Shown here piece after piece: positions 1-64,000 of a stretch of DNA of 64,000 bases. The DNA is from Serratia marcescens. Its GTDB lineage: Bacteria > Pseudomonadota > Gammaproteobacteria > Enterobacterales > Enterobacteriaceae. The stretch covers positions 1-64,000 of the forward strand of contig NZ_MJAO01000001.1 of the NCBI RefSeq assembly GCF_001902635.1, given 5' to 3'. A program made the translations under genes and the position numbers. The notes beneath the pieces were generated by a model. That model ran no database searches, was not told where the DNA came from, and saw nothing but the letters and a program-made list of their open reading frames with translations. Every line of letters starts with the position of its first letter. The stretch's first letter is position 1.

Positions 1-24
1 CCCTCACCGCCATATTCTAACGAG

Positions 25-53
25 AAAGCCTGAGCGAAAGTTCAGGCTTTTTT
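25..53 (+). terminator. Rho-independent terminator at left edge
   Basis: A 9-bp stem (AAAGCCTGA at 25-33 against TCAGGCTTT at 42-50) is followed by a T run. A plus-strand stop codon (TAA, 18-20) lies just before it, so it probably ends a rightward gene whose body is outside the window. It may also help end sdeR from the other side. Confidence 0.8.
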
Positions 54-72
54 ATCCCCACTCCCCAACCGC

Positions 73-429
73 TCAGTGGTGCGTGCGCCCCACCGCCGCC
101 GGTATTGCCAACGCGCGGCGCCAGTCGCCCGGCGTTTGGCCAAACTGGCGTTTAAAGCTGCGGTTGAACGACTGCTGTGAGTCGAAGCCGAGCGAAATCG
201 CCACGCTCACGATCGGTTCACCGCTGTTGGCCAGGCGCTCCGCCGACACTTTCAGTTTTTGCATGCGGATATACTCCCCCAGCGCGTAGCCGGTCTGGCG
301 TTTGAACATGCGCTGCAGATGCCATTTGGAATAGCCCGCGCGGTCCGCCACGGTGTTGATATCCAGTTTCTCTTCCAGATTGTTGTCGATCCACGCCTTC
401 AAATCGGTAATAAAGCCCGTAGTGTTCAT
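73..429 (-). CDS. sdeR: MarA-like AraC/XylS transcriptional regulator SdeR
   Basis: The 118-residue product is almost entirely an AraC-type DNA-binding domain. It has two helix-turn-helix units: one around IDNNLEEKLDINTVADRAGY, and one ending in the AraC signature near SLGFDSQQSFNRSFKRQFG. There is no effector domain, which is the layout of MarA, SoxS and Rob-like activators. The reading frame extends upstream to 549, but ATG 429 is preferred because GGGAG sits seven bases before it and the domain begins immediately. The gene is divergent from the RND pair sdeAB, the known arrangement in S. marcescens, so it most likely activates that pump; activation is family knowledge and is not shown by this sequence. 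Confidence 0.85.
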   Translation of the reverse strand: MNTTGFITDLKAWIDNNLEEKLDINTVADRAGYSKWHLQRMFKRQTGYALGEYIRMQKLKVSAERLANSGEPIVSVAISLGFDSQQSFNRSFKRQFGQTPGDWRRALAIPAAVGRTHH

Positions 430-609
430 GCTGATGCTCCCATCATTCGGCAGGGTCACCCTCTGCCCGATGCACATACGTTGCAACAGTTCCGCTTTAA
501 ATGCAATTTTTATTATTGCATTTACCAGAAAGCCGCCACTATACTCCACCCAATTAATGTAACCGATATTGATACATTAATGTGACACCAATGTGTTTCA
601 AAACCTAAC

Positions 610-632
610 GTTGCACCGCTGCTCGGTGCAAC
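610..632. promoter_or_regulatory. 9-bp perfect inverted repeat upstream of sdeA
   Basis: GTTGCACCG (610-618) and CGGTGCAAC (624-632) form a perfect dyad with a five-base spacer in the 294-base sdeR-sdeA intergenic region, about 90 bases before the sdeA start. No T run follows, so it is not an intrinsic terminator. It may be an operator or a leader hairpin. Confidence 0.45.
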
Positions 633-723
633 CGCCCCCTCGCCGCACACCGGTACGGGGCGGATCCCGGAGAACAGGGCCGGGTATAGGGCCTGACCGC
701 GCTTACTTATCGGAATAAAAATA

Positions 724-1911
724 ATGGCAAATCAACCTAACTCATCGTTCAACGCCGGCGGCCGCACGCGCGCCGTCGCTCTGGGCCAGCGGCTCTCCGG
801 GGTGGCGCTGCTGGCCGCCCTGCTCGCCGGGTGCGACAACAGCGTCGCGCACAATGCCCCACCGCCGCCGCCGGTGGTCAGCGCCGCCAGCGTGGTGGTC
901 AAGCCGATCAGCCAGTGGGATGCGTTCAACGGCCGGGTCGAAGCGGTGCAGAGCGTGCAGTTGCGCCCACGGGTCTCCGGTTACATCGAGCGGGTCAACT
1001 ACACCGAAGGCGACGAGGTGAAAAAAGGCCAGGTGCTGTTCACCATCGACGATCGCACCTACCGCGCCGCGCGCGAACAGGCGCAGGCAGAGCTGGTGCG
1101 GGCTCGCAACCAGGCCGCCCTGGCGCGCAGCGAATCCTCGCGCACCGAGAAACTGATCGGCACCCAAGCCATCTCTCAGGAAGTGTGGGAGCAGCGCCGG
1201 TCGTCCGCCGCGCAGGCGCAAAGCAACGTGCTGGCGGCACAGGCCCAGCTCGATATGGCGCAGCTGAATCTCGACTTTACCCGCGTTACCGCGCCGATTG
1301 ACGGGCGCGCCAGCCGCGCGATGATCACCGCCGGCAACCTGGTCACCGCCGGCGACAGTGCCAGCGTGCTGACAACGCTGGTGTCGCTCGACAAGGTCTA
1401 TGTCTATTTCGACGTGGATGAAGCGACCTTCCTGCGCTATCAGCAGCAGGGCCGGCACGATGCGCGCCTGCCGGTGAAGGTCGGTCTGGTGGGCGAAGAC
1501 GGCACCCCGCATCAGGGGCTGGTGGATTTCACCGATAACCAGCTGAACGCCGGTACCGGCACCATCCGCATGCGCGCCCTGCTCGACAACCGCGATCGCC
1601 GTTTCACGCCGGGGCTGTTTGCCCGGGTGCAAATGCCCGGCAGCGCCGAGTTCAACGCCATGCTGATCGACGATAAAGCGGTGATGACCGACCAGAACCG
1701 CAAGTTCGTTTACATCGTCGATAAAGACGGTAAGGCCCAACGCCGCGACATCGACGTGGGCCGCGTGGCCGAAGGGCTGCGCATCGTGCAGAAAGGGCTG
1801 GCAAACGGCGATCGGGTGATCGTCGACGGCATGCAGAAAGTGTTTATGCCGGGCATGCCGGTCGACGCGAAAACCGTCGCTATGTCCCCCATCGCTTCCG
1901 CACTCAACTAA
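724..1911 (+). CDS. sdeA: RND efflux membrane fusion protein SdeA
   Basis: This periplasmic adaptor (395 residues) links the RND pump SdeB to an outer-membrane channel. The N-terminus has a hydrophobic stretch ending in a lipobox (LLAGC, Cys37), so it is probably a lipoprotein. It is followed by a lipoyl half-motif (VQLRPRVSGYIERV), a coiled-coil hairpin near residues 105-180, the second lipoyl half (VTAPIDGRASRAMI) and beta-barrel domains, as in MexE/AcrA. It is followed 23 bases later by sdeB and is clearly co-transcribed. No channel gene lies beside it, so a TolC-type protein encoded elsewhere must serve. Confidence 0.93.
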   Translation: MANQPNSSFNAGGRTRAVALGQRLSGVALLAALLAGCDNSVAHNAPPPPPVVSAASVVVKPISQWDAFNGRVEAVQSVQLRPRVSGYIERVNYTEGDEVKKGQVLFTIDDRTYRAAREQAQAELVRARNQAALARSESSRTEKLIGTQAISQEVWEQRRSSAAQAQSNVLAAQAQLDMAQLNLDFTRVTAPIDGRASRAMITAGNLVTAGDSASVLTTLVSLDKVYVYFDVDEATFLRYQQQGRHDARLPVKVGLVGEDGTPHQGLVDFTDNQLNAGTGTIRMRALLDNRDRRFTPGLFARVQMPGSAEFNAMLIDDKAVMTDQNRKFVYIVDKDGKAQRRDIDVGRVAEGLRIVQKGLANGDRVIVDGMQKVFMPGMPVDAKTVAMSPIASALN

Positions 1912-1934
1912 GCCCCAGCAGAGACTTCTGACCC

Positions 1935-4900
1935 ATGGACTTTTCCCGTTTTTTCATCGACCGGCCGATTTTCGCCGCGGTGCTGTCGATCCTGATTTTT
2001 GTCGCCGGCGCGATCGCCATCCCGCTGCTGCCGATCAGCGAGTACCCGGACGTGGTGCCGCCCAGTGTGCAGGTACGCGCCGAATACCCGGGCGCCAACC
2101 CGAAAGAGATCGCTGAAACGGTGGCCACACCGCTGGAAGAAGCGATCAACGGCGTCGAAAACATGATGTACATGAAATCGGTCGCCGGTTCCGACGGCGT
2201 GCTGGTAACCACCGTCACCTTCCGCCCGGGCACCGATCCCGATCAGGCACAGGTGCAGGTGCAAAACCGCGTGGCGCAGGCCGAGGCACGCCTGCCAGAG
2301 GACGTGCGCCGCCAGGGCATCACCACCCAGAAGCAGTCCCCGGCGCTGACGCTGGTGGTGCATCTGGTATCGCCTTCCGGCAAGTACGATTCGCTGTACC
2401 TGCGCAACTACGCCACCCTGAAGGTCAAGGATGAGCTGGCCCGCCTGCCGGGCGTCGGCCAGGTGCAGATCTTCGGCGCCGGTGAGTACGCGATGCGCAT
2501 CTGGCTCGATCCGAACAAGGTCGCCGCGCGCGGGCTGACCGCTTCCGACGTGGTAAGCGCCATGCAGGAGCAGAACGTGCAGGTCTCCGCCGGCCAGCTC
2601 GGCGCAGAGCCGATGCCGACGCGCAGCGACTATCTGCTGTCGATCAACGCCCAGGGCCGCCTGCAAACCGAAGAAGAGTTCGGCAACATCATCCTCAAGA
2701 GCGGCGACAACGGCGAGATCGTGCGGCTGCGCGACGTGGCGCGTATCGAGATGGGTTCCGGCAGCTACGCGCTGCGCGCCCAGCTCAACAACAAGGATGC
2801 GGTCGGCATCGGTATCTTCCAGTCGCCGGGCGCCAACGCCATCGAGCTGTCGGACGCGGTGCGCGGCAAGATGGCCGAGCTGGCAACCCGCTTCCCGGAC
2901 GGCATGAGCTGGAAATCGCCTTACGATCCGACGGTGTTCGTGCGCGATTCGATCAGCGCGGTGGTGGATACCCTGCTGGAAGCGGTGATCCTGGTGGTGT
3001 TGGTGGTCATTCTGTTCCTGCAGACCTGGCGCGCCTCGATCATTCCGTTGCTGGCGGTGCCGATCTCCGTGGTCGGCACCTTCGCCGTGCTGTATCTGCT
3101 CGGCTTCTCGCTCAATACGCTCAGCCTGTTCGGGCTGGTGCTGGCGATCGGCATCGTGGTGGATGACGCCATCGTGGTGGTGGAAAACGTCGAGCGTAAT
3201 ATCGAGGAGGGGCTGTCGCCGCTGGCGGCGGCGCATCAGGCAATGCGCGAGGTCTCCGGCCCAATCATCGCCATCGCCGTGGTGCTGTGCGCGGTGTTCG
3301 TGCCGATGGCGTTTCTTTCGGGCGTCACCGGTCAGTTCTACAAGCAGTTCGCCGTCACCATCGCCATCTCGACGGTGATCTCCGCCATTAACTCGCTGAC
3401 CCTGTCGCCGGCGCTGGCGGCGCGCTTGCTCAAACCGCACGGCGCGCCGAAAGATCTGCCGTCGCGCCTGATCGACCGGCTGTTCGGCTGGCTATTCCGG
3501 CCGTTCAACCGCTTCTTCGCCAGCGGTTCGCAGCGTTATCAGCACGGCGTCTCCCGCGTGCTGGGCCGGCGCGGTGCGGTGTTCGTCGTCTACCTGCTAC
3601 TGCTGGCCGCCGCCGGCGTGATGTTCAAGACCGTGCCCGGCGGCTTTATTCCGACGCAGGACAAGCTGTACCTGATCGGCGGCGTGAAAATGCCGGAAGG
3701 CGCCTCGTTGGAACGCACTGATGCGGTGATCCGCAAGATGAGCGCCATCGGCCTGAGCGTGGACGGCGTCACCGATGCGGTGGCATTCCCCGGCCTGAAC
3801 GCGCTGCAGTTCACCAATACGCCGAATACCGGCACGGTGTTCTTCGCCCTGGAGTCGTTGAGCACCCGCACCCGTACCGCGGCGCAGATCAACGCCGAGA
3901 TCAACGCGCGCATTTCGCAGATCCAGGAAGGTTTCGCCTTCTCGATCATGCCACCGCCAATCCTTGGCATCGGCCAGGGCTCCGGCTATTCGCTGTACGT
4001 GCAGGATCGCGCCGGGCTGGGCTACGGCGCGTTGCAAACGGCGATCAACACGATGTCCGGCGCCATTATGCAAACGCCGGGCATGGGGTTCCCGATCTCC
4101 TCGTATCAGGCCAACGTGCCGCAGCTGGACGCCAAAATAGACCGCGACAAGGCCAAGGCGCAGGGGGTGCCGCTCAATGCGCTGTTCAGCACGCTGCAGA
4201 CCTATCTCGGTTCGTCTTACATCAACGACTTCAACCGTTACGGCCGCACTTGGAAGGTGATGGCGCAGGCCGACGGCCAGTTCCGCGACAGCGTGGAAGA
4301 TATCGCCAACCTGCGCACCCGCAACGATAAGGGTGAAATGGTGCCGATCGGCAGTATGGTCAGCATCGGCACCACCTACGGCCCGGATCCGGTGATCCGC
4401 TATAACGGCTTCCCGGCGGCGGATCTGATCGGCGACGCCGATCCGCGCGTGCTCTCCTCTACCCAGGCGATGGGGGCGTTGACGCAGATGGCCGGCAAGC
4501 TATTGCCGAACGGCATGAGCATTCAATGGACCGATCTGAGCTACCAGCAATCGACCCAGGGCAATGCCGCGCTGGTGGTATTCCCGGTAGCGGTGCTGTT
4601 GGCGTTCCTCGCGCTGGCGGCGCTGTACGAAAGCTGGACGCTGCCGCTGGCGGTGATCCTAATCGTGCCGATGACCATGCTATCGGCGCTGTTCGGCGTG
4701 TGGCTGACCGGCGGCGACAACAACGTGTTCGTGCAGGTCGGGCTGGTCGTTTTGATGGGGCTGGCCTGTAAGAACGCCATTCTTATCGTCGAATTCGCCC
4801 GCGAGCTGGAAATGCAGGGTAAAGGCATCGTCGAGGCGGCGCTGGAAGCCTGTCGCCTGCGGTTGCGGCCGATCGTGATGACCTCCATCGCCTTTATCGC

Positions 4901-5078
4901 CGGCACCATTCCGCTGATCCTCGGCCACGGCGCCGGCGCCGAAGTACGCGGCGTCACCGGCATCACGGTGTTCTCCGGCATGTTGGGGGTAACCCTGTTC
5001 GGGTTGTTCCTGACGCCGGTGTTCTACGTCACCTTGCGTCGCCTGGTGGCACGTAACGCGCAGCCGCAGACCGCCTGA
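1935..5078 (+). CDS. sdeB: RND multidrug efflux transporter SdeB
   Basis: The product has 1047 residues, the usual length of HAE1 RND pumps, and starts with the family hallmark MDFSRFFIDRPIFAAVLSIL. Twelve membrane segments in two repeats flank large periplasmic loops. The proton-relay residues are present: the aspartate pair in GIVVDDAIVVVENVE (residues 410-411) and the lysine in GLACKNAILIVEFA (residue 946). Overall it resembles MexF more than AcrB. It works with SdeA as a proton-driven drug exporter in the inner membrane; fluoroquinolone efflux is the reported role of SdeAB in S. marcescens. Confidence 0.94.
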   Translation: MDFSRFFIDRPIFAAVLSILIFVAGAIAIPLLPISEYPDVVPPSVQVRAEYPGANPKEIAETVATPLEEAINGVENMMYMKSVAGSDGVLVTTVTFRPGTDPDQAQVQVQNRVAQAEARLPEDVRRQGITTQKQSPALTLVVHLVSPSGKYDSLYLRNYATLKVKDELARLPGVGQVQIFGAGEYAMRIWLDPNKVAARGLTASDVVSAMQEQNVQVSAGQLGAEPMPTRSDYLLSINAQGRLQTEEEFGNIILKSGDNGEIVRLRDVARIEMGSGSYALRAQLNNKDAVGIGIFQSPGANAIELSDAVRGKMAELATRFPDGMSWKSPYDPTVFVRDSISAVVDTLLEAVILVVLVVILFLQTWRASIIPLLAVPISVVGTFAVLYLLGFSLNTLSLFGLVLAIGIVVDDAIVVVENVERNIEEGLSPLAAAHQAMREVSGPIIAIAVVLCAVFVPMAFLSGVTGQFYKQFAVTIAISTVISAINSLTLSPALAARLLKPHGAPKDLPSRLIDRLFGWLFRPFNRFFASGSQRYQHGVSRVLGRRGAVFVVYLLLLAAAGVMFKTVPGGFIPTQDKLYLIGGVKMPEGASLERTDAVIRKMSAIGLSVDGVTDAVAFPGLNALQFTNTPNTGTVFFALESLSTRTRTAAQINAEINARISQIQEGFAFSIMPPPILGIGQGSGYSLYVQDRAGLGYGALQTAINTMSGAIMQTPGMGFPISSYQANVPQLDAKIDRDKAKAQGVPLNALFSTLQTYLGSSYINDFNRYGRTWKVMAQADGQFRDSVEDIANLRTRNDKGEMVPIGSMVSIGTTYGPDPVIRYNGFPAADLIGDADPRVLSSTQAMGALTQMAGKLLPNGMSIQWTDLSYQQSTQGNAALVVFPVAVLLAFLALAALYESWTLPLAVILIVPMTMLSALFGVWLTGGDNNVFVQVGLVVLMGLACKNAILIVEFARELEMQGKGIVEAALEACRLRLRPIVMTSIAFIAGTIPLILGHGAGAEVRGVTGITVFSGMLGVTLFGLFLTPVFYVTLRRLVARNAQPQTA

Positions 5079-5097
5079 TCACGGCGTTCAAATGCAA

Positions 5098-5125
5098 AAA
5101 GGTCGGGCAATGCCCGACCTTTCTT
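5098..5125. terminator. Bidirectional terminator between sdeB and the Rrf2 gene
   Basis: An 11-bp GC-rich stem (AAAGGTCGGGC at 5098-5108, GCCCGACCTTT at 5112-5122) has T-rich flanks on both strands. It lies between the convergent ends of sdeB and the Rrf2-family gene. Confidence 0.88.
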
Positions 5126-5143
5126 TATGCGTTTTACCCGGCA

Positions 5144-5623
5144 TTATTTACCGGCGGTTTCGGCCTCTTGCTCGGCGGCGTATTCCGCGCAGGCGCGCTT
5201 GTCGCCCCGTTCCAGCTCGGCCAGCGAATCGGCCACGGTGTGGCGCGCCAGCACCGCGAGCGAAGCCTGCTCCGCCTCGTTCACCACCGATTTGAAATAC
5301 CAACAGGCGTTGGCGCTCACCAGGCAACGGGCCGGTACTTCAGGGCGGGAAGCCCAGATGCGCTTGTCGTCAATCACCGCCAGATAGATATCCCGCAGGG
5401 TGATCTCTTCCGCCGGGCGGCCAAGGTGGATAGAACCGTTTCGGCCCAGGGTGGAAACGATAATGCCGTCTTTGGTCAGCGGCACCATCAGTTTGCGGAT
5501 AAAGCTGGGGTTGGCTTCCAGACTGGCGGCGAGCGTGGCGCTCGTCGAACGCATGCCCTGCTTCTCAGCTACGGCGACGCTAAGGACCATTTGCAACGCT
5601 GTCGGAAAGCGAAAATCTAACAT
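5144..5623 (-). CDS. Rrf2 family transcriptional regulator
   Basis: This 159-residue protein begins MLDFRFPTALQMVLSVA and has a winged helix-turn-helix with the Rrf2 pattern (LAASLEANPSFIRKLMVPLTKDGI, then a wing near GRNGSIHLGRP). Rrf2 proteins include iron-sulfur sensors such as IscR and NsrR. Here only two cysteines are visible (CLVSANAC, about residues 114-121), too few for the three-cysteine cluster site, so a different signal is likely. ATG 5623 was chosen over the upstream in-frame ATG because the domain starts there and AGAGAT precedes it. Its target is unknown. Confidence 0.85.
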   Translation of the reverse strand: MLDFRFPTALQMVLSVAVAEKQGMRSTSATLAASLEANPSFIRKLMVPLTKDGIIVSTLGRNGSIHLGRPAEEITLRDIYLAVIDDKRIWASRPEVPARCLVSANACWYFKSVVNEAEQASLAVLARHTVADSLAELERGDKRACAEYAAEQEAETAGK

Positions 5624-5790
5624 GTCGTTATCTCTGCGAGACGAAATACTCAGGTTTGGCCGGTGTGGCGATTGGCACCGATAACAGCGCTTAATCGCAC
5701 AATAATATAACAAACGCGGGGGCTTTTTTGAAGTTTTGCCCAGTGATATCGCACGCAGACATTAGAAGGATCACAGAATCTTTGGGCAGG

Positions 5791-5872
5791 CAAAAAACAG
5801 AAACCCGCGTCAATGTTAACGCCGCTCGCTTAACTGGGTTAAACGATCAGAACTAACACTGCCCGCGGGTTT
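5791..5872 (-). terminator. Long-loop hairpin downstream of ycfJ
   Basis: On the minus strand AAACCCGCG (from 5872-5864) pairs with CGCGGGTTT (5809-5801) and is followed by CTGTTTTTTG. The loop is about 54 bases and contains a further TGTTA/TAACA pairing. It is probably the ycfJ terminator, though the loop is unusually long. Confidence 0.55.
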
Positions 5873-5888
5873 AATTCGAATGAGGCGA

Positions 5889-6425
5889 TCAGGCTCTGTT
5901 CAGCACCAGCTGGCCGTTTTTATCCAACGGAATTTGCGTGCCCGGATCGTGATCCATACGGATCTTGCCCTGCTGGTTGCCGATCTTGTAGGTCACGTCA
6001 TAGCCCAGCATTTTCTGAGACTTGTCGTAGACCGTTTTGCAACGCTGCTGAACGCTGGTGGTGACGTCGTTGTTCTGCATCGCCCCCTGCACCTGGTTAC
6101 CGGCGTAGCCGCCGCCCAGCGCGCCGACCACTGTCGCCACATCGCGCCCGCGACCGCCGCCGAACTGGTGGCCGATCACGCCGCCCGCCACGGCCCCCAA
6201 CACCGAACCGGCGATACGGTTTTCATCCTGCACCGGCGCACGGTGAGCGACGGTGACGTTGCGGCATTCCTGACGCGGCGTTTTAATGGTTTCTTTAATC
6301 GGCGTTGCGGCGAGCACCTGCGCGTATTGCGGACCGGCAGTAAAGACGTCCAGGCTAGCTACCGCGGCGATCCCCAGAGCGGCAGCAATACCAATCCCAA
6401 CACCGGCTAACATTGACTTGTTCAC
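5889..6425 (-). CDS. ycfJ: Glycine-zipper 2TM protein YcfJ
   Basis: The 178-residue envelope protein has an N-terminal hydrophobic segment (NKSMLAGVGIGIAAALGIAA) and a glycine-zipper 2TM domain (GSVLGAVAGGVIGHQFGGG ... GALGGGYAGNQVQG, residues about 70-105). It closely resembles E. coli YcfJ. The start is GTG at 6425: AGGAGG lies six bases upstream and translation then begins NKSMLAG as in E. coli. The ATG thirty bases upstream lacks a ribosome site. YcfJ is stress- and biofilm-associated in E. coli; its biochemical role is not established. Confidence 0.9.
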   Translation of the reverse strand: MNKSMLAGVGIGIAAALGIAAVASLDVFTAGPQYAQVLAATPIKETIKTPRQECRNVTVAHRAPVQDENRIAGSVLGAVAGGVIGHQFGGGRGRDVATVVGALGGGYAGNQVQGAMQNNDVTTSVQQRCKTVYDKSQKMLGYDVTYKIGNQQGKIRMDHDPGTQIPLDKNGQLVLNRA

Positions 6426-6775
6426 AGGAAACCTCCTGAAAGTGTTACCACGCATTTTTTCCGGGGTCTGTTACCGGCATGGCACCGCGCTTATTATTTT
6501 GCGCATGGGCGGCTTGCGGTATCCCGGTTTACGGCGTGCGCGACGCGCCGTCTGTAAACGAGGTAAAGTCTGCACAATGATCTGAGGGCCCGCAATAAGA
6601 CAAGGGGACCAAAAATGCGGGAAAACGGCCGTTTTGCCGTTGTTTAGGAGGAATCTTAAGAATTTTACCCATGCCGGCGACAGCTTATGCTGAAGAATCA
6701 AGCAACCGCCGCCGTTCGCCGCCATAAAAAAACCCGCGCGGGCGAACCGGCGCGGGTTGTTCAGCAAGGGCAGGA
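6426..6775. other. Intergenic region between ycfJ and ndh
   Basis: This 350-base stretch holds the ycfJ ribosome site at its left end and the ndh terminator at its right end. Between them I find short GC-rich dyads (for example around 6535-6553) and no convincing ORF on either strand. Confidence 0.6.
6726..6758 (-). terminator. ndh terminator
   Basis: On the minus strand an 8-9 bp stem (AACCCGCG/CGCGGGTT, 6758-6751 and 6738-6731) is followed by a run of seven T. It lies just after the ndh stop. Confidence 0.88.
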
Positions 6776-8080
6776 TCAGTGCATCTTCAGACGCGGACGG
6801 ATCACCCGGTTGATGCCGCCCACCAGCATCATCAGGCCGGTTTTGATGTAGCCGTGCAGCGCCACCTGGTGCATGCGGTACAGTGAGATATAGACGAAGC
6901 GCGCAATGCGCCCTTCCACCATCATCGAGCCGCGCATCAGGTTACCCATCAGGCTGCCGACGGTACTGAAGCGCGACAGTGACACCAGCGAGCCGTGGTC
7001 TTTATACACGTAAGGCTTCAGCGTCTGGCCGTTCATCAGCGCCAGAATATTGGTGGCGCAGCGTGAGGCCATCTGGTGCGCCGACTGGGCGCGCGGCGGT
7101 ACGAAACCGCCGCCCTCTTTCGGGCAGGAGGCACAGTCGCCGATGGCGAAGATGTTCGGATCGCGCGTGGTCTGCAGCGTCGGCTCCACCACCAGCTGAT
7201 TGATGCGGTTGGTTTCCAGGCCACCGATGTCCTTCATAAAGTCCGGCGCCTTGATGCCGGCCGCCCACACCATCAGATCGGCGTCGATAAACTCGCCGCC
7301 CTTGGTGTTCAGGCCTTTGGCATCGGCACTGGTCACCATGGTGTTGGTCAGCACGCGCACGCCCAGTTTGATCAGCTCCTGGTGCGCGGCGGCGGAAATG
7401 CGCGGCGGCAGCGCCGGCAGAATGCGCTCGCCGGCTTCCACCAGCGTCACGTTCAACGCGCTGTTGTCCAGGCCTTCGAAACCGTAGCTGTGCAGCTGCT
7501 TCACCGCGTTGTGCAGTTCGGCGGACAGCTCAACGCCGGTGGCGCCGCCGCCGACGATGGCGATGTTCACCCGCTCTTTTTGCCCCGGCTGCGCCGAGAA
7601 CTTCAGGAACAGGTTGAGCATTTCGTTGTGGAAACGACGCGCCTGATGCGGGTTATCCAGGAAGATGCAGTGATCCTTCACGCCCGGCGTACCGAAATCG
7701 TTCGAGGTGCTGCCCAACGCCATTACCAGGATGTCGTACGGCAATTCGCGTGCCGGCACCAGCTCGCCGCCCTGCTCGTCGCAGATCTGCGCCAGCTGCA
7801 GCGTTTGCGTCTCGCGGTTGATGTTGGTCAGCGACCCCAGCTGGAAGCTGAAATGGTGATTGCGCGCATGCGCCAGGTAGCTGAGCGCATCCACGCCGTC
7901 ATCAAGGGAACCGGTCGCCACTTCGTGCAACAGCGGTTTCCACAAATGGCTGTGGTTGCGATCCACCAGCGTGATCTCCGCTTTGTTCTTGCGGCCGAGC
8001 TTATGGCCCAGGCTGGTCGCCAGCTCCAGACCACCGGCGCCGCCGCCGACAATAACGATTTTCTTCTTTGGCGTTGTCAA
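6776..8080 (-). CDS. ndh: Type II NADH:quinone dehydrogenase Ndh
   Basis: This single-subunit, non-proton-pumping NADH dehydrogenase passes electrons from NADH to ubiquinone at the inner membrane. Its length is 434 residues, the same as E. coli Ndh. Two Rossmann dinucleotide motifs are present: [17 protein letters not shown] at the N-terminus for FAD and [15 protein letters not shown] near residue 175 for NADH. The FAD-contact stretch [11 protein letters not shown] follows near residue 315. The C-terminal region with hydrophobic and basic residues is the expected membrane-association part. An FNR-like site lies upstream. Confidence 0.96.
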
Positions 8081-8215
8081 AATAACCCCCTAAATGTGAA
8101 CCATTTGTTATTCCAGGGTAAATAAATAATATCCTTAGAATACATAGGGTTCGCGTAAAATAAATCGGCTCTCTGCAGCCAGAATAGCATGTGAGGTTAT
8201 TTGGTCATACCAAAA

Positions 8216-8229
8216 TTGACGTACATCAA
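8216..8229. promoter_or_regulatory. FNR-like site upstream of ndh
   Basis: TTGAC-GTAC-ATCAA matches the FNR consensus TTGAT-N4-ATCAA at nine of ten positions. It is centred about 142 bases before the ndh start, in the 332-base ndh-ycfP intergenic region. E. coli ndh is repressed anaerobically by FNR, so conservation is plausible. Confidence 0.6.
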
Positions 8230-8347
8230 ATTTTTTTGGTTAAAGGCTGGACGGGGGGATTTTTTGGGGATTGTGATTCAAATAGTTAGCGGTGAGTCAC
8301 AGTTTTAAATTTTGCCGATTGCCACGCAAAACTTTGCCTGAACGCAC

Positions 8348-8390
8348 AAAAAAGCCGCACTTGCCGTCGATGAAAAACGGTGAGCGCGGC
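8348..8390 (-). terminator. ycfP operon terminator
   Basis: On the minus strand GCCGC...GCGGC encloses an inner CCGT/ACGG pairing and is followed by six T. It lies just past the ycfP stop. Confidence 0.75.
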
Positions 8391-8412
8391 CCACTGCGGC
8401 GTTATGAAACTG

Positions 8413-8955
8413 TTAACCCAGCGTCTTGAACGCCTTGAGCCGCTGCAGATGCGGTGAGAGGTTTTTGAACTTGTGCGTCTGCTGTTCATCCCAGACGATC
8501 TCGTAGTAATGGTGCAACAATTCGGCGCTGCGCCGGTTATCCAGCACCTCGTCGTGCCGCGCCAGCACCACCAGACAGCGATCGCGGTTTTTCTCGCGGA
8601 AATCCTCCACGCATTTGGTGGCAATATCGCGATACTCTTCCGGCCGATCGATCTTGCCGTGCATGTGTTCTTCGGGGTACAGGTTGGGATTGAACATCGC
8701 CTGGCGAATGCCGCACAGGAAGCCGATACGCTCCGCCCAGAAGCCGCCGAGACCGACGCCGCAGATCAACGGATGCGCGTCGCCGCCCTGCTGCACCGCC
8801 TTATCCACCTCTTTCAACAGGTGCTGCATGTCGTGGCGCGGATGCAGCGTGCTATAGCTGATAAACCGCACGTCCGGATCGATAAACTGCAGCTGTAACA
8901 CTTTTTCATGATTGCCGGGACTGGTGGAATCGAAGCCGTGCAAATAGATAATCAT
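8413..8955 (-). CDS. ycfP: YcfP, UPF0227 alpha/beta-hydrolase-fold protein
   Basis: The 180-residue protein begins [20 protein letters not shown], the typical YqiA/YcfP hydrolase-like N-terminus, with the nucleophile-elbow-like segment [14 protein letters not shown] near residue 70. A serine is not obvious at the centre of that elbow (G-V-G-L-G), so catalysis is uncertain. The gene follows nagZ in the same direction as in E. coli. Its substrate is unknown. Confidence 0.9.
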
Positions 8956-8975
8956 GTGGATCCTCGCAACAAGCC

Positions 8976-8997
8976 AAGGGCCGCGGGCGCGGCCCTT
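8976..8997. repeat. GC-rich palindrome between nagZ and ycfP
   Basis: AAGGGCCGC (8976-8984) and GCGGCCCTT (8989-8997) form a perfect 9-bp dyad with a four-base loop and no T run. It sits inside a probable operon and could be a processing or partial-termination hairpin. Confidence 0.5.
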
Positions 8998-9034
8998 CTC
9001 ATTTCCGCTCTGCGCCGCGATGCGGCGCCTGGAT

Positions 9035-10066
9035 TCACCCTTGCGAACGCTGCTTGTGCTCCTCCCAGCGTTCGCTCAGCGCGCTGAGCGCCTTGTGCGC
9101 CTGCTGCCAGCGCTCGGAGTCGCGCAGTTCCTGACGGGTGAACTGACCGCGATGATATAACCGCTTCACCTTCTCTGCTTTGACCGGGGACAGGTTATCC
9201 AACACGCTGACCGCGCCGGCGCGGTTATTGCACACCAGGATCATGTCGCAACCGGCATCCAGCGCCGCCTGGCCGCGCTCGGCGTAGCTGCCCATAATGG
9301 CCGCGCCCTCCATCGACAGGTCGTCGGAGAAGATCACGCCGTCGAAGCCCAGTTCCTGACGCAGGATCTGCTGCAGCCAGTAAGGTGAGCCGCTGGCCGG
9401 ACGCGGGTCCGCTTCAGTATAGATGACGTGGGCCGGCATGACGGCGTCCAGCAGTTGGCGGTTGATCAGCTCGCGGAAGATCGCCATGTCGTGCTCGCGG
9501 ATCTGCGCCAGCGGCCGCGGATCGCGCGGGGTTTCCTTGTGCGAATCGGCGCTGACGGCACCATGCCCCGGGAAGTGTTTGCCGGTGGTTTTCATACCGG
9601 CGCTGTGCATACCGAGGATAAAACGTTCCGCCATCGCCAGCGCCTGCTGCGGATCGCTGTGGAAAGAACGCTCGCCGATCGCCGCGCTGCCGTGGCCGAT
9701 ATCCAGCACCGGCGCGAAGCTGATGTCGATATCCTGCGCGATCATCTCCGCCGCCATCAGCCAGCCGGCCTCCTGCGCCAAACGGCCGCCTTCCTGCGCA
9801 TCGTGCAGCGCGGCGAACGACTGCGCCGCCGGCAGACGGGTGAAACCCTCGCGGAAGCGCTGCACGCGCCCGCCTTCCTGGTCTACCGCCACCACCAGCC
9901 GATCGTGCGAGGCGGCGCGGATCTGGCGCACCAGCTCACGCAGCTGATCCGCATCGTGGTAGTTGCGGGTGAACAGGATCAGCCCGCCAACCAGCGGGTG
10001 TTTCAAAATCTCACGTTCTTCTGCGTCCAGCTCGTAGCCGGCGACATCTAACATTACTGGGCCCAC
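9035..10066 (-). CDS. nagZ: Beta-N-acetylhexosaminidase NagZ
   Basis: This cytoplasmic GH3 enzyme removes GlcNAc from 1,6-anhydro-muropeptides during peptidoglycan recycling, which sets the level of the AmpR inducer. The GH3 signature [14 protein letters not shown] supplies the His/Asp catalytic dyad near residue 175, and the nucleophile region [10 protein letters not shown] is intact. The start is set at GTG 10066: GAGG precedes it and translation then begins [16 protein letters not shown] exactly as E. coli NagZ. A second GTG six bases upstream is less well placed. The length is 343 residues. In species with inducible AmpC, such as Serratia, NagZ matters for beta-lactam response. Confidence 0.95.
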
Positions 10067-10092
10067 GGGCACCTCACTTCATTATTGTTCGT

Positions 10093-10959
10093 TCAGAATT
10101 CGGATGATGATAAACAAAATCGCCGGCGCACCGCAGCGCCCCAGCGCAAAAATTCAGCGTCGCCGCTCTGCTGCCAGCGCACTTCAAACCACAGCAGCAT
10201 CAGATAATCCACCCACGGCAGCCAGCGCCGCACCTGTGCCTGCAGCCGGGCGACGTCGCGATAGCCCCGGCACACGTAGTGCTGCAAAAAGCGCTGCTGC
10301 TGCCCGGCCGACCAACCGTTGCCGCGAAACAGTGCGGCGATATCCAGCGCCACGTCGCCGTCGGCAGCGTACTCCCAGTCGATCAGCCGCAGCCCTTCGC
10401 CGGTCGCGAGCAGATTGCCCGGATGGATATCCATGTGCAGCGGCGCCAACCGCAGCGGCCGCGGCGGCACGCTCTGTAAGAAATGACGCTGCAGGCGCAG
10501 CCAGGCGGGGGTTAGACGCCGCGTATCCAGCTGCTGCCAGTAACGAATGAACTGCCGCCGCAGATCCAGCCGGTAACCGCTGAGCGGCCGCCGATGCAGT
10601 TCCGCCACCATCGCCGCCAGCTCACCGCACTGATTCAGCGCCGTAAATTCGGCATCTGTGACGACGTCACCTTCGAGCCATTCGAGTATAAGCCACTGAT
10701 TATTTTGCGCGAGAACCCGCGGCCCCAACCCCGGTGCACTGCGGCGCAAGACCTGCGCTTCCCGCCGTCGGCTCACGCCCAGCGCGCGTTTCTCCGCACT
10801 GTGTTGCCGCGCCAACAGCGTGACGCCTGAACCGTCGATGCGCCAGCTCTCGCCGGTCAGCCCCTGCACCGGGCTGAAACGACAACCGGCGGTATTCACC
10901 GCCGGCAGTCTGGTTTCCATCAATCTTCGCAGCGCGGCCTCAGCGGTTAACGGCGCCAT
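10093..10959 (-). CDS. thiK: Thiamine kinase ThiK
   Basis: This APH/choline-kinase-fold protein (288 residues) has the catalytic loop LAPLHMDIHPGNLL and the metal-binding segment LRLIDWEYAADGD (about residues 173-205), matching E. coli ThiK, which phosphorylates thiamine in salvage. The N-terminal lobe is more divergent than the C-terminal lobe. It overlaps the end of lpoB by 20 bases, so the two are translated from one message. Confidence 0.88.
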   Translation of the reverse strand: MAPLTAEAALRRLMETRLPAVNTAGCRFSPVQGLTGESWRIDGSGVTLLARQHSAEKRALGVSRRREAQVLRRSAPGLGPRVLAQNNQWLILEWLEGDVVTDAEFTALNQCGELAAMVAELHRRPLSGYRLDLRRQFIRYWQQLDTRRLTPAWLRLQRHFLQSVPPRPLRLAPLHMDIHPGNLLATGEGLRLIDWEYAADGDVALDIAALFRGNGWSAGQQQRFLQHYVCRGYRDVARLQAQVRRWLPWVDYLMLLWFEVRWQQSGDAEFLRWGAAVRRRFCLSSSEF

Positions 10960-11530
10960 TGCCCGACCAGACGATCTCGCCGGTTTGCACCAGCATCAGC
11001 TGCATGTCCAGCGCCGGTGACTTCACGTCACCGCTGACGTCGCTGTACAGCACGTACTGTGCGCCGACGATGCGCGCCAGGCCGATCGCCTTGCTGCGGG
11101 AGCCGAAGCTGTCATCCGCCGACAGACCCAGCGTTTGTCTGGCGCTGGTCAGCTTCGCTTCCGGCACCACGCTGAAGGTGGAGTTCGACGCCAGCGCCTT
11201 GTACAGCGCAGCGGTGGCTTTCCCCATTTGCAGCGAACCGTTGGTGTTGTTCTTGACGCTGTCCAACAGCAGCACGCTGCCGGCCGTCACGCCATCGGCC
11301 TTCAACATCTGATTCACCAGCGGCTGAACGCTGCCCAGCCAGTCGAGCTGCTGGATTTTTGGCGGCTGCGGCACCGGCTCGGTAGTCGGCGGTTGTGGCT
11401 GCTCTACCGGCGGCTTAGGCTGTTCCGGCTCGACGGTGACCGGCGGCAAAGGCTGTTCCGGCTCAGGCGGGCGCGACAGGCAGCCGCTCAGGGTTAATGC
11501 GGCCAGCGCCACTAAGACGTACTTTTTCAT
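10940..11530 (-). CDS. lpoB: Penicillin-binding protein activator LpoB
   Basis: This outer-membrane lipoprotein crosses the periplasm to activate PBP1b. It has a signal peptide with lipobox LSGC (Cys17). A proline/glutamine-rich linker of about 45 residues (PPEPEQPLPPVTVEPEQPKP and onward) follows, the flexible arm known in LpoB. After it comes the globular domain (residues about 65-196) containing LLLDSVKNNTNG and the conserved GARIVGAQ-like segment. The length is 196 residues (E. coli 213). Confidence 0.94.
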   Translation of the reverse strand: MKKYVLVALAALTLSGCLSRPPEPEQPLPPVTVEPEQPKPPVEQPQPPTTEPVPQPPKIQQLDWLGSVQPLVNQMLKADGVTAGSVLLLDSVKNNTNGSLQMGKATAALYKALASNSTFSVVPEAKLTSARQTLGLSADDSFGSRSKAIGLARIVGAQYVLYSDVSGDVKSPALDMQLMLVQTGEIVWSGNGAVNR

Positions 11531-11556
11531 GCTTTTTCTCCAAACCTGGCAAGCGC

Positions 11557-11946
11557 TTACAGATACAGGTGCAGACGCGCGCTTTTGGCGTCCAGATTGC
11601 CGTTAATCGAGTAGATTTTGGCGTCCGAGTTAGGCGCCACAACGATCTCGCGCGGTTTCTCGAAAGGACGGATATCCAGACCCTGTGCATCGTACCAGTA
11701 GAAACGGTAATGCACGGTGACCGGCGTCGGTTGACTGTTATTGAGCACCGAAACCGCCATCACCCGCCCGGCGTCGGACGAGATTGAGGGCGTATCGGCC
11801 AAAATGCCGGCGGTCAGCACCGAAGGGTCCATCACCACCGTCTGGCCCCGGTTGACCGCAATGCCGGACGGTGAACTGCACCCCATCAGCAACGCGGCGG
11901 GCAGCGCCAACGCCATCAGACAACGCAGAGTTTTTCTACCGCGCAT
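11557..11946 (-). CDS. ycfL: YcfL family lipoprotein
   Basis: This 129-residue predicted lipoprotein (signal peptide, LMGC box near Cys23) has a DUF1425 beta-sandwich domain (VLNNSQPTPVTVHYRFYWYD). It keeps its E. coli position between hinT and lpoB; the stop lies 26 bases before lpoB. Its function is unknown, but constant linkage to lpoB suggests an envelope role. Confidence 0.9.
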   Translation of the reverse strand: MRGRKTLRCLMALALPAALLMGCSSPSGIAVNRGQTVVMDPSVLTAGILADTPSISSDAGRVMAVSVLNNSQPTPVTVHYRFYWYDAQGLDIRPFEKPREIVVAPNSDAKIYSINGNLDAKSARLHLYL

Positions 11947-11957
11947 AGTTTCCTCGC

Positions 11958-12308
11958 TTAGCGTGACAGCAGCGGCCCCAGCGAACGGCCACCGACCAGG
12001 TGCATATGAATATGATAGACCTCCTGGCCGGCGTGGCGATTACAGTTGACGATCAGGCGGTAACCGTCCTCAGCGATCCCTTCCTGCTCGGCGATTTTCG
12101 CCGCGGCGGTGATCATGCGGCCCAGCGCGGCCTCGTGCTCCACGGTCACATCGTTGACGGTCGGGATCAGCACGTTGGGAACGATCAGCACGTGGGTGGG
12201 TGCCTGGGGGGAGATGTCACGGAAAGCGGTGACCAGTTCATCCTGGTAAACCACATCAGCAGGGATTTCGCGGCGGATAATTTTACTGAAAATCGTTTCT
12301 TCGGCCAT
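11958..12308 (-). CDS. hinT: HIT-family purine nucleoside phosphoramidase HinT
   Basis: The 116-residue protein has the histidine triad near its C-terminus ([14 protein letters not shown]) and the Hint N-terminal pattern [19 protein letters not shown]. It hydrolyses AMP-lysine-type phosphoramidates. It is the first gene of the leftward hinT-ycfL-lpoB-thiK-nagZ-ycfP run. Confidence 0.95.
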
Positions 12309-12529
12309 CTGGCGTTCCTTGTTTTACACAATTAGCTGTACGCAGTATGAGTGACAAATTCTACTGCTTTCAACCTGATTGCGCACTTTCCGCGTCGAGT
12401 GATGCAGATTCGCGCAGGCCGGCGCCCCGCTTGTGCATCTTTTCACTTTGGTTATTCACTATTGTTGCTTTACTTGCCCCACGCCGCCGCCAATAGTAAC
12501 CCAATGATTAACAAAGGATAGAGGGCAAC

Positions 12530-13435
12530 ATGCCACTGAGAATATCGGCGCTGTGTGCGCTGCTGCTGAGCGCTGCCGTTCAGGCGGCCCCGGCGGGCGG
12601 TATCGACCTGCAGGCTAACCGGCAGCCGATACACGCAGAGCAGAATCCTGCCGCTATCGCACTGATTCCGGCGAACTTTCACTTCGCGGTGCCCGGCAAG
12701 CTGACGGTGGCGGTAGCGTTCGAGAACTCCCCGCCGCTGGCGCTGTTCGCCGAGGACAATAAAACGCTGATCGGCAGCGATCCGGACATCGCCCGCCTGG
12801 TGGCCGACAGCCTCGGGCTGGAGCTGAATCTGGTACCCACCTCCTGGGAGGATTGGCCGCTGGGCATCAGTACCGGTAAATACGATGCGGCAATTTTCAA
12901 CATCGCCGTCACCAAACAGCGCAAGACCAAGTTCGACTTTGCCACCTACCGGGTGGACACGCTGGGCTTTTACGTCAAATCCACCAGCAACATCACCTCA
13001 ATCAACCGGCCGCAGGACGTCGCCGGGCTACGGATCATCGTAGGATCCGGTACCAATCAAGAAAACATACTGCTGGGATGGGATAAGCAAAACCGTGCCG
13101 CCGGGCTGCCGCCGGTACAGCCGATCTATGTGACCGACGACGCCGCCACCAACCTGAGCATTCAGTCCGGGCGCGCCGACGCTTTCTTCGGCCCCCACTC
13201 CACCGGCGCCTACAAGGCGGCGCTGACCGGCAAGACCAAAATGGTCGGCATCGGCCCCAGCGTGGCCTACGTGGCGGTTACCAGCAAGAGAGGCAATGGT
13301 CTGGTGAACGCCATCAACGCCGCCATCAACGGCGTCATCGTCAGCGGCGAATACGCGCAGGTGCTGGAACGCTGGGGCGAAGGCGACGAAAAGGTCGAGC
13401 GCTCTACCATCAACCCGCCGGGCATTGGCGACTAG
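12530..13435 (+). CDS. ABC transporter periplasmic substrate-binding protein (family 3 type)
   Basis: This 301-residue protein has a clear signal peptide (LSAAVQAAPA, cleavage near residue 20) and the bilobal family-3 solute-binding fold: LTVAVAFENSPPLALFAEDN, GSDPDIARLVADSLGLELN, WPLGISTGKYDAAIFNIAVT. Such proteins bind polar amino acids or opines and deliver them to an inner-membrane permease. No permease or ATPase gene is beside it, so its partner is elsewhere or it acts otherwise. It ends convergently with the HxlR gene, and the two stops share the bases CTAG. Confidence 0.85.
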   Translation: MPLRISALCALLLSAAVQAAPAGGIDLQANRQPIHAEQNPAAIALIPANFHFAVPGKLTVAVAFENSPPLALFAEDNKTLIGSDPDIARLVADSLGLELNLVPTSWEDWPLGISTGKYDAAIFNIAVTKQRKTKFDFATYRVDTLGFYVKSTSNITSINRPQDVAGLRIIVGSGTNQENILLGWDKQNRAAGLPPVQPIYVTDDAATNLSIQSGRADAFFGPHSTGAYKAALTGKTKMVGIGPSVAYVAVTSKRGNGLVNAINAAINGVIVSGEYAQVLERWGEGDEKVERSTINPPGIGD

Positions 13436-13809
13436 CCGCCGATCAGCTGCGGCGCGTGTCGGCGCATCCACTCGGCCAGCGAGTCCAGCGTCGGCCGCAG
13501 CGACGTGCCCAGCGCAGTGATGTGATACTCCACCCGCGGCGGCACTTCGGGAAACACCTGCCGTGTCACCAGGCCGCGCTGTTCGAACAACCGCAGCTGA
13601 CGCGTCAGCTCTTTCTGCGCAATGGGCGCCACCGCCCGCTGCAGCTCGCTGAATCGCACCGGGCCGTCGATCACGATCAGCCGGTACAGGATCGGTATCG
13701 CCCACTTGCCCGACACCAGATTGACGAAATCCACCATCGGACAGGGTTCGCCCGCCGTCGGCAACGCCGCCAAATTATTTTCCGCCGGTAATGGCGCTTG
13801 TGCCGTCAT
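13432..13809 (-). CDS. HxlR family winged-helix regulator
   Basis: This 125-residue regulator has the HxlR core: CPMVDFVNLVSGKWAIPILY, LQRAVAPIAQKELTRQLRLF and the wing EVPPRVEYHITALG. A cysteine (Cys23) lies at the usual HxlR N-terminal position, where several members sense electrophiles. It is divergent from an SDR oxidoreductase across a 99-base gap, which makes that enzyme the likely target. Confidence 0.88.
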   Translation of the reverse strand: MTAQAPLPAENNLAALPTAGEPCPMVDFVNLVSGKWAIPILYRLIVIDGPVRFSELQRAVAPIAQKELTRQLRLFEQRGLVTRQVFPEVPPRVEYHITALGTSLRPTLDSLAEWMRRHAPQLIGG

Positions 13810-13828
13810 TTCATCCCACCTCGTCTTT

Positions 13829-13860
13829 TAGTATCCAAAAGGTGCCTACTATGCAAAAGG
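13829..13860. promoter_or_regulatory. Candidate HxlR operator
   Basis: The gap between the HxlR gene and the SDR gene contains TAGTA (13829-13833) and TACTA (13847-13851) as an inverted pair. It also has a direct repeat CAAAAGG at 13836-13842 and 13854-13860, 18 bases apart, which fits two turns of one helix face. Confidence 0.45.
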
Positions 13861-13908
13861 AACTATAGCGCAAATAATGCCGCAACTGACGCTAAAGAGG
13901 AATCGGTT

Positions 13909-14658
13909 ATGTCACGACTGCAAGGCAAATATGCATTGATTACCGGCGGTACCAGCGGCATCGGGTTGGAAACCGCCCGCCAGTTCATCGCCGAGGGTGC
14001 GACGGTGGCGATCACCGGGCGCAGCCAAAATGCCCTGGACGCGGCGGGCCAGGTGTTGGCGGGCAAGGCGCTGTTGCTGCTGAGCGACGCCGGCAGCATC
14101 CCGCAGCAGCGCGAACTGGCGCAGCAGCTGGGGCAGCAATGGCCACGGCTGGACGTTCTGTACATCAACGCCGGCGATGTCACGCATCGCCCGCTGCAGG
14201 AATGGGATGAGCAGAGCTATCAGCGGCTGATGGACATCAACCTGAAGGGGCCGTTCTTTCTGATCCAGGCGCTGCTGCCGCTGCTGGCCAACCCTTCTTC
14301 GGTGATCCTGTGCGGGTCGGTCAGCGCCCATATCGGCCTGCCGCAGAGCAGCGCTTACGCCGCCAGCAAGGCCGGCTTGCTGTCCCTGGCCAGAACGCTC
14401 TCCGGCGAGCTGCACACGCGCGGCATTCGCTTTAACGGCCTGAGCCCTGGCCCGACAGAAACGCCGGCTCTGGGCAAGCTGGGGCTGGCGGAGGCGGATG
14501 AACAGGCATTGCGCGACGATATCCGCGCGCTGGTGCCGATTGGCCGCATGGGCAGCGTGCGGGAACTGGCCAAAGCGGCGGTGTTTCTGGCCGCGGATGA
14601 GTCGGCGTTTATGGTCGGCGCCGAGCTGCAGATGGACGGCGGCGTGGGGAACTTATAA
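13909..14658 (+). CDS. SDR family NAD(P)-dependent oxidoreductase
   Basis: This 249-residue classical short-chain dehydrogenase has the cofactor motif TGGTSGIGLETA, the NAG-type segment YINAGDV, the catalytic serine in CGSVSAHIG and the Tyr/Lys pair in SSAYAASKAG. ATG 13909 is preceded by AAGAGG; the upstream extension of the frame to 13798 has no domain content. The substrate is unknown. Divergence from an HxlR gene suggests induction by a reactive carbonyl or quinone. Confidence 0.9.
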   Translation: MSRLQGKYALITGGTSGIGLETARQFIAEGATVAITGRSQNALDAAGQVLAGKALLLLSDAGSIPQQRELAQQLGQQWPRLDVLYINAGDVTHRPLQEWDEQSYQRLMDINLKGPFFLIQALLPLLANPSSVILCGSVSAHIGLPQSSAYAASKAGLLSLARTLSGELHTRGIRFNGLSPGPTETPALGKLGLAEADEQALRDDIRALVPIGRMGSVRELAKAAVFLAADESAFMVGAELQMDGGVGNL

Positions 14659-14680
14659 TTTAGCGGCGCGGCCCGAAAGA

Positions 14681-15985
14681 TCACCCCAACCCGGGGATAT
14701 CGACGCCGAAAGTCTGCAACAGCAGCACCACGTTGAGCAGTACGATCACCACCGTGCCGACCACCGCGGCCAAGCTGGTCCAGCGGCCGTTGGCGAACTC
14801 GCCCATGATGTCGCGGCGGCGAGTGAACATCACCAGCGCGATCATCGGCGCCGGCAGCGCCAGGCTCAACACCACCTGGCTGTAGACCAAAGCGTCAGTG
14901 GCGTTAACGCCCATCGCCACCACGATAAACGCCGGCACCATGGTGACCAGGCGGCGCACCCACACCGGGATGCGGAAACCGACGAAGCCCTGCATGATCA
15001 TCTGCCCAGCCATGGTGCCCACCACCGAACTGGAGATGCCGGAGGCGATCAGCGAAGCGAGGAAGATACCGGCGGCGGCAGCGCCGAACAGCGGCGTCAG
15101 CGTATGGTAGGCGGTGCCGATCTCGGCCACGTCGCTGTTACCGGCGTGGAAAGCGCTCGAGGCCATGATCACCATCGCGATATTCACCAACCCGGCGAGC
15201 GCCAGCGCGATCACCACCTCGATATTGGAGAAACGCAGCAGCTTGCGCCGCTCGCCGTTATCGCTGGCCGGGCTGCGGTGCTGGGTCAGCCCCGAGTGCA
15301 GAAAAATGGCGTGCGGCATCACGGTGGCGCCGATAATGCCGACGGCGATGGTCAACGCCTGCGCGTCCGGCAACTGCGGCGTCACCATGCCGATGCCCGC
15401 CGCCTGCCAGTCCACCGGCACGATAAACATCTCCAGCAGATAGCACAGCGCGATGATACCCACCAGGCCGCCGATCATCAGTTCAACCGGGCGGAAGCCC
15501 TTCTTTTCCACCATCAGCAACGCATAGGTGATCACCGCCGTCACGCCCATCCCCGCCAGCAGCGGCATGTGGAACAACAGCGCCAGCGCGATCGCCCCAC
15601 CGAGAAACTCCGCCAGATCGGTGGCCATTGCCGCCACTTCGCTGAGCAGCCACATGCCAATCACCACCGGCCGTGAAAACTGGTCGCGGCACATCTCCGC
15701 CAGATTGCGGTTGGTAACGATGCCGAGCTTGGCCGACAGCGCCTGGAACAGCATGGCGATCAGGTTGGCCATCACCACCACCCACAGCAGGCTATAGCCG
15801 TATTTTGCACCGGCCTGAATGTTGGTGGCGAAGTTGCCGGGATCCATATAGGCGATAGAGGCAATCACCGCCGGGCCGGCGAACAGCAGCGGCGTAAAGG
15901 CGCCGCGCTTGCGCCCGGCAAGAGCAGCGCCAATCGCGATGTTGGTCCGTTCGGTTAACGATGGAGTGGTCGCCGCGTCGCGCAT
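14681..15985 (-). CDS. mntH: Nramp divalent metal cation transporter MntH
   Basis: This proton-coupled Mn2+/Fe2+ importer of the inner membrane has 434 residues and eleven predicted helices. The Nramp metal-binding motifs are intact: DPGN in helix 1 (AYMDPGNFATNIQAG) and MPH in helix 6 (GATVMPHAIFLHSG). It is divergent from mntR across 230 bases that hold an MntR-box-like palindrome. The long N-terminus (about 30 residues before the first helix) is typical of enteric MntH. Confidence 0.95.
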   Translation of the reverse strand: MRDAATTPSLTERTNIAIGAALAGRKRGAFTPLLFAGPAVIASIAYMDPGNFATNIQAGAKYGYSLLWVVVMANLIAMLFQALSAKLGIVTNRNLAEMCRDQFSRPVVIGMWLLSEVAAMATDLAEFLGGAIALALLFHMPLLAGMGVTAVITYALLMVEKKGFRPVELMIGGLVGIIALCYLLEMFIVPVDWQAAGIGMVTPQLPDAQALTIAVGIIGATVMPHAIFLHSGLTQHRSPASDNGERRKLLRFSNIEVVIALALAGLVNIAMVIMASSAFHAGNSDVAEIGTAYHTLTPLFGAAAAGIFLASLIASGISSSVVGTMAGQMIMQGFVGFRIPVWVRRLVTMVPAFIVVAMGVNATDALVYSQVVLSLALPAPMIALVMFTRRRDIMGEFANGRWTSLAAVVGTVVIVLLNVVLLLQTFGVDIPGLG

Positions 15986-16034
15986 GAAGTACCCTTAGTC
16001 TTTAACTGGTTATTTTTCCACCTATCATGCTGAC

Positions 16035-16054
16035 AATGTAGCATCGGCTACACT
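16035..16054. promoter_or_regulatory. MntR-box-like palindrome between mntH and mntR
   Basis: AATGTAGC-ATCG-GCTACACT resembles the enteric MntR box AACATAGC-N4-GCTATGTT, keeping the TAGC/GCTA core and the four-base spacer. It lies 50 bases before the mntH start and could serve both divergent genes. Confidence 0.65.
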
Positions 16055-16215
16055 TTATGCAACCGGCGAAAATCACTGGCTTTGTGTAGAGATATTTCTA
16101 ACTACCACAATGCGCGGCATCGAATTGATAATGTGTGCTATTTGGACTAACTTAGGGCAAAGCTCCCCGCATGGCCGGGAGCCGTCATTTTTACGCTTAC
16201 AGGACGCCCCACGCT

Positions 16216-16677
16216 ATGGTTACCCGCGCGCCAGATAACGCCGACCGCCCCGACATGCCGGACGAAGCCGAGCACGCCCTGCGTTTTAGCCGCGCCCGCG
16301 AGGCGCAGTCCAATGCGCTGATCGAAGATTACGTCGAGCTGATTGCCGATTTACTGCAAAGCACCCGTGAAGCCAGAACCACCGATATCGCGCGCCGCTT
16401 CGGCGTGTCTCATCCGACGGCGATCAAAAACATCGCGCGCCTGAAAAGCGCCGGCTTGGTGGAGTCTCGCCCCTATCGCGGGGTATTTTTGACGGAGGAA
16501 GGCGAACAGTTGGCGCAGAAGGTACGCCGCCGCCACCGCATCGTGGTCGACCTGCTGATGTGCCTCGGGGTGCCTAGCGAAGCCGCCGAACTGGACAGCG
16601 AAGGGATTGAACACCATATCTCGAACGAAACGCTGGCGGTATTCGAAAGCTACCTGCAAAAACACGCCAAACCCTGA
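16216..16677 (+). CDS. mntR: Manganese-responsive transcriptional regulator MntR
   Basis: This DtxR-type regulator (153 residues, E. coli 155) has a winged helix near residues 45-90 (ARTTDIARRFGVSHPTAIKN, RGVFLTEEGEQLA) and a dimerisation/metal domain with GIEHHISNETL. ATG 16216 is preferred to 16171 by length and an AGGA upstream. It represses mntH when manganese is plentiful. The next gene starts 14 bases downstream. Confidence 0.93.
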   Translation: MVTRAPDNADRPDMPDEAEHALRFSRAREAQSNALIEDYVELIADLLQSTREARTTDIARRFGVSHPTAIKNIARLKSAGLVESRPYRGVFLTEEGEQLAQKVRRRHRIVVDLLMCLGVPSEAAELDSEGIEHHISNETLAVFESYLQKHAKP

Positions 16678-16691
16678 ATTTCGGAGCGCTG

Positions 16692-17057
16692 ATGAGCTAC
16701 GCCGTGCAGCAAATCCATAACCTGCGCCTGGTGGTTTTCGCCGAAGCCGGGCCGATGCTGAAAGGCGCAAGCGATGTCAGTTTATTTATCGCCCCCGCTT
16801 TTGAACACGATGCCGGGATGCTGGTTATCCCCGTCAACCGCCTCGACGCCGCCTTCTTCCAGTTAAGAAGCGGCCTGGCCGGCACCGTATTGCAGAAATT
16901 CATCAACTACCGCCTGCGCGTCGCGCTGCTGGGCGATATCTCCCCCTGGCTGGCGCAAAGTAACGCACTGCAAGACTTCGTGCGTGAAGCCAACCGCGGC
17001 GAACAGGTCTGGTTCCTCCCTTCTCCCGCTGAACTAAATCAGCGCCTTGGTGCCTGA
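16692..17057 (+). CDS. DUF4180 domain protein
   Basis: The 121-residue protein matches the DUF4180 pattern (KFINYRLRVALLGDISPW ... LQDFVREANRGEQVWF). No catalytic motif is evident. A ribosome site GGAG precedes the ATG. It follows mntR by 14 bases and should be co-transcribed, so its level may follow manganese status. Its function is unknown. Confidence 0.8.
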   Translation: MSYAVQQIHNLRLVVFAEAGPMLKGASDVSLFIAPAFEHDAGMLVIPVNRLDAAFFQLRSGLAGTVLQKFINYRLRVALLGDISPWLAQSNALQDFVREANRGEQVWFLPSPAELNQRLGA

Positions 17058-17068
17058 CGGCAGACAAC

Positions 17069-17094
17069 AAAAAAGGGAGGCTTTCGCCTCCCTT
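17069..17094 (-). terminator. ptsG terminator
   Basis: Stem AAGGGAGGC/GCCTCCCTT (17073-17081, 17086-17094) is followed on the minus strand by six T. It ends ptsG and also lies just after the DUF4180 stop on the other strand. Confidence 0.85.
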
Positions 17095-17113
17095 GGTAAC
17101 TCCCCTGCCTGAA

Positions 17114-18547
17114 TCAGTGATTACGGATGTATTCGTCCATATCGGTTTTCAGGTTGTCGGACTTAGTGCCGAAGATGGCCTGCACGCCGGAGCCTGCAAC
17201 GACTACACCGGCTGCGCCCAGTTTCTTCAGGCCCGCCTGGTCAACTTTGGACACGTCGGCCACGCTGACGCGCAGACGGGTGATGCAAGCATCCAGGTTA
17301 GTGATGTTTTCTTTACCGCCGAAAGCCTGAACCAGCGCCGCGGACATTTCGGAACCGCCCTGCGCAGTCTGCTCGGCAGCGGTGTCTTCACGGCCCGGGG
17401 TTTTCAGATCCAGTTTGGCGATCAGCACGCGGAAGATGGTGTAGTACACCAGACCGTAGACGATGCCGACGATCGGGAACAGCCAGATTTTGCTGCTGTT
17501 GCCGCTCAGTACGATAAAGTCAATCAGGCCGTGCGAGAAGCTGGTGCCGTCACGCATGCCCAACAGGATGCAGATTGGGAACGCCAGGCCAGCCAGGATA
17601 GCGTGGATCACGTACAGGATCGGCGCTACGAACATGAAGGAGAACTCGATCGGCTCGGTGATACCGGTCAGGAACGAGGTCAGCGCGGCGGAGATCATGA
17701 TGCCGCCGACTTTCGCGCGGTTTTCCGGCTTGGCCGAGTGCCAGATGGCGATGGCCGCCGCAGGCAGACCGTACATTTTGAACAGGAAGCCGCCGGACAG
17801 TTTACCCGCGGTTGGGTCACCCGCCATGTAGCGAGGGATGTCGCCGTGGAACACCTGGCCCGCCGCGTTGGTGAACTCACCAATTTGCATTTGGAACGGT
17901 ACGTTCCAGATGTGGTGCAGACCGAACGGCACCAGCGCACGTTCAACCACGCCGTAGATGCCGAAGGCCACGACCGGGTTCTGATAAGCCGCCCACTGCG
18001 AGAAGGTCTGGATAGCCGTACCGATCGGTGGCCAGATGAAGGACAGCACTACGCCCAGAACGATCGCCGCCAGACCGGAAATGATCGGCACGAAACGCTT
18101 ACCGGCAAAGAAGCCCAGGTATTCCGGCAGTTGAATGCGGAAGAAGCGGTTGAACATATAGGCCGCGATGGCACCGGAGATAATCCCCCCGAGCACACCG
18201 GTATCCGCCAGGTGTTTGGCCGCAATCTCTTCAGCCGGCAGGTGCAGCACCAGCGGCGCAACCACCGCCATGGTTTTCACCATGATGCCGTAAGCCACCA
18301 CCGCCGCCAGCGCGGAAACGCCGTCGTTGTTGGTGAAGCCCAAGGCGACGCCGATGGCGAAAATCAGCGGCATGTTGGCGAAGACCGAACCGCCCGCTTC
18401 CGCCATCACGTGGGAGACTACCGCAGGTAGCCAGCTAAAGTTGGCGGAGCCGACGCCCAGCAGGATACCTGCGATAGGCAACACGGACACCGGCAGCATG
18501 AGCGATTTACCTACTTTTTGCAGGTTTGCAAATGCGTTCTTGAACAT
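17114..18547 (-). CDS. ptsG: PTS glucose-specific EIICB component PtsG
   Basis: This 477-residue enzyme (E. coli 477) imports and phosphorylates glucose. The EIIC domain has about ten membrane segments and the substrate-loop motif [16 protein letters not shown] linker and the EIIB domain follow, with the phosphorylated cysteine in [15 protein letters not shown] (about residue 421). The start is ATG 18547, with AGGAG eleven bases upstream in the same leader context as E. coli; the upstream frame extension is not coding. Confidence 0.97.
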
Positions 18548-18550
18548 AGT

Positions 18551-18570
18551 TGAGTGTGCTCCTGAGTAAT
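18551..18570 (-). promoter_or_regulatory. Probable SgrS pairing site in the ptsG leader
   Basis: The mRNA segment ACTCAGGAGCAC around the ribosome site (18568-18557) matches the E. coli ptsG stretch that pairs with the small RNA SgrS under glucose-phosphate stress. An SgrS gene is not in this window. Confidence 0.5.
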
Positions 18571-18658
18571 AATGCTTTGCTACTTCTTGTCGCGATAATT
18601 CGCGCTGCAAGGGGGGGAGAAAAACCCCTGCAATTCAGGGTGTCTGAGCACCCCTTGA

Positions 18659-18683
18659 ATTTATTACGCAGAGTAAAATAAAT
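18659..18683 (-). promoter_or_regulatory. Mlc operator upstream of ptsG
   Basis: Read on the minus strand, TTATTTTACTCTGCGTAATA is nearly the same as the Mlc site at the E. coli ptsG P1 promoter. Mlc represses ptsG until glucose uptake sequesters it at the membrane. Confidence 0.75.
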
Positions 18684-18696
18684 AGCCTGCACAATG

Positions 18697-18712
18697 TTTG
18701 ATGACAATCACG
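18697..18712 (-). promoter_or_regulatory. CRP site upstream of ptsG
   Basis: Minus-strand CGTGATTGTCATCAAA fits the CRP core TGTGA-N6-TCACA with two changes. It sits directly upstream of the Mlc site, as in E. coli ptsG. The rest of the 343-base region up to ycfH shows nothing else I can name. Confidence 0.6.
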
Positions 18713-18890
18713 TTTCGATGATCGAGCCGCGGTAACTTTGCATAAACCGGCGTTTTTTGGCCAAAACAGGCCGAAAATCGCGCACCAATCGCCCTGAAAC
18801 GGGTGGGAACCTTACCCGCTTCAGTGATTAATTACGAGCTTAAAAAAAATCATGCCGACAATGACCTACAGCTATAGCCTAGGTCAAAGA

Positions 18891-19667
18891 TCACAGATCG
18901 ATGTGAAATAAGCGTGAAAAGTTGGCGGTGGTGGCTTCGGCCAGTTGTTCCAGGCTGACGCCCTTCAATACCGCCATATATTCAGCCACATCGCGCACAT
19001 AGGCGGGTTGGTTTTCTTTGCCGCGATGCGGTACCGGCGCCAGATAAGGCGAGTCGGTTTCCACCAGAATGCGGTCCAGCGGCACGTAGCGCGCCACCTC
19101 GCGCAGCTGTTCGGCATTGCGGAAGGTTACGATGCCGGAGAAGGAGATGTAGAAGCCCAGATCCAGCAAAGCTTCGGCCGTGGCCAGATCTTCGGTGAAG
19201 CAGTGCAGCACGCCGCCGCAGTCTTGCGCGTTCTCTTCACGCAGGATCGCCAGCGTGTCTGCGCGCGCGTCGCGGGTGTGGACGATCACCGGCTTGTTCA
19301 GATCCCGGCCGATGCGGATATGCTCGCGGAAAGAGTCCTGCTGCAGCTCCAGGTTGTCTTTCTGATAGAAGTAATCGAGCCCGGTCTCCCCCAGCGCAAC
19401 CACCTGTTCCGCCGCCGCCAGGTGACGCAGCTCGGCGTAATCATAGCCCTCTTCCAGATTGAGCGGATGCACCCCGCAAGAGAAGGCCACGTCTTTGCGC
19501 TCGCCGATCAGCTCGGTCATGGAACGGTAACCCGGCAGCGTGGTAGCGACCGCCAGCACATAGCCGACGTCGCGCGCTTTGGCCTTGGCCAGTGCATCGT
19601 CCACATTCTGGTGCAGCGTTTGATAATCCAGGCCGTCAAGGTGGCAATGAGAATCGACTAACAACAT
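18891..19667 (-). CDS. ycfH: TatD-family metal-dependent hydrolase YcfH
   Basis: This 258-residue amidohydrolase-fold protein has the metal-binding SHCHLDGLD motif at the N-terminus, GVHPL, ALGETGLDYFY, PVIVHTRDARADT, HCFTED and LVETDSPYLAP, the full TatD set. ATG 19667 gives the E. coli-like start LLVDSHCHL. Family members are DNases or D-aminoacyl-tRNA-deacylase-like enzymes; YcfH activity is not defined. It follows holB by 19 bases. Confidence 0.92.
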   Translation of the reverse strand: MLLVDSHCHLDGLDYQTLHQNVDDALAKAKARDVGYVLAVATTLPGYRSMTELIGERKDVAFSCGVHPLNLEEGYDYAELRHLAAAEQVVALGETGLDYFYQKDNLELQQDSFREHIRIGRDLNKPVIVHTRDARADTLAILREENAQDCGGVLHCFTEDLATAEALLDLGFYISFSGIVTFRNAEQLREVARYVPLDRILVETDSPYLAPVPHRGKENQPAYVRDVAEYMAVLKGVSLEQLAEATTANFSRLFHIDL

Positions 19668-19686
19668 AATTTTTAACTCTTTTACT

Positions 19687-20694
19687 TTACAGCGAATGAG
19701 GTTGGGAATAGCCGGCGGCGCCAAGCATCTGTTCCCAGCGAAGTAACTGTTCGGTCAGCAGCAGCTCGCGATTGACGCCCACCACGCTGAGCAGCTGATG
19801 GCGGCAATTCAGCCACTGCTGCACGATCTGCTGCAACGAGGCGCTGCTCAACAGGCTGGCCAGCTGATGCACCAACGGCTGCTGATCCTGATTCAACACA
19901 TAGTGATGCGCGCCCTGCTGCCACTTCATCGCATCCACCAGCAGCGCGCACAGCCAGCGCAAGCGTTCAGAGACATCTTCGTGGTTTAGCACCGGCAACA
20001 GCGACAACATGTCGCGTTGCGGCAGCGCGGCACCCAACGCGGCACACAGGGCGCTGCGCTGCTGCCACTGCTGCGGCTGCAACAACTGTTCGGCAGCCAA
20101 CGGCGCACCGTCGTGCAGGCGCAGCGCCGTGAGGCGATCCGTCTGCGATCCGGCCGCCTGTCGGCCCAGCCACTGCAAGCTGAGCTGCTCATCCGGGCTG
20201 GCCAAATGCCAGTACAGGCAGCGGCTGCGCAGCGTCGCCATCAGCCGCGACGGTTCACGGCAGCCCAGCAGAAAATAGGTTTTCTCCGGTGGCTCTTCCA
20301 ACGTTTTAAGCAGCGCGTTGGCCGCCGCCTCGGTCAGCTGTTCCGCCTGCGGCAGCCAAATCACTTTGGCACCGCCCTGCTGGGCGTGGGCGTACAGCGT
20401 TTCAATCACCTGGCGGATCGGCTCGATCCCCAGGCTGCTCTTACCCTTTTCCGGTGCCAGCACGTGATAATCCGGATGGTTGCCCGCCAGCATCAGCCGG
20501 CAGCTGTGGCACTCGCCGCAGCTTTTTTCGCCGTTGCGCTGCTGGCAGATCAACCAGCGGCTCAGGCCGTAGGCCAACGCATCGTCACCGTTGCCCGCCG
20601 CCGCGTGCAGCAGCAGCGCATGATGGCCTCGGCCGTCGGCGTACTGCCCAATCAGCTGACGATAAGGGCCGTTCAGCCACGGGTACCAGTTCAT
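19687..20694 (-). CDS. holB: DNA polymerase III delta' subunit HolB
   Basis: This clamp-loader subunit (335 residues) has the AAA+ fold and the four-cysteine zinc module CGECHSC with a preceding CQQRNGEKS stretch (residues about 50-65). The sensor-type segment NALLKTLEEPPEKTYFLLG is present. A perfect Walker A is lacking (HAAAGNGDDAL), as expected for delta'. Its ATG overlaps the tmk stop (TAATG), so translation is coupled. Confidence 0.95.
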   Translation of the reverse strand: MNWYPWLNGPYRQLIGQYADGRGHHALLLHAAAGNGDDALAYGLSRWLICQQRNGEKSCGECHSCRLMLAGNHPDYHVLAPEKGKSSLGIEPIRQVIETLYAHAQQGGAKVIWLPQAEQLTEAAANALLKTLEEPPEKTYFLLGCREPSRLMATLRSRCLYWHLASPDEQLSLQWLGRQAAGSQTDRLTALRLHDGAPLAAEQLLQPQQWQQRSALCAALGAALPQRDMLSLLPVLNHEDVSERLRWLCALLVDAMKWQQGAHHYVLNQDQQPLVHQLASLLSSASLQQIVQQWLNCRHQLLSVVGVNRELLLTEQLLRWEQMLGAAGYSQPHSL

Positions 20695-21332
20695 TATGCG
20701 CCTTCCTGCTGCCGCAACCAGTGGCTGACGCAGTCGCGGATCGCCGCAGTCACCTGCTCCAGCGGCTGGGCGGCGTCGACGGTGACGATGGTTTTATCCT
20801 GCGCCGCCAGCTCGAGATAGCGAGCGCGGGTGCGTTCGAAGAACGGCAGCGCTTCCTGTTCGATGCGATCCAACTGACCGCGCGCCTGTGCGCGTTGCAG
20901 GCCAACCAGCGGCGGCAGATCGAGATAGACCGTCAGGTCCGGGCGAAAATCCCCCAGCACGGTATCGCGCAGCGAACTCATCAGCTGCGAGTCCACGCCG
21001 CGGCCGCCGCCCTGGTAAGCCTGTGAAGAGAGATCGTGACGGTCACCCACCACCCAGGCACCGCGCGCCAGGGCCGGTTTGATCACGGTTTCCACCAGCT
21101 GCACGCGCGCGGCGTACAGCATCAACACCTCGGCCTTGATGGTCGGCAATTCGCCGTCGATGCCGCGCTTGAACAGATCGCGCAGCTTCTCCGCCAGCGG
21201 CGTACCGCCCGGTTCGCGGGTGAAGACGATGTCGCTGACGCCATGTTCGCGCAGCACATTGACCACCGTGTCGCGCGCGGTGGTTTTGCCCGCGCCTTCC
21301 AGCCCTTCGATAACAACGAATTTACTTTTCAT
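20694..21332 (-). CDS. tmk: Thymidylate kinase Tmk
   Basis: This 212-residue kinase makes dTDP from dTMP. It has the P-loop [13 protein letters not shown], the DR motif in [19 protein letters not shown] and the LID region near [20 protein letters not shown]. The ATG lies inside the 3' end of mltG (11-base overlap) and the stop overlaps holB. Confidence 0.96.
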
Positions 21333-22347
21333 TCTTTTCCTTTAACGCCTGACGGTACGCGCGCACCGCCTGGTTATGGCTCGCCAGATTGGTGGTGAAG
21401 GTATGGCCACCCTTGCCGTCGGCGACAAAATAGAGATAAGGCGTTTTGGCCGGATTAGCGGCCGCTTGCAACGAGGCCTCACCCGGCATGGCGATCGGCG
21501 TTGGCGGCAGGCCGGCGATCACATAGGTGTTGTAAGGCGTCGGCGTCTCCAGATCCTTGCGCGTGATGTTGCCATTATAACTTTCACCCATGCCGTAGAT
21601 CACCGTCGGATCGGTCTGCAGGCGCATGCCGATACGCAAGCGGTTGACGAACACCGAGGCCACCTTGCTGCGCTCTTCCGGCACCGCAGTCTCTTTTTCG
21701 ACGATCGAGGCCATAGTCAGCAGATCTTCCGGCGTTTTGTACGGCAGGCTGGTGTCGCGGCCGGCCCAGGCGGCCTGCAGCGCTTTGTTCATACGCGCGT
21801 GTGCGCGTTTGAGCAACGCGATGTCGCTCATGCCGGCAGTATACTGATAGGTATCCGGGTAAAGCAGCCCTTCCGGGGTTTCTCCCGCAGGAATGCCGAG
21901 CGCTGCGGCGATCTCCGCTTCGCTCTTGCCTACCAGGGTGTGTTTCAGGTATTTGGACTGCTGCAGCACCTGCTGCCAGTCACGCAGGCGCGAACCTTCG
22001 ATAAAGCGCGCGTTGAACTGCGCCTCTTTGCCGCTGGCCAACAGTTTCAGCATCTGACGCACCGTCATCCCCGGCGTAAACCGATAAGTGCCGGCTTTAA
22101 ACTCCGCCAGCTCCGGCTCCAGCTTTAGCAGCCATTGGAACCAGCGGCCATTGCGCACCAGCTTATCGCGCACCAGCAACCCTTCCAACGCCACCCGGCC
22201 GGTGCCGGCAGGCAGTTTGAAGATGGTTTCTTGCTGGATAGCCAGCGGTGTATCGGCAAAGCGTTCGATCTTCTGGTAGCCCCAAAACAGCAGCGCCAAT
22301 ACCAGAACAACAATAACAGACAGGACCTTCAGCTTTCTTTTCTTCAT
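21322..22347 (-). CDS. mltG: Endolytic murein transglycosylase MltG
   Basis: This inner-membrane enzyme (341 residues) cleaves nascent glycan strands and probably sets their length. One N-terminal membrane helix ([18 protein letters not shown]) is followed by a LysM-like region and the YceG domain. The catalytic glutamate lies in [20 protein letters not shown] (about residue 218). The neighbouring motif [16 protein letters not shown] is fully kept. ATG 22347 follows a TTG three bases upstream that could also initiate. Confidence 0.95.
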
Positions 22348-22360
22348 CAATCAGCCATGG

Positions 22361-23158
22361 TTAACAGTGTGGACGCAAAAAATCATACAGCTGGCGCGAA
22401 TGATAACGCCATGATTGCGCTGCGTTTACCGGCAGCAGCGGCATCAGCGCGTTGCTCACCAGGACTTCGTCGGCATCGGCCAGCGTCTCCAGCGGTTCAC
22501 TGACGCAGTGCAGACGGTATACCGACCCCGCCAACAGTTCGATCACCCGCCGCCGCATCAGCCCGGCGACGCCCGCCTGGCTCAGATCCGGGGTAAACAC
22601 CGCTTTTCCCTTACGCCAGAACAAATTAGCCGCACAGCATTCCACCAGCATACCGGCAGTGTCAAGCACCAGCGCCTCGTCGGCGGCCGTCTGGTCAAGA
22701 TGCGCGCGGATCAGCACCTGCTCCAGGCGGTTCAAATGCTTCAAGCCTGCCAGCAACGGATTGCGCGCCAGCGCCACCGGGCTGAGCGCAAGCGTGATGC
22801 CTTGCTCGCGCCACTGCAAATAGTGCGTGGGGTAGCTGCTACGGGCCACGATGCGCGTCGGGTTTTCACACCCCAGCGGGCTGTAGCCCCGCCCGCCGCT
22901 GCCGCGCGTCAATATCGCTTTGACCACGCCGAGCGGAATTGATTCTGCCGCCAGCACGATCTCCCGCTCGAAAGCCGCCCAATCGGTGGCGGGCAGCATC
23001 AGCCGCTGCGCCGCTTGCTGCAACCGCTCCAGATGCCAGGGCAGCAGCTCGATTTTCCCGTCGATAACCCGGGCGGTAGTAAAGCAGCCATCGCCGAACT
23101 GCAGGCCGCGATCGCTCGGCGCCAGGGCATCGTGGCGTTGTCCGTTAATCCAGTACAT
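22361..23158 (-). CDS. pabC: Aminodeoxychorismate lyase PabC
   Basis: This fold-type IV PLP enzyme (265 residues) releases pyruvate from aminodeoxychorismate to give p-aminobenzoate for folate. The PLP lysine is in AGLKHLNRLEQVL (about residue 140), and GDGCFTTARVIDG and DEVLVSNALMPLLPV are typical. It lies between fabF and mltG as in E. coli. Confidence 0.93.
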   Translation of the reverse strand: MYWINGQRHDALAPSDRGLQFGDGCFTTARVIDGKIELLPWHLERLQQAAQRLMLPATDWAAFEREIVLAAESIPLGVVKAILTRGSGGRGYSPLGCENPTRIVARSSYPTHYLQWREQGITLALSPVALARNPLLAGLKHLNRLEQVLIRAHLDQTAADEALVLDTAGMLVECCAANLFWRKGKAVFTPDLSQAGVAGLMRRRVIELLAGSVYRLHCVSEPLETLADADEVLVSNALMPLLPVNAAQSWRYHSRQLYDFLRPHC

Positions 23159-23251
23159 GCTTCCTCCTGTTGCCGGGTTATTTCGTTATGCTCGCAGAAT
23201 AGCAGGCAGCGAGGCGATACGCAGCCCCGCTGGCGGCCAAACGCTGGGCGT

Positions 23252-23281
23252 AAAAAAGCCCGGTTAAAAAACCGGGCTTTT
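23252..23281 (-). terminator. fabF terminator
   Basis: Stem AAGCCCGGTT/AACCGGGCTT is flanked by A and T runs on both sides (23253-23281). It follows the fabF stop. It would attenuate reading into pabC, which probably has some transcription of its own. Confidence 0.85.
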
Positions 23282-23303
23282 CATCAGCTATCGACAGCGC
23301 GAG

Positions 23304-24545
23304 TTACACTCGGCGGAAGATCAGCGAGCCGTTGGTGCCGCCGAAGCCGAAGGAGTTACACAGGGTGTACTCCATATCGCTGACCTGGCGCGCTTCGTGA
23401 GGCACAAAGTCCAGATCGCAACCTTCATCCGGATTATCCAGGTTGATGGTTGGCGGTACCGCCTGATCGCGCAGCGCCAGTACGGTGAAGATAGACTCGA
23501 TCGCGCCCGCCGCACCCAACAGGTGGCCGGTCATCGATTTGGTCGAGCTGACCATCACACGCTGCGCTTCTGCGCCGAAGACGGACTTCACCGCCTGCGC
23601 TTCGGCCTGGTCACCGGCCGGCGTGGAAGTGCCGTGCGCATTGATGTAACCGATTTGTGACGGGGTCACGCCTGCGTCAAGCAAGGCATTTTCCATCGCC
23701 AGCGCAGCGCCTGCGCCGTTTTCCGGTGGCGACGTCATGTGATAAGCATCGCTGCTCATCCCAAAGCCAACCACTTCGGCGTAGATTTTCGCGCCGCGTT
23801 TTTTCGCGTGCTCGTACTCTTCCAGCACCATCATGCCGGCGCCGTCGCCCAGCACAAAGCCGTCGCGGTCTTTATCCCACGGACGGCTCGCCGCCTGCGG
23901 GTTGTCGTTGCGGGTGGACAGGGCGCGCGCTGCGCCGAAGCCGCCGACGCCCAATGGGGTGCTGGCTTTCTCTGCCCCACCGGCCAACATCACGTCGGCA
24001 TCATTGTAAGCAATGATACGCGCGGCATGGCCGATGTTGTGTACACCTGAAGTACAGGCGGTGGCGATGGAAATGCTTGGGCCACGCATGCCGTACATGA
24101 TTGTCAGGTGGCCTGCAATCATGTTCACGATGGTGGATGGCACGAAGAACGGACTGATTTTCCGTGGGCCACCGTTAACCAGTGAACTGTGGTTTTCTTC
24201 GATCAAACCCAGGCCGCCGATGCCGGAACCGATCGCGGCGCCAATGCGGCTGGCGTTAGCCTCGTTGATGTCCAGACCTGCATCCTGCATGGCTTGCATG
24301 CCGGCAGCGATACCGTACTGGATAAAGGCGTCCATCTTGCGCGCATCTTTGCGCGAGATGAAATCCTCGGAATTAAAGTTCTTTACCAGGCCAGCAAACT
24401 TGGTCGCATAGGCAGTGGTATCGAAATGGTCGATCAGGCTGATGCCACTCTGACCGGCAAGAAGAGCGTTCCACGTGGACTCTACCGTATTGCCGACAGG
24501 AGACAACATGCCCAGTCCGGTCACAACTACTCGACGCTTAGACAC
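23304..24545 (-). CDS. fabF: 3-oxoacyl-ACP synthase II FabF
   Basis: This elongating ketoacyl-ACP synthase (413 residues, the same as E. coli) controls temperature-dependent cis-vaccenate formation. The catalytic triad is visible: cysteine in [13 protein letters not shown] (about 164), histidine in [11 protein letters not shown] (about 304) and histidine in [12 protein letters not shown] (about 341). It lies 82 bases after acpP in the same direction. Confidence 0.97.
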
Positions 24546-24627
24546 GTTTGTCCTCCAGGGAGGGAAAAATATGACACTAGGGATAGAAAAAACTTAGGCG
24601 GTCGAGCGACCGCCTAGATATGTTCTC

Positions 24628-24864
24628 TTACTGCTGGCTAGCGTTGATGAAATCAATAGCTGCCTGAACAGTAGTGATCTTCTCAGCTTCTTCGTCTGGA
24701 ATCTCAGTGTCGAATTCTTCTTCCAGTGCCATTACCAGCTCAACGGTGTCAAGAGAATCAGCGCCCAGATCTTCAACGAAAGAAGCGTTGTTCAAAACTT
24801 CTTCCTGTTTAACACCCAGTTGCTCAACAATGATTTTCTTAACGCGTTCTTCGATAGTGCTCAT
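24628..24864 (-). CDS. acpP: Acyl carrier protein AcpP
   Basis: The mature-length ACP of 78 residues starts [18 protein letters not shown]. The phosphopantetheine serine is in [16 protein letters not shown] (Ser37). The upstream in-frame extension to 25002 is leader, not protein. It carries acyl chains for the fab enzymes here and for PlsX and LpxL. Confidence 0.98.
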
Positions 24865-25018
24865 ACTCTTAAATTTCCTATCAAAACTCGCTTTCGCGAT
24901 GGTTTTCGTAGTGTATAAAATGCTGAAAAAGATGCAACTAAATCCCGGCTGGTCAAACCACGATTTTACGCTATTTTGCGGTTTTTGCCTCAAATAACGC
25001 AAATGGTTTTCGCATTTT

Positions 25019-25753
25019 TTAAATCATGTACATGCCGCCATTGACATGTAACGTTTCACCGGTGATATAGCCGGCCTCATCAGAGGCCAAAAATGCAACA
25101 GCGCTGGCGATTTCTTTAGCATCGCCCAGCCGGTTGGCTGGAACTGATGACAAAATGCCTGCGCGTTGATCATCTGTCAACGCCCGTGTCATGTCCGTCT
25201 CAATAAAGCCAGGTGCCACGACGTTGACCGTAATGCCACGTGAAGCGACTTCACGTGCCAAAGATTTGCTAAAACCAATCAGACCGGCTTTAGCCGCCGC
25301 GTAGTTCGCCTGCCCTGCGTTCCCCATGGTACCGACAACGGAACCGATGGTGATGATACGGCCAAAACGCTTTTTCATCATAGCGCGCATTACCGCTTTT
25401 GACAGGCGGAATACGGAAGTCAGGTTGGTGTCGAGGATATCCTCCCACTCATCATCCTTCATACGCATCAGCAGGTTATCACGCGTAATGCCGGCATTAT
25501 TCACTAAAATGTCGATTTCGCCAAATTCGGCGCGAATCGATGCCAGTACGCTGTCGATAGATTGCGCATCGACAACGTTCAACATAAACCCTTTGCCGCT
25601 TGCGCCCAGGTAGCCACTGATCGCTTCAGCGCCGCTCTCGCTGGTCGCGGTGCCGATCACTTTAGCGCCACGTGCCACAAACGTTTCTGCAATAGCTCGG
25701 CCAATACCGCGGCTCGCGCCGGTGACCAGAACGATTTTACCTTCGAAGCTCAT
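25019..25753 (-). CDS. fabG: 3-oxoacyl-ACP reductase FabG
   Basis: This NADPH-dependent SDR (244 residues, E. coli 244) reduces ketoacyl-ACP. The motifs are [37 protein letters not shown] and the YxxxK pair in [12 protein letters not shown]. The second of two adjacent ATG codons (25753) has the better spacing from AGAGG and gives the E. coli-type start. Confidence 0.97.
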
Positions 25754-25764
25754 CATTTTCCTCT

Positions 25765-26694
25765 TTATTGTTCAAGCGCCGCCGACAGGCTGGCGGTGTC
25801 ATTCACCGCCGCAGCCGTCAGGGTGTCAACAATACGTTTAGTCAGGCCGGTCAGCACTTTGCCCGGCCCCACTTCCAGCAGCGACGTCACTCCCTGTGCT
25901 GCGATAAATTCTACGCTCTCGGTCCAACGCACCGGGCTGTACAGCTGGCGCACCAGCGCGCTGCGGATCGCTTCCGGATCGTTTTCGGTACGCACGTCTA
26001 CGTTGTTCACCACCGGCACCTGCGGCGCGTTAAAGGCGATATCCTGCAGCGCTACGGCCAGCTTGTCGGCGGCCGGCTTCATCAGCGCACAGTGCGAAGG
26101 CACGCTCACCGGCAGCGGCAGCGCACGCTTGGCGCCGGCGGCTTTACAGGCAGCGCCCGCGCGTTCAACCGCTTCTTTATTGCCGGCGATAACCACCTGG
26201 CCCGGCGAGTTGAAGTTGACCGGAGAAACCACCTGCCCCTGCGCGGACTCTTCACACGCCTTGGCGATCGCGTCGTTGTCCAGGCCGATGATGGCGGACA
26301 TCGCGCCGGTACCTTCAGGCACCGCTTCCTGCATCAGCTTGCCGCGCAGCTCGACCAGACGGATCGCCGCCTTGAAGTCCAGCACGCCGGCGCAGACCAG
26401 CGCCGAGTATTCACCCAGGCTGTGGCCCGCCATCAGCGCAGGCGCTTTACCGCCCTGCTGCTGCCAAACGCGGAAAATCGCCACCGAGGCGGCCAGCAGA
26501 GCCGGTTGGGTCTGCCAGGTCTTGTTCAGCTCTTCCGCCGGGCCTTGCTGAACCAGCTGCCACAGGTCGTAACCCAGGGCGGAGGATGCCTCGCCGAAGG
26601 TTTCTTCGACGATTGGGTACTGAGCGGCCAATTCGGCCAGCATGCCAACGGTCTGCGACCCCTGGCCCGGGAAAACAAAAGCAAATTGCGTCAT
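25765..26694 (-). CDS. fabD: Malonyl-CoA:ACP transacylase FabD
   Basis: This 309-residue enzyme loads malonate onto ACP. It has the nucleophilic serine in AGHSLGEYSALV (about 92), the histidine in VPSHCALM (about 201) and the N-terminal FVFPGQGSQTVGML. It lies between fabH and fabG with short gaps (18 and 11 bases). Confidence 0.97.
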   Translation of the reverse strand: MTQFAFVFPGQGSQTVGMLAELAAQYPIVEETFGEASSALGYDLWQLVQQGPAEELNKTWQTQPALLAASVAIFRVWQQQGGKAPALMAGHSLGEYSALVCAGVLDFKAAIRLVELRGKLMQEAVPEGTGAMSAIIGLDNDAIAKACEESAQGQVVSPVNFNSPGQVVIAGNKEAVERAGAACKAAGAKRALPLPVSVPSHCALMKPAADKLAVALQDIAFNAPQVPVVNNVDVRTENDPEAIRSALVRQLYSPVRWTESVEFIAAQGVTSLLEVGPGKVLTGLTKRIVDTLTAAAVNDTASLSAALEQ

Positions 26695-26712
26695 TTTTTC
26701 TTCCTGTTCAAA

Positions 26713-27666
26713 TCAGAAACGAACCAGCGCCGAGCCCCAGGTAAAGCCGCCGCCGAAGGCTTCCAGCAGCACCAGTTGGCCACGCTGAATTCGCCCGTCG
26801 CGCACTGCTTCGTCCAGTGCGGAAGGCACCGAGGCGGCGGAGGTGTTGCCGTGACGATCGAGCGTCACCACCACTTTGTCCATCCCCATGCCCAATTTTT
26901 TCGCCGTTGCGCTGATGATGCGCAGGTTGGCCTGGTGCGGCACCAGCCAATCCAGCTCGCTGCGGTCCATGTTGTTGGCCTGCAGCGTCTCGTCGACGAT
27001 GCGAGCCAGCTCGGTGACCGCAACCTTGAAGACTTCGTTGCCCGCCATGGTGACATAGGCCGGCTTGTCTTGATTCTGACGATCCTTGTACGGCAGCGTC
27101 AGCAGGTTGCCGTAGCTGCCGTCGGCATGCAGATGGGTGGACAGGATGCCCGGCTCTTCAGAAGCCCCCAGCACCACGGCTCCAGCACCATCGCCAAACA
27201 GGATGATGGTGCCGCGATCTTCAGGATCCAGCGTGCGCGACAACAGGTCTGCGCCGATCACCAACGCATGTTTGACCGCACCGTTTTTCACGTACTGATC
27301 GGCAACGCTGAGCGCGTAGGTAAAGCCGGCGCAGGCTGCAGCCAGATCGAACGCCGCACAATCCTTGATCCCCAGCATGTTTTGCACCAGGCACGCCGCG
27401 CTCGGGAACGCGTGCGTATTCGTGGTGGTCGCCACCACGATCAGCCCGATGTCTTCTTTAGCCACACCTGCCATTTCCAGCGCTTTCTCAGCGGCCTGGA
27501 AGCTCATCGTCGCGACGGTTTCATCCGCAGCGGCGATGCGACGTTCGCGAATACCGGTACGCGTGACGATCCACTCGTCAGAGGTATCCACCATTTTTTC
27601 CAAATCAGCATTGGTGCGCACTTGTACGGGCAAATAACTCCCCGTACCGAGAATCTTTGTATACAT
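26713..27666 (-). CDS. fabH: 3-oxoacyl-ACP synthase III FabH
   Basis: This 317-residue initiating synthase condenses acetyl-CoA with malonyl-ACP. The Cys-His-Asn triad is intact: [14 protein letters not shown] (about 112), [11 protein letters not shown] (about 244) and [12 protein letters not shown] (about 274). It starts six bases after plsX. Confidence 0.97.
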
Positions 27667-27672
27667 GTACGA

Positions 27673-28707
27673 TCAGTCACTCTTAGGTAATACAGCCTCA
27701 AGGCGCGCAGCAATCCTTTCCGGGACTTGCCGCTGCACCGCCTGCACAGCCTGTTCGATTGCGACTGCAAACGCGTGAGGGTTCGCAGCGCCGTGGCTCT
27801 TGACTACGGTGCTGCGCAATCCTAACAGACATGCGCCATTATACTGGTCGGGGTTCAGGTGGCCGAACCGCTTAACCACCCGTTTTTGCAACCAACGGCC
27901 CAACAATTTCAGCCACCACGCTCGCTTGTTTCCGTCTCCGGACGATTTCAGCAGCGATAAGAACACCCTGACCACCCCTTCCATGGTTTTCAGGGTGACG
28001 TTGCCCACAAAGCCATCGCAGACCAACACGTCGGTCTTGCCGGTGAGCAGCTCGTTTCCTTCCAGGTAACCAATATAGTTGATTGCCGGCGTATTTTTTA
28101 ACACAGCGGCCGCTTCGCGGATATTATCCAGGCCTTTGGTCTCTTCTTCGCCAATATTCAGCAGCGCCACCCGCGGTTGCGCAATGCCGATCACCTCTTC
28201 CGCCATCACGGCGCCCATCACGGCAAACTGCACCAGCATGGTGCTGTCGCACTCGACGTTGGCGCCCAGATCCAGCACCACGGTTTTGCTGCGTTGCTGA
28301 TTCGGGATCACCGTCATCAACGCCGGGCGCTCGATGCCTTCCAGCGGCTTGATCAACAGCTTCGCCAACCCCATCAGCGCGCCGGTGTTGCCGGCGCTGA
28401 CGCAGCCCTGCGCCTTTCCGCTGCTGAGCTGTTCGAGCGCAATGCGCATCGACGAACCGCGGCTAGCGCGTATCGCTTGTGAAGGTTTGGCGTCGCCGGC
28501 GATCACAGACTCGGCGGGCACGACTTGCAGACGTTCCAGAAGAACCGGATCGGCGTGGGCAAGCAAAGGGGAGATGACGTCGGGATTGCCGACCAGCAGG
28601 AGATGAAGCTGTAAATTAGAGGCCAGTGCCTGCAACGAAGCAGGCACTGTGACGCAGGGACCGAAGTCCCCGCCCATTGCATCTAACGCCAGGGTTAGAC
28701 GAGTCAA
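27673..28707 (-). CDS. plsX: Phosphate acyltransferase PlsX
   Basis: This 344-residue enzyme makes acyl-phosphate from acyl-ACP for phospholipid synthesis. Conserved segments are [11 protein letters not shown] at the N-terminus, [21 protein letters not shown] and [15 protein letters not shown]. It follows rpmF by 11 bases and links ribosomal, lipid and fatty-acid genes in one unit. Confidence 0.96.
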
Positions 28708-28718
28708 GGTATCGCTAC

Positions 28719-28886
28719 TTAGCCGATAACCTTGCGACCGCGGTAGAAACCGTCGGCAGTGATGTGGTGACGACGGTGAGTTTCACCGGATACTTTGTCT
28801 ACAGACAGAGTAGTCGTGGTCAGAGCATCGTGAGAACGACGCATGCCACGCTTGGAACGGGTTGGTTTATTCTGTTGTACGGCCAT
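28719..28886 (-). CDS. rpmF: 50S ribosomal protein L32
   Basis: This 55-residue basic protein begins [20 protein letters not shown] and ends FYRGRKVIG, the full L32 sequence pattern. It lies in the gap between yceD and plsX. The cysteine pairs of zinc-binding L32 forms are absent, as in other enterobacteria. Confidence 0.97.
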
Positions 28887-28902
28887 GGACCTTACTCCTC
28901 AA

Positions 28903-29424
28903 TTACTTACGCTTTAAACTGGCTAATACGGCAAACGGATTCGGTTTCTCCGCCTCAGGAGGCAGTTGGCCAAATACCATGTCCGCTTCGGACACTTCAC
29001 AGTGTTCAGATTCATGTACCGGAACGACAGGCAGTGAAAGAATAATTTCGTCTTCAATCATTGCCAACAGATCGACTTCGCCAAACTCGTCAACTTCGAT
29101 CGGCTCGTACGCTTCCGGTAATGCCTCAGCCTGCTCATCATTGACGACCGGGCTAAAACAATATGTTGTGTGAACATGGTGTTCGAACGGGACTCCACAG
29201 CGTTGGCACATCAGCGTTACCGTGACGTCCGCATGCCCTGTTATCACCGCGAGGCGTTGATTGTCGATATTAAACGACAACGACACCTCGACATCACTGT
29301 CCACACTGACCACGGAGTCGGCAACACGAGTAACCTGCTCAGGCGCATAGACACCAACATAGTCCAGGCGTTTCTGAGCGGTACGTACCGCATCAATGGT
29401 CAAGGGTAATTTTACCTTTTGCAT
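28903..29424 (-). CDS. yceD: YceD family protein (DUF177), 23S rRNA accumulation protein
   Basis: This 173-residue acidic protein has the DUF177 signature [16 protein letters not shown] and the C-terminal [20 protein letters not shown]-type ending. It is always linked to rpmF and is implicated in 23S rRNA accumulation. It is the first gene of the rpmF-plsX-fab unit. Confidence 0.94.
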
Positions 29425-29565
29425 AGGGCGCGCATATTAACTTTGTAACGACATAGAGTCAAAGAAAAAGGCCGTAAAACGGCTCCTTTCACCAATATTC
29501 GCTTCCACAGCGGCCGACAGTTTAAAATGCCGTACCCATTTACGCTACGGTTTGCGAAAAAAATT

Positions 29566-30147
29566 ATGCAGAGATTGCTTTTAGCCTCTACCTCACCCTA
29601 TCGGAAAATACTGCTGGAGAAGCTGCAATTGCCCTTCGACTGCGCCGCGCCGGAGGTGGATGAAGCCCCGCTGCCGGCTGAAACCGCCGAAGCGCTGGTG
29701 CTGCGCCTGGCGGCGGCGAAGGCTCAGGCGCTGGCCCTCGCCTACCCCGATCATCTGATTATCGGCTCCGATCAGGTCTGCGTGATCGATGGCAACATCA
29801 CCGGCAAGCCGCATACCGAGGAAAACGCCCGTGCGCAGCTGCGCCAGGCCAGCGGCCAGGCCGTGACCTTCTATACCGGTCTGGCGTTGTACAACGGGCG
29901 CAGCAAGCAGCTGCAGGCCCTGTGCGAACCATTCCACGTGCATTTTCGCACGCTGAGCGAAGCGGAGATCGCCGCCTATGTGCGTATGGAGCAGCCGCTG
30001 AACTGCGCGGGCAGTTTCAAGAGCGAGGGGTTGGGGATCGCGCTGTTCGACAGGCTGGAAGGCCGGGACCCGAACGCCCTGATCGGCCTACCGTTGATCG
30101 CGCTGTTGGAAATGTTGCGGGCTGAAGGCATCAACCCGCTGGCCTGA
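29566..30147 (+). CDS. yceF: Maf-like nucleotide pyrophosphatase YceF
   Basis: This Maf-family house-cleaning enzyme (193 residues) of the YceF subgroup hydrolyses 7-methyl-GTP to the monophosphate. Signatures are [17 protein letters not shown], the APEVDE segment, [18 protein letters not shown] and [14 protein letters not shown] 29566 fits the family start; an in-frame ATG at 29527 adds thirteen residues with no family match. Neither has a strong ribosome site. It is divergent from yceD. Confidence 0.93.
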
Positions 30148-30153
30148 CGCGGA

Positions 30154-31113
30154 TTATTTGGCCGCCTGCCGGCGCAGCACCTGCAGGCAGTGGCGCAGCT
30201 CTTCGTCCATCGGCGCTTCGATGCGCATCGTTTCGCCGGTGGCCGGATGCTCGAAGCGCAGCGCTGCGGCGTGCAGGAACAGACGCTTCAGGCCGGTGCC
30301 CGCCAGTTGGCGATCGAACTCGCGATCGCCATAGCGATCGTCAAAGGCGATCGGGTGCCCGGCATGCAAAGTGTGCACGCGGATCTGGTGAGTGCGCCCG
30401 GTGATCGGGCTGGCCTTCACCAGCGTGGCGAATTCGTAACGCTCTTCCACCTTGAAGCGGGTTTCCGAAGGCTTGCCTTCGCTGCTGACGCGCACGATGC
30501 GCTCGCCGCTTTGCAGAATGTTTTTCAGCAGCGGTGCCTGCACCGCCTTGCAGTGGGACTGCCACTGGCCGCGCACCAGCGCCAGATAATCCTTCTGCAT
30601 GCCCTTCAGCCGCAGCTGTTCGTGCAGCGAACGCAGCGCGGAGCGCTTCTTGGCCACCAGCAGCACGCCGGAGGTGTCGCGATCCAGGCGGTGCACCAGT
30701 TCCAGAAAACGCGCTTCAGGACGCAGCGCGCGCAGCCCTTCGATCACGCCGAAGCTCAGGCCGCTGCCGCCGTGCACCGCAGTGCCGGAAGGCTTGTTGA
30801 GGATCAGCAGGTGGTCGTCTTCATACAAAATGCAGTCGGCCAACGCGGCCACTTTGTCCAGTTTGGCCGACACCGGCGTCTCTTCGCGTTCGGCCACGCG
30901 CACCGGCGGCACACGCACCACGTCGCCGGCCGCCAATTTGTACTCGACCTTAATGCGCCCTTTATTAACCCGCACTTCGCCTTTACGCACGATGCGATAA
31001 ATCATGCTCTTCGGCACGCCTTTCAGGCGAGCGAGCAGAAAGTTGTCGATTCTCTGACCGGCTTCGTCGTCGGAAATCGTGATGAATTGTACTGCTGGAT
31101 TGTTCGTTTTCAT
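30154..31113 (-). CDS. rluC: 23S rRNA pseudouridine synthase RluC
   Basis: This 319-residue enzyme isomerises uridines 955, 2504 and 2580. It has an S4 domain ([20 protein letters not shown]), then the RluA catalytic motif [18 protein letters not shown] with its aspartate near residue 144, and [15 protein letters not shown] 31113 gives the E. coli-like start MKTNNPAVQ. The frame extension to 31206 is not supported. It ends six bases from yceF, convergently. Confidence 0.96.
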
Positions 31114-31665
31114 GGTGCGGGATTCTAAATAGACCGCGTGAATAGCGCCACATCTTTTTCTGTGCTTAACTGTCTCTCTGACGGCGGATGAAACCCCAGC
31201 GGACAATAAGGCAGCAAGCCGATTTGAACGTTTGCGATTTCTTCCGCAGTTAAGGAAAAGTCACCTTGCTATAACGGCATCAGCAGTGGAATAATGCAGT
31301 CACTTTCCGCGTTGATTCTCGTTAAACAGGGAAAACGGTGGAATTATAAAATTTGTCTGATCGCGCAAAAACGCAGCAATGGCGTAAGACGTAATGCGAA
31401 ATCAAACAATTAGCGGGCTGCGGGTTGCAGCTTGGCCGGCAAATGGAATCAGATCTGTCGACGTAAATCAGAGGCTATTCCCCTATTAAAAGCGCTGTCT
31501 TTCACAAAGAAATGCAGGCTTACCGAGATAATGCGCCCCTATGCAGGCGACAACCGTGAGGTTGACGGCTTTGCGAGAAGACACGGGGCTTTCGGTTGAA
31601 CTCCGGCCATGAGGTTATTTTGCCCGCAGCTTTGTCGATAATGTAAAAATAACGAGTAAGTTAAG
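31114..31665 (+). promoter_or_regulatory. rne upstream region and 5' leader
   Basis: This 552-base gap between divergent rluC and rne contains the long rne leader expected from E. coli, where hairpins let RNase E cleave its own message. A local hairpin CAACC/GGTTG (31551-31555, 31560-31564) and several others lie in the last 150 bases. No convincing ORF is present. Confidence 0.6.
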
Positions 31666-34600
31666 ATGAAAAGAATGTTGATTAACGCAACTCAGCAGGA
31701 AGAGTTGCGTGTTGCCCTCGTAGATGGACAGCGGCTGTATGATTTGGATATCGAAAGTCCGGGTCATGAGCAGAAAAAAGCGAATATTTACAAAGGCAAA
31801 ATCACCCGCATTGAACCAAGTCTTGAAGCAGCGTTCGTGGACTACGGCGCAGAACGACATGGTTTCCTCCCCCTTAAAGAAATCGCCCGCGAATACTTCC
31901 CTAGCAATTACTCTTCCCATGGCCGCCCAAACATCAAAGATGTGCTGCGCGAAGGCCAGGAAGTCATCGTTCAGGTAGACAAAGAAGAACGTGGCAACAA
32001 AGGCGCCGCCTTGACCACCTTCATCAGCCTGGCGGGCAGCTATCTGGTGTTGATGCCGAACAACCCACGTGCCGGCGGCATTTCTCGCCGCATCGAGGGT
32101 GACGATCGCACCGAGCTGAAAGAAGCACTCTCTTCGCTGCAACTGCCGGACGGCATGGGCCTGATTGTTCGCACCGCGGGCGTTGGCAAATCCGCCGATG
32201 CGCTGCAGTGGGATCTCTCCTTCCGTCTGAAACACTGGGAAGCGATTAAGAAAGCCGCCGAAGGCCGCCCTGCGCCGTTCCTGATCCATCAGGAAAGCAA
32301 CGTTATCGTGCGCGCCTTCCGCGATTATCTGCGCCCGGACATCGGCGAAATCCTGATCGACAACCCGAAAATTCTCGATCTGGCCAAAGAGCACATCGCT
32401 GCGCTGGGCCGCCCGGATTTCAGCAGCAAAATCAAACTGTACAGCGGTGAAATTCCTCTGTTCAGCCACTATCAGATCGAATCGCAGATCGAATCCGCTT
32501 TCCAGCGCGAAGTGCGCCTGCCGTCCGGCGGCTCGATCGTCATTGACAGCACCGAAGCGCTGACCGCCATCGACATCAACTCCGCGCGCGCAACCCGCGG
32601 CGGCGACATCGAAGAGACGGCGTTCAATACCAACCTGGAAGCGGCGGACGAGATCGCTCGCCAGCTGCGCCTGCGCGACCTCGGCGGCCTGATCGTCATC
32701 GACTTTATCGACATGACGCCGGTACGCCACCAGCGCGAAGTGGAAAACCGCCTGCGCGACGCCGTGCGCCAGGACCGCGCGCGCATCCAGATCGGCCGCA
32801 TCTCCCGTTTCGGCCTGCTGGAAATGTCACGTCAGCGTCTCAGCCCATCGCTGGGCGAGTCCAGCCACCATGTGTGCCCGCGTTGTAACGGCACCGGCAC
32901 CATTCGCGACAACGAATCGCTGGCGCTGTCTATCCTGCGCCTGATCGAAGAAGAAGCGCTGAAGGAAAACACCAAAGAAGTTCACGCCATCGTGCCGGTT
33001 CAGGTCGCTTCGTACCTGCTGAACGAAAAGCGCGAATCCGTCAGCGCGATCGAAAAACGCCAGGGTGGCGTGAAAGCCGTCATCGTGCCGAACGATCAGA
33101 TGCAAACCCCGCACTATTCGGTGCTGCGCGTGCGCAAAGGCGAGGAAACCTCTACCCTCAGCTACCTGCTGCCGAAGCTGCACGAGGAAGACATGGAGCG
33201 CCCGCTGGAAGATGCGCCGATGGAACGCAAGCGTCCGGAGCAACCGGCCCTGGCTTCCTTCTCCCTGTCCGCCGATGTGCCGCCGCCGGCCGAAGAGCCC
33301 GTCGCCGTTGCCAAACCAGCTGCTGCAGCTACAGCTGCCAAGGCGAAAGCCGCAGCGCCGGCTGCCGCCAAGCCGGGCTTCCTGGGCCGTCTGTTCGGTG
33401 GTCTGAAGAGCCTGTTCGCCGGTGAAGAACAACCTGCCGTCGAAGAAGCCAAACCGGCCGAAACGCCGAAGGCCGAAGGCAACGGAGAAAACCGCCGTCA
33501 GGATCGTCGCGGTCAGCGCCGTCAAGGCACCGGCCGTAAAGAGCGCGGTGAGCGTGGCGAGCGTCAGGAACGTGGCGAGCGCAAAGAGCGCGGTGAAGGC
33601 CGTGACAATCGCGAGCGCGACAACCGTGAACCGCGTGAGAACCGCGAAGGCCGTGAATCGCGTGAATCCCGCGATGAGCAGCGCCGCAACCGCCGTAACC
33701 AGCAGCAGAACGCGCCGGTAGCGGAGGAAGTTTCCGCGGAAGAAAGCGCCAAAGCGCCGCGCGAAGACCAGCAACAGCGCCGTGAGCAGCGAGCTGAACG
33801 CCAGCGCCGTCGTCAGGAAGAGAAGCGTCAGGCTCAGCAGGAAGTGAAAGCGCTGGAAAGCGTTGAAGTGGTCGAGAGCACCGACGAAGAGCAGGAAGAA
33901 CGCCAGCAGCAGAACATGCAGCGCCGTCAGCGCCGCCCTCTGACGCAGAAAGTGCGCATCCTGTCCGCAGAAGAAGAACTGCAGCGTGCAGCGGAAGAGC
34001 TGTTGGCGCCGAAAGCGCCGGTAGCGAAAGCCGAAGACGTGCAGCCGACCGCCGACGACAGCGTCAAGCTGCTGCCGGAAACCGTTGCCGCTCAACCGGA
34101 AGACGATGCTCAGGGCGAAAACCGCGGCAACGGCGAAGGTATGCCGCGCCGTTCCCGTCGTTCACCGCGTCACCTGCGCGTCAGCGGCCAGCGTCGCCGT
34201 CGTTACCGCGATGAGCGTTACCCGCTGCAATCCCCAATGCCGTTGGCAGGCGCGTTTGCCTCGCCGGAAATGGCGTCGGGTAAAGTCTGGGTAAGCTACC
34301 CGGTTGCTCAGGTTGAAGAAGCCGAAGTGCAGACCGAAACCGTAGAACAGGCCGCGGCACCGGTAGTCGCCGCAGCGGTTGAACAGCACAGCGCTGCCGT
34401 GGAAGACACTCAGGCCGCAACCCGCATCAACGCGCCGGCACCAGAAGCCACCGTTGAAACGGCTGCCGTCACCGCAACGGAAGACGCTGCAGTCGTTGCT
34501 ACCCCGGCCGAGGAAACCCCGGCTCCGGTGGAAACCGCGCCGACATCGTCAGTGGTTGAAGAGCCGAAAGCGGAAGAGACTGCCCCGGCAGTTGAAGCCG

Positions 34601-34974
34601 AGCCGGTAATTGAAGCCGTTGCAGTTGAAGCTACGCCTGTGGAAGAAGTGCCTGTGGTAGAAACAGCGCCTGCGGCAGCCGTAGTGGAAGACGCTCCGGT
34701 GGAGAAAGCCCCAGAGCCGATCGCCGCTGAACCTGCACCTGTGGTTGTTCAGCAGCCTGCGCCGGTGAAAGCCGTCCAGGACGTGCTGTACAAACACATC
34801 GCCACTGCGCCGATGACCAAAGCGCCTGCGCCGGCCTACGAGCCGGAAGAACGCAAGCACAGTGACTGGCAGCGCCCTTCCTTCAACTTTGAAGGCAAAG
34901 GCTCAGCAGGCGGTCACTCGGCGGTGAGCCAAGCGACTGCGCCGGCCACCAAGCCGCAGCCGGTTAACGATTAA
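31666..34974 (+). CDS. rne: Ribonuclease E
   Basis: This essential endonuclease and RNA-degradosome scaffold has 1102 residues (E. coli 1061). The N-terminal half has the S1 domain, the catalytic aspartates ([10 protein letters not shown] about 303; [11 protein letters not shown] about 346) and the Zn-link CPRCNGTG (about 404). The amphipathic membrane anchor [14 protein letters not shown] follows near residue 570. An arginine/glutamate repeat tract, about residues 620-670, is the RNA-binding region. A long Ala/Val/Glu/Pro stretch of about 250 residues leads to the PNPase-binding tail, [20 protein letters not shown] and onward. The disordered tail is longer than in E. coli. Confidence 0.97.
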
Positions 34975-34991
34975 GTTAATCTTGCAGCCCT

Positions 34992-35019
34992 AAAAAAACC
35001 CGCCATCGGCGGGTTTTTT
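34992..35019 (+). terminator. rne terminator
   Basis: Stem ACCCGCC/GGCGGGT with a three-base loop is flanked by A and T runs, directly after the rne stop and before the convergent gene at 35037. Confidence 0.9.
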
Positions 35020-35036
35020 CTTGCCTGTCAAAAAGC

Positions 35037-35324
35037 TCAGGCGATCTGCTTCAGTTGTTTGATGTCCAACGTATCCAGTTTGCCGTCAAGCCGGCCGACA
35101 AACTGCTGAAAATGCGCGGTCTTATTGTGCTTATCCAGCGCTTCACCGCTGGCCCAACGCTCAAAGAACACGAAGACGCCCGGCTTTTCCAGGTCACGAT
35201 GCAAATCATATTGCAGGTTGCCCAACTCCTGACGGCTCGGCTCGATAATCTCGTGCACCGCTTCGCTGACCGCGGCCTCAAATCCCGCTTTCGCTTGCAG
35301 GGTGGCGATAACGCGTACTTCCAT
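35037..35324 (-). CDS. Antibiotic biosynthesis monooxygenase (ABM) domain protein
   Basis: This 95-residue single-domain protein has the ABM/YgiN-like dimeric ferredoxin fold (VRVIATLQAKAGFEAAV ... GNLQYDLHRDLEKPGVFVFF ERW). The start is ATG 35324 with GGGAG six bases upstream; the open frame continues to 36410 antisense to pyrC but that part is not coding. Members act as small quinone monooxygenases or ligand binders; the substrate here is unknown. Confidence 0.85.
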   Translation of the reverse strand: MEVRVIATLQAKAGFEAAVSEAVHEIIEPSRQELGNLQYDLHRDLEKPGVFVFFERWASGEALDKHNKTAHFQQFVGRLDGKLDTLDIKQLKQIA

Positions 35325-35537
35325 TGCTTTCTCCCTTTCCATATGATGAAAGTCGACGGTATTCACGTCGGCATCGTTGAAATCCCTGCCACTATGCGCC
35401 CGCCAGCCCACTGATTTCAACTTGTCGGCAACAAACAGATGCATCTCAGGCACTTTCCGCTTATCCTTACACCCCGGCGTGAATAAACCCATTATTCGCT
35501 TTTCATTAGACGTATTTGACCGCCGGAGCCTAGCTAG

Positions 35538-36584
35538 ATGACCGCACAACCTCAAGTTCTGAAAATCCGCCGCCCAGACGACTGGCATATCCATCTGCGT
35601 GACGATGAGATGCTGAAAACGGTGGTGCCCTATACCAGCCAGGTATTTGGCCGGGCGATCGTGATGCCGAACCTGGTTCCGCCCGTAACGACCGTGGCCG
35701 CCGCGCGCGCCTACCGCGATCGCATTCTGGCAGCGGTTCCACAGGGCCACAACTTCACCCCGTTGATGACCTGCTACCTGACCAACTCCCTGGCGGCCAG
35801 CGAACTGGTCAACGGTTTCGAACAAGGGGTGTTTACCGCCGCCAAGCTGTATCCGGCCAACGCCACCACCAACTCCAGCCACGGCGTCAGCGACGTGACC
35901 GGCATTTATCCGCTGTTCGAGCAGATGCAAAAAATCGGCATGCCGCTGCTGATCCACGGCGAAGTAACCGATCCTGCCGTCGATATCTTCGACCGTGAAG
36001 CACGCTTTATCGAACAGGTGATGGAACCTATTCGCCGTCATTTCCCAGAGCTGAAAATCGTCTTCGAGCACATCACCACCAAAGAAGCGGCTCAATATGT
36101 GCAGGCAGGCAATCGTTTCCTCGGCGCCACCATCACGCCGCAGCACCTGATGTTCAACCGCAACCACATGTTGGTCGGCGGCATTCGCCCACACCTGTTC
36201 TGCCTGCCGATCCTCAAGCGCAATGTCCATCAGGAAGCGCTGCGTCAGGCGGTCGCCAGCGGTTCGGATCGTTTCTTCCTCGGCACCGATTCCGCACCAC
36301 ACCTCAAACATCGCAAAGAGTCCAGCTGCGGCTGTGCAGGCTGCTTCAACGCGCCGAATGCTATCCCGGCTTACGCCGCCGTCTTCGAACAACTCGGTGC
36401 GCTGGAGCACTTTGAGGCCTTCTGCTCGCTCAACGGCCCACGCTTCTATGGCCTGCCACTCAACGAAGACTTCATCGAGCTGCAGCGCACGCCGACCACG
36501 CAGCCGGAAGAGATCGCCCTGGGCAATGAATCCGTGATCCCATTCCTGGCCGGCGAAACCTTAAACTGGTCGCTGAAAGACTGA
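35538..36584 (+). CDS. pyrC: Dihydroorotase PyrC
   Basis: This type II dihydroorotase (348 residues, the same as E. coli) is the third step of pyrimidine synthesis. Zinc ligands are visible in [12 protein letters not shown], the carbamylated lysine in [16 protein letters not shown] (about 103), [17 protein letters not shown] and GTDSAPH. The leader GACCGCCGGAG lies just before the start. In E. coli, pyrC is controlled by CTP-sensitive start-site choice in such a leader; the same may hold here but I cannot show it. Confidence 0.97.
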
Positions 36585-36622
36585 TATTTTTTCTTCGCCC
36601 TCTTGCTCCCGCTCGCGGTTAA

Positions 36623-36638
36623 CTGTATAAATAAACAG
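36623..36638. promoter_or_regulatory. SOS box (LexA site) of dinI
   Basis: CTGT-ATAAATAA-ACAG matches the LexA consensus CTGT-N8-ACAG exactly and lies 22 bases before dinI, over its likely promoter. Confidence 0.92.
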
Positions 36639-36659
36639 TAAATCGCTTCGGGGGCAATT

Positions 36660-36899
36660 ATGCGTGTTGAAGTCACTATAGATAAAACCCGGCCGCTGCC
36701 GGCAGGCGCTATTGAGGCGCTGACCGGCGAACTGGGCAAACGGGTCAATCGCCAGTTTCCAGACGCCGTCGTGCAAGTTCGTTATGCCGGCGCCAACGGG
36801 CTCTCCGTGCTGGGGGGCGCCAAAACCGACCGGGATCTGATCGAGGAAATCCTTCAGGAAACCTGGGAAAGCGCGGACGAATGGTTCAGCGCAGAATAA
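36660..36899 (+). CDS. dinI: DNA damage-inducible protein DinI
   Basis: This 79-residue acidic protein modulates RecA filaments. It has the DinI pattern: MRVEVTIDKTRPLPAGAI, a central beta strand VQVRYAGANGLSV and a C-terminal acidic helix RDLIEEILQETWESADEW. A perfect SOS box precedes it. Its position next to pyrC matches E. coli. Confidence 0.95.
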   Translation: MRVEVTIDKTRPLPAGAIEALTGELGKRVNRQFPDAVVQVRYAGANGLSVLGGAKTDRDLIEEILQETWESADEWFSAE

Positions 36900-36917
36900 C
36901 ACTGCAATGCTGTTTTT

Positions 36918-36943
36918 GCCGGGGGTCGCTCTCCGGCTTTTTT
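36918..36943 (+). terminator. dinI terminator
   Basis: GCCGG/CCGGC stem (36918-36922, 36933-36937) is followed by six T, shortly after the dinI stop. Confidence 0.8.
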
Positions 36944-37029
36944 GTTTCTGGCGCCCTGCCCGTTCATCGCTTACCCTTACTTTGGAACAAAATCCGCTTC
37001 AGATCTGTATTTAACGCAAAGGAGTTAGC

Positions 37030-37311
37030 ATGGCCCCGGACAAGGTGAAATCCGAAGACGCAATGACGTTTGGCGAATTGCTGGCGCTGATTGCCGATCA
37101 GAAAAGGCGCCTGAACGTGCTGGAAGTGGCATTCTCTTACCTGGCATTCAGCCTGGATGACAAAGCCAACCAATTGCTGATCCACAGTCTGAAGCTGGAA
37201 TCGCAAAGCCAGAAGCGCGACGCCGAAACGCAAAAGCATTTTGCGCATTTGGCCGAAGAACTGGAAAAATGCCTGCACGGCGCCTCCCCGCCCCCCACCG
37301 GCGCGGAATAA
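37030..37311 (+). CDS. Small helical protein of unknown function
   Basis: This 93-residue protein is predicted to be mostly helical (FGELLALIADQKRRLNVLEV ... KLESQSQKRDAETQKHFAHL) with a proline-rich C-terminus. A strong ribosome site AAGGAG lies five bases before the ATG, so it is very probably translated. I do not recognise a family. The N-terminal half is loosely reminiscent of small anti-adapter proteins, but this is weak. Confidence 0.72.
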   Translation: MAPDKVKSEDAMTFGELLALIADQKRRLNVLEVAFSYLAFSLDDKANQLLIHSLKLESQSQKRDAETQKHFAHLAEELEKCLHGASPPPTGAE

Positions 37312-37511
37312 CGCGCGGCGTTTATTCCCCCACAAATTCGCATACAGGTTTGTAGAATAATTGTTCAAATAAATATTTATTTTGCAAATTTAAGCGGAAA
37401 CCCCCTCCACCGATGAAAGCGGATGCGTATACTGTAATTGCTCTCATGATGATGAGCCGCATTGATCCTCGTTAGTCACTCACGGTAGTTACTACTCAAT
37501 AAGGGGTCTTT

Positions 37512-37766
37512 ATGGACAGAAATGATGAAGTAATTCAGACGCACCCGCTTGTCGGTTGGGATATCAGTACTGTCGACGTTTACGACGCCATGATGATTCG
37601 CCTTCATTACCTGTCTTCACTAGACCAAACGCCCGAAGAAGCCCAAGTAGACAGAACGCTTTGGCTGACCACAGATGTCGCCCGTCAATTAATCAATATC
37701 TTAGAGGCCGGCATCGCCAAGATTGAAGCTACGGATTACCAGGATCTTGATCGAAGAAAACATTGA
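37512..37766 (+). CDS. bssS: Biofilm formation regulator BssS
   Basis: The 84-residue protein shares long identical stretches with E. coli BssS (EVIQTHPLVGWDISTVD, LWLTTDVARQ, ILEAGIAKIE). BssS affects biofilm through indole and AI-2 related signalling in E. coli. AAGGGG precedes the ATG. Its neighbours dinI and solA are conserved. Confidence 0.95.
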   Translation: MDRNDEVIQTHPLVGWDISTVDVYDAMMIRLHYLSSLDQTPEEAQVDRTLWLTTDVARQLINILEAGIAKIEATDYQDLDRRKH

Positions 37767-37786
37767 TTCATCATCCCCTCCCCCTA

Positions 37787-37816
37787 AGGCGCCGCGGTCA
37801 TCCCGGCGCCTTTTTC
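37787..37816 (+). terminator. bssS terminator
   Basis: AAGGCGCCG/CGGCGCCTT (37787-37795, 37805-37813) is followed by a T run, shortly after the bssS stop. Confidence 0.88.
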
Positions 37817-37904
37817 TTTATCTTTCGCCGTTCAATCAGTGCATTGCACCCGCCAACCTTTTATCATGAGGCGATAAGAAATCGCTATCAGAGAGGGTGG
37901 GCAC

Positions 37905-39020
37905 GTGGAATATGATTTGATTGTGGTGGGCAGCGGTTCAGTCGGCGCGGCGGCAGGTTATTACGCCACGCGGGCCGGTTTGAACGTGCTGATGATCGAC
38001 AGCGCCATTCCCCCGCACCGAAACGGCAGCCATCACGGCGATACCCGCATCATCCGCCACGCGTATGGCGAAGGCGAAAAATACGTGCCGCTGGTGCTGC
38101 GCGCGCAAGCGCTGTGGAATACGCTGATTCAACAATCCGGCGAGGAACTGTTCCAGTCGTGCGGTGTGCTCAACCTGGGGCCGCAGCACTCCGAATTCAT
38201 TCGCAATGCGCAACACAGCGCGCAACACTTCCGCCTGAATACGCAAACCCTCAGCGCCGAACAGATCAATCAACGCTGGCCGGAATTCCGCGCGCCGGAA
38301 GGTTACGTCGGCGTATTCGAACCGGACGCCGGGTTCCTGCGTTCCGAGCTGGCGGTGGCCAGCCTGATCAAGCTGGCGAAAGACGCCGGTTGCGGCCAAC
38401 TGTTCAACTGCCCGGTCAGCGCAGTGGCCCCCATCGATGGTGGCGTTGAAGTCGTCACCGGCGAAGGGCGCTTCACGGCGCGCAAAGCGGTGGTCACCGC
38501 AGGCACCTGGGTGAAAGCGCTGTTGCCGCAGCTGCCGATCGCGCCGTTGCGCAAAGTGTTTTCCTGGCATCAGGCGGACGGCCGCTACAGCGTGAACAAC
38601 CGTTTCCCTGCCTTTACCGTCGAAGCGCAAGACGGCACGCATTATTACGGTTTCCCGGCGGATAACGATGGGTTGAAAGTGGGCAAACACGACGGCGGTC
38701 AGCCGATGGACACCCCCGAGCAGCGTAAACCCTTCGGCAGTTACGCCAGCGACGGCACGGAAATCTTCACCTTCCTGCGGCAGTTTTTACCGGGTGTAGG
38801 CGTATGTTTACACGGGGAAGCCTGCAGTTATGACATGAGCCCCGATGAAGATTTCATTATCGATACCCTGCCGGATTGCGATCGCCTGATGGTCATCAGC
38901 GGATTGAGCGGCCACGGCTTCAAATTCGCCAGCGCCTTGGGTGAGATCGCCGCGCTGTTCGCCCAGGACAAAACGCCGCCGGTAGACGTTTCCAGCTTTA
39001 CCCTGAAGCGATTTAGCTGA
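37905..39020 (+). CDS. solA: N-methyl-L-tryptophan oxidase SolA
   Basis: This monomeric sarcosine-oxidase-family flavoenzyme (371 residues, E. coli 372) has the Rossmann FAD motif [19 protein letters not shown] at the start and the covalent-flavin cysteine in [14 protein letters not shown] (about residue 307). The C-terminal [15 protein letters not shown] is conserved. Translation begins at GTG 37905 after GAGAGGG, aligned with the E. coli start. Confidence 0.95.
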
Positions 39021-39027
39021 ACGGAGG

Positions 39028-39070
39028 ATTTCGCTGCCTAAACCACCTGTCGGGTTCCGGGCAGCGAAAT
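39028..39070. repeat. 11-bp inverted repeat after solA
   Basis: ATTTCGCTGCC (39028-39038) and GGCAGCGAAAT (39060-39070) are perfect complements around a 21-base loop just past the solA stop. No T run follows, so it is probably a 3'-end stabilising hairpin. Confidence 0.55.
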
Positions 39071-39237
39071 TCGACGGTTACAATTCGTTAACCTGCTAAC
39101 TCTTTTAAAAATCAAGTAAAAACTCTTATCACGGAAATTTCTTGTATTCAGCAATTGAATTTCCGAATTGAACACTTGCAGTGTAAGCCCTATTTTACAG
39201 AAGATATGCTCCATCGGCTTTCAACAAGGACGTCACC

Positions 39238-39864
39238 ATGAAACTACTTGTCGTGGATGAATGCTGCTTCACCCGGGTCGGTATAGCCAGCTACTTTGCT
39301 GATAGTGGGATTACGACGATCAAATGCTGCCACAGCATTGAATACGCGACGCCGCTGCTGGCCAGTTTTCAGCCGAGCCACATCCTGATAAACCTCAGCA
39401 ACCAATGCCGTTATAACGAAGCCGACGCGCAGCTGCTGGCGTTTATGGAAGCCAGCCAATCCGCCTTGCTGTTCATCTATCTTGATACGCCTTACCCGTA
39501 CAGCGAAACGCCGATGCGCATCGCCGATAACGCGTTCCTGTTCAACAAAAGCATCCTGCCGCTCACCCTGCGCACGCTGCGCGAAAACCCGTTGGCGCTG
39601 GCCGATGACGGCGAAGATCGCTCCTTATTCAGCCCGCAGGAGCTGACGGTGATGAAGTATTGGATGGCGGAAATGCCCAACTACCGCATCGCGAAAAAAC
39701 TGCAAATCAGCTCGCATACGGTGTATGTGCATAAGCGACACATCACGGAGAAGATCAACGCGCGCAATCGGCTGGAGTTCTACTCGCTGTACAACGTGCT
39801 GCGTTACTTCTACCCGCCGAGCGCGCCGGCCAATTCTACGCCGCTGGCTCTGTTGGCGGTATAG
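39238..39864 (+). CDS. LuxR/RcsA-like regulator with an atypical receiver
   Basis: This 208-residue two-domain protein has an N-terminal receiver-like domain (MKLLVVDECCFTRVGIASYF) and a C-terminal LuxR-type helix-turn-helix (FSPQELTVMKYWMAEMPNYR, then IAKKLQISSHTVYVHKRHIT). The strand that normally ends in the phosphorylated aspartate reads ILINLSN, with Asn52 in that place, while the receiver lysine is kept (FLFNKSI, Lys104). This resembles RcsA- or FimZ-type auxiliary regulators that work without phosphorylation. It has its own terminator. Its targets are unknown. Confidence 0.82.
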   Translation: MKLLVVDECCFTRVGIASYFADSGITTIKCCHSIEYATPLLASFQPSHILINLSNQCRYNEADAQLLAFMEASQSALLFIYLDTPYPYSETPMRIADNAFLFNKSILPLTLRTLRENPLALADDGEDRSLFSPQELTVMKYWMAEMPNYRIAKKLQISSHTVYVHKRHITEKINARNRLEFYSLYNVLRYFYPPSAPANSTPLALLAV

Positions 39865-39868
39865 CGTC

Positions 39869-39894
39869 AAGCCTGCGATCGTGCAGGCTTTTTT
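39869..39894 (+). terminator. Terminator of the LuxR-like gene
   Basis: AAGCCTGC/GCAGGCTT with a six-base loop is followed by six T, directly after the stop. Confidence 0.9.
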
Positions 39895-39986
39895 ATCGCC
39901 ATTCTCCCCCCGCTCCCGCGCAGCACGCTATAAAAGACGCGGAGAAAAGGACTATAATCAAAGGTCCCTTTCTTCAGGCGGCTGAA

Positions 39987-40103
39987 ATGTTAAACCGAAT
40001 ACTGGCGGCTATCGTCAACAACGTGCGTGAGCACTTAGTGCTGTACCTTTGTCTGTGGCTGCTGCTGCTGGCGCTGGATGTCTACTTTTTCTTCGTGATG
40101 TAA
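39987..40103 (+). CDS. yceO: YceO-like single-helix membrane protein
   Basis: This 38-residue protein (start MLNRILAAIVNNVREH) has one membrane helix (LVLYLCLWLLLLALDVYFFF). The NNxREHLxLYLxLW pattern matches E. coli YceO, a small inner-membrane protein linked to acid resistance and biofilm. It ends three bases before the next gene. Confidence 0.75.
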   Translation: MLNRILAAIVNNVREHLVLYLCLWLLLLALDVYFFFVM

Positions 40104-40106
40104 CCC

Positions 40107-41111
40107 ATGCCGTTGTCATTTCCCCGATTGAGCTTCAGCCGCTTCGGCGATCCCGCTCAGGTGTTGGCACTGCAGCAGGCGAGCAAACCGCCACTGCGTC
40201 CCGGCCAGCTGCTGCTGCAGATGCGCTATGCTCCGATCAATCCTTCCGACCTGATCCCGATTCACGGCCAATACGCGCATCGCATCGCCCTGCCGCAGGT
40301 GCCGGGGTATGAAGGCGTAGGCGTTATCGTCGATCCGCAGAGCGGGCGCTCGACCGATCGGCGTGCACTGGCGGTGGCGGGCGACGGCAGTTGGCAAACC
40401 TTCGTCACGCTGCCTGAAGACCGAACGATCTGGGTGCCGGACGACATCGACGACGCCGACGCGGCGCAAATCTATATCAATCCGCTCACCTGCTGGGTGC
40501 TGTTGACGCAATGGCTGTCGCTCAACGCCGGCGACGTGCTGCTGCTTAACGGCGGCGGCTCCGCCGTTAGCCTGCTGCTGGCGCAACTGACGGCGCTGCG
40601 CGGCATTCGCCTGGCGGTTGTGGTGCGCAACGCCGCTCATCGTCAGGCGCTGCTGGCCGCCGGTGCGTGGCGCGTTATCGAGGCGCCGCAGCTGGCGCAA
40701 ATGACAAATTTTGGCGCACGGGCGGCCATCGACTGCATCGGCGGAGAAGACGGGCTGCTGCTGGCGCGGGCGGTTCGCAGCGGCGGCGATTTCGTGGCGC
40801 TGGGTCTGCTGGGCGGTCACCAGGTGGACTGGCGGCGCGTGGTGGACGAATTGAAGCTGCGCGCTTCGCTGTTCCACCTGCGTAAATGGAATGCGCAGGC
40901 GGCGCCGGCGCAGTGGCAGACGGCGTTTTATCAGCTATTCCAGCTGCTGCGGCGCGGCCAGCTGGCGCTGCGCCCGCCCGCCGCGATTTATCCGTTGCAT
41001 CGTTATACCGCCGCACTGCAACACGCAGCCCAGCCTGGCTTAGCTGGCAAAATCTTTCTCACTCCGGCGATGCCGGAGGCTGGCGCGGCGGACGGCCATC
41101 TCCCAGGATAG
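40107..41111 (+). CDS. Zinc-independent MDR family oxidoreductase
   Basis: This 334-residue medium-chain dehydrogenase/reductase has the N-terminal PGQLLLQMRYAPINPSDLIP and VPGYEGVGVIVD segments. The nucleotide-binding segment reads LLNGGGSAVSLLLAQL, a variant of the usual AxxGxVG. Zinc ligands are absent, which places it with quinone or 2-enoyl reductases (MECR-like). It is probably co-transcribed with yceO. Its last 53 bases overlap the end of tqsA on the other strand. Confidence 0.82.
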   Translation: MPLSFPRLSFSRFGDPAQVLALQQASKPPLRPGQLLLQMRYAPINPSDLIPIHGQYAHRIALPQVPGYEGVGVIVDPQSGRSTDRRALAVAGDGSWQTFVTLPEDRTIWVPDDIDDADAAQIYINPLTCWVLLTQWLSLNAGDVLLLNGGGSAVSLLLAQLTALRGIRLAVVVRNAAHRQALLAAGAWRVIEAPQLAQMTNFGARAAIDCIGGEDGLLLARAVRSGGDFVALGLLGGHQVDWRRVVDELKLRASLFHLRKWNAQAAPAQWQTAFYQLFQLLRRGQLALRPPAAIYPLHRYTAALQHAAQPGLAGKIFLTPAMPEAGAADGHLPG

Positions 41112-42117
41112 CCGCCAGCCGATAACCGCCCTCGGTGGTCTCCAACGCGATGCGGGCGACGATCGTCAGCGGCACCGACAGCAGCATACCCACCGGGCCG
41201 AGCAGCCAGCCCCAAAAGATCAGTGACAGGAACACCACCAGCGTCGACAGCCCCAACCCGCGTCCCATCACTCGCGGTTCGAGGATATTGCCGATCACCA
41301 TGTTGATCGCGATAAAGCCGCCCGCCACCACCAGCGCGTCGCCCAGCCCGTTGAACAACAGCGCCTGAATCAGCGGCGGAATGGCCGCCAACACCGAGCC
41401 GATGTTGGGAATATAGTTGAGCAGAAACGCCAGCAACCCCCAGATAAAGGCGAAGCGCACGCCGACCGCCGCCAGGAAGATCCAGACGATCACCCCGGTG
41501 GCCAGGCTAATGACGGTTTTAATCACCAGATAGCGCGTCACGCCGTCCAACGCCCGCCGAATCGCGGCAAGGCCCTCGTTCGGCTTATCCAACGCCTGTT
41601 GTAGCTTAAAAGGCAGCAGCTGCACTTCGAACAGCATGAACACCACGGTCATCAACAACAGGAAGACGTTGGTCATCGCGCCGGACAAATGCCCCAGCAT
41701 GCGGGTGACCAGATTCATCGCCGCGCTGGGATCGACATACTGCAGCATCGCTTCGCTGGAGAGGCTGATATTGAAACGACCGGCATAATGCTGCAGCTCG
41801 CGCAGCTTCTCAATCATCATGCCGCGGTACTGCGGTAGCGAACGGGCGAACTCATTCAGCGAAGCGCCCAGCATGCCGATAAGCAGCATCACGGCCACAA
41901 TCACCGCAGTCACCAGCAGCGTCACCCCGACGATACGCGGTATGCGCTTGCGCTCCAGCATCGCCACCAGCGGGTTCAGCACTATGGCGAGAAACACCGC
42001 CAGTAAAAACGGCACCACGATGTCAGCGGCGGCTTTCACCCCGGCCAGGATGATCACCAGCATCGCCAGCAGAATGGCCAGGCGCAGGCTGCTGTCGGTT
42101 ACACGGGTTCGGCCCAT
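41059..42117 (-). CDS. tqsA: AI-2E family transporter TqsA
   Basis: This 352-residue inner-membrane protein of the AI-2E/PerM family has seven or eight helices. The C-terminal signature NYIPNIGSVLAAIPPLIQAL and GNILEPRVMGRGLGLSTLVV is nearly identical to E. coli TqsA, which exports autoinducer-2 and so affects biofilm. It is convergent and overlapping with the MDR gene. Confidence 0.92.
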   Translation of the reverse strand: MGRTRVTDSSLRLAILLAMLVIILAGVKAAADIVVPFLLAVFLAIVLNPLVAMLERKRIPRIVGVTLLVTAVIVAVMLLIGMLGASLNEFARSLPQYRGMMIEKLRELQHYAGRFNISLSSEAMLQYVDPSAAMNLVTRMLGHLSGAMTNVFLLLMTVVFMLFEVQLLPFKLQQALDKPNEGLAAIRRALDGVTRYLVIKTVISLATGVIVWIFLAAVGVRFAFIWGLLAFLLNYIPNIGSVLAAIPPLIQALLFNGLGDALVVAGGFIAINMVIGNILEPRVMGRGLGLSTLVVFLSLIFWGWLLGPVGMLLSVPLTIVARIALETTEGGYRLAAILGDGRPPRQPPASPE

Positions 42118-42558
42118 GACGTTTCCTTGTTATTTCACTGGGTTAACCGGCCCCACGGAGCCGCCTCTTGGCGCTCATGGTAGCAAAATCCGCCGCCGCG
42201 CCGCAGGAAATTTAGCGCAACCGTTCGACAAAATTAATCTTTCTGCCCTACTGTTCGCCGCGAGAAATACGCATAACGTTTGCCAACGAATCATTCCGCC
42301 AGGCAATTCATGGTGATTTACGTAAAATGACAAAAGCTGACATTAATAGATAATAAGCCTAATTTTCAACAACTAGCAATAACTTTGCATTCGCGAAACA
42401 ATATCATCTTCAACGATTTATCTGATTAATTACGAGCATCTCAAACAAATTCACTGACTAATATTTCAAAGGAGTAACATAGTTAAATTTATTATTGATT
42501 TTATGTTTCCTAAAGTTTAATTATTGCAGCCAGCCAATCGGTAAACGAAGGAAACAGG
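42118..42558. other. AT-rich intergenic region between tqsA and yceJ
   Basis: This 441-base gap between divergent genes is clearly more AT-rich than its surroundings from about 42300 on. It holds the promoters of both genes. A good ribosome-site-like AAAGGAG at 42468-42474 is followed by ATA and a short open stretch but no standard start codon. No gene is called. Confidence 0.55.
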
Positions 42559-43113
42559 ATGCTCTGGAAAAATACCGCCGATCGTTTCGGCCATGTGTCA
42601 GTGTTGATTCACTGGCTGGTGGCACTGACGGTATACGGCATGTTCGCACTCGGCCTGTGGATGGTCACGCTGGGCTATTACGACGTCTGGTACCACCAGG
42701 CGCCGGAGATCCACAAAAGCATCGGCGCACTGCTGTTCATCGTGATGGTGATCCGCGTGATCTGGCGCTTTGTCTCGCCACCGCCCAAACCGCTGGCCAG
42801 CTATGGCCGCCTCACCCGCATCAGTGCCATCCTCGCGCATCTGGCGCTGTACGCAGTGCTGTTCGGCATTCTGATCAGCGGCTATCTGATCTCCACCGCC
42901 GATGGCCAACCGATCAGCGTGTTCGGCTGGTTCGACGTGCCCGCCACCGTCACCGGCATGGCGGAGCAAGCCGACACCGCCGGCACCATTCACCTTTACC
43001 TGGCCTGGGCCGTGGTAGTGCTTTCGGTACTGCATGGCTTGGCTGCGCTTAAACATCACTTTATCGATCGTGATGTCACTTTGAAACGGATGCTGGGTAG
43101 CAGCGCCGATTAA
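42559..43113 (+). CDS. yceJ: Cytochrome b561 family protein YceJ
   Basis: This 184-residue four-helix membrane cytochrome has heme-ligand histidines in [38 protein letters not shown] and [20 protein letters not shown]. The C-terminus [16 protein letters not shown] is the conserved YceJ tail. It is encoded 23 bases before yceI, as in E. coli, and may hand electrons to periplasmic partners. Confidence 0.94.
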
Positions 43114-43136
43114 CCTTTGGATTTATGGAGATAGCT

Positions 43137-43715
43137 ATGTTGAAAAAGACCGTATTGGGCCTGACCGCAGGCGCCCTGCTGCTGAGCGCCGGTTCCGCAC
43201 TGGCGGCGAACTATAAAATCGACAAACAGGGCCAACACGCCTTTATTGAATTCCGCATCCAGCACCTGGGTTACAGCTGGCTGTACGGCAGCTTTAAAGA
43301 CTTCGACGGCGGCTTTACCTTCGACGAACAAGATCCGTCCAAGGACAAGGTCAACGTGACCATCAATACCGCCAGCGTCGACACCAACCACGCCGAGCGC
43401 GACAAACACCTGCGCAGCGCCGAGTTCCTCAACGTAGAGAAGAACAAGCAGGCCAAGTTTGAATCCACCGAAGTGAAGAAAAACGGCGACGGTTATGCGG
43501 TGGTCGGCAACCTGACGCTGAACGGCGTCACCAAACCGGTCACGCTGGACGCCAAGCTGATTGGCCAGGGCAACGATCCGTGGGGCGGTTACCGCGCCGG
43601 CTTTGAAGCCAACGGCAAGATCAAGTTGAAAGATTTCGGCATCACCACCGATCTGGGCCCGGCGTCACAAGACGTTGAGCTGATCATCTCCGTAGAAGGC
43701 GTGCGCGAGAAATAA
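43137..43715 (+). CDS. yceI: Periplasmic YceI-like lipid-binding protein
   Basis: This 192-residue protein has a signal peptide ([14 protein letters not shown], AxA cleavage) and a lipocalin-like YceI domain ([40 protein letters not shown]). Family members bind polyisoprenoids or quinone-like ligands. ATG 43137 has GGAG six bases upstream; the ATG twelve bases earlier lacks one. It follows the cytochrome yceJ and is probably part of the same redox or lipid system. Confidence 0.95.
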
Positions 43716-43719
43716 AAAA

Positions 43720-43743
43720 AAGCCCGGCTTGGCGGCCGGGCTT
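43720..43743. terminator. Terminator between yceI and trhO
   Basis: AAGCCCGGC/GCCGGGCTT has an A/T run that gives a strong T tail on the minus strand, so it mainly serves trhO while helping to end yceI. Confidence 0.87.
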
Positions 43744-43758
43744 CTCATATCCTCAGGC

Positions 43759-44826
43759 TCAGCGGGCTGGGCCTTCTTCTTCCGGTGCCGGAATGTGCAT
43801 CGTGGTCTGCAACAGCCCTTTCGACTTATTGAAGATCTTGACGCCGTTTTCACGGCCTGCGCGGCGCGCGCGCTGCTCTTCGCGCGGCAACTTCAGCTCT
43901 TCGCGGCAAATCTCGCTGCAACACCCTTCGAATTTGGCGGCACAGCTCGGGCACTGAATGAACAGCAGATGACAACCGTCGTTTTTGCAGTTGGTGTGGG
44001 TGTCGCACGGCGCACCGCACTGGTGGCAGTTGGCGATCACATCGTCGGAGATACGCTCGCCCATGCGCTCATCGAACACGAAGTTTTTGCCGATAAACTT
44101 CAGCGGCAGCCCCTGCTCTTTCGCTTTGCGGGTGTACTCGATGATCCCGCCTTCCACGTGGTAGATGTTCTTAAAACCGTTGTGCAGCATATAGGCGCTG
44201 GCTTTTTCACAGCGAATGCCACCGGTGCAGTACATGACGATATTCTTGTCTTTGCTGTCCTGCAACATCTCCACCGCCATCGGCAGCTGATCGCGGAAGG
44301 TATCCGACGGCACTTCGATGGCGTTCTCAAAGTGGCCGACTTCATACTCGTAGTGGTTGCGCATATCGACGAACACCGTATTCGGATCGTCGATCATCTG
44401 ATTGACGCGATCGGCCTGCAGATACTCGCCCACGTTGCTCGGATCGAAGCTCTGGTCATCGATGCCGTCGGCCACGATGCGCTCGCGCACCTTGAGACGC
44501 AGCACCCAGAAGGATTTGCCGTCGTCTTCCAGCGCGATATTCAGGCGTACCTGATCCAGCGCCGGATGCGAGGCGAACAGCGCGGCTTTGAACGCGTCGA
44601 AGTTATGCTGCGGCACGCTGATCTGCGCGTTGATACCCTCTTTCGCCACGTAGATGCGGCCGAACACCTTCAGTTTTTCGAACTGAACGTACAGGCTGTC
44701 GCGAAACGCTTTGGGATCGGTGATGGAGAAGTATTTGTAAAAAGAAACTGTGGTGCGCGGCTCGGTTTCCGCCAGCATGCGCGCCTTCAGTTCCTCGTTA
44801 GAAATTCGGTTATGTAACACTGGCAT
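43759..44826 (-). CDS. trhO: tRNA uridine(34) hydroxylase TrhO
   Basis: This 355-residue rhodanese-family protein (YceA) hydroxylates U34 of certain tRNAs using prephenate-independent oxygen chemistry. The rhodanese active-site cysteine is in [16 protein letters not shown] (about residue 181), preceded by [15 protein letters not shown]. The C-terminus adds a cysteine-rich segment ([23 protein letters not shown]), probably zinc-binding. It matches the family length. Confidence 0.95.
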
Positions 44827-44944
44827 GGTGTACTTTCCTGTCTTTCGGGAGGTGACTGATTACTGCGCGCAGGCGGCCAGCCCGCGCGCGGCGCACATCA
44901 TACCCGAAAAACCGCCGCAGCGCAGCCCTGACGCACGCGCCCGT

Positions 44945-45106
44945 TCAGCGCCCGCCGCCGCATTCGGTCAACGCGGAGGCCGCTATGCCGGCCGCCATCA
45001 TCACGCCGGCGATCGCCAACACGGCGTTCACCTGCAGATGCGCGCCCACGCTGCCGACCAAAGCCCCCAAAACCAACAACCCCGCACTTCCCCATGACGC
45101 CAACAT
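44945..45106 (-). CDS. Small hydrophobic membrane protein
   Basis: This 53-residue ORF begins MLASWGSAGLLVLGALVGSV and contains two glycine/alanine-rich hydrophobic segments separated by GAHLQ, ending TECGGGR. AGGAG lies seven bases before the ATG, an excellent ribosome site. It sits 118 bases upstream of trhO in the same direction. I do not recognise a family; it looks like a two-helix inner-membrane protein. Confidence 0.68.
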   Translation of the reverse strand: MLASWGSAGLLVLGALVGSVGAHLQVNAVLAIAGVMMAAGIAASALTECGGGR

Positions 45107-45233
45107 ATTTTTCTCCTGCATAATTACCCGGCCATGATATCGCCATCGCCTCCCGCCGCTTTATCATTTCGCGGGAAATTTTGTTGAAAAATCCGTCACC
45201 TGATGCATATTTAACGCCGAAAAGAGGCTTTTA

Positions 45234-45389
45234 ATGCGCTGTGTTTTCCCGGAGCGCGAGAAAAATGCCACAATAGTCGCTAACCAAACGGCAGAAACCA
45301 ACCTTGCGGCCGAGCACACCCGGCTGCCAGACCATGCTATGACTCTGTCATTACACTTAAACAACCGTATTCAAACAGAGAACCCATGA
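45234..45389 (+). CDS. Candidate 51-codon upstream ORF overlapping lpxL
   Basis: The ORF begins [25 protein letters not shown] lies six bases before its ATG, and its TGA stop overlaps the lpxL ATG (ATGA), a classic coupling layout. No domain is recognisable. It may be a real small protein, a leader that couples translation into lpxL, or chance; a promoter inside it would exclude it. Confidence 0.4.
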
Positions 45390-46306
45390 CTCAAGTTCCT
45401 ACTTTCGATCGCTCTTTATTGCACCCACGCTACTGGCTGACCTGGCTGGGCATCGGCTCGCTGTATCTGCTGGTTCTGCTGCCTTATCCCGTCATCTACT
45501 GGCTTGGCACTTCGATCGGGCGATTTTCCATGCGCTTTCTTAAACGGCGCGTCGCTATCGCCCAGCGCAACCTGGAACTCTGCTTTCCCGACATGCCGCA
45601 GGCAGAGCGTGATGCGCTGGTGGTAAAGAATTTCGAATCGGTCGGCATGGGGCTGTTTGAAACCGGTATGGCGTGGTTCTGGCCCAACTGGCGCATCGAG
45701 CGCTGGTTCAAGGTCAGCGGCCTGGAGCATATCCAACAAGCGCGCGACAACCATCAGGGTGTGTTACTGATCGGCCTGCACTTTTTGACGCTGGAGCTGG
45801 GTGCGCGCATCTTCGGTATTCACAATCCGGGCATCGGCGTTTATCGCCCGCACGACAACAAGCTGATGGATTGGCTGCAAACCTGGGGACGCATGCGCTC
45901 CAACAAATCGATGCTGGACCGTAAGGACGTCAAAGGCATGATCCGCGCGCTGAAACAGGGTGACATTATCTGGTATGCGCCGGATCACGACTACGGCCCG
46001 CGCAGCAGCGTCTTCGCGCCGCTGTTCGCCGTGGACAAAGCCGCCACCACCACCGGCAGTTACGTGCTGGTGCGGATGGGCAAACCGGCGATCATTCCGT
46101 TCACCCCACGCCGCCTGCCGGACGGCAAAGGCTATGAACTGATCATGCAGCCGGCGGTGGAAAACTTCCCGCTGGATAACGAACTCGAGGCCGCGGCCTT
46201 TATGAATAAAGTGGTGGAAAAAGAGATCCTGATGGCGCCGGATCAATACATGTGGCTGCACCGCCGTTTCAAGACCCGCCCAGAAGGCGAGCCTTCGTTG
46301 TACTGA
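45386..46306 (+). CDS. lpxL: Lauroyl-Kdo2-lipid IVA acyltransferase LpxL
   Basis: This inner-membrane acyltransferase (306 residues, E. coli HtrB 306) adds the secondary laurate to lipid A from acyl-ACP. One N-terminal membrane segment is followed by the catalytic HxxxxE motif in [16 protein letters not shown] (about residue 132) and the substrate segment [17 protein letters not shown]. The flanking genes trhO and mdtG are as in E. coli. Confidence 0.96.
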
Positions 46307-46312
46307 GCAAAC

Positions 46313-46336
46313 AAACCCGCCGCCGGCGGGTTTTTT
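46313..46336 (+). terminator. lpxL terminator
   Basis: AACCCGCC/GGCGGGTT with a three-base loop and six T lies directly after the lpxL stop. Confidence 0.9.
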
Positions 46337-46407
46337 ATTGCGCCCCCCTTGAGAATCGACGGCGAGGGTGGGATGGTAAAGCCTTTCCCGCCCCCCCTGG
46401 AGACGTT

Positions 46408-46692
46408 ATGTACATTGTGAGCCTGACCTACCATCGCCCGATCGCCGAAGTCGACAGCCACCTTGACGGGCATATCGCCTGGCTGAAGAAATATTTTCAG
46501 GACGGCACCTTCGTCGCCTCCGGCCGCAAGAATCCCCGCAGCGGCGGCGTGATCCTGGCCAAGGGCATCGAGCGCGCTCGGCTGGACGCCATCCTGGCCG
46601 AAGATCCGTTCAACGCCGTGGCCCACTACGAGGTCACCGACTTTAACGCCACCACCACCGCCGCCGGTTTCGAAGCGCTGGCCGGACTATAA
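46408..46692 (+). CDS. YciI-like (YCII domain) protein
   Basis: This 94-residue protein has the YCII dimeric ferredoxin-like fold (MYIVSLTYHRPIAEVDSHLD ... HIAWLKKYFQDGTFVASG). The conserved histidine/aspartate pair of the family (EVDSHLDGHIAWL) is present. CTGGAG lies upstream of the ATG. The frame open from 46252 overlaps lpxL and is not coding there. Its function is unknown. Confidence 0.83.
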   Translation: MYIVSLTYHRPIAEVDSHLDGHIAWLKKYFQDGTFVASGRKNPRSGGVILAKGIERARLDAILAEDPFNAVAHYEVTDFNATTTAAGFEALAGL

Positions 46693-46704
46693 AACGCTGT
46701 AAAT

Positions 46705-46724
46705 TCCGCGCGCTAAGCGCGGAA
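46705..46724. repeat. GC-rich palindrome before mdtG
   Basis: TTCCGCGC-GCTA-AGCGCGGAA-like dyad (8-bp stem) lies 13 bases after the YciI-like stop. It lacks a T run and is probably a 3'-end hairpin. Confidence 0.45.
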
Positions 46725-46891
46725 TAAGGTTTAAACGCCATTTTTAAAACTTTATTTCATTTTTCACTCTATTTCCGCCCCCTCGTTTGCCGTTGCCGCG
46801 CCTGCGGCGCATACTTATCAGGCTAACTTTCACGTTTTGCCCCTTCATCATGCCGCCGGCAAAACGCGTCACCTTTCGGCAGTGGACATGT

Positions 46892-48130
46892 ATGGCTTCG
46901 GCATCAGAACCCGTTAACTGGAAACGTAACCTTTTCGTCGCCTGGCTGGGATGCTTTCTCACCGGCGCCGCCTTCAGCCTGGTCATGCCTTTTCTGCCGC
47001 TGTACGTCGAGACGCTGGGGGTTACCGGCCATCAGGCACTCAACATGTGGTCCGGCCTGCTGTTCAGCATCACCTTCCTGTTTTCCGCTATCGCTGCGCC
47101 GTTTTGGGGTGCCCTGGCCGATCGACGCGGCCGTAAACTGATGCTGCTGCGCTCGGCGTTGGGCATGGCTATCGTGATGGTGCTGATGGGCATGGCGCAG
47201 ACGATCTGGCAGTTTCTCGCGCTGCGTGCGGTGCTGGGGCTGCTCGGGGGATTCATTCCCAACGCCAACGCGCTGATCGCCACCCAGGTGCCGCGCAACC
47301 GCAGCGGCTGGGCGCTGGGAACCCTTTCTACCGGCGGCGTCGGCGGCGCGCTGGTCGGCCCACTGATCGGCGGCCTGTTGGCCGACCTGTACGGCCTGCG
47401 CCCGGTGTTTTATATCACCGCTGCGGTGTTATTCACCTGCTTCGTGCTGACGCTGCTGTATGTCAAAGAGCAATTCACGCCGGTGCCAAAACGCGACATG
47501 CTGCATGCGCGGCAGGTGTTCGCCTCGCTGAAGAACCCTAAACTGGTGCTCAGCCTGTTCGTCACCACCATGATCATTCAGATCGCCACCGGCTCGATTG
47601 CACCGATCCTGACGCTGTACGTGCGCGATCTGGCCGGCGAAACCCATAACCTGGCGTTTATCAGCGGGCTGATCGCCTCGGTACCCGGCGTCGCGGCATT
47701 GATGAGCGCCCCACGGCTGGGCAAGCTGGGCGATCGCATCGGCCCGGAACGCATCCTGGTGTTTATGCTGATCGTCTCGGTGCTGCTGCTGATCCCGATG
47801 GCGTTCGTGCAAACGCCGTGGCAGCTCGGCGTACTGCGCTTTCTGCTGGGGGCCGCCGACGGCGCGCTACTGCCGGCGGTGCAGACGCTGTTGATCTACA
47901 ACAGCACCAATCAGGTGGCCGGCCGCATCTTCAGCTACAACCAATCGTTCCGCGACATCGGCAACGTCAGCGGCCCGCTGCTCGGTGCGGCGGTTTCCGC
48001 CGGCTACGGTTTCCGCGCAGTGTTCGGTATCACCGCGCTGGTGGTATTGTTCAACGCCGGCTATTCCTGGTGGTGTCTACGGCGGCGATCGAACTACATG
48101 CGGGAAGACACGCTGCAGGAAGAACAATAG
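46892..48130 (+). CDS. mdtG: MFS drug efflux protein MdtG
   Basis: This 412-residue twelve-helix MFS exporter (E. coli 408) carries [20 protein letters not shown], the MFS loop [19 protein letters not shown] and [23 protein letters not shown] 46892 matches the family start NWKRNL within eight residues; the frame extends upstream to 46787 without support. E. coli MdtG gives fosfomycin and deoxycholate tolerance and is MarA/SoxS-regulated. Confidence 0.94.
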
Positions 48131-48604
48131 CCGCATTTATCGCCAGTTTTCGCCGTTGGCCGGATCAACGGCGTGTTTCCCCTACTTTTAATAATGCTTC
48201 CTTCAGGAGTGCGAATTTTCGCCACACCCAGAACAACCTCATCTCAACATATTGTTTATCAATAACTTATTAACTTTCAGCGCATAAAACCCGCTGTCAA
48301 TCATATTCCCGCCACAACCAACAGAAAAACCAGAAAAGGAGATGCCTGTCGACTTTTCGTCTAAAAAATGGGATACAGGTACTAGACAAAACCAACGACC
48401 AGTTATCAAATGGTTAAATAATATCACGCCAGATGTGAACCATCGGCCAAGTGAAGAAAAGGTCAGCACGCTTTCCACGGTTTATCAGCGTTGCAGCCGC
48501 AGTTTTGTCGGGTAATCCGCATTGGGCGGATCGCCTTCATTAAATACACATACATACCACAGTACGGGCTGCAGCCTTGCAGCGCCTTTTATTGGGAAAT
48601 CGTT
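48131..48604. other. Lower-GC intergenic region upstream of the peptide transporter
   Basis: This 474-base gap has visibly more A and T than the flanking genes. It contains a 57-codon plus-strand ORF (48342-48515, MPVDFSSKKWDTGTRQ onward). GGAG directly abuts its ATG with no spacer, which is poor for initiation. A minus-strand frame (48239-48478) is also open. Neither has a recognisable domain, so no gene is called. The last 100 bases should hold the promoter of the transporter. Confidence 0.5.
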
Positions 48605-50158
48605 ATGCAATCCTCTGTCAATAAGTCAGAAAGCCGGACCTTCTTCGGCCATCCCTATCCGCTGGGTTCTCTGTTCTTCACCGAAATGTGGGAGCGCTTT
48701 TCGTTCTACGGCATCCGTCCGCTGCTGATCCTGTTTATGGCCGCCACCGTATACGACGGCGGCCTGGGCCTGGCGCGTGAGAACGCTTCGGCGATCGTCG
48801 GCATTTTCGCCGGCAGCATGTACCTGGCGGCATTGCCGGGCGGCTGGCTGGCAGACAACTGGCTCGGCCAACGCAAGGCCGTCTGGTACGGTTCGATCCT
48901 GATCGCCCTCGGCCACCTGTCTATCGCCCTGTCCGCAGTGATGGGCACCAACCTGTTCTTTATCGGCCTGATGTTCATCGTGCTCGGTTCCGGCCTGTTC
49001 AAGACCTGTATCTCGGTGATGGTCGGCACGCTGTACAAGAAAGGCGATGCGCGTCGTGACGGCGGTTTCTCGCTGTTCTACATGGGCATCAACATCGGTT
49101 CGTTCATCGCCCCGCTGATCTCCGGCTGGCTGATCAAGTCACATGGCTGGCACTGGGGCTTCGGCATCGGCGGCATCGGGATGCTGGTGGCGCTGGTGAT
49201 CTTCCGCGTGTTTGCCGTACCGGCGATGAAACGCTACGACAGCGAAGTGGGCCTGGACTCCACCTGGAACAGCCCGGTCGCGAAGAAAAAAGGCGTCGGC
49301 GCCTGGCTGTTGGCACTGGCGGCAGGCCTGGTGGCGGTCATCGTGCTGATCGCACAGGGCACCATCGTGATCAAGCCGGTCGAGGTCGCCAGCGTGCTGG
49401 TGTACGTGATCGCCGCCTCGGTCACCCTGTACTTCATCTATCTGTTCGCCTTTGCCGGCCTGAGCCGCAAAGAGCGCGCACGTCTGCTGGTGTGCTTCAT
49501 CCTGCTGATCTCCGCCGCGTTCTTCTGGTCGGCGTTTGAACAGAAACCGACCTCGTTCAACCTGTTCGCCAACGATTACACCAATCGCATGATCGGCGGC
49601 TTCGAGATCCCGGCGGTGTGGTTCCAGTCGATCAACGCCCTGTTCATCATCCTGCTGGCGCCGGTATTCAGCTGGGCCTGGCCTGCACTGGCGCGCAATA
49701 ACGTGCGTCCGAGCAGCATCACCAAGTTCGTTATCGGTATCCTGTGCGCCGCCGGCGGCTTTGGCCTGATGATGCTGGCCGCACAGAACGTGCTGACCAA
49801 CGGCGGTGCCGGCGTATCGCCGCTGTGGCTGGTGGGCAGTATCCTGATGCTGACGCTGGGTGAGCTGTGCCTGAGCCCAATCGGTCTGGCCACCATGACG
49901 CTGCTGGCGCCGGAAAGAATGCGTGGGCAAATGATGGGGCTGTGGTTCTGCGCCAGTGCGCTGGGTAACCTGGCGGCCGGCCTGATCGGTGGTCACGTCA
50001 AGGCCGACCAGCTGGATATGCTGCCGGATCTGTTCGCCCGCTGCTCGATGGCGCTGCTGATCTGCGCCGCCGTACTTATCGTGCTGATCGTGCCGATTCG
50101 CCGCATGCTGGAAAATACCCAGTCCAAAAGCGCGCAGAAACCGGCGACCAACGCCTAA
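48605..50158 (+). CDS. POT family proton-dependent oligopeptide transporter
   Basis: This 517-residue MFS/POT symporter has the POT signature ExxER in LFFTEMWERFSFYGIRPLL (about residue 30), the PTR2 segment GINIGSFIAPLISGWLIKSH and fourteen predicted helices. It imports di- and tripeptides with protons. It is not an orthologue of E. coli DtpA and looks closer to the POT group of other gammaproteobacteria. ATG 48605 starts the conserved part; the frame extension to 48491 is leader. Confidence 0.88.
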   Translation: MQSSVNKSESRTFFGHPYPLGSLFFTEMWERFSFYGIRPLLILFMAATVYDGGLGLARENASAIVGIFAGSMYLAALPGGWLADNWLGQRKAVWYGSILIALGHLSIALSAVMGTNLFFIGLMFIVLGSGLFKTCISVMVGTLYKKGDARRDGGFSLFYMGINIGSFIAPLISGWLIKSHGWHWGFGIGGIGMLVALVIFRVFAVPAMKRYDSEVGLDSTWNSPVAKKKGVGAWLLALAAGLVAVIVLIAQGTIVIKPVEVASVLVYVIAASVTLYFIYLFAFAGLSRKERARLLVCFILLISAAFFWSAFEQKPTSFNLFANDYTNRMIGGFEIPAVWFQSINALFIILLAPVFSWAWPALARNNVRPSSITKFVIGILCAAGGFGLMMLAAQNVLTNGGAGVSPLWLVGSILMLTLGELCLSPIGLATMTLLAPERMRGQMMGLWFCASALGNLAAGLIGGHVKADQLDMLPDLFARCSMALLICAAVLIVLIVPIRRMLENTQSKSAQKPATNA

Positions 50159-50181
50159 CGGATAACCCGTTTTTATCTCGC

Positions 50182-50210
50182 AAACCGGCGCTCAATGCGC
50201 CGGTTTTTTT
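50182..50210. terminator. Bidirectional terminator after the POT gene
   Basis: AAACCGGCGC/GCGCCGGTTT (50182-50191, 50197-50206) with a T run separates the convergent POT and VOC genes. Confidence 0.9.
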
Positions 50211-50607
50211 ATGCTTGCCAAGCCTGATGTTGCAATACCACCCGATAACCATCGGGATCTTCAAACGTTTGTCCCGCCCGGTCCCAATAGGGATTATAGG
50301 CGGCGACCGATAAGAACCCCGCCGCCCGCATCCGCTCACACCCTGTTCGCCATTCGCTCTCTTGCGGCAGATAAAACACCAACAGATGATCCTGCGTCGG
50401 CGCCTGTCCGACCCGCACCCCGCGATGCTGCGTAAACTCCAGATGGTAGCCATGCTTTGGGTGCCCGATCATAATGCCGTCAAAGCCCTGATGATCGACA
50501 AACTCACCCAGCCTTTCAAATCCCAGCCCGCGGCAATACAGCGTGGCGATCTCGTGCAACCGATCGGTCGGGCGCGCGATGCGCAACACCGCTTTGGCTA
50601 TCGACAT
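50209..50607 (-). CDS. VOC family (glyoxalase/bleomycin-resistance fold) protein
   Basis: This 132-residue protein has two beta-alpha-beta-beta-beta modules (LYCRGLGFERLGEF; GYHLEFTQHRG; QTFEDPDGYRVVLQHQ). The glutamate/histidine metal-ligand positions are plausible (His in YHLEF, Glu in TFEDPDG). It overlaps the end of the YeeE-like gene by ten bases, so it belongs to the same leftward operon. Its substrate is unknown. Confidence 0.85.
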   Translation of the reverse strand: MSIAKAVLRIARPTDRLHEIATLYCRGLGFERLGEFVDHQGFDGIMIGHPKHGYHLEFTQHRGVRVGQAPTQDHLLVFYLPQESEWRTGCERMRAAGFLSVAAYNPYWDRAGQTFEDPDGYRVVLQHQAWQA

Positions 50608-51026
50608 AAACTCCTCCGCCTTATGATGACCTCATACAGCGCCATACCCGCCAACATTGCCAACAGGAACGGCCACACCCGTTGTATCTCCGCCCCCGCC
50701 AACACCCAGGCAGGGCCGGGGCAAATACCCGCGATGCCCCAGCCGATGCCGAACAGCGCACTTCCCGCCAGCAAACGGCGATCCACCCGCCCGGCGGCCG
50801 GGATCTGCAGCGGTTCCCCCAACAGACTCCGCTCTCGCCGCCGCGCCCACATGAAGGCCGGCGCCGCCACTGCGATCGCCCCGACCATCACCAACGCCAG
50901 CGAAGGATCCCACTGGCCGGCAATGTCGAGAAACGCCAGCACCTTGGCCGGATTGGCCATACCGGCGACGATCAGCCCCAGACCGAAAATCACGCCGCTC
51001 AGCAGCGCCAATAGGGATTTAAGCAT
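50598..51026 (-). CDS. YeeE/YedE family membrane protein, C-terminal-half type
   Basis: This 142-residue membrane protein of the DUF6691/YeeE-YedE type begins MLKSLLALLSGVIFGLGLIV and carries the family motif GIGWGIAGICPGPA with its conserved cysteine (about residue 105). It corresponds to the second half of the thiosulfate/sulfur transporter YeeE (TsuA). It starts two bases after the companion half, which suggests the two form one transporter. Confidence 0.86.
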   Translation of the reverse strand: MLKSLLALLSGVIFGLGLIVAGMANPAKVLAFLDIAGQWDPSLALVMVGAIAVAAPAFMWARRRERSLLGEPLQIPAAGRVDRRLLAGSALFGIGWGIAGICPGPAWVLAGAEIQRVWPFLLAMLAGMALYEVIIRRRSLCR

Positions 51027-51028
51027 CT

Positions 51029-51463
51029 TCAACCTCCCAGCAGGTGGCGCATCAGCCACACGGTCGTAAAGCCCAGCAGCATGAACACCGCCGTAGCGGC
51101 CAACGATCGCGGCGCCAACCGCGCGACGCCGCACACGCCATGCCCGCTGGTGCAACCGCTACCCAATCGGGTGCCCAACCCCACCAACAGCCCCGCAACC
51201 GCCAGCCAACCGCTGCCGGCCGCGATCTCACCGGGCGGCAAAGCCGCAGCGACAGCATACAGCCAGGGGGAAAGCAGCAACCCGCCAAGAAATGCGGCCC
51301 GCCAGCCCCGCTCCCGGCCGCCAGCGCTCAATAAACCGCCGGTAATGCCGCTAATACCGGCGATCCGGCCGTTGAACAGCAGCAGCAGCGCCACCGCACC
51401 GCCGATAATGGCCCCGCCCGCCAACGCGGAATAAGGCGTGAAGTGTTGCCAGTCAATGGTCAT
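51029..51463 (-). CDS. YeeE/YedE family membrane protein, N-terminal-half type
   Basis: This 144-residue membrane protein has the sulfur-transporter signature [20 protein letters not shown] with two conserved cysteines (about residues 98 and 105) and four helices. With the next gene it mirrors the PmpA/PmpB pair of BigR-controlled operons. It overlaps the regulator gene by eleven bases. Confidence 0.87.
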
Positions 51464-51770
51464 CGCAGTTCTCCGGTTGTGGGCAATACAGTTGATACAG
51501 GGTATTGAGCAGCGCCAACGCTTTGGCATCGGCCACCGCATAGTAAATCTGCTTGCCAGCGCGCCGGGTGGAAACCAGCCCTTCCTCGCGCAGTACGCCA
51601 AGCTGTTGGGACAGCGTCGGTTGGCGGATAGCCAGCGCCTGCGCCAGTTCGCTCACCGCCATCTCGCCCTGGCTGAGCCGGCACAGCAGCAGCAGCCGAT
51701 CTTCATTGCCCAGGGTTCGCAGCATCGCGCCGGCCTGCGCCGCCGCCTTGCGCATCGCGTCTATGTCCAT
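51453..51770 (-). CDS. BigR/SqrR-like ArsR-family persulfide-sensing repressor
   Basis: This 105-residue winged-helix repressor has [20 protein letters not shown], the recognition helix [20 protein letters not shown] and the wing [13 protein letters not shown]. Cys30 and Cys96 are 66 residues apart, the same spacing as the reactive pair of BigR and SqrR, which form a polysulfide bridge. A further Cys102 is present. It is followed directly by the split YeeE/YedE pair. The start is ATG 51770; the upstream extension runs through the operator. Confidence 0.87.
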
Positions 51771-51779
51771 CTCCCCTCC

Positions 51780-51818
51780 ATAATTTATAAAATTATATAA
51801 TATCATTTTATAAATTAT
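51780..51818. promoter_or_regulatory. 14-bp perfect inverted repeat, candidate BigR-type operator
   Basis: A 14-bp arm at 51780-51793 (ending TTTATAAAAT) is the exact complement of 51805-51818, with an 11-base AT-rich spacer. It lies nine bases before the regulator start, over its likely promoter, and fits an autorepressed ArsR operon. Confidence 0.65.
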
Positions 51819-51975
51819 TTGCATGCACCGTCCACCCCTGACGCCGCAATAGCGTCAAACGGGCAACAAAAAAATTTGCATCCTGCGCCAGTGAGACAAC
51901 AATTAGTTTTGACGTTTCTCCCACCGCACCGGCAGCGCGCCGGCCACTTTACTCTCATCGTCAACGGAGGCGAAC

Positions 51976-52353
51976 ATGAGCCTGTATGCAACCCTGGAAG
52001 AAGCCATCGAGGCCGCACGCGAAGAGTTTATCGACACCGCCGAAGGCGGCAGCGATGACGAACCGCCGGTGCCGCAGCAGTTCAATCTGCAAAAGTACGT
52101 GATGCAGGATGGCGACACGATGTGGCAGGCGGAGTTCTTCGAAGAAGAAGGCGAAGCGGTGGAGTGCCTGACGCTGCGCAGCGGCGCCGCGGCGCAGGCG
52201 ATCTTCGACGGCGATTACGACGAGGTGGAGATCAGCGCCGAATGGATTGACGAAAATACCCTGTATGAATGGGAAGAAGGCGATTTCCAGCTTGAGCCAC
52301 CGCTGGACACCGAGGAAGGCCAGGCCGCCGCCGATGAGTGGGATGAACGTTAA
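51976..52353 (+). CDS. msyB: Acidic protein MsyB
   Basis: This 125-residue very acidic protein is highly similar to E. coli MsyB (YATLEEAIEAAREEFIDTA; FDGDYDEVEI; EGDFQLEPPLDTEEGQAAAD). In E. coli extra copies suppress secY and secA defects. GGAGG precedes the ATG. Its usual neighbour mdtG is separated here by the transporter and sulfur genes. Confidence 0.95.
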   Translation: MSLYATLEEAIEAAREEFIDTAEGGSDDEPPVPQQFNLQKYVMQDGDTMWQAEFFEEEGEAVECLTLRSGAAAQAIFDGDYDEVEISAEWIDENTLYEWEEGDFQLEPPLDTEEGQAAADEWDER

Positions 52354-52387
52354 CCCGCGCCATAACCTTAGCCGCCAAGGAAGCGCC

Positions 52388-52933
52388 ATGATCATTCGCC
52401 AGGCCCGCCCCACCGACTACCCCGCGATTTTGCAACTGCAGGGGGAAAACGTGCCGGAAGCGCTCGACGAGCGCCAAAAACGGCAGGGGTTTATCGTATC
52501 GCGCATGAATGTAGCGCAGCTGACGGCGATCAATCGCGGCATCGGCATTTTAGTGGCGGAACAGCAAGGCCAACTGGCGGGGTTCGTTTGCCTGATGGCC
52601 GCTGACGCGCAACCGCGGCCGCCGGTGGTGGATGCGATGCTGGCGACGCTCGCCACGCTGTCGTTCGCCGGACGGGCGCTGAGCGAGCAGCGGGTCTTCC
52701 TCTACGGCCCGGTCTGTCTCGCCGCCGCCTGGCGCGGCAAGGGCGTATTGAAACGCCTTTACGCCGCGGTCAAGGAGCATACCCGCCAGCACTACGATCT
52801 TGGCGCGCTGTTTATCGACGACGACAATCCGCATTCGTTGGCCGCTCACGTGCAAGGGCTGGGCATGACCGCGCTGGCCCCTTTTCACTGCGGGCCGAAA
52901 AGCTATCAGCTGGTGGTATTCGCCACCCGCTGA
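52388..52933 (+). CDS. GNAT family N-acetyltransferase
   Basis: This 181-residue protein begins MIIRQARPTDYPAILQLQGE and has the GNAT motif A region near PVCLAAAWRGKGVLKRLYAA (about residue 110-128), where R-G-K-G-V stands for the usual Q/RxxGxG/A. AAGGAAG precedes the ATG. The C-terminal half contains NPHSLAAHVQGLGM, typical of the family. The acceptor is unknown. It is inserted between msyB and yceK. Confidence 0.86.
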   Translation: MIIRQARPTDYPAILQLQGENVPEALDERQKRQGFIVSRMNVAQLTAINRGIGILVAEQQGQLAGFVCLMAADAQPRPPVVDAMLATLATLSFAGRALSEQRVFLYGPVCLAAAWRGKGVLKRLYAAVKEHTRQHYDLGALFIDDDNPHSLAAHVQGLGMTALAPFHCGPKSYQLVVFATR

Positions 52934-52939
52934 ACGGAC

Positions 52940-53185
52940 TTATTCATAGGGCCCGTGCTGCGCATCGAACGGCAGCATAAAGGTATCCACCACCATCGAC
53001 AGCGGCACGTCGATCACCGTGACGTAGCGCCACGGCGTATCGCGCAGATCCCACTGCACGCCGGGATAATACTGGTGGCCATGCCCGGCGCCGGGCACGG
53101 TGCGGCTGATGATGCTGCCACAGCCGGTTAAGGCCATCACGCCGGCCGTCACGCAGGCCAGACGAAGATAGAAAGAGAGCTTCAC
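52940..53185 (-). CDS. yceK: YceK/YidQ family lipoprotein
   Basis: This 81-residue lipoprotein has a lipobox LTGC (Cys22) and the YceK core GSIISRTVPGAGHGHQYYPG and DVPLSMVVDTFMLPFDAQHG. The start is probably GTG 53185, which gives a normal-length signal peptide; no strong ribosome site is visible. Its function is unknown. Confidence 0.85.
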   Translation of the reverse strand: MKLSFYLRLACVTAGVMALTGCGSIISRTVPGAGHGHQYYPGVQWDLRDTPWRYVTVIDVPLSMVVDTFMLPFDAQHGPYE

Positions 53186-53289
53186 GACATTGACTCTGTG
53201 CAGGGGTTGTTTCGCGAGTGAACAACGCATCGCTCGCAGTTTATCACAGTTCCCTTTTTCCTCCGGACCGGCGCGCGTAAGCAACAGGT

Positions 53290-53325
53290 AAAAAAAACGG
53301 GGAACGCGCAATGCGCATTCCCCGT
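53290..53325 (-). terminator. opgGH terminator
   Basis: ACGGGGAA/TTCCCCGT with an inner GCGC pairing is followed on the minus strand by eight T, just past the opgH stop. Confidence 0.88.
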
Positions 53326-53345
53326 CGAGCGTGGCCGTTTAGCGA

Positions 53346-55904
53346 TTAACGCCGGCCCGTTGGGTGCGCCAGCGGGTTGTGCGGCAACTGCTGATAGTGC
53401 TCACGCCAAGCGGCGCCTTCCGGCAACAGCCAGACGCGCTGGTGCAGACGCGCCAGCGTGACCGGATCGCTCAGCAGCTCCAGACGTTTGCCCTTCACCA
53501 GCTTCTCCGGCCCCAGCTGCAGCGCTTCGTTCACCCGCTCCTCGCGGTTGCGATCGAGGGTAGCGCGCAGATGGTGACGCGCCGTCGCCAACGCCGTCGC
53601 CAGCGCGTTGAAGGACGGGTTAACCACCGCGTGCATAAAGCCGTTGGTCAGCGCGCGGTTGCGGTTGAGATGCAGGTACTCTTCCGTCGCCAGCAGTTCG
53701 CGCGGCGGGTTGTACTCTTCCGGGATCAAGAACAGCTTGGCGCGTTTGCTTTTCATGCCCAGCGTCGCGCGGCTCGACAGTACCGACACGAACGGCGACA
53801 GGATCAGCGAGAACACAATCGGCGACAGCCACCACAGGAAGCGCAGATCCAGCCACGCCATGCCGCCGGCCCACACCAGGCCCAGCAACATCTGCGAGCC
53901 GTGACGGCGGAACGCTTCGCCCCATGGCGTATCGTCGTCGTCACGCTGCGGCGAATTCCACACCACTTCCCAACCGAGGAACGCGCTCACCACGAACACG
54001 GTATGGAACAGCATGCGCACCGGCGCCAGCAGCACCGAGAACAGCATTTCCATCAGCATCGAAATAAACAGACGGAATGCCCCGCCGTACTCTTTCGCGC
54101 CCTTGGCCCAGATCAACACGATGCTGAGCAGCTTCGGCAGGAACAGCAGCACCAGCGTGGTGGAGAACAGCGCGATCGCCAGCTCGGGCCGCCACTGCGG
54201 CCACACCGGGAACAGCTGCCGCGGCTGCAGGAAGTATTGCGGTTCCATCAGGGTGTGCACCACCTGCAACGCGGTGGAGAGCGCCAGGAACATGAACCAC
54301 AGCGGCGCCGACAGGTAGGACATCACGCCGGTAAGGAACACCGCACGGTGCACCGGGTGCATGCCTTTCACCAGGAACAGGCGGAAGTTCATCAGGTTGC
54401 CGTGACACCAGCGGCGGTCGCGTTTCAGCTCGTCCAGCAAGTTCGGCGGCAGTTCTTCGTAACTGCCCGGCAGATCGTAAGCGATCCACACGCCCCAGCC
54501 GGCGCGGCGCATCAGCGCAGCTTCGACAAAGTCGTGCGACAAGATTGAACCGGCGAAGGAGCCCTCACCCGGCAGCGGCGCCAGCGCACAGTGCTCGATA
54601 AACGGCTTCACGCGGATGATGGCGTTGTGGCCCCAGTAGTGCGACTCGCCCAGCTGCCAGAAGTGCAGGCCGGCGGTAAACAGCGGCCCATAGACGCGAG
54701 TGGCGAACTGCTGCACGCGCGCATACAGGGTATCCATACCGGACGCCTTCGGCGCGGACTGGATGATGCCGGCGTTCGGGTTGGCTTCCATCAGGCGTAC
54801 CAGCCCGGTGAGGCATTCGCCGCTCATCACGCTGTCGGCGTCCAGGATCACCATGTAGCTGTACTCACCGCCCCAGCGACGGCAGAAGTCGTCGATGTTG
54901 CCGCTCTTGCGTTTTACGCGGCGGCGGCGGCGGCGATAGAAGATGCGGCCGTGGCCGTCGACATCGCGGCACAGCTCCATCCACGCCTTTTGCTCCGCCA
55001 CGCAGATGTCCGGATCGTAGCTGTCGCTCAGCACGTAGATATCGAAATGTTCCAGCTGGCCGGTGGCAGCGACGGACTCATAGGTCGCGCGCAGGCCGGC
55101 GAACACGCGTTCGACGTCTTCGTTGCAGATCGGCATGATCAGCGCGGTGCGGTGCGCCGGGTTGATCGGCTCATCGCCCTTGATGGTGGAGGAGATGCTG
55201 TATTTGTCTTTGCCGATCAGCAGCTGCAGGAACCCCATCAGCGCGGTCCAGAAACCGGCCGAGACCCAGCAGAACAGTACGGCGAACAGGATAAGAATGC
55301 CGGTTTGCAGCACATAAGGCAGCAGTTGCAGCACCGACTGCATCAGATCCTGATCCAGCATGGCGATAGGATCGATCAGCGCCCAGCCCTGATAAGGCAG
55401 GATGGTTTTCATGTACCAGGTGGCGATGCCGGTCTGCACCAGCATCAGCACCAGCAACACATAGCGGCGCATGGAACCGACAACGCGCCAGCGGTTCTCG
55501 GCCTCGGCCTCCTCTTTGGTGGCGTGCCGATTGTGTGGCGAACGCCCCAGCAGAGAATCCCAGAAGCGCGCCACCGGGTTGGTACGCCAGGCTTCCGGGA
55601 ACATGGTGGTGCGTTTGATCGGCGGCGTCGCCTTGAGAATGGCGCGCCCTTCGGCATCGGTATCGAAGTCGTCGTCGCTGACCGCATCCGGCCAGGCGTT
55701 TTCAATACGCGGCTTGACCGAGGCCAGCGCCACGTCATCCGCCGACAGGCGATTGACGTTGGCGTCGGCGGCGCCCATCTGCCGATGCAGCGCCTCCAGA
55801 GCCTGGGCGTCATCCGCCGTTTGAGAGTTGAGCGCCTCCGACCGCTCAGCGGTCAGAGGCAGCGCCGCAAGATAATCCTGGGCGGGTTGATTAAGCTTAT
55901 TCAT
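53346..55904 (-). CDS. opgH: Glucan glucosyltransferase OpgH
   Basis: This 852-residue inner-membrane GT2 enzyme makes the beta-1,2-glucan backbone of osmoregulated periplasmic glucans and, in E. coli, also links nutrient state to FtsZ. About eight membrane segments flank the catalytic domain with [16 protein letters not shown] and the (Q/R)xxRW motif in [18 protein letters not shown] 55904 overlaps the opgG end by eight bases. The N-terminal 100 residues are more divergent from E. coli. Confidence 0.96.
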
Positions 55905-57465
55905 TGGCAGGTAGCTGATAGCTCCAGGTTTCCGACAGAGTCTTATCGCCATTGACCAGCGCCGCGCGCATTTCTACCGGCTTCTTGTCGTCTTTCACTT
56001 TCAGACGCACCGTCAGGCGCCAGCCTTTGGTCACTGGGTTATAGCGGACATTGTTTTCTACCATTTCACCGTTGTCGCCGATGCTGACCTGAGAAGCGAC
56101 CGGCGCGTTAGCGTCCAGCCCCTTCAGCACCGGGCCGACGAAATCGACCAGGAAGGCCACGCTGCCGTCAGGCTCACGGATCAGGTTAGACTGCTTCACG
56201 TCACCGGTCGAACGCATGGTGCGAGCCACATAGGCGATGTCTTGCGAATGCAGTTTGTCTTCATCGCGGGTGAAGTTCAGACGATAGCTCAGCGCCAGCG
56301 GCTTTTTGGCTTCCGGCAGCGTATCCGGCGTCCAGAACGCCACGATATTGTCGTTGGTTTCATCCGCCGTCGGGATCTCCACCAGCTCGACCTTGCCTTT
56401 ACCCCAGTCGCCCTTCGGTTCGATCCAGGCGCTCGGGCGCAGATCGTAACGATCGTCCAGATCTTCGTAATCCTTGAAGTTGCGGCCGCGTTGCAGCAGA
56501 CCGAAGCCTTTCGGGTTCTCGACGGTATAGGTGCTGACGGACAGGTGCTTAGGATTGTTCAACGGACGCCAGATCCACTCACCGTTGCCGGCATGGATAG
56601 ACAGACCGTTGGAATCGTGCAACGCCGGGCGATAGTTCAGCGTCGGTGACGGCTGGCTCGGCCCGAACAAGAACATGCTGGTCAGCGGCGCCAGGCCCAG
56701 CTTGCCCACTTTGTCACGCAGGAACACTCTGGAATCGACGTCCACGGTGGTGTCGCGGCCCGGCGTCACCGTGAAACGGTAAGCGCCGGTGGCGCGCGGG
56801 GAGTCCAGCAGCGCATAGATCACCAGGTGTTTGTCGCCCTGTTTCGGACGCTCAACCCAGAACTCGCGGAAACGCGGGAACTCTTCGCCGGACGGCAAAG
56901 CGGTATCGATGGCCAGACCGCGCGCGGAAAGCCCGTAAACCTGCCCTTTGCCCACCACGCGGAAATAACTCGCGCCCAGCAGGCTCATAATTTCATCGTT
57001 TTTGTCGGCGCTGTTGATCGGGTAGATCACCTTGAAGCCGGCAAAGCCGAGGTTTTTCACCGATTCAGGATCGTGTTTGACCGAACCGAAGTTGAAGTAA
57101 TCCGGGCTGTACTTGATCTGCTTGACGCTGGTGGCGGTGACTTCGTTGATTTTCACCGGCGTATCGAAGTACATCCCCTGATGATAAAACTCAAGCTTGA
57201 AAGGGGTTTTCAGCTTGCTCCAATAGGCTTTATCGTGATTGAACTGAATCTGTTGATAGTCTGCGAACTTCATCTCGCGGAACTGAGAAGGAAGGTTGCT
57301 CTTCGGGGCTTCGAAACCTTTCGCGGCCAGATCCTGCGCCTGCTTGGCTACGTCATCGATAGAAAAAGCCCATGCCGGCGAACTAAACAGCGTGAACAAT
57401 ACGGTGGCACCTAACCAACGAACGCTCGCGGCGCGTGGTTGTCCGGATAATATATTAACTAGCAC
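55897..57465 (-). CDS. opgG: Periplasmic glucan biosynthesis protein OpgG
   Basis: This 522-residue periplasmic protein of the MdoG family works with OpgH on glucan branching or release. The signal peptide ends FSSPAWAFS and the mature start [20 protein letters not shown] matches E. coli. Conserved [20 protein letters not shown] is present. The start is uncertain: GTG 57465 follows a run of G that can act as ribosome site, while ATG 57504 gives 535 residues but a weak site. Confidence 0.94.
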
Positions 57466-57508
57466 ATCCCCCCCTATTCGTGTGCTCAAATCATTTAAAT
57501 CCATATTA

Positions 57509-57721
57509 ATGGATTACTCAGCTTTCCGACAACATGATAAATGGATGGTTCATGTCTACGGCTCATTGTTTAAGCAGCTGATGGAACACCAGCGTAGCAA
57601 GCCGCGCAACAAGACGCTATGGAAAAATGCGGGGGGCTATAGTAGGGTTTCGGATAACAATTTAACCTTTGACGACTTATTAAGCGTGTTAATGAGCACC
57701 CGATTAAATCACCAGCGGTAA
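57509..57721 (+). CDS. Candidate 70-residue ORF upstream of opgC
   Basis: This open frame ([20 protein letters not shown] onward) fills the space between divergent opgG and opgC and stops three bases before the opgC ATG. Its composition is protein-like and basic. No clear ribosome site precedes it and I do not recognise a domain, so it may be the opgC leader instead. Confidence 0.35.
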
Positions 57722-57724
57722 TCT

Positions 57725-58855
57725 ATGACTAAAGGCAGCAAACAGCGCGAGTTTTTCCTCGATTCCATCCGAGCCTATTTGATGCTGCTCGGCATTCCGT
57801 TCCACCTCTCCCTGATTTATTCCAGCCACGCCTGGGCGGTGAACAGCGCGTCGCCCTCCTTCTCGCTGACGGTGCTGAACGACTTCATCCACGCCTTCCG
57901 CATGCAGGTGTTCTTCGTGATATCCGGCTACTTCTCCTACATGCTCTACGAGCGCTACGAGCGCCACCAGTGGTTGAAGGTCAGGCTGGAGCGGGTGGCG
58001 ATCCCGTTGCTGAGTTCCATCCCGTTAATAACGGTGCCGCAGTTTTTCATGCTGAAATATTTCACCGAAAAATTAAAAGGCTGGGATGACTTTTCTCTCT
58101 ATCAGAAAATAAATGTAACAGTTTGGGAATTGGTCTCTCATCTGTGGTTTTTATTGACGCTGTCATTGTTAACCTGCGCCTGTTTTTATCTGTTCCGAAA
58201 GATCAAGCGTCAAACCAGTGCGGCTATTCCTGCGCTAATAAATAACATGCGCGGATTAGGAAACATCTCACTGTGCTTCTTTATTTATGCGGTATGCTAT
58301 TCGGCCGCACACCGTATTATTTTAATTTTCGCACCTCAGCTATTATCCAACGGCCTGTTCAATTTCGTGGTGATGGAGACGATGTTCTACCTGCCGTTCT
58401 TCATCCTCGGCGCCTATGCGTTTAAGTACGTGTGGCTTAAGGAGATTTTTCTGCGCCGTTCGCCGCTGGCGCTGCTCGGCGCGCTGCTGCTGTTTATCGC
58501 ATATATGCTGAACCAAAAACTGTTGGCGCACAGCAGCTATATGTTCGAGCTGGAAGTGGTGATCAAAACCCTAATGGGGATCCTGATGACCAATGTGGTG
58601 TTCTCTTTCGGACATAACCTGCTGAATTATCACTCGCCGCGCATCACCTATCTGGTCAACGCCTCGCTGTTTATATATCTGGTGCACCATCCGCTAACCC
58701 TGATATATGGCGCTTTCGTGACGCCTTATATCGGCAACAACCTGCTGGGATTCCTGCTCGGCCTGCTGTTTGTCTTCTCGCTGGCCTTCGCATTATATGA
58801 ACTGCACAAGCGCATCCCGGTGCTGCGCTTCCTGTTCTCCGGCAAGCCGCAATAA
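57725..58855 (+). CDS. opgC: Glucan succinyltransferase OpgC
   Basis: This 376-residue acyltransferase-3 membrane protein adds succinyl groups to periplasmic glucans. It has ten helices and the family motifs FFLDSIRAYLMLLGIPFHLS and AFRMQVFFVISGYFS. It is divergent from opgGH as in E. coli. Codon use in the middle third is more AT-rich than in neighbouring genes. Confidence 0.95.
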   Translation: MTKGSKQREFFLDSIRAYLMLLGIPFHLSLIYSSHAWAVNSASPSFSLTVLNDFIHAFRMQVFFVISGYFSYMLYERYERHQWLKVRLERVAIPLLSSIPLITVPQFFMLKYFTEKLKGWDDFSLYQKINVTVWELVSHLWFLLTLSLLTCACFYLFRKIKRQTSAAIPALINNMRGLGNISLCFFIYAVCYSAAHRIILIFAPQLLSNGLFNFVVMETMFYLPFFILGAYAFKYVWLKEIFLRRSPLALLGALLLFIAYMLNQKLLAHSSYMFELEVVIKTLMGILMTNVVFSFGHNLLNYHSPRITYLVNASLFIYLVHHPLTLIYGAFVTPYIGNNLLGFLLGLLFVFSLAFALYELHKRIPVLRFLFSGKPQ

Positions 58856-58864
58856 TCCCGTCGG

Positions 58865-58894
58865 CCCTGCAAGCCCGAATGTTTGCAGGGTTTT
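58865..58894 (+). terminator. opgC terminator
   Basis: CCCTGCAA/TTGCAGGG (58865-58872, 58883-58890) is followed by TTTT, ten bases after the stop. The rest of the 304-base gap to 59160 shows no ORF and presumably holds the next promoter. Confidence 0.85.
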
Positions 58895-59159
58895 CTCTGT
58901 CATCTCACCGCCGCGCATAGCGCATATACTTGTTTACAGCAGAGCACACATTGCTCAGCCTGTCGCCACCCGTTAGGGCAAAGTGATACGGCTGCATATA
59001 GGTAACCTTACTGTTATAACCATCGTATATAAGTAGAAATCCACATCCCTGCCTTACGGTAGTGATTGGGCTCAATAACCCCTGAAGGGCGGCGCGATCG
59101 TTGTGTTATCAGATGGCGTTACCTCCATCTCCCTTCCGTCACGACAGAGAGGATTTTGA

Positions 59160-59384
59160 ATGACCGATAAACCCCCCCCGGCTCAGGAAGCCATCGCGGA
59201 AAACGCCACCCTGCTGAAGATCCTCGGCAGGCTGCTGTCCGCACTGGACGCCTCGATCAGCGGTAAAGAACGCAGCGTTCTGGTGGCAGAGCTCTCCAAC
59301 TTCAATCTCGACGGCATTTCCGAAGCGGAAAGAAAACTGGCCTCAGAGCTGATCAAACGGGCGCTGGAATCCCTCGACCATTAA
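59160..59384 (+). CDS. Small helical protein, possible biofilm-regulator (AriR/YmgB) type
   Basis: This 74-residue protein is predicted to be all-helical (NATLLKILGRLLSALDASIS ... AERKLASELIKRALESLDH). Size and helical pattern are like AriR/YmgB or YcgZ proteins, but sequence support is weak. GAGAGGA precedes the ATG and a perfect terminator follows, so expression as a single gene is likely. Confidence 0.65.
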   Translation: MTDKPPPAQEAIAENATLLKILGRLLSALDASISGKERSVLVAELSNFNLDGISEAERKLASELIKRALESLDH

Positions 59385-59400
59385 CCGCGTCGCGCCCGCA

Positions 59401-59437
59401 AACCATTAAGCCTGCCTGCGCGAGCTTAATGGTTTTT
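59401..59437 (+). terminator. Terminator of the small gene at 59160
   Basis: AACCATTAAGC/GCTTAATGGTT (59401-59411, 59424-59434) is a perfect 11-bp stem followed by T. Confidence 0.92.
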
Positions 59438-59666
59438 CCCGCCGCGCCGGCGAGCATTGTTGACGAACCAGAGATACAGCAGACTGATAATGTTGGATAA
59501 AAGCCAGAATTTCGCCCCTTCTCCTCACTTTCTTAGCTTAACCACGCCAAAGGGCAATAATTGATCGATTGTTTTCGCAATCAGCCTTGGCGTTTTACCC
59601 ACTAAACACGTTATCATCGTCACACGCGCAGTGCCCCCTACCCCCCAGCCTCAGGAGAGCGATATT

Positions 59667-61388
59667 TTGGATGCCAGCACCATTAACAGTTTGTTCGTCA
59701 TCGGTGCCGTGCTGGTGGGGGCAAGCATTCTGCTCAGCTCATTTTCTTCCCGTCTCGGCATTCCGATCCTGGTGATCTTCCTGGCGATCGGCATGTTGGC
59801 CGGCGTCGACGGCCCCGGCGGCATCGTCTTCAGCAATTACCCGGTCGCTTACCTGGTCAGCAACCTGGCGTTGGCGGTGATCCTGCTCGACGGTGGCATG
59901 CGCACCCGGGTCAGTTCTTTCCGCGTCGCCCTGTGGCCGGCGCTGTCCCTCGCCACCATCGGCGTGGTGATCACCGCCGGCCTGACCGGCATGGCAGCCG
60001 CCTGGCTGTTCAATCTCGATTTGCTGCAGGGGTTGCTGATCGGTGCCATCATCGGTTCTACCGACGCCGCCGCGGTCTTCTCGCTGTTGGGCGGCAAAGG
60101 CTTGAACGAGCGCGTCAGCGCCACGCTGGAGATCGAATCCGGCAGCAACGATCCGATGGCAGTGTTTCTCACCATCACGCTAATTGCGATGATCGCCGCC
60201 GGTGAAACTGCACTGAGCTGGACCTTCCCGCTGCATCTGATGCAGCAGTTCGGCATGGGCATCGTCTTCGGTCTCGGCGGCGGCTGGTTGCTGCTGACGC
60301 TGATCAACCACATCAAACTGGCGGACGGCCTCTACCCGCTGCTGGCGGTGAGCGGCGGCATTCTCATTTTCGCACTGACCACCGCACTGGACGGCAGCGG
60401 CATTCTGGCGGTGTATCTGTGCGGTCTGCTGCTGGGCAATCGGCCGATCCGCAACCGGCACGGCATCGTGCAAACCTTCGACGGCCTGGCCTGGCTCAGC
60501 CAAATCGGCATGTTCCTGGTGCTCGGCCTGCTGCTCAACCCGCACGAGCTGCTGCCAATCGCCATCCCTGCCCTGCTGCTGTCGCTGTGGATGATCCTGT
60601 TCGCCCGCCCGCTGTCAGTGTTTATCGGCCTGCTGCCATTCCGCAGCTTCACGCTGCGCGAACGCGGCTTTATCTCCTGGGTCGGTCTGCGCGGCGCAGT
60701 GCCGGTGATCCTGGCGGTGTTCCCGATGATGGCCGGTTTGCCCAACGCTCAGCTGTTCTTTAACGTGGCGTTCTTCGTCGTGCTGGTCTCCCTGCTGCTG
60801 CAAGGTACGACGCTGTCCTTCGCCGCCAAGAAGGCCAAGGTGATCGTGCCACCGGCGCTGACGCCGATCTCCCGCGTCGGGTTGGACGTACACCCGGAAA
60901 ATCAGTGGGAACAGTTCGTGTATCAACTTTCGGCGGAAAACTGGTGCGTCGGCGCGGCGTTGCGCGAACTGAAAATGCCACCCAATACCCGCATCGCCGC
61001 CCTGTTCCGCGGCAAAGAACTGCTGCACCCGAGCGGCAGCACCCGACTGCGGGAAAACGACATTCTGTGCGTCATCGGCCATGAGCACGACCTGCCGATC
61101 CTCGGCAAACTGTTCAGCCAGGCGCCGGCCGTCACGCTCGACGAGCGCTTCTTCGGCGACTTTATCCTGCAATCCGACGCCTGTTTGAGCGACATCTCGC
61201 AGGTTTATGGCCTCAATCTGCAGGACGATGTGGACGAGCAGCAAACGCTCGGCCAATTTGTCATTCAGCTGATCGGCGGTGAGCCGGTGGTCGGCGACCA
61301 GGTGGAATGGGATGGCCTGACCTGGACCATCGCCGAAATGGAAGGCAATCAAGTCAGCAAGATAGGCGTCAGGATCGTGGCCGACTAG
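59667..61388 (+). CDS. cvrA: K+/H+ antiporter CvrA (NhaP2-type)
   Basis: This 573-residue CPA1 antiporter has twelve or thirteen helices ([20 protein letters not shown], the ion-site segment [16 protein letters not shown]). A cytoplasmic TrkA-C type domain ([31 protein letters not shown]) is followed by a CorC/HlyC-like tail. The start is TTG 59667: AGGAG lies nine bases upstream and the next residues DASTINSLF match E. coli DATTI. The GTG at 59631 has no ribosome site. Confidence 0.93.
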
Positions 61389-61543
61389 CGGCTAAGGCCG
61401 GCGGTCAGCGTTATCACGCGAGGGAACTTATGGCCTTAAGAACGTTCTTAATCACTGTCATACTTTATGACGTGCGGCGCGGCTGATTTATATCCGTTTG
61501 ATATATAAATAATTTTGCAGCGGCACCAACAGGGATTAGGGAT

Positions 61544-61651
61544 GTGAACGGCAAGACTCGATTTCTTTCGGTGATGGTGATCATGGCGCTGGGCGTAGCG
61601 GCGCTCGATCTCAGCATCGCCGGTTTGGTCCATAGACTTTTAATTGGATAA
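61544..61651 (+). CDS. Candidate 35-residue membrane peptide
   Basis: This ORF starts at GTG 61544 (VNGKTRFLSVMVIMALGVAA) and has a single hydrophobic helix. TAGGG lies just upstream. It is the first of two tandem tiny ORFs after cvrA. No family is recognised. Confidence 0.45.
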   Translation: MNGKTRFLSVMVIMALGVAALDLSIAGLVHRLLIG

Positions 61652-61658
61652 TTTCAAC

Positions 61659-61775
61659 GTGACGCAGCAGCGGGAACAAGAAAAAGACATTCTGGGGAAA
61701 ATACTGGTGACGGTGTCCGCACTTTGCCTGGTTCTGGTGGCGGCGTTCCTGATATGGGGATTCGTGCTGGACTGA
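61659..61775 (+). CDS. Candidate 38-residue single-helix membrane protein
   Basis: This GTG-started ORF encodes VTQQREQEKDILGKILVTVS followed by a hydrophobic helix ending LIWGFVLD, a charged-then-membrane layout typical of real small membrane proteins. It starts seven bases after the previous ORF and a terminator follows 20 bases later. Confidence 0.55.
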   Translation: MTQQREQEKDILGKILVTVSALCLVLVAAFLIWGFVLD

Positions 61776-61795
61776 ACCACACGACGCCCAGAGAT

Positions 61796-61822
61796 AAAAA
61801 AAACCGCCGCGGCGGTTTTTTT
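61796..61822. terminator. Bidirectional terminator at 61.8 kb
   Basis: AAACCGCC/GGCGGTTT with flanking A and T runs separates the rightward tiny ORFs from the leftward gene at 61836. Confidence 0.9.
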
Positions 61823-61835
61823 ATGGGTCCGGCGA

Positions 61836-61967
61836 TCAGATTTTGCAGCCTTCGCAGTCCGCTTCGTCTTCGAGGAACTCCGGCACCTCTTTTACCTTCT
61901 GCGCCGCTTTCTCTTCGGCTTTCGCCAGTTCGGCATCGATATCAAAATCGAAAATATCATCACTCAT
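61836..61967 (-). CDS. Small acidic protein with C-terminal CxxxC
   Basis: This 43-residue protein begins MSDDIFDFDIDAELAKAEEK and ends DCEGCKI, giving a CEGC motif one residue from an acidic stretch. TGAGGA lies seven bases before the ATG and a terminator follows the stop, so it is probably expressed. No family is recognised; a metal- or partner-binding role is possible. Confidence 0.68.
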   Translation of the reverse strand: MSDDIFDFDIDAELAKAEEKAAQKVKEVPEFLEDEADCEGCKI

Positions 61968-62036
61968 CGCTTGGTCCTCAGTCTGCTTCACGTTCAAACG
62001 CTGAGTATAATCGACAAGCCGCCGGCCGGAAACCTT

Positions 62037-62540
62037 TCAGTTAGCCGCCGCCAGCTGCGGCTGCTCATCCTGCGGCTTTTTTCCGTAGGCCATGTCGTAC
62101 ACGTCGTAGAAGTCGATTTCGCCTTTGTTGCCGATGATCACCCGCATCTTCTGCTTGAGCGCGGCACCGATGGACGGTTCATCCAGCAGTTGTTGCACCG
62201 CGTAAGGCGACAGCGCACGGGTGAAATACCATTCGCCGTTGTAGCAAACCCGCAGATCCAGCACGCCGATGTCCTCGAAACGGTACACCGGCCGGATTTC
62301 GATCAGCAGCATGGCGAACATGAACAGGACGAAGGCGGTGAAGCCCAGGAAGGCATAAATCCCCATGTACGGCACTTGATACATCACGGCGATCACCGCG
62401 AAGTAACCGGCGAACATGGCAAGGCACAGATAGCGGTGAGTGCGGGCGAATTCGCCGTTGAAGCGCGGCTTGCCGTCACGCCCTTCGCGCCGGTTGATCT
62501 GTTCAATCTCTTTAACCAAGATGCTTTTAATCGCGTCCAT
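62037..62540 (-). CDS. ylaC: YlaC family inner-membrane protein
   Basis: This 167-residue protein has two central membrane helices and the YlaC signature VYRFEDIGVLDLRVCYNGEW. The C-terminal cytoplasmic part ends KGEIDFYDVYDMA. It resembles E. coli YlaC, a conserved membrane protein of unknown function. It is expressed in the same direction as the acidic gene 69 bases downstream. Confidence 0.88.
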   Translation of the reverse strand: MDAIKSILVKEIEQINRREGRDGKPRFNGEFARTHRYLCLAMFAGYFAVIAVMYQVPYMGIYAFLGFTAFVLFMFAMLLIEIRPVYRFEDIGVLDLRVCYNGEWYFTRALSPYAVQQLLDEPSIGAALKQKMRVIIGNKGEIDFYDVYDMAYGKKPQDEQPQLAAAN

Positions 62541-62663
62541 CGTTACAACCTTATGCTGGAAACAGCATTGCCATCAAATCTCACCGCTAAAACTAACACA
62601 AGTACAGTTTCGCCGGGTAGATCAGTTCGCCAACTTAATGGTGGCAACTGTTATAGTTATGGT

Positions 62664-62963
62664 TCATCGCGGCTGAGCGGCCTTGCCTTGCGCAAACATA
62701 AACATGCGCTGGGCGACGTCGTCGGCCTGTTTGATTTTCTGCTTTTGTGGCTCGTTACCGCGTTGAATGGCGCGGGCGTAGGCAATTTCATGCGCCTGGT
62801 CGATCATGGCGATGACTCGCTCACGTTCTGCCTTTTCCATATTGCCCAACATGGTGGTGATAATCGCCTGATACGCGTTGGACGCTGCGGTCAGCGCTTT
62901 CTCGCGCGCCTCGAGAGCGGCGACGCGTTGCAAGAGTTCTTGCAGTTGATCGGAGTGGGACAT
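62664..62963 (-). CDS. IraP-like small coiled-coil protein
   Basis: The 99-residue helical protein has a heptad-rich start (QLQELLQRVAALEAREKALT) and the segment IITTMLGNMEKAERERVIAM. This aligns by eye with the MLRNM region of E. coli IraP, the RssB anti-adapter that stabilises RpoS under phosphate starvation. Length and charge pattern fit moderately. AGGAGG lies before the ATG. Confidence 0.6.
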   Translation of the reverse strand: MSHSDQLQELLQRVAALEAREKALTAASNAYQAIITTMLGNMEKAERERVIAMIDQAHEIAYARAIQRGNEPQKQKIKQADDVAQRMFMFAQGKAAQPR

Positions 62964-63143
62964 ATCGACCTCCTGTTGCCGGGCAGCAAGCCTGCCTGAT
63001 CACAGTTTAGCAAAGGATCGAGGAAGAAAGGGGAAGGAAAGCCAGCAGTTACGGTAAAGCACACCCGAAAATCCCAACGAGGAGCCGATAGTGCAAATCA
63101 ACCCGGGTGCGCTTTACGGTAACCGCAAAGAAGTGAAGAAAGT
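62964..63143. other. Intergenic region between the IraP-like gene and the tRNA-like locus
   Basis: This stretch contains the promoter side of the IraP-like gene and a long inverted repeat (listed separately). I see no ORF. Confidence 0.5.
63048..63123. repeat. 20-bp inverted repeat with 36-base spacer
   Basis: GTTACGGTAAAGCACACCCG (63048-63067) and CGGGTGCGCTTTACGGTAAC (63104-63123) are complementary except for two positions, one of which can wobble-pair. The spacer contains no ORF. It lies 20 bases past the 3' end of the tRNA-like gene. Confidence 0.65.
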
Positions 63144-63240
63144 TGGCGCGCTATGCAGGACTCGAACCCGCGTCTATCAATTTTCAAGCCAAAACAAGCC
63201 ATTATAAAACCAATCACTCTGCCAACTGAGTTAATAGCGC
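63144..63240 (-). tRNA. tRNA-like gene with abnormal anticodon arm
   Basis: Read leftward, the locus has a perfect 7-bp acceptor stem (GCGCTAT/ATAGCGC), a D arm ACTC-AGTTGGCA-GAGT, a T arm GCGGG-TTCGAGT-CCTGC, a discriminator G and an encoded CCA. The segment between D and T arms is 44 bases instead of about 23. If 22 bases are treated as inserted, the remainder gives a loop TTGAAAA with anticodon GAA (Phe). Left whole, ATTGGTTTT can pair with AAAATTGAT as a 9-bp stem. The anticodon is therefore undetermined; it may be a pseudo-tRNA. Confidence 0.55.
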
Positions 63241-63556
63241 GTTCCTTCGCTTCGGGACGCCATTATCCATATCAACATTAAGGGTTCAAGTTTTTTAGCA
63301 TAATTCGCTGAATTTACGGATAAGTCTTAGGTTATCGATAGCATTATGACGTTACGGCAGCTCAATAATTCGATAATCGCCGACCATAAAACAGATACCT
63401 GCCCGGCGGATAATAACTCACCGTGATCTTTAGCGGGAAAGCCTTTACCATCCCTTCTCCAGCGGGAAAGCGCCTCACGTTTAGCGCCAGTTCAAGCTGG
63501 TGCTGCCATGATGGCAGACTGGAACCGCCGCTTTTATCGTTATGGAAAACCTGGGC
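63241..63556. other. Region upstream of the macA-type gene
   Basis: This 316-base gap between the leftward tRNA-like locus and the rightward adaptor gene contains AGCGGGAAAGC twice (63432-63442 and 63461-63471). A palindrome CTGCCAT-G-ATGGCAG lies near 63505. It presumably carries both promoters. No ORF is called. Confidence 0.5.
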
Positions 63557-64000
63557 ATGCCATCACTGAAACTCACACCCCGCCGTTTGGCGCCGATCGC
63601 CGTCATCATTTTCATCGCTATCGCTCTTGCGCTGGCGATCTATGAGCAACGCCCGCCGCAGCAAGATTATGTCACCGCGCCGGCGCGACTGGGCGATATC
63701 GAAAACGCCGTGCTGGCCACCGGTCGGCTGGATGCCGTCGAACGCGTCAACGTCGGCGCACGAGTCTCAGGTGAAGTGAAATCGCTGAAGGTCAAACTGG
63801 GCGACCGCGTCACCAAAGGGCAACCGATCGCCGACATCGACGATCTGCAGCAACGTAACGACCTGCTCAACGCCGAGGCGGCGCTGAACGTCGTCAAAGC
63901 TGATTTGCAGGCCAAACAGGCACAGCTGAAACAGGCTGAATCGCGTTTCAAACGCCAGCGCCGCATGCTGAACGACGAGGCCAGCTCGCGCGAAGACTTC
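63557..64000 (+). CDS. macA: MacA-type periplasmic adaptor of an ABC exporter (partial)
   Basis: The first 148 residues of an adaptor protein continue beyond the window. One N-terminal membrane helix (RLAPIAVIIFIAIALALAIY) is followed by the MacA-like DIENAVLATGRLDAVERVNV and GARVSGEVKSLKVKLGDRVT, then a coiled-coil (AALNVVKADLQAKQAQLKQA). MacA joins the MacB ABC exporter to TolC. ATG 63557 has GGAAAAC upstream; an in-frame ATG at 63542 is possible. The macB partner, expected downstream, is not visible. Confidence 0.85.
   Translation, partial: MPSLKLTPRRLAPIAVIIFIAIALALAIYEQRPPQQDYVTAPARLGDIENAVLATGRLDAVERVNVGARVSGEVKSLKVKLGDRVTKGQPIADIDDLQQRNDLLNAEAALNVVKADLQAKQAQLKQAESRFKRQRRMLNDEASSREDF

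What the first reader, a model, noticed from the sequence alone, without database searches (positions are those of the whole stretch)
63144..63240. tRNA-like locus with a 44-base segment in place of the anticodon arm
Acceptor, D and T arms, discriminator and CCA are all intact, yet the part between D and T arms is about 21 bases too long. It contains a direct repeat GGCTTG-TTTT-GGCTTG. Two foldings compete: a Phe (GAA) anticodon arm carrying a 22-base insertion in its 5' side, or an extended 9-bp anticodon stem with a 21-base loop. Intact outer arms with perfect complementarity argue against random decay. It could be a decoy, a regulatory tRNA-like RNA, or a tRNA with a non-standard arm.
Basis: partly seen in the sequence, partly recalled or inferred. 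Interest (0 to 1): 0.72.

Follow-up and report, generated by a model that had tools for sequence, protein, structure and literature searches.

The report
Conserved tRNA-like RNA that cannot decode
Serratia bacteria keep a tRNA-shaped gene whose anticodon arm is a long capped hairpin, so it very probably cannot read codons, yet its tRNA body hardly changes between species, which points to a tRNA-like RNA with a job outside protein synthesis.

Summary
At 63240-63144 (minus strand) lies a 97-nt tRNA-like sequence (TL): acceptor, D and T arms, discriminator and CCA intact, 39 nt in place of the anticodon arm. It is not a decayed copy. It is in 26 of 30 genomes of the genus (the 4 without it are 1.5-3.6 Mb) and in two sister genera. 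Its outer arms are 99.6% identical among 8 representatives; third codon positions of the next gene 55%. A promoter pattern stands at a nearly fixed distance in 29 of 29 loci. Candidate anticodons differ between species; Phe(GAA) exists in 12 of 29 loci. The favoured fold is a 9-bp arm with a 19-21-nt cap (369 of 369 pair cells kept, but no compensatory changes). About 20 nt downstream lies a second conserved RNA structure (HP), in the same 9 of 392 family genomes. In one genome a prophage-like island is integrated in the TL 3' end. Most likely: a non-decoding tRNA-like RNA whose body, not its variable cap, engages a tRNA-binding protein. Partner unknown; expression untested.

The parts
63262..63289 (-). 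Promoter-like site TTGAAC-16-GATAAT (within TATGGATAAT), followed by a GC-rich stretch
   Evidence: Scan: 1 found, 0.5 expected. TTG-N19-GATAAT in 29 of 29 loci, 21 nt (20 in L027) before the first base of TL. That a GC-rich stretch there suits stable-RNA promoters is recalled.
63241..63261 (-). Leader, mostly GAAGCGAAGGAA(C/U); can pair with the trailer, evidence inconclusive
63144..63240 (-). tRNA-like part (TL), 97 nt including CCA
63176..63214 (-). 39-nt arm in place of the anticodon arm: 9-bp stem AUUGGUUUU/AAAAUUGAU (three wobble pairs), internal loop, tentative 3-4-bp inner helix, 5-6-nt cap
   Evidence: MFE fold; pair counts; variable columns 8 of 13 unpaired against 3 of 26 paired, p = 0.002
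63148..63171 (-). T arm and 3' strand of the acceptor stem
   Evidence: Invariant in the 18 aligned sequences
63144..63160 (-). 17-nt stretch TCCTGCATAGCGCGCCA, found at both ends of the prophage-like island integrated here in genome G006
   Evidence: integrase
63047..63124 (-). Conserved downstream RNA structure (HP): 20-bp stem, three-way junction, arm GUUGAU-UUGCACU-AUCGGC and arm CCU/GGG
   Evidence: Fold z -4.8; 95.6% of 609 cells paired, covariation score 0.117 vs 0.081 shuffled, 0 of 500; same 9 of 392 genomes as TL
63004..63012 (-). -10-like motif TGCTAAACT upstream of the iraP-like gene; a similar motif is seen by eye in 5 of 11 inspected iraP-like loci without TL
   Evidence: Sequence; promoter function is inference
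62664..62963 (-). iraP-like anti-adaptor gene (99 aa), neighbour; probably not functionally tied to TL
   Evidence: PF10796, 28 bits, cut-off 23.2; NCBIfam IraP 26.6 bits, under its cut-off of 78

Best explanation
A conserved stable-RNA gene of the Serratia lineage makes a non-decoding tRNA-like RNA. Its own promoter starts a short precursor. The tRNA body lets tRNA-processing enzymes make a CCA-ended RNA (inferred). The anticodon arm is a 9-bp capped hairpin that should not read a codon (inferred from geometry). The invariant part is the tRNA body and the variable part is the cap, so the body is probably the working surface: it likely acts as a competitor or docking RNA for a protein that reads the tRNA elbow and acceptor (processing or modification enzyme, synthetase, or uncharged-tRNA sensor), and not as an antisense RNA acting through its loop. 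HP is probably the 3' part of the same transcript. Shown: conservation, promoter sequence, varying candidate anticodons, a structure kept in all aligned sequences, HP co-occurrence, use as an integration site. Inferred: transcription, processing, lack of decoding, partner.
For: Present in 26 of 30 genus genomes and 3 of 3 genomes tested of two sister genera. Eight representatives: outer arms 99.6% mean identity, 9-bp stem 96%, cap 81%; third codon positions of the next gene 55%. Promoter pattern in 29 of 29 loci. 369 of 369 pair cells kept in 13 distinct sequences. Triplet at columns 36-38 has 7 forms in 18 sequences; ARAGORN over 20 loci calls Tyr 5, Pyl 1, Stop 2, Lys 5, unknown 5, none 2. 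The own genome has ordinary Phe and Tyr tRNAs among 69 other tRNA matches. HP and TL in the same 9 of 392 genomes. Island with a tyrosine integrase in the TL 3' end.
Against: No expression data. No compensatory change in TL (0 of 29 pairs); the fold energy of TL is not unusual (z -0.55; 56 of 200 shuffles fold as well). One reading, UUA right after the first five arm bases plus two, is fairly constant (15 of 18). No partner found. The discriminator is A in place of G in one lineage (L027), which speaks against a fixed charging identity. HP could belong to the iraP-like gene. Missing from the four small genomes of the genus.
Confidence: 0.5

Rival explanations
1. A tRNA-bodied carrier for a hairpin: the tRNA fold stabilises the RNA and the capped arm is the working part, pairing with a target RNA or binding a protein, like an engineered tRNA scaffold.
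For: Same anatomy as engineered tRNA scaffolds, where the anticodon arm becomes an insertion region (PMC3753655, passages). The arm keeps AUG, CUU and UUGGCU in 18 of 18 aligned sequences.
Against: The cap is the least conserved part of TL (81%) and varies in length (19-21 nt), while the supposed carrier is 99.6% identical.
Confidence: 0.2
2. TL and HP form a leader that controls the iraP-like gene downstream.
For: Same strand; the iraP-like gene follows HP in 12 of 12 loci (spacer 78-93 nt).
Against: Of 17 genomes with an iraP-like match and no TL, 11 loci were inspected (about 1.5 kb each side) and none has TL or HP. In G006 an island separates TL from HP and the gene.
Confidence: 0.13
3. 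A working tRNA with an insert that is removed or tolerated (Phe, Tyr or other).
For: All tRNA body features are present; the Rfam tRNA score is over its gathering score.
Against: Candidate anticodons differ between species; the genome has ordinary Phe and Tyr tRNAs; 22 nt is too short for a known self-splicing intron (recalled).
Confidence: 0.07
4. A decayed tRNA (pseudogene) left by island integration.
For: Non-standard arm; an island is integrated at the site in one genome.
Against: Outer arms 99.6% identical where third codon positions next door are 55% identical; promoter pattern in 29 of 29 loci; changes respect the fold.
Confidence: 0.04
5. The locus is conserved only as an attachment site for phages or islands.
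For: Island in the TL 3' end with a 17-nt shared core.
Against: Seen in 1 of 26 genus genomes; would not explain conservation of the 5' half and the promoter.
Confidence: 0.04

Closest known systems
tRNA-Other of Bacillus cereus (pseudo-tRNA; PMC3399842, abstract and passages seen)
   Different: It has a Trp anticodon and is poorly charged with lysine in vitro; the Serratia one has a long capped arm and no constant anticodon. Sequences not compared.
Engineered tRNA scaffold for recombinant RNA (PMC3753655, passages)
   Same: tRNA acceptor stem, T and D arms with the anticodon stem-loop turned into a hairpin insertion region
   Different: Artificial; here natural, and the body, not the insert, is the most conserved part
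tmRNA
   Same: tRNA-like end joined to another RNA part (recalled)
   Different: TL has a D stem and a closed cloverleaf; ARAGORN and Rfam report a tRNA only
Active tRNAs with unusual structures (review PMC7609411, passages)
   Same: Anticodon stems other than 5 bp exist (6 bp in tRNA-Pyl and in a mitochondrial tRNA-Ser)
   Different: The passages shown hold nothing near 9 bp with a 19-21-nt cap; the word Serratia does not occur in the text

Membership tests
Decoding tRNA | Acceptor, D and T arms with CCA | tested here: met
Decoding tRNA | 5-bp anticodon stem with 7-nt loop | tested here: not met
   39 to 37 nt in place of 17 in 29 of 29 loci (TL length 95-97); predicted 9-bp stem and 19-21-nt cap in the 12 loci measured
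Decoding tRNA | Constant anticodon across close relatives | tested here: not met
   nearest to constant is UUA in 15 of 18
Decoding tRNA | Charging with an amino acid and use on the ribosome | not testable with these tools
   Needs acid gel, charging assay, polysome profile
tRNA pseudogene | Relaxed selection | tested here: not met
   Outer arms 99.6% against 55% at third codon positions
Non-decoding tRNA-like RNA (as B. cereus tRNA-Other) | tRNA-like fold under selection | tested here: met
Non-decoding tRNA-like RNA (as B. cereus tRNA-Other) | Part of a larger transcript | tested here: inconclusive
   HP co-occurs and looks like RNA, but no transcript data
Non-decoding tRNA-like RNA (as B. 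cereus tRNA-Other) | Absent from polysomes; deletion phenotype | not testable with these tools
   Wet-lab only
tmRNA | Reported by a tmRNA finder or the Rfam tmRNA models | tested here: not met
   ARAGORN and Rfam report a tRNA only

The most novel reading that the evidence does not exclude
A natural tRNA decoy: a lineage-wide RNA that has given up its anticodon for a capped rod and uses an almost frozen tRNA body to titrate or regulate a tRNA-binding protein, made as one transcript with a second, three-way-junction RNA.
Probability: 0.35. Interest if true: 0.8.

Novelty: new variant of a known kind. Interest (0 to 1): 0.6.

Why it matters
Gene finders file such loci as odd tRNAs or pseudogenes. 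Here the comparison shows a probably non-decoding tRNA-like gene kept with almost no change across a genus, which makes the question of what tRNA-shaped RNAs do outside translation testable by one small deletion. It also shows that a tool's anticodon label can be meaningless at a conserved locus.

Tried and rejected
Parent tRNA: comparison with 31 distinct tRNA sequences found by ARAGORN in the loci of 30 of the 70 tRNA matches of the own genome gave no close parent (best arms: Val, Lys, Gly). Leader-trailer pairing: cognate mean -9.6, cross-group -9.0, shuffled trailer -6.9 kcal/mol over 22 of 29 loci (L019 dropped because its trailer is island DNA; L004, L006, L011, L012, L017, L021 not used): inconclusive. 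ARAGORN's type-II folding: 98.0% of cells paired against 100% for the 9-bp arm, its variable helix 88.5%: less good, not excluded. Strand: MFE is lower on the TL strand in 18 of 19 HP and 13 of 13 TL sequences, but shuffle-corrected z-scores hardly differ (HP -4.63 against -3.91, TL -0.70 against -0.82), and the strand counts use a fold derived from that strand, so strand evidence is weak. Elsewhere: phages, 4 records matching the last 36 bases only, annotated tRNA-Arg; plasmids, 2 records matching the same part; E. coli, no match; viral contigs, none for a 20-base pattern; order 2 of 394 and class 2 of 369 genomes at E <= 1e-13, being the window's genus except one ordinary tRNA-Gly. L041 is a chance match without TL. 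Family draw: 8 of 119 genomes matched, of which 4 are short partial matches and not TL. Papers: seven searches; none of the titles and abstract starts listed describes this locus; most subscription papers are not held.

Rows left out of counts: alignment A1 used 18 of 29 loci (the window stands for 12 identical sequences). A2 and A3 used 21 of 29 (not L004, L006, L007, L008, L011, L012, L019, L021). The identity means rest on 8 loci. The upstream stretch there (40%) may hold non-homologous sequence, since the upstream gene differs between species.

Full report
What is there. On the minus strand at 63240-63144 a 97-nt sequence has a 7-bp acceptor stem, a 4-bp D stem, a 5-bp T stem, discriminator G and CCA. 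ARAGORN reports it as tRNA-Tyr (AUA); the Rfam tRNA model scores it 44.6 bits with 26 bases of the anticodon region set aside. It is the lowest of 70 tRNA matches in the own genome, which also holds ordinary Phe and Tyr tRNAs.

Where it is found. A BLAST search finds it once in each of 26 of 30 genomes of the genus; the four without it have 1.5-3.6 Mb. In a draw of 119 family genomes it is full length in four: two of the genus and one each of two further genera; 3 of 3 genomes tested of those two genera have it. Named records put the group in Serratia: 14 of 15 matches to a 20-base pattern are Serratia, among them S. marcescens, S. plymuthica, S. proteamaculans and S. rubidaea; the fifteenth is a chance match. 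Draws from the order (394) and class (369) at a strict threshold gave only the window's genus and one ordinary tRNA-Gly. These searches of more than 40 genomes used filters that can lose weak matches.

It is kept by selection. Among eight representatives the mean pairwise identity is 99.6% for the 58 outer bases, 96% for the 9-bp stem, 81% for the cap and 87% for HP; for comparison 55% at third codon positions and 78% over all positions of the next gene, 67% for the promoter stretch, 70% for the leader, 44% for the trailer, 68% for the spacer before the next gene, and 40% further upstream. The promoter stretch as a whole is thus no better kept than the spacer; what is constant is the pattern TTG-N19-GATAAT, 20-21 nt before the first base in 29 of 29 loci. 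The conservation of the outer arms speaks strongly against a decaying pseudogene.

It does not look like an ordinary tRNA. Over 20 loci ARAGORN names it Tyr (5), Pyl (1), Stop (2), Lys (5), unknown (5) or nothing (2). The triplet at columns 36-38 has seven forms in 18 sequences; the one at columns 34-36 is UUA in 15, UUU in 2 and UUC in 1. The Phe(GAA) reading exists in 12 of 29 loci, those with the window's own TL sequence. I infer, without a test, that a 9-bp arm with a 19-21-nt cap does not decode.

The arm. The minimum-energy fold is a cloverleaf whose third arm has 9 bp, an internal loop, a GGCU/GGCU helix and a 6-nt cap. In 13 distinct sequences 369 of 369 pair cells are kept. Eight of 13 unpaired arm columns vary against 3 of 26 paired ones (Fisher p = 0.002). 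Against this: no pair changes on both sides, the fold energy is not unusual (z -0.55), the full-length folds of some loci with flanks differ in the arm (for example L015-L018, L022, L027), and ARAGORN's rival folding keeps 98.0% of its cells. The outer stem is probable, the inner helix tentative.

A second RNA structure. About 20 nt downstream (63124-63047) lies HP, a 20-bp stem closing two small arms. Its energy is far below shuffles (z -4.8). Of 609 pair cells in 21 sequences 95.6% are paired; 4 pairs change on both sides (22 of 500 shuffles reach this); the covariation score is 0.117 against 0.081 (0 of 500). Related sequences can exceed such shuffles without structure, so this is support, not proof. 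No Rfam family but tRNA matched 60000-64000 at E <= 1. HP and TL occur in the same nine of 392 family genomes; HP follows TL in 28 of 29 aligned loci and lies beyond the island in the other. No classical terminator was found. HP may be the 3' part of the TL transcript or belong to the next gene.

Surroundings. The next gene on the same strand is iraP-like (PF10796, 28 bits) and then ylaC; the iraP-like gene follows HP in 12 of 12 loci measured. Seventeen of 119 family genomes have an iraP-like match and no TL; in the 11 of these that I inspected neither TL nor HP was found. TL and HP thus look like an addition in the Serratia lineage, not a general iraP leader. In genome G006 a tyrosine-integrase gene follows TL and an island of roughly 38.6 kb separates TL from HP; both island ends carry TCCTGCATAGCGCGCCA. 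I judge it a prophage by eye from its reading frames; only the integrase was searched. The site is used as tRNA genes often are (recalled), and TL stays intact.

Mechanism. Because the body is frozen and the cap drifts in sequence and length, I favour a body-reading partner: a competitor or docking RNA for a tRNA-binding protein (0.5 for the whole statement). A carrier for a working hairpin is the main rival (0.2). One lineage has discriminator A (L027), which speaks against a fixed charging identity. No transcript, processing or partner was tested.

Known relatives. The nearest published kind that I saw is the B. [quoted passage not shown] The anatomy equals that of the engineered tRNA scaffold (PMC3753655, passages). 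A review of unusual tRNAs and a 2026 survey of 4-bp anticodon stems do not hold the word Serratia (PMC7609411, PMC13092985, passages and term counts); the latter left out tRNAs labelled pseudogene or undetermined. Seven library searches listed no paper that, by title and abstract start, describes this locus.

Noticed in passing
63047-63124: Conserved three-way-junction RNA structure (HP) without an Rfam match at E <= 1; its arm loop UUGCACU inside GUUGAU/AUCGGC resembles an anticodon arm, perhaps by coincidence.
   Followed up: partly
L106 from 1600 on, to L108 (genome G006): Island of roughly 38.6 kb with a tyrosine integrase, phage-like by eye, integrated at the 3' end of TL.
   Followed up: partly
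62664-62963: iraP-like gene far from the NCBIfam IraP model (26.6 bits, cut-off 78); a match in 21 of 119 family genomes at E <= 0.001.
   Followed up: partly
63241-63261 and 63125-63143: Purine-rich leader and pyrimidine-rich trailer can pair; evidence inconclusive.
   Followed up: yes
L013, L015, L027, L050 upstream of TL: The gene upstream of TL differs between species: macA-like in the window, and in these loci a gene that by eye starts like a UvrC/GIY-YIG-type nuclease (not searched).
   Followed up: no
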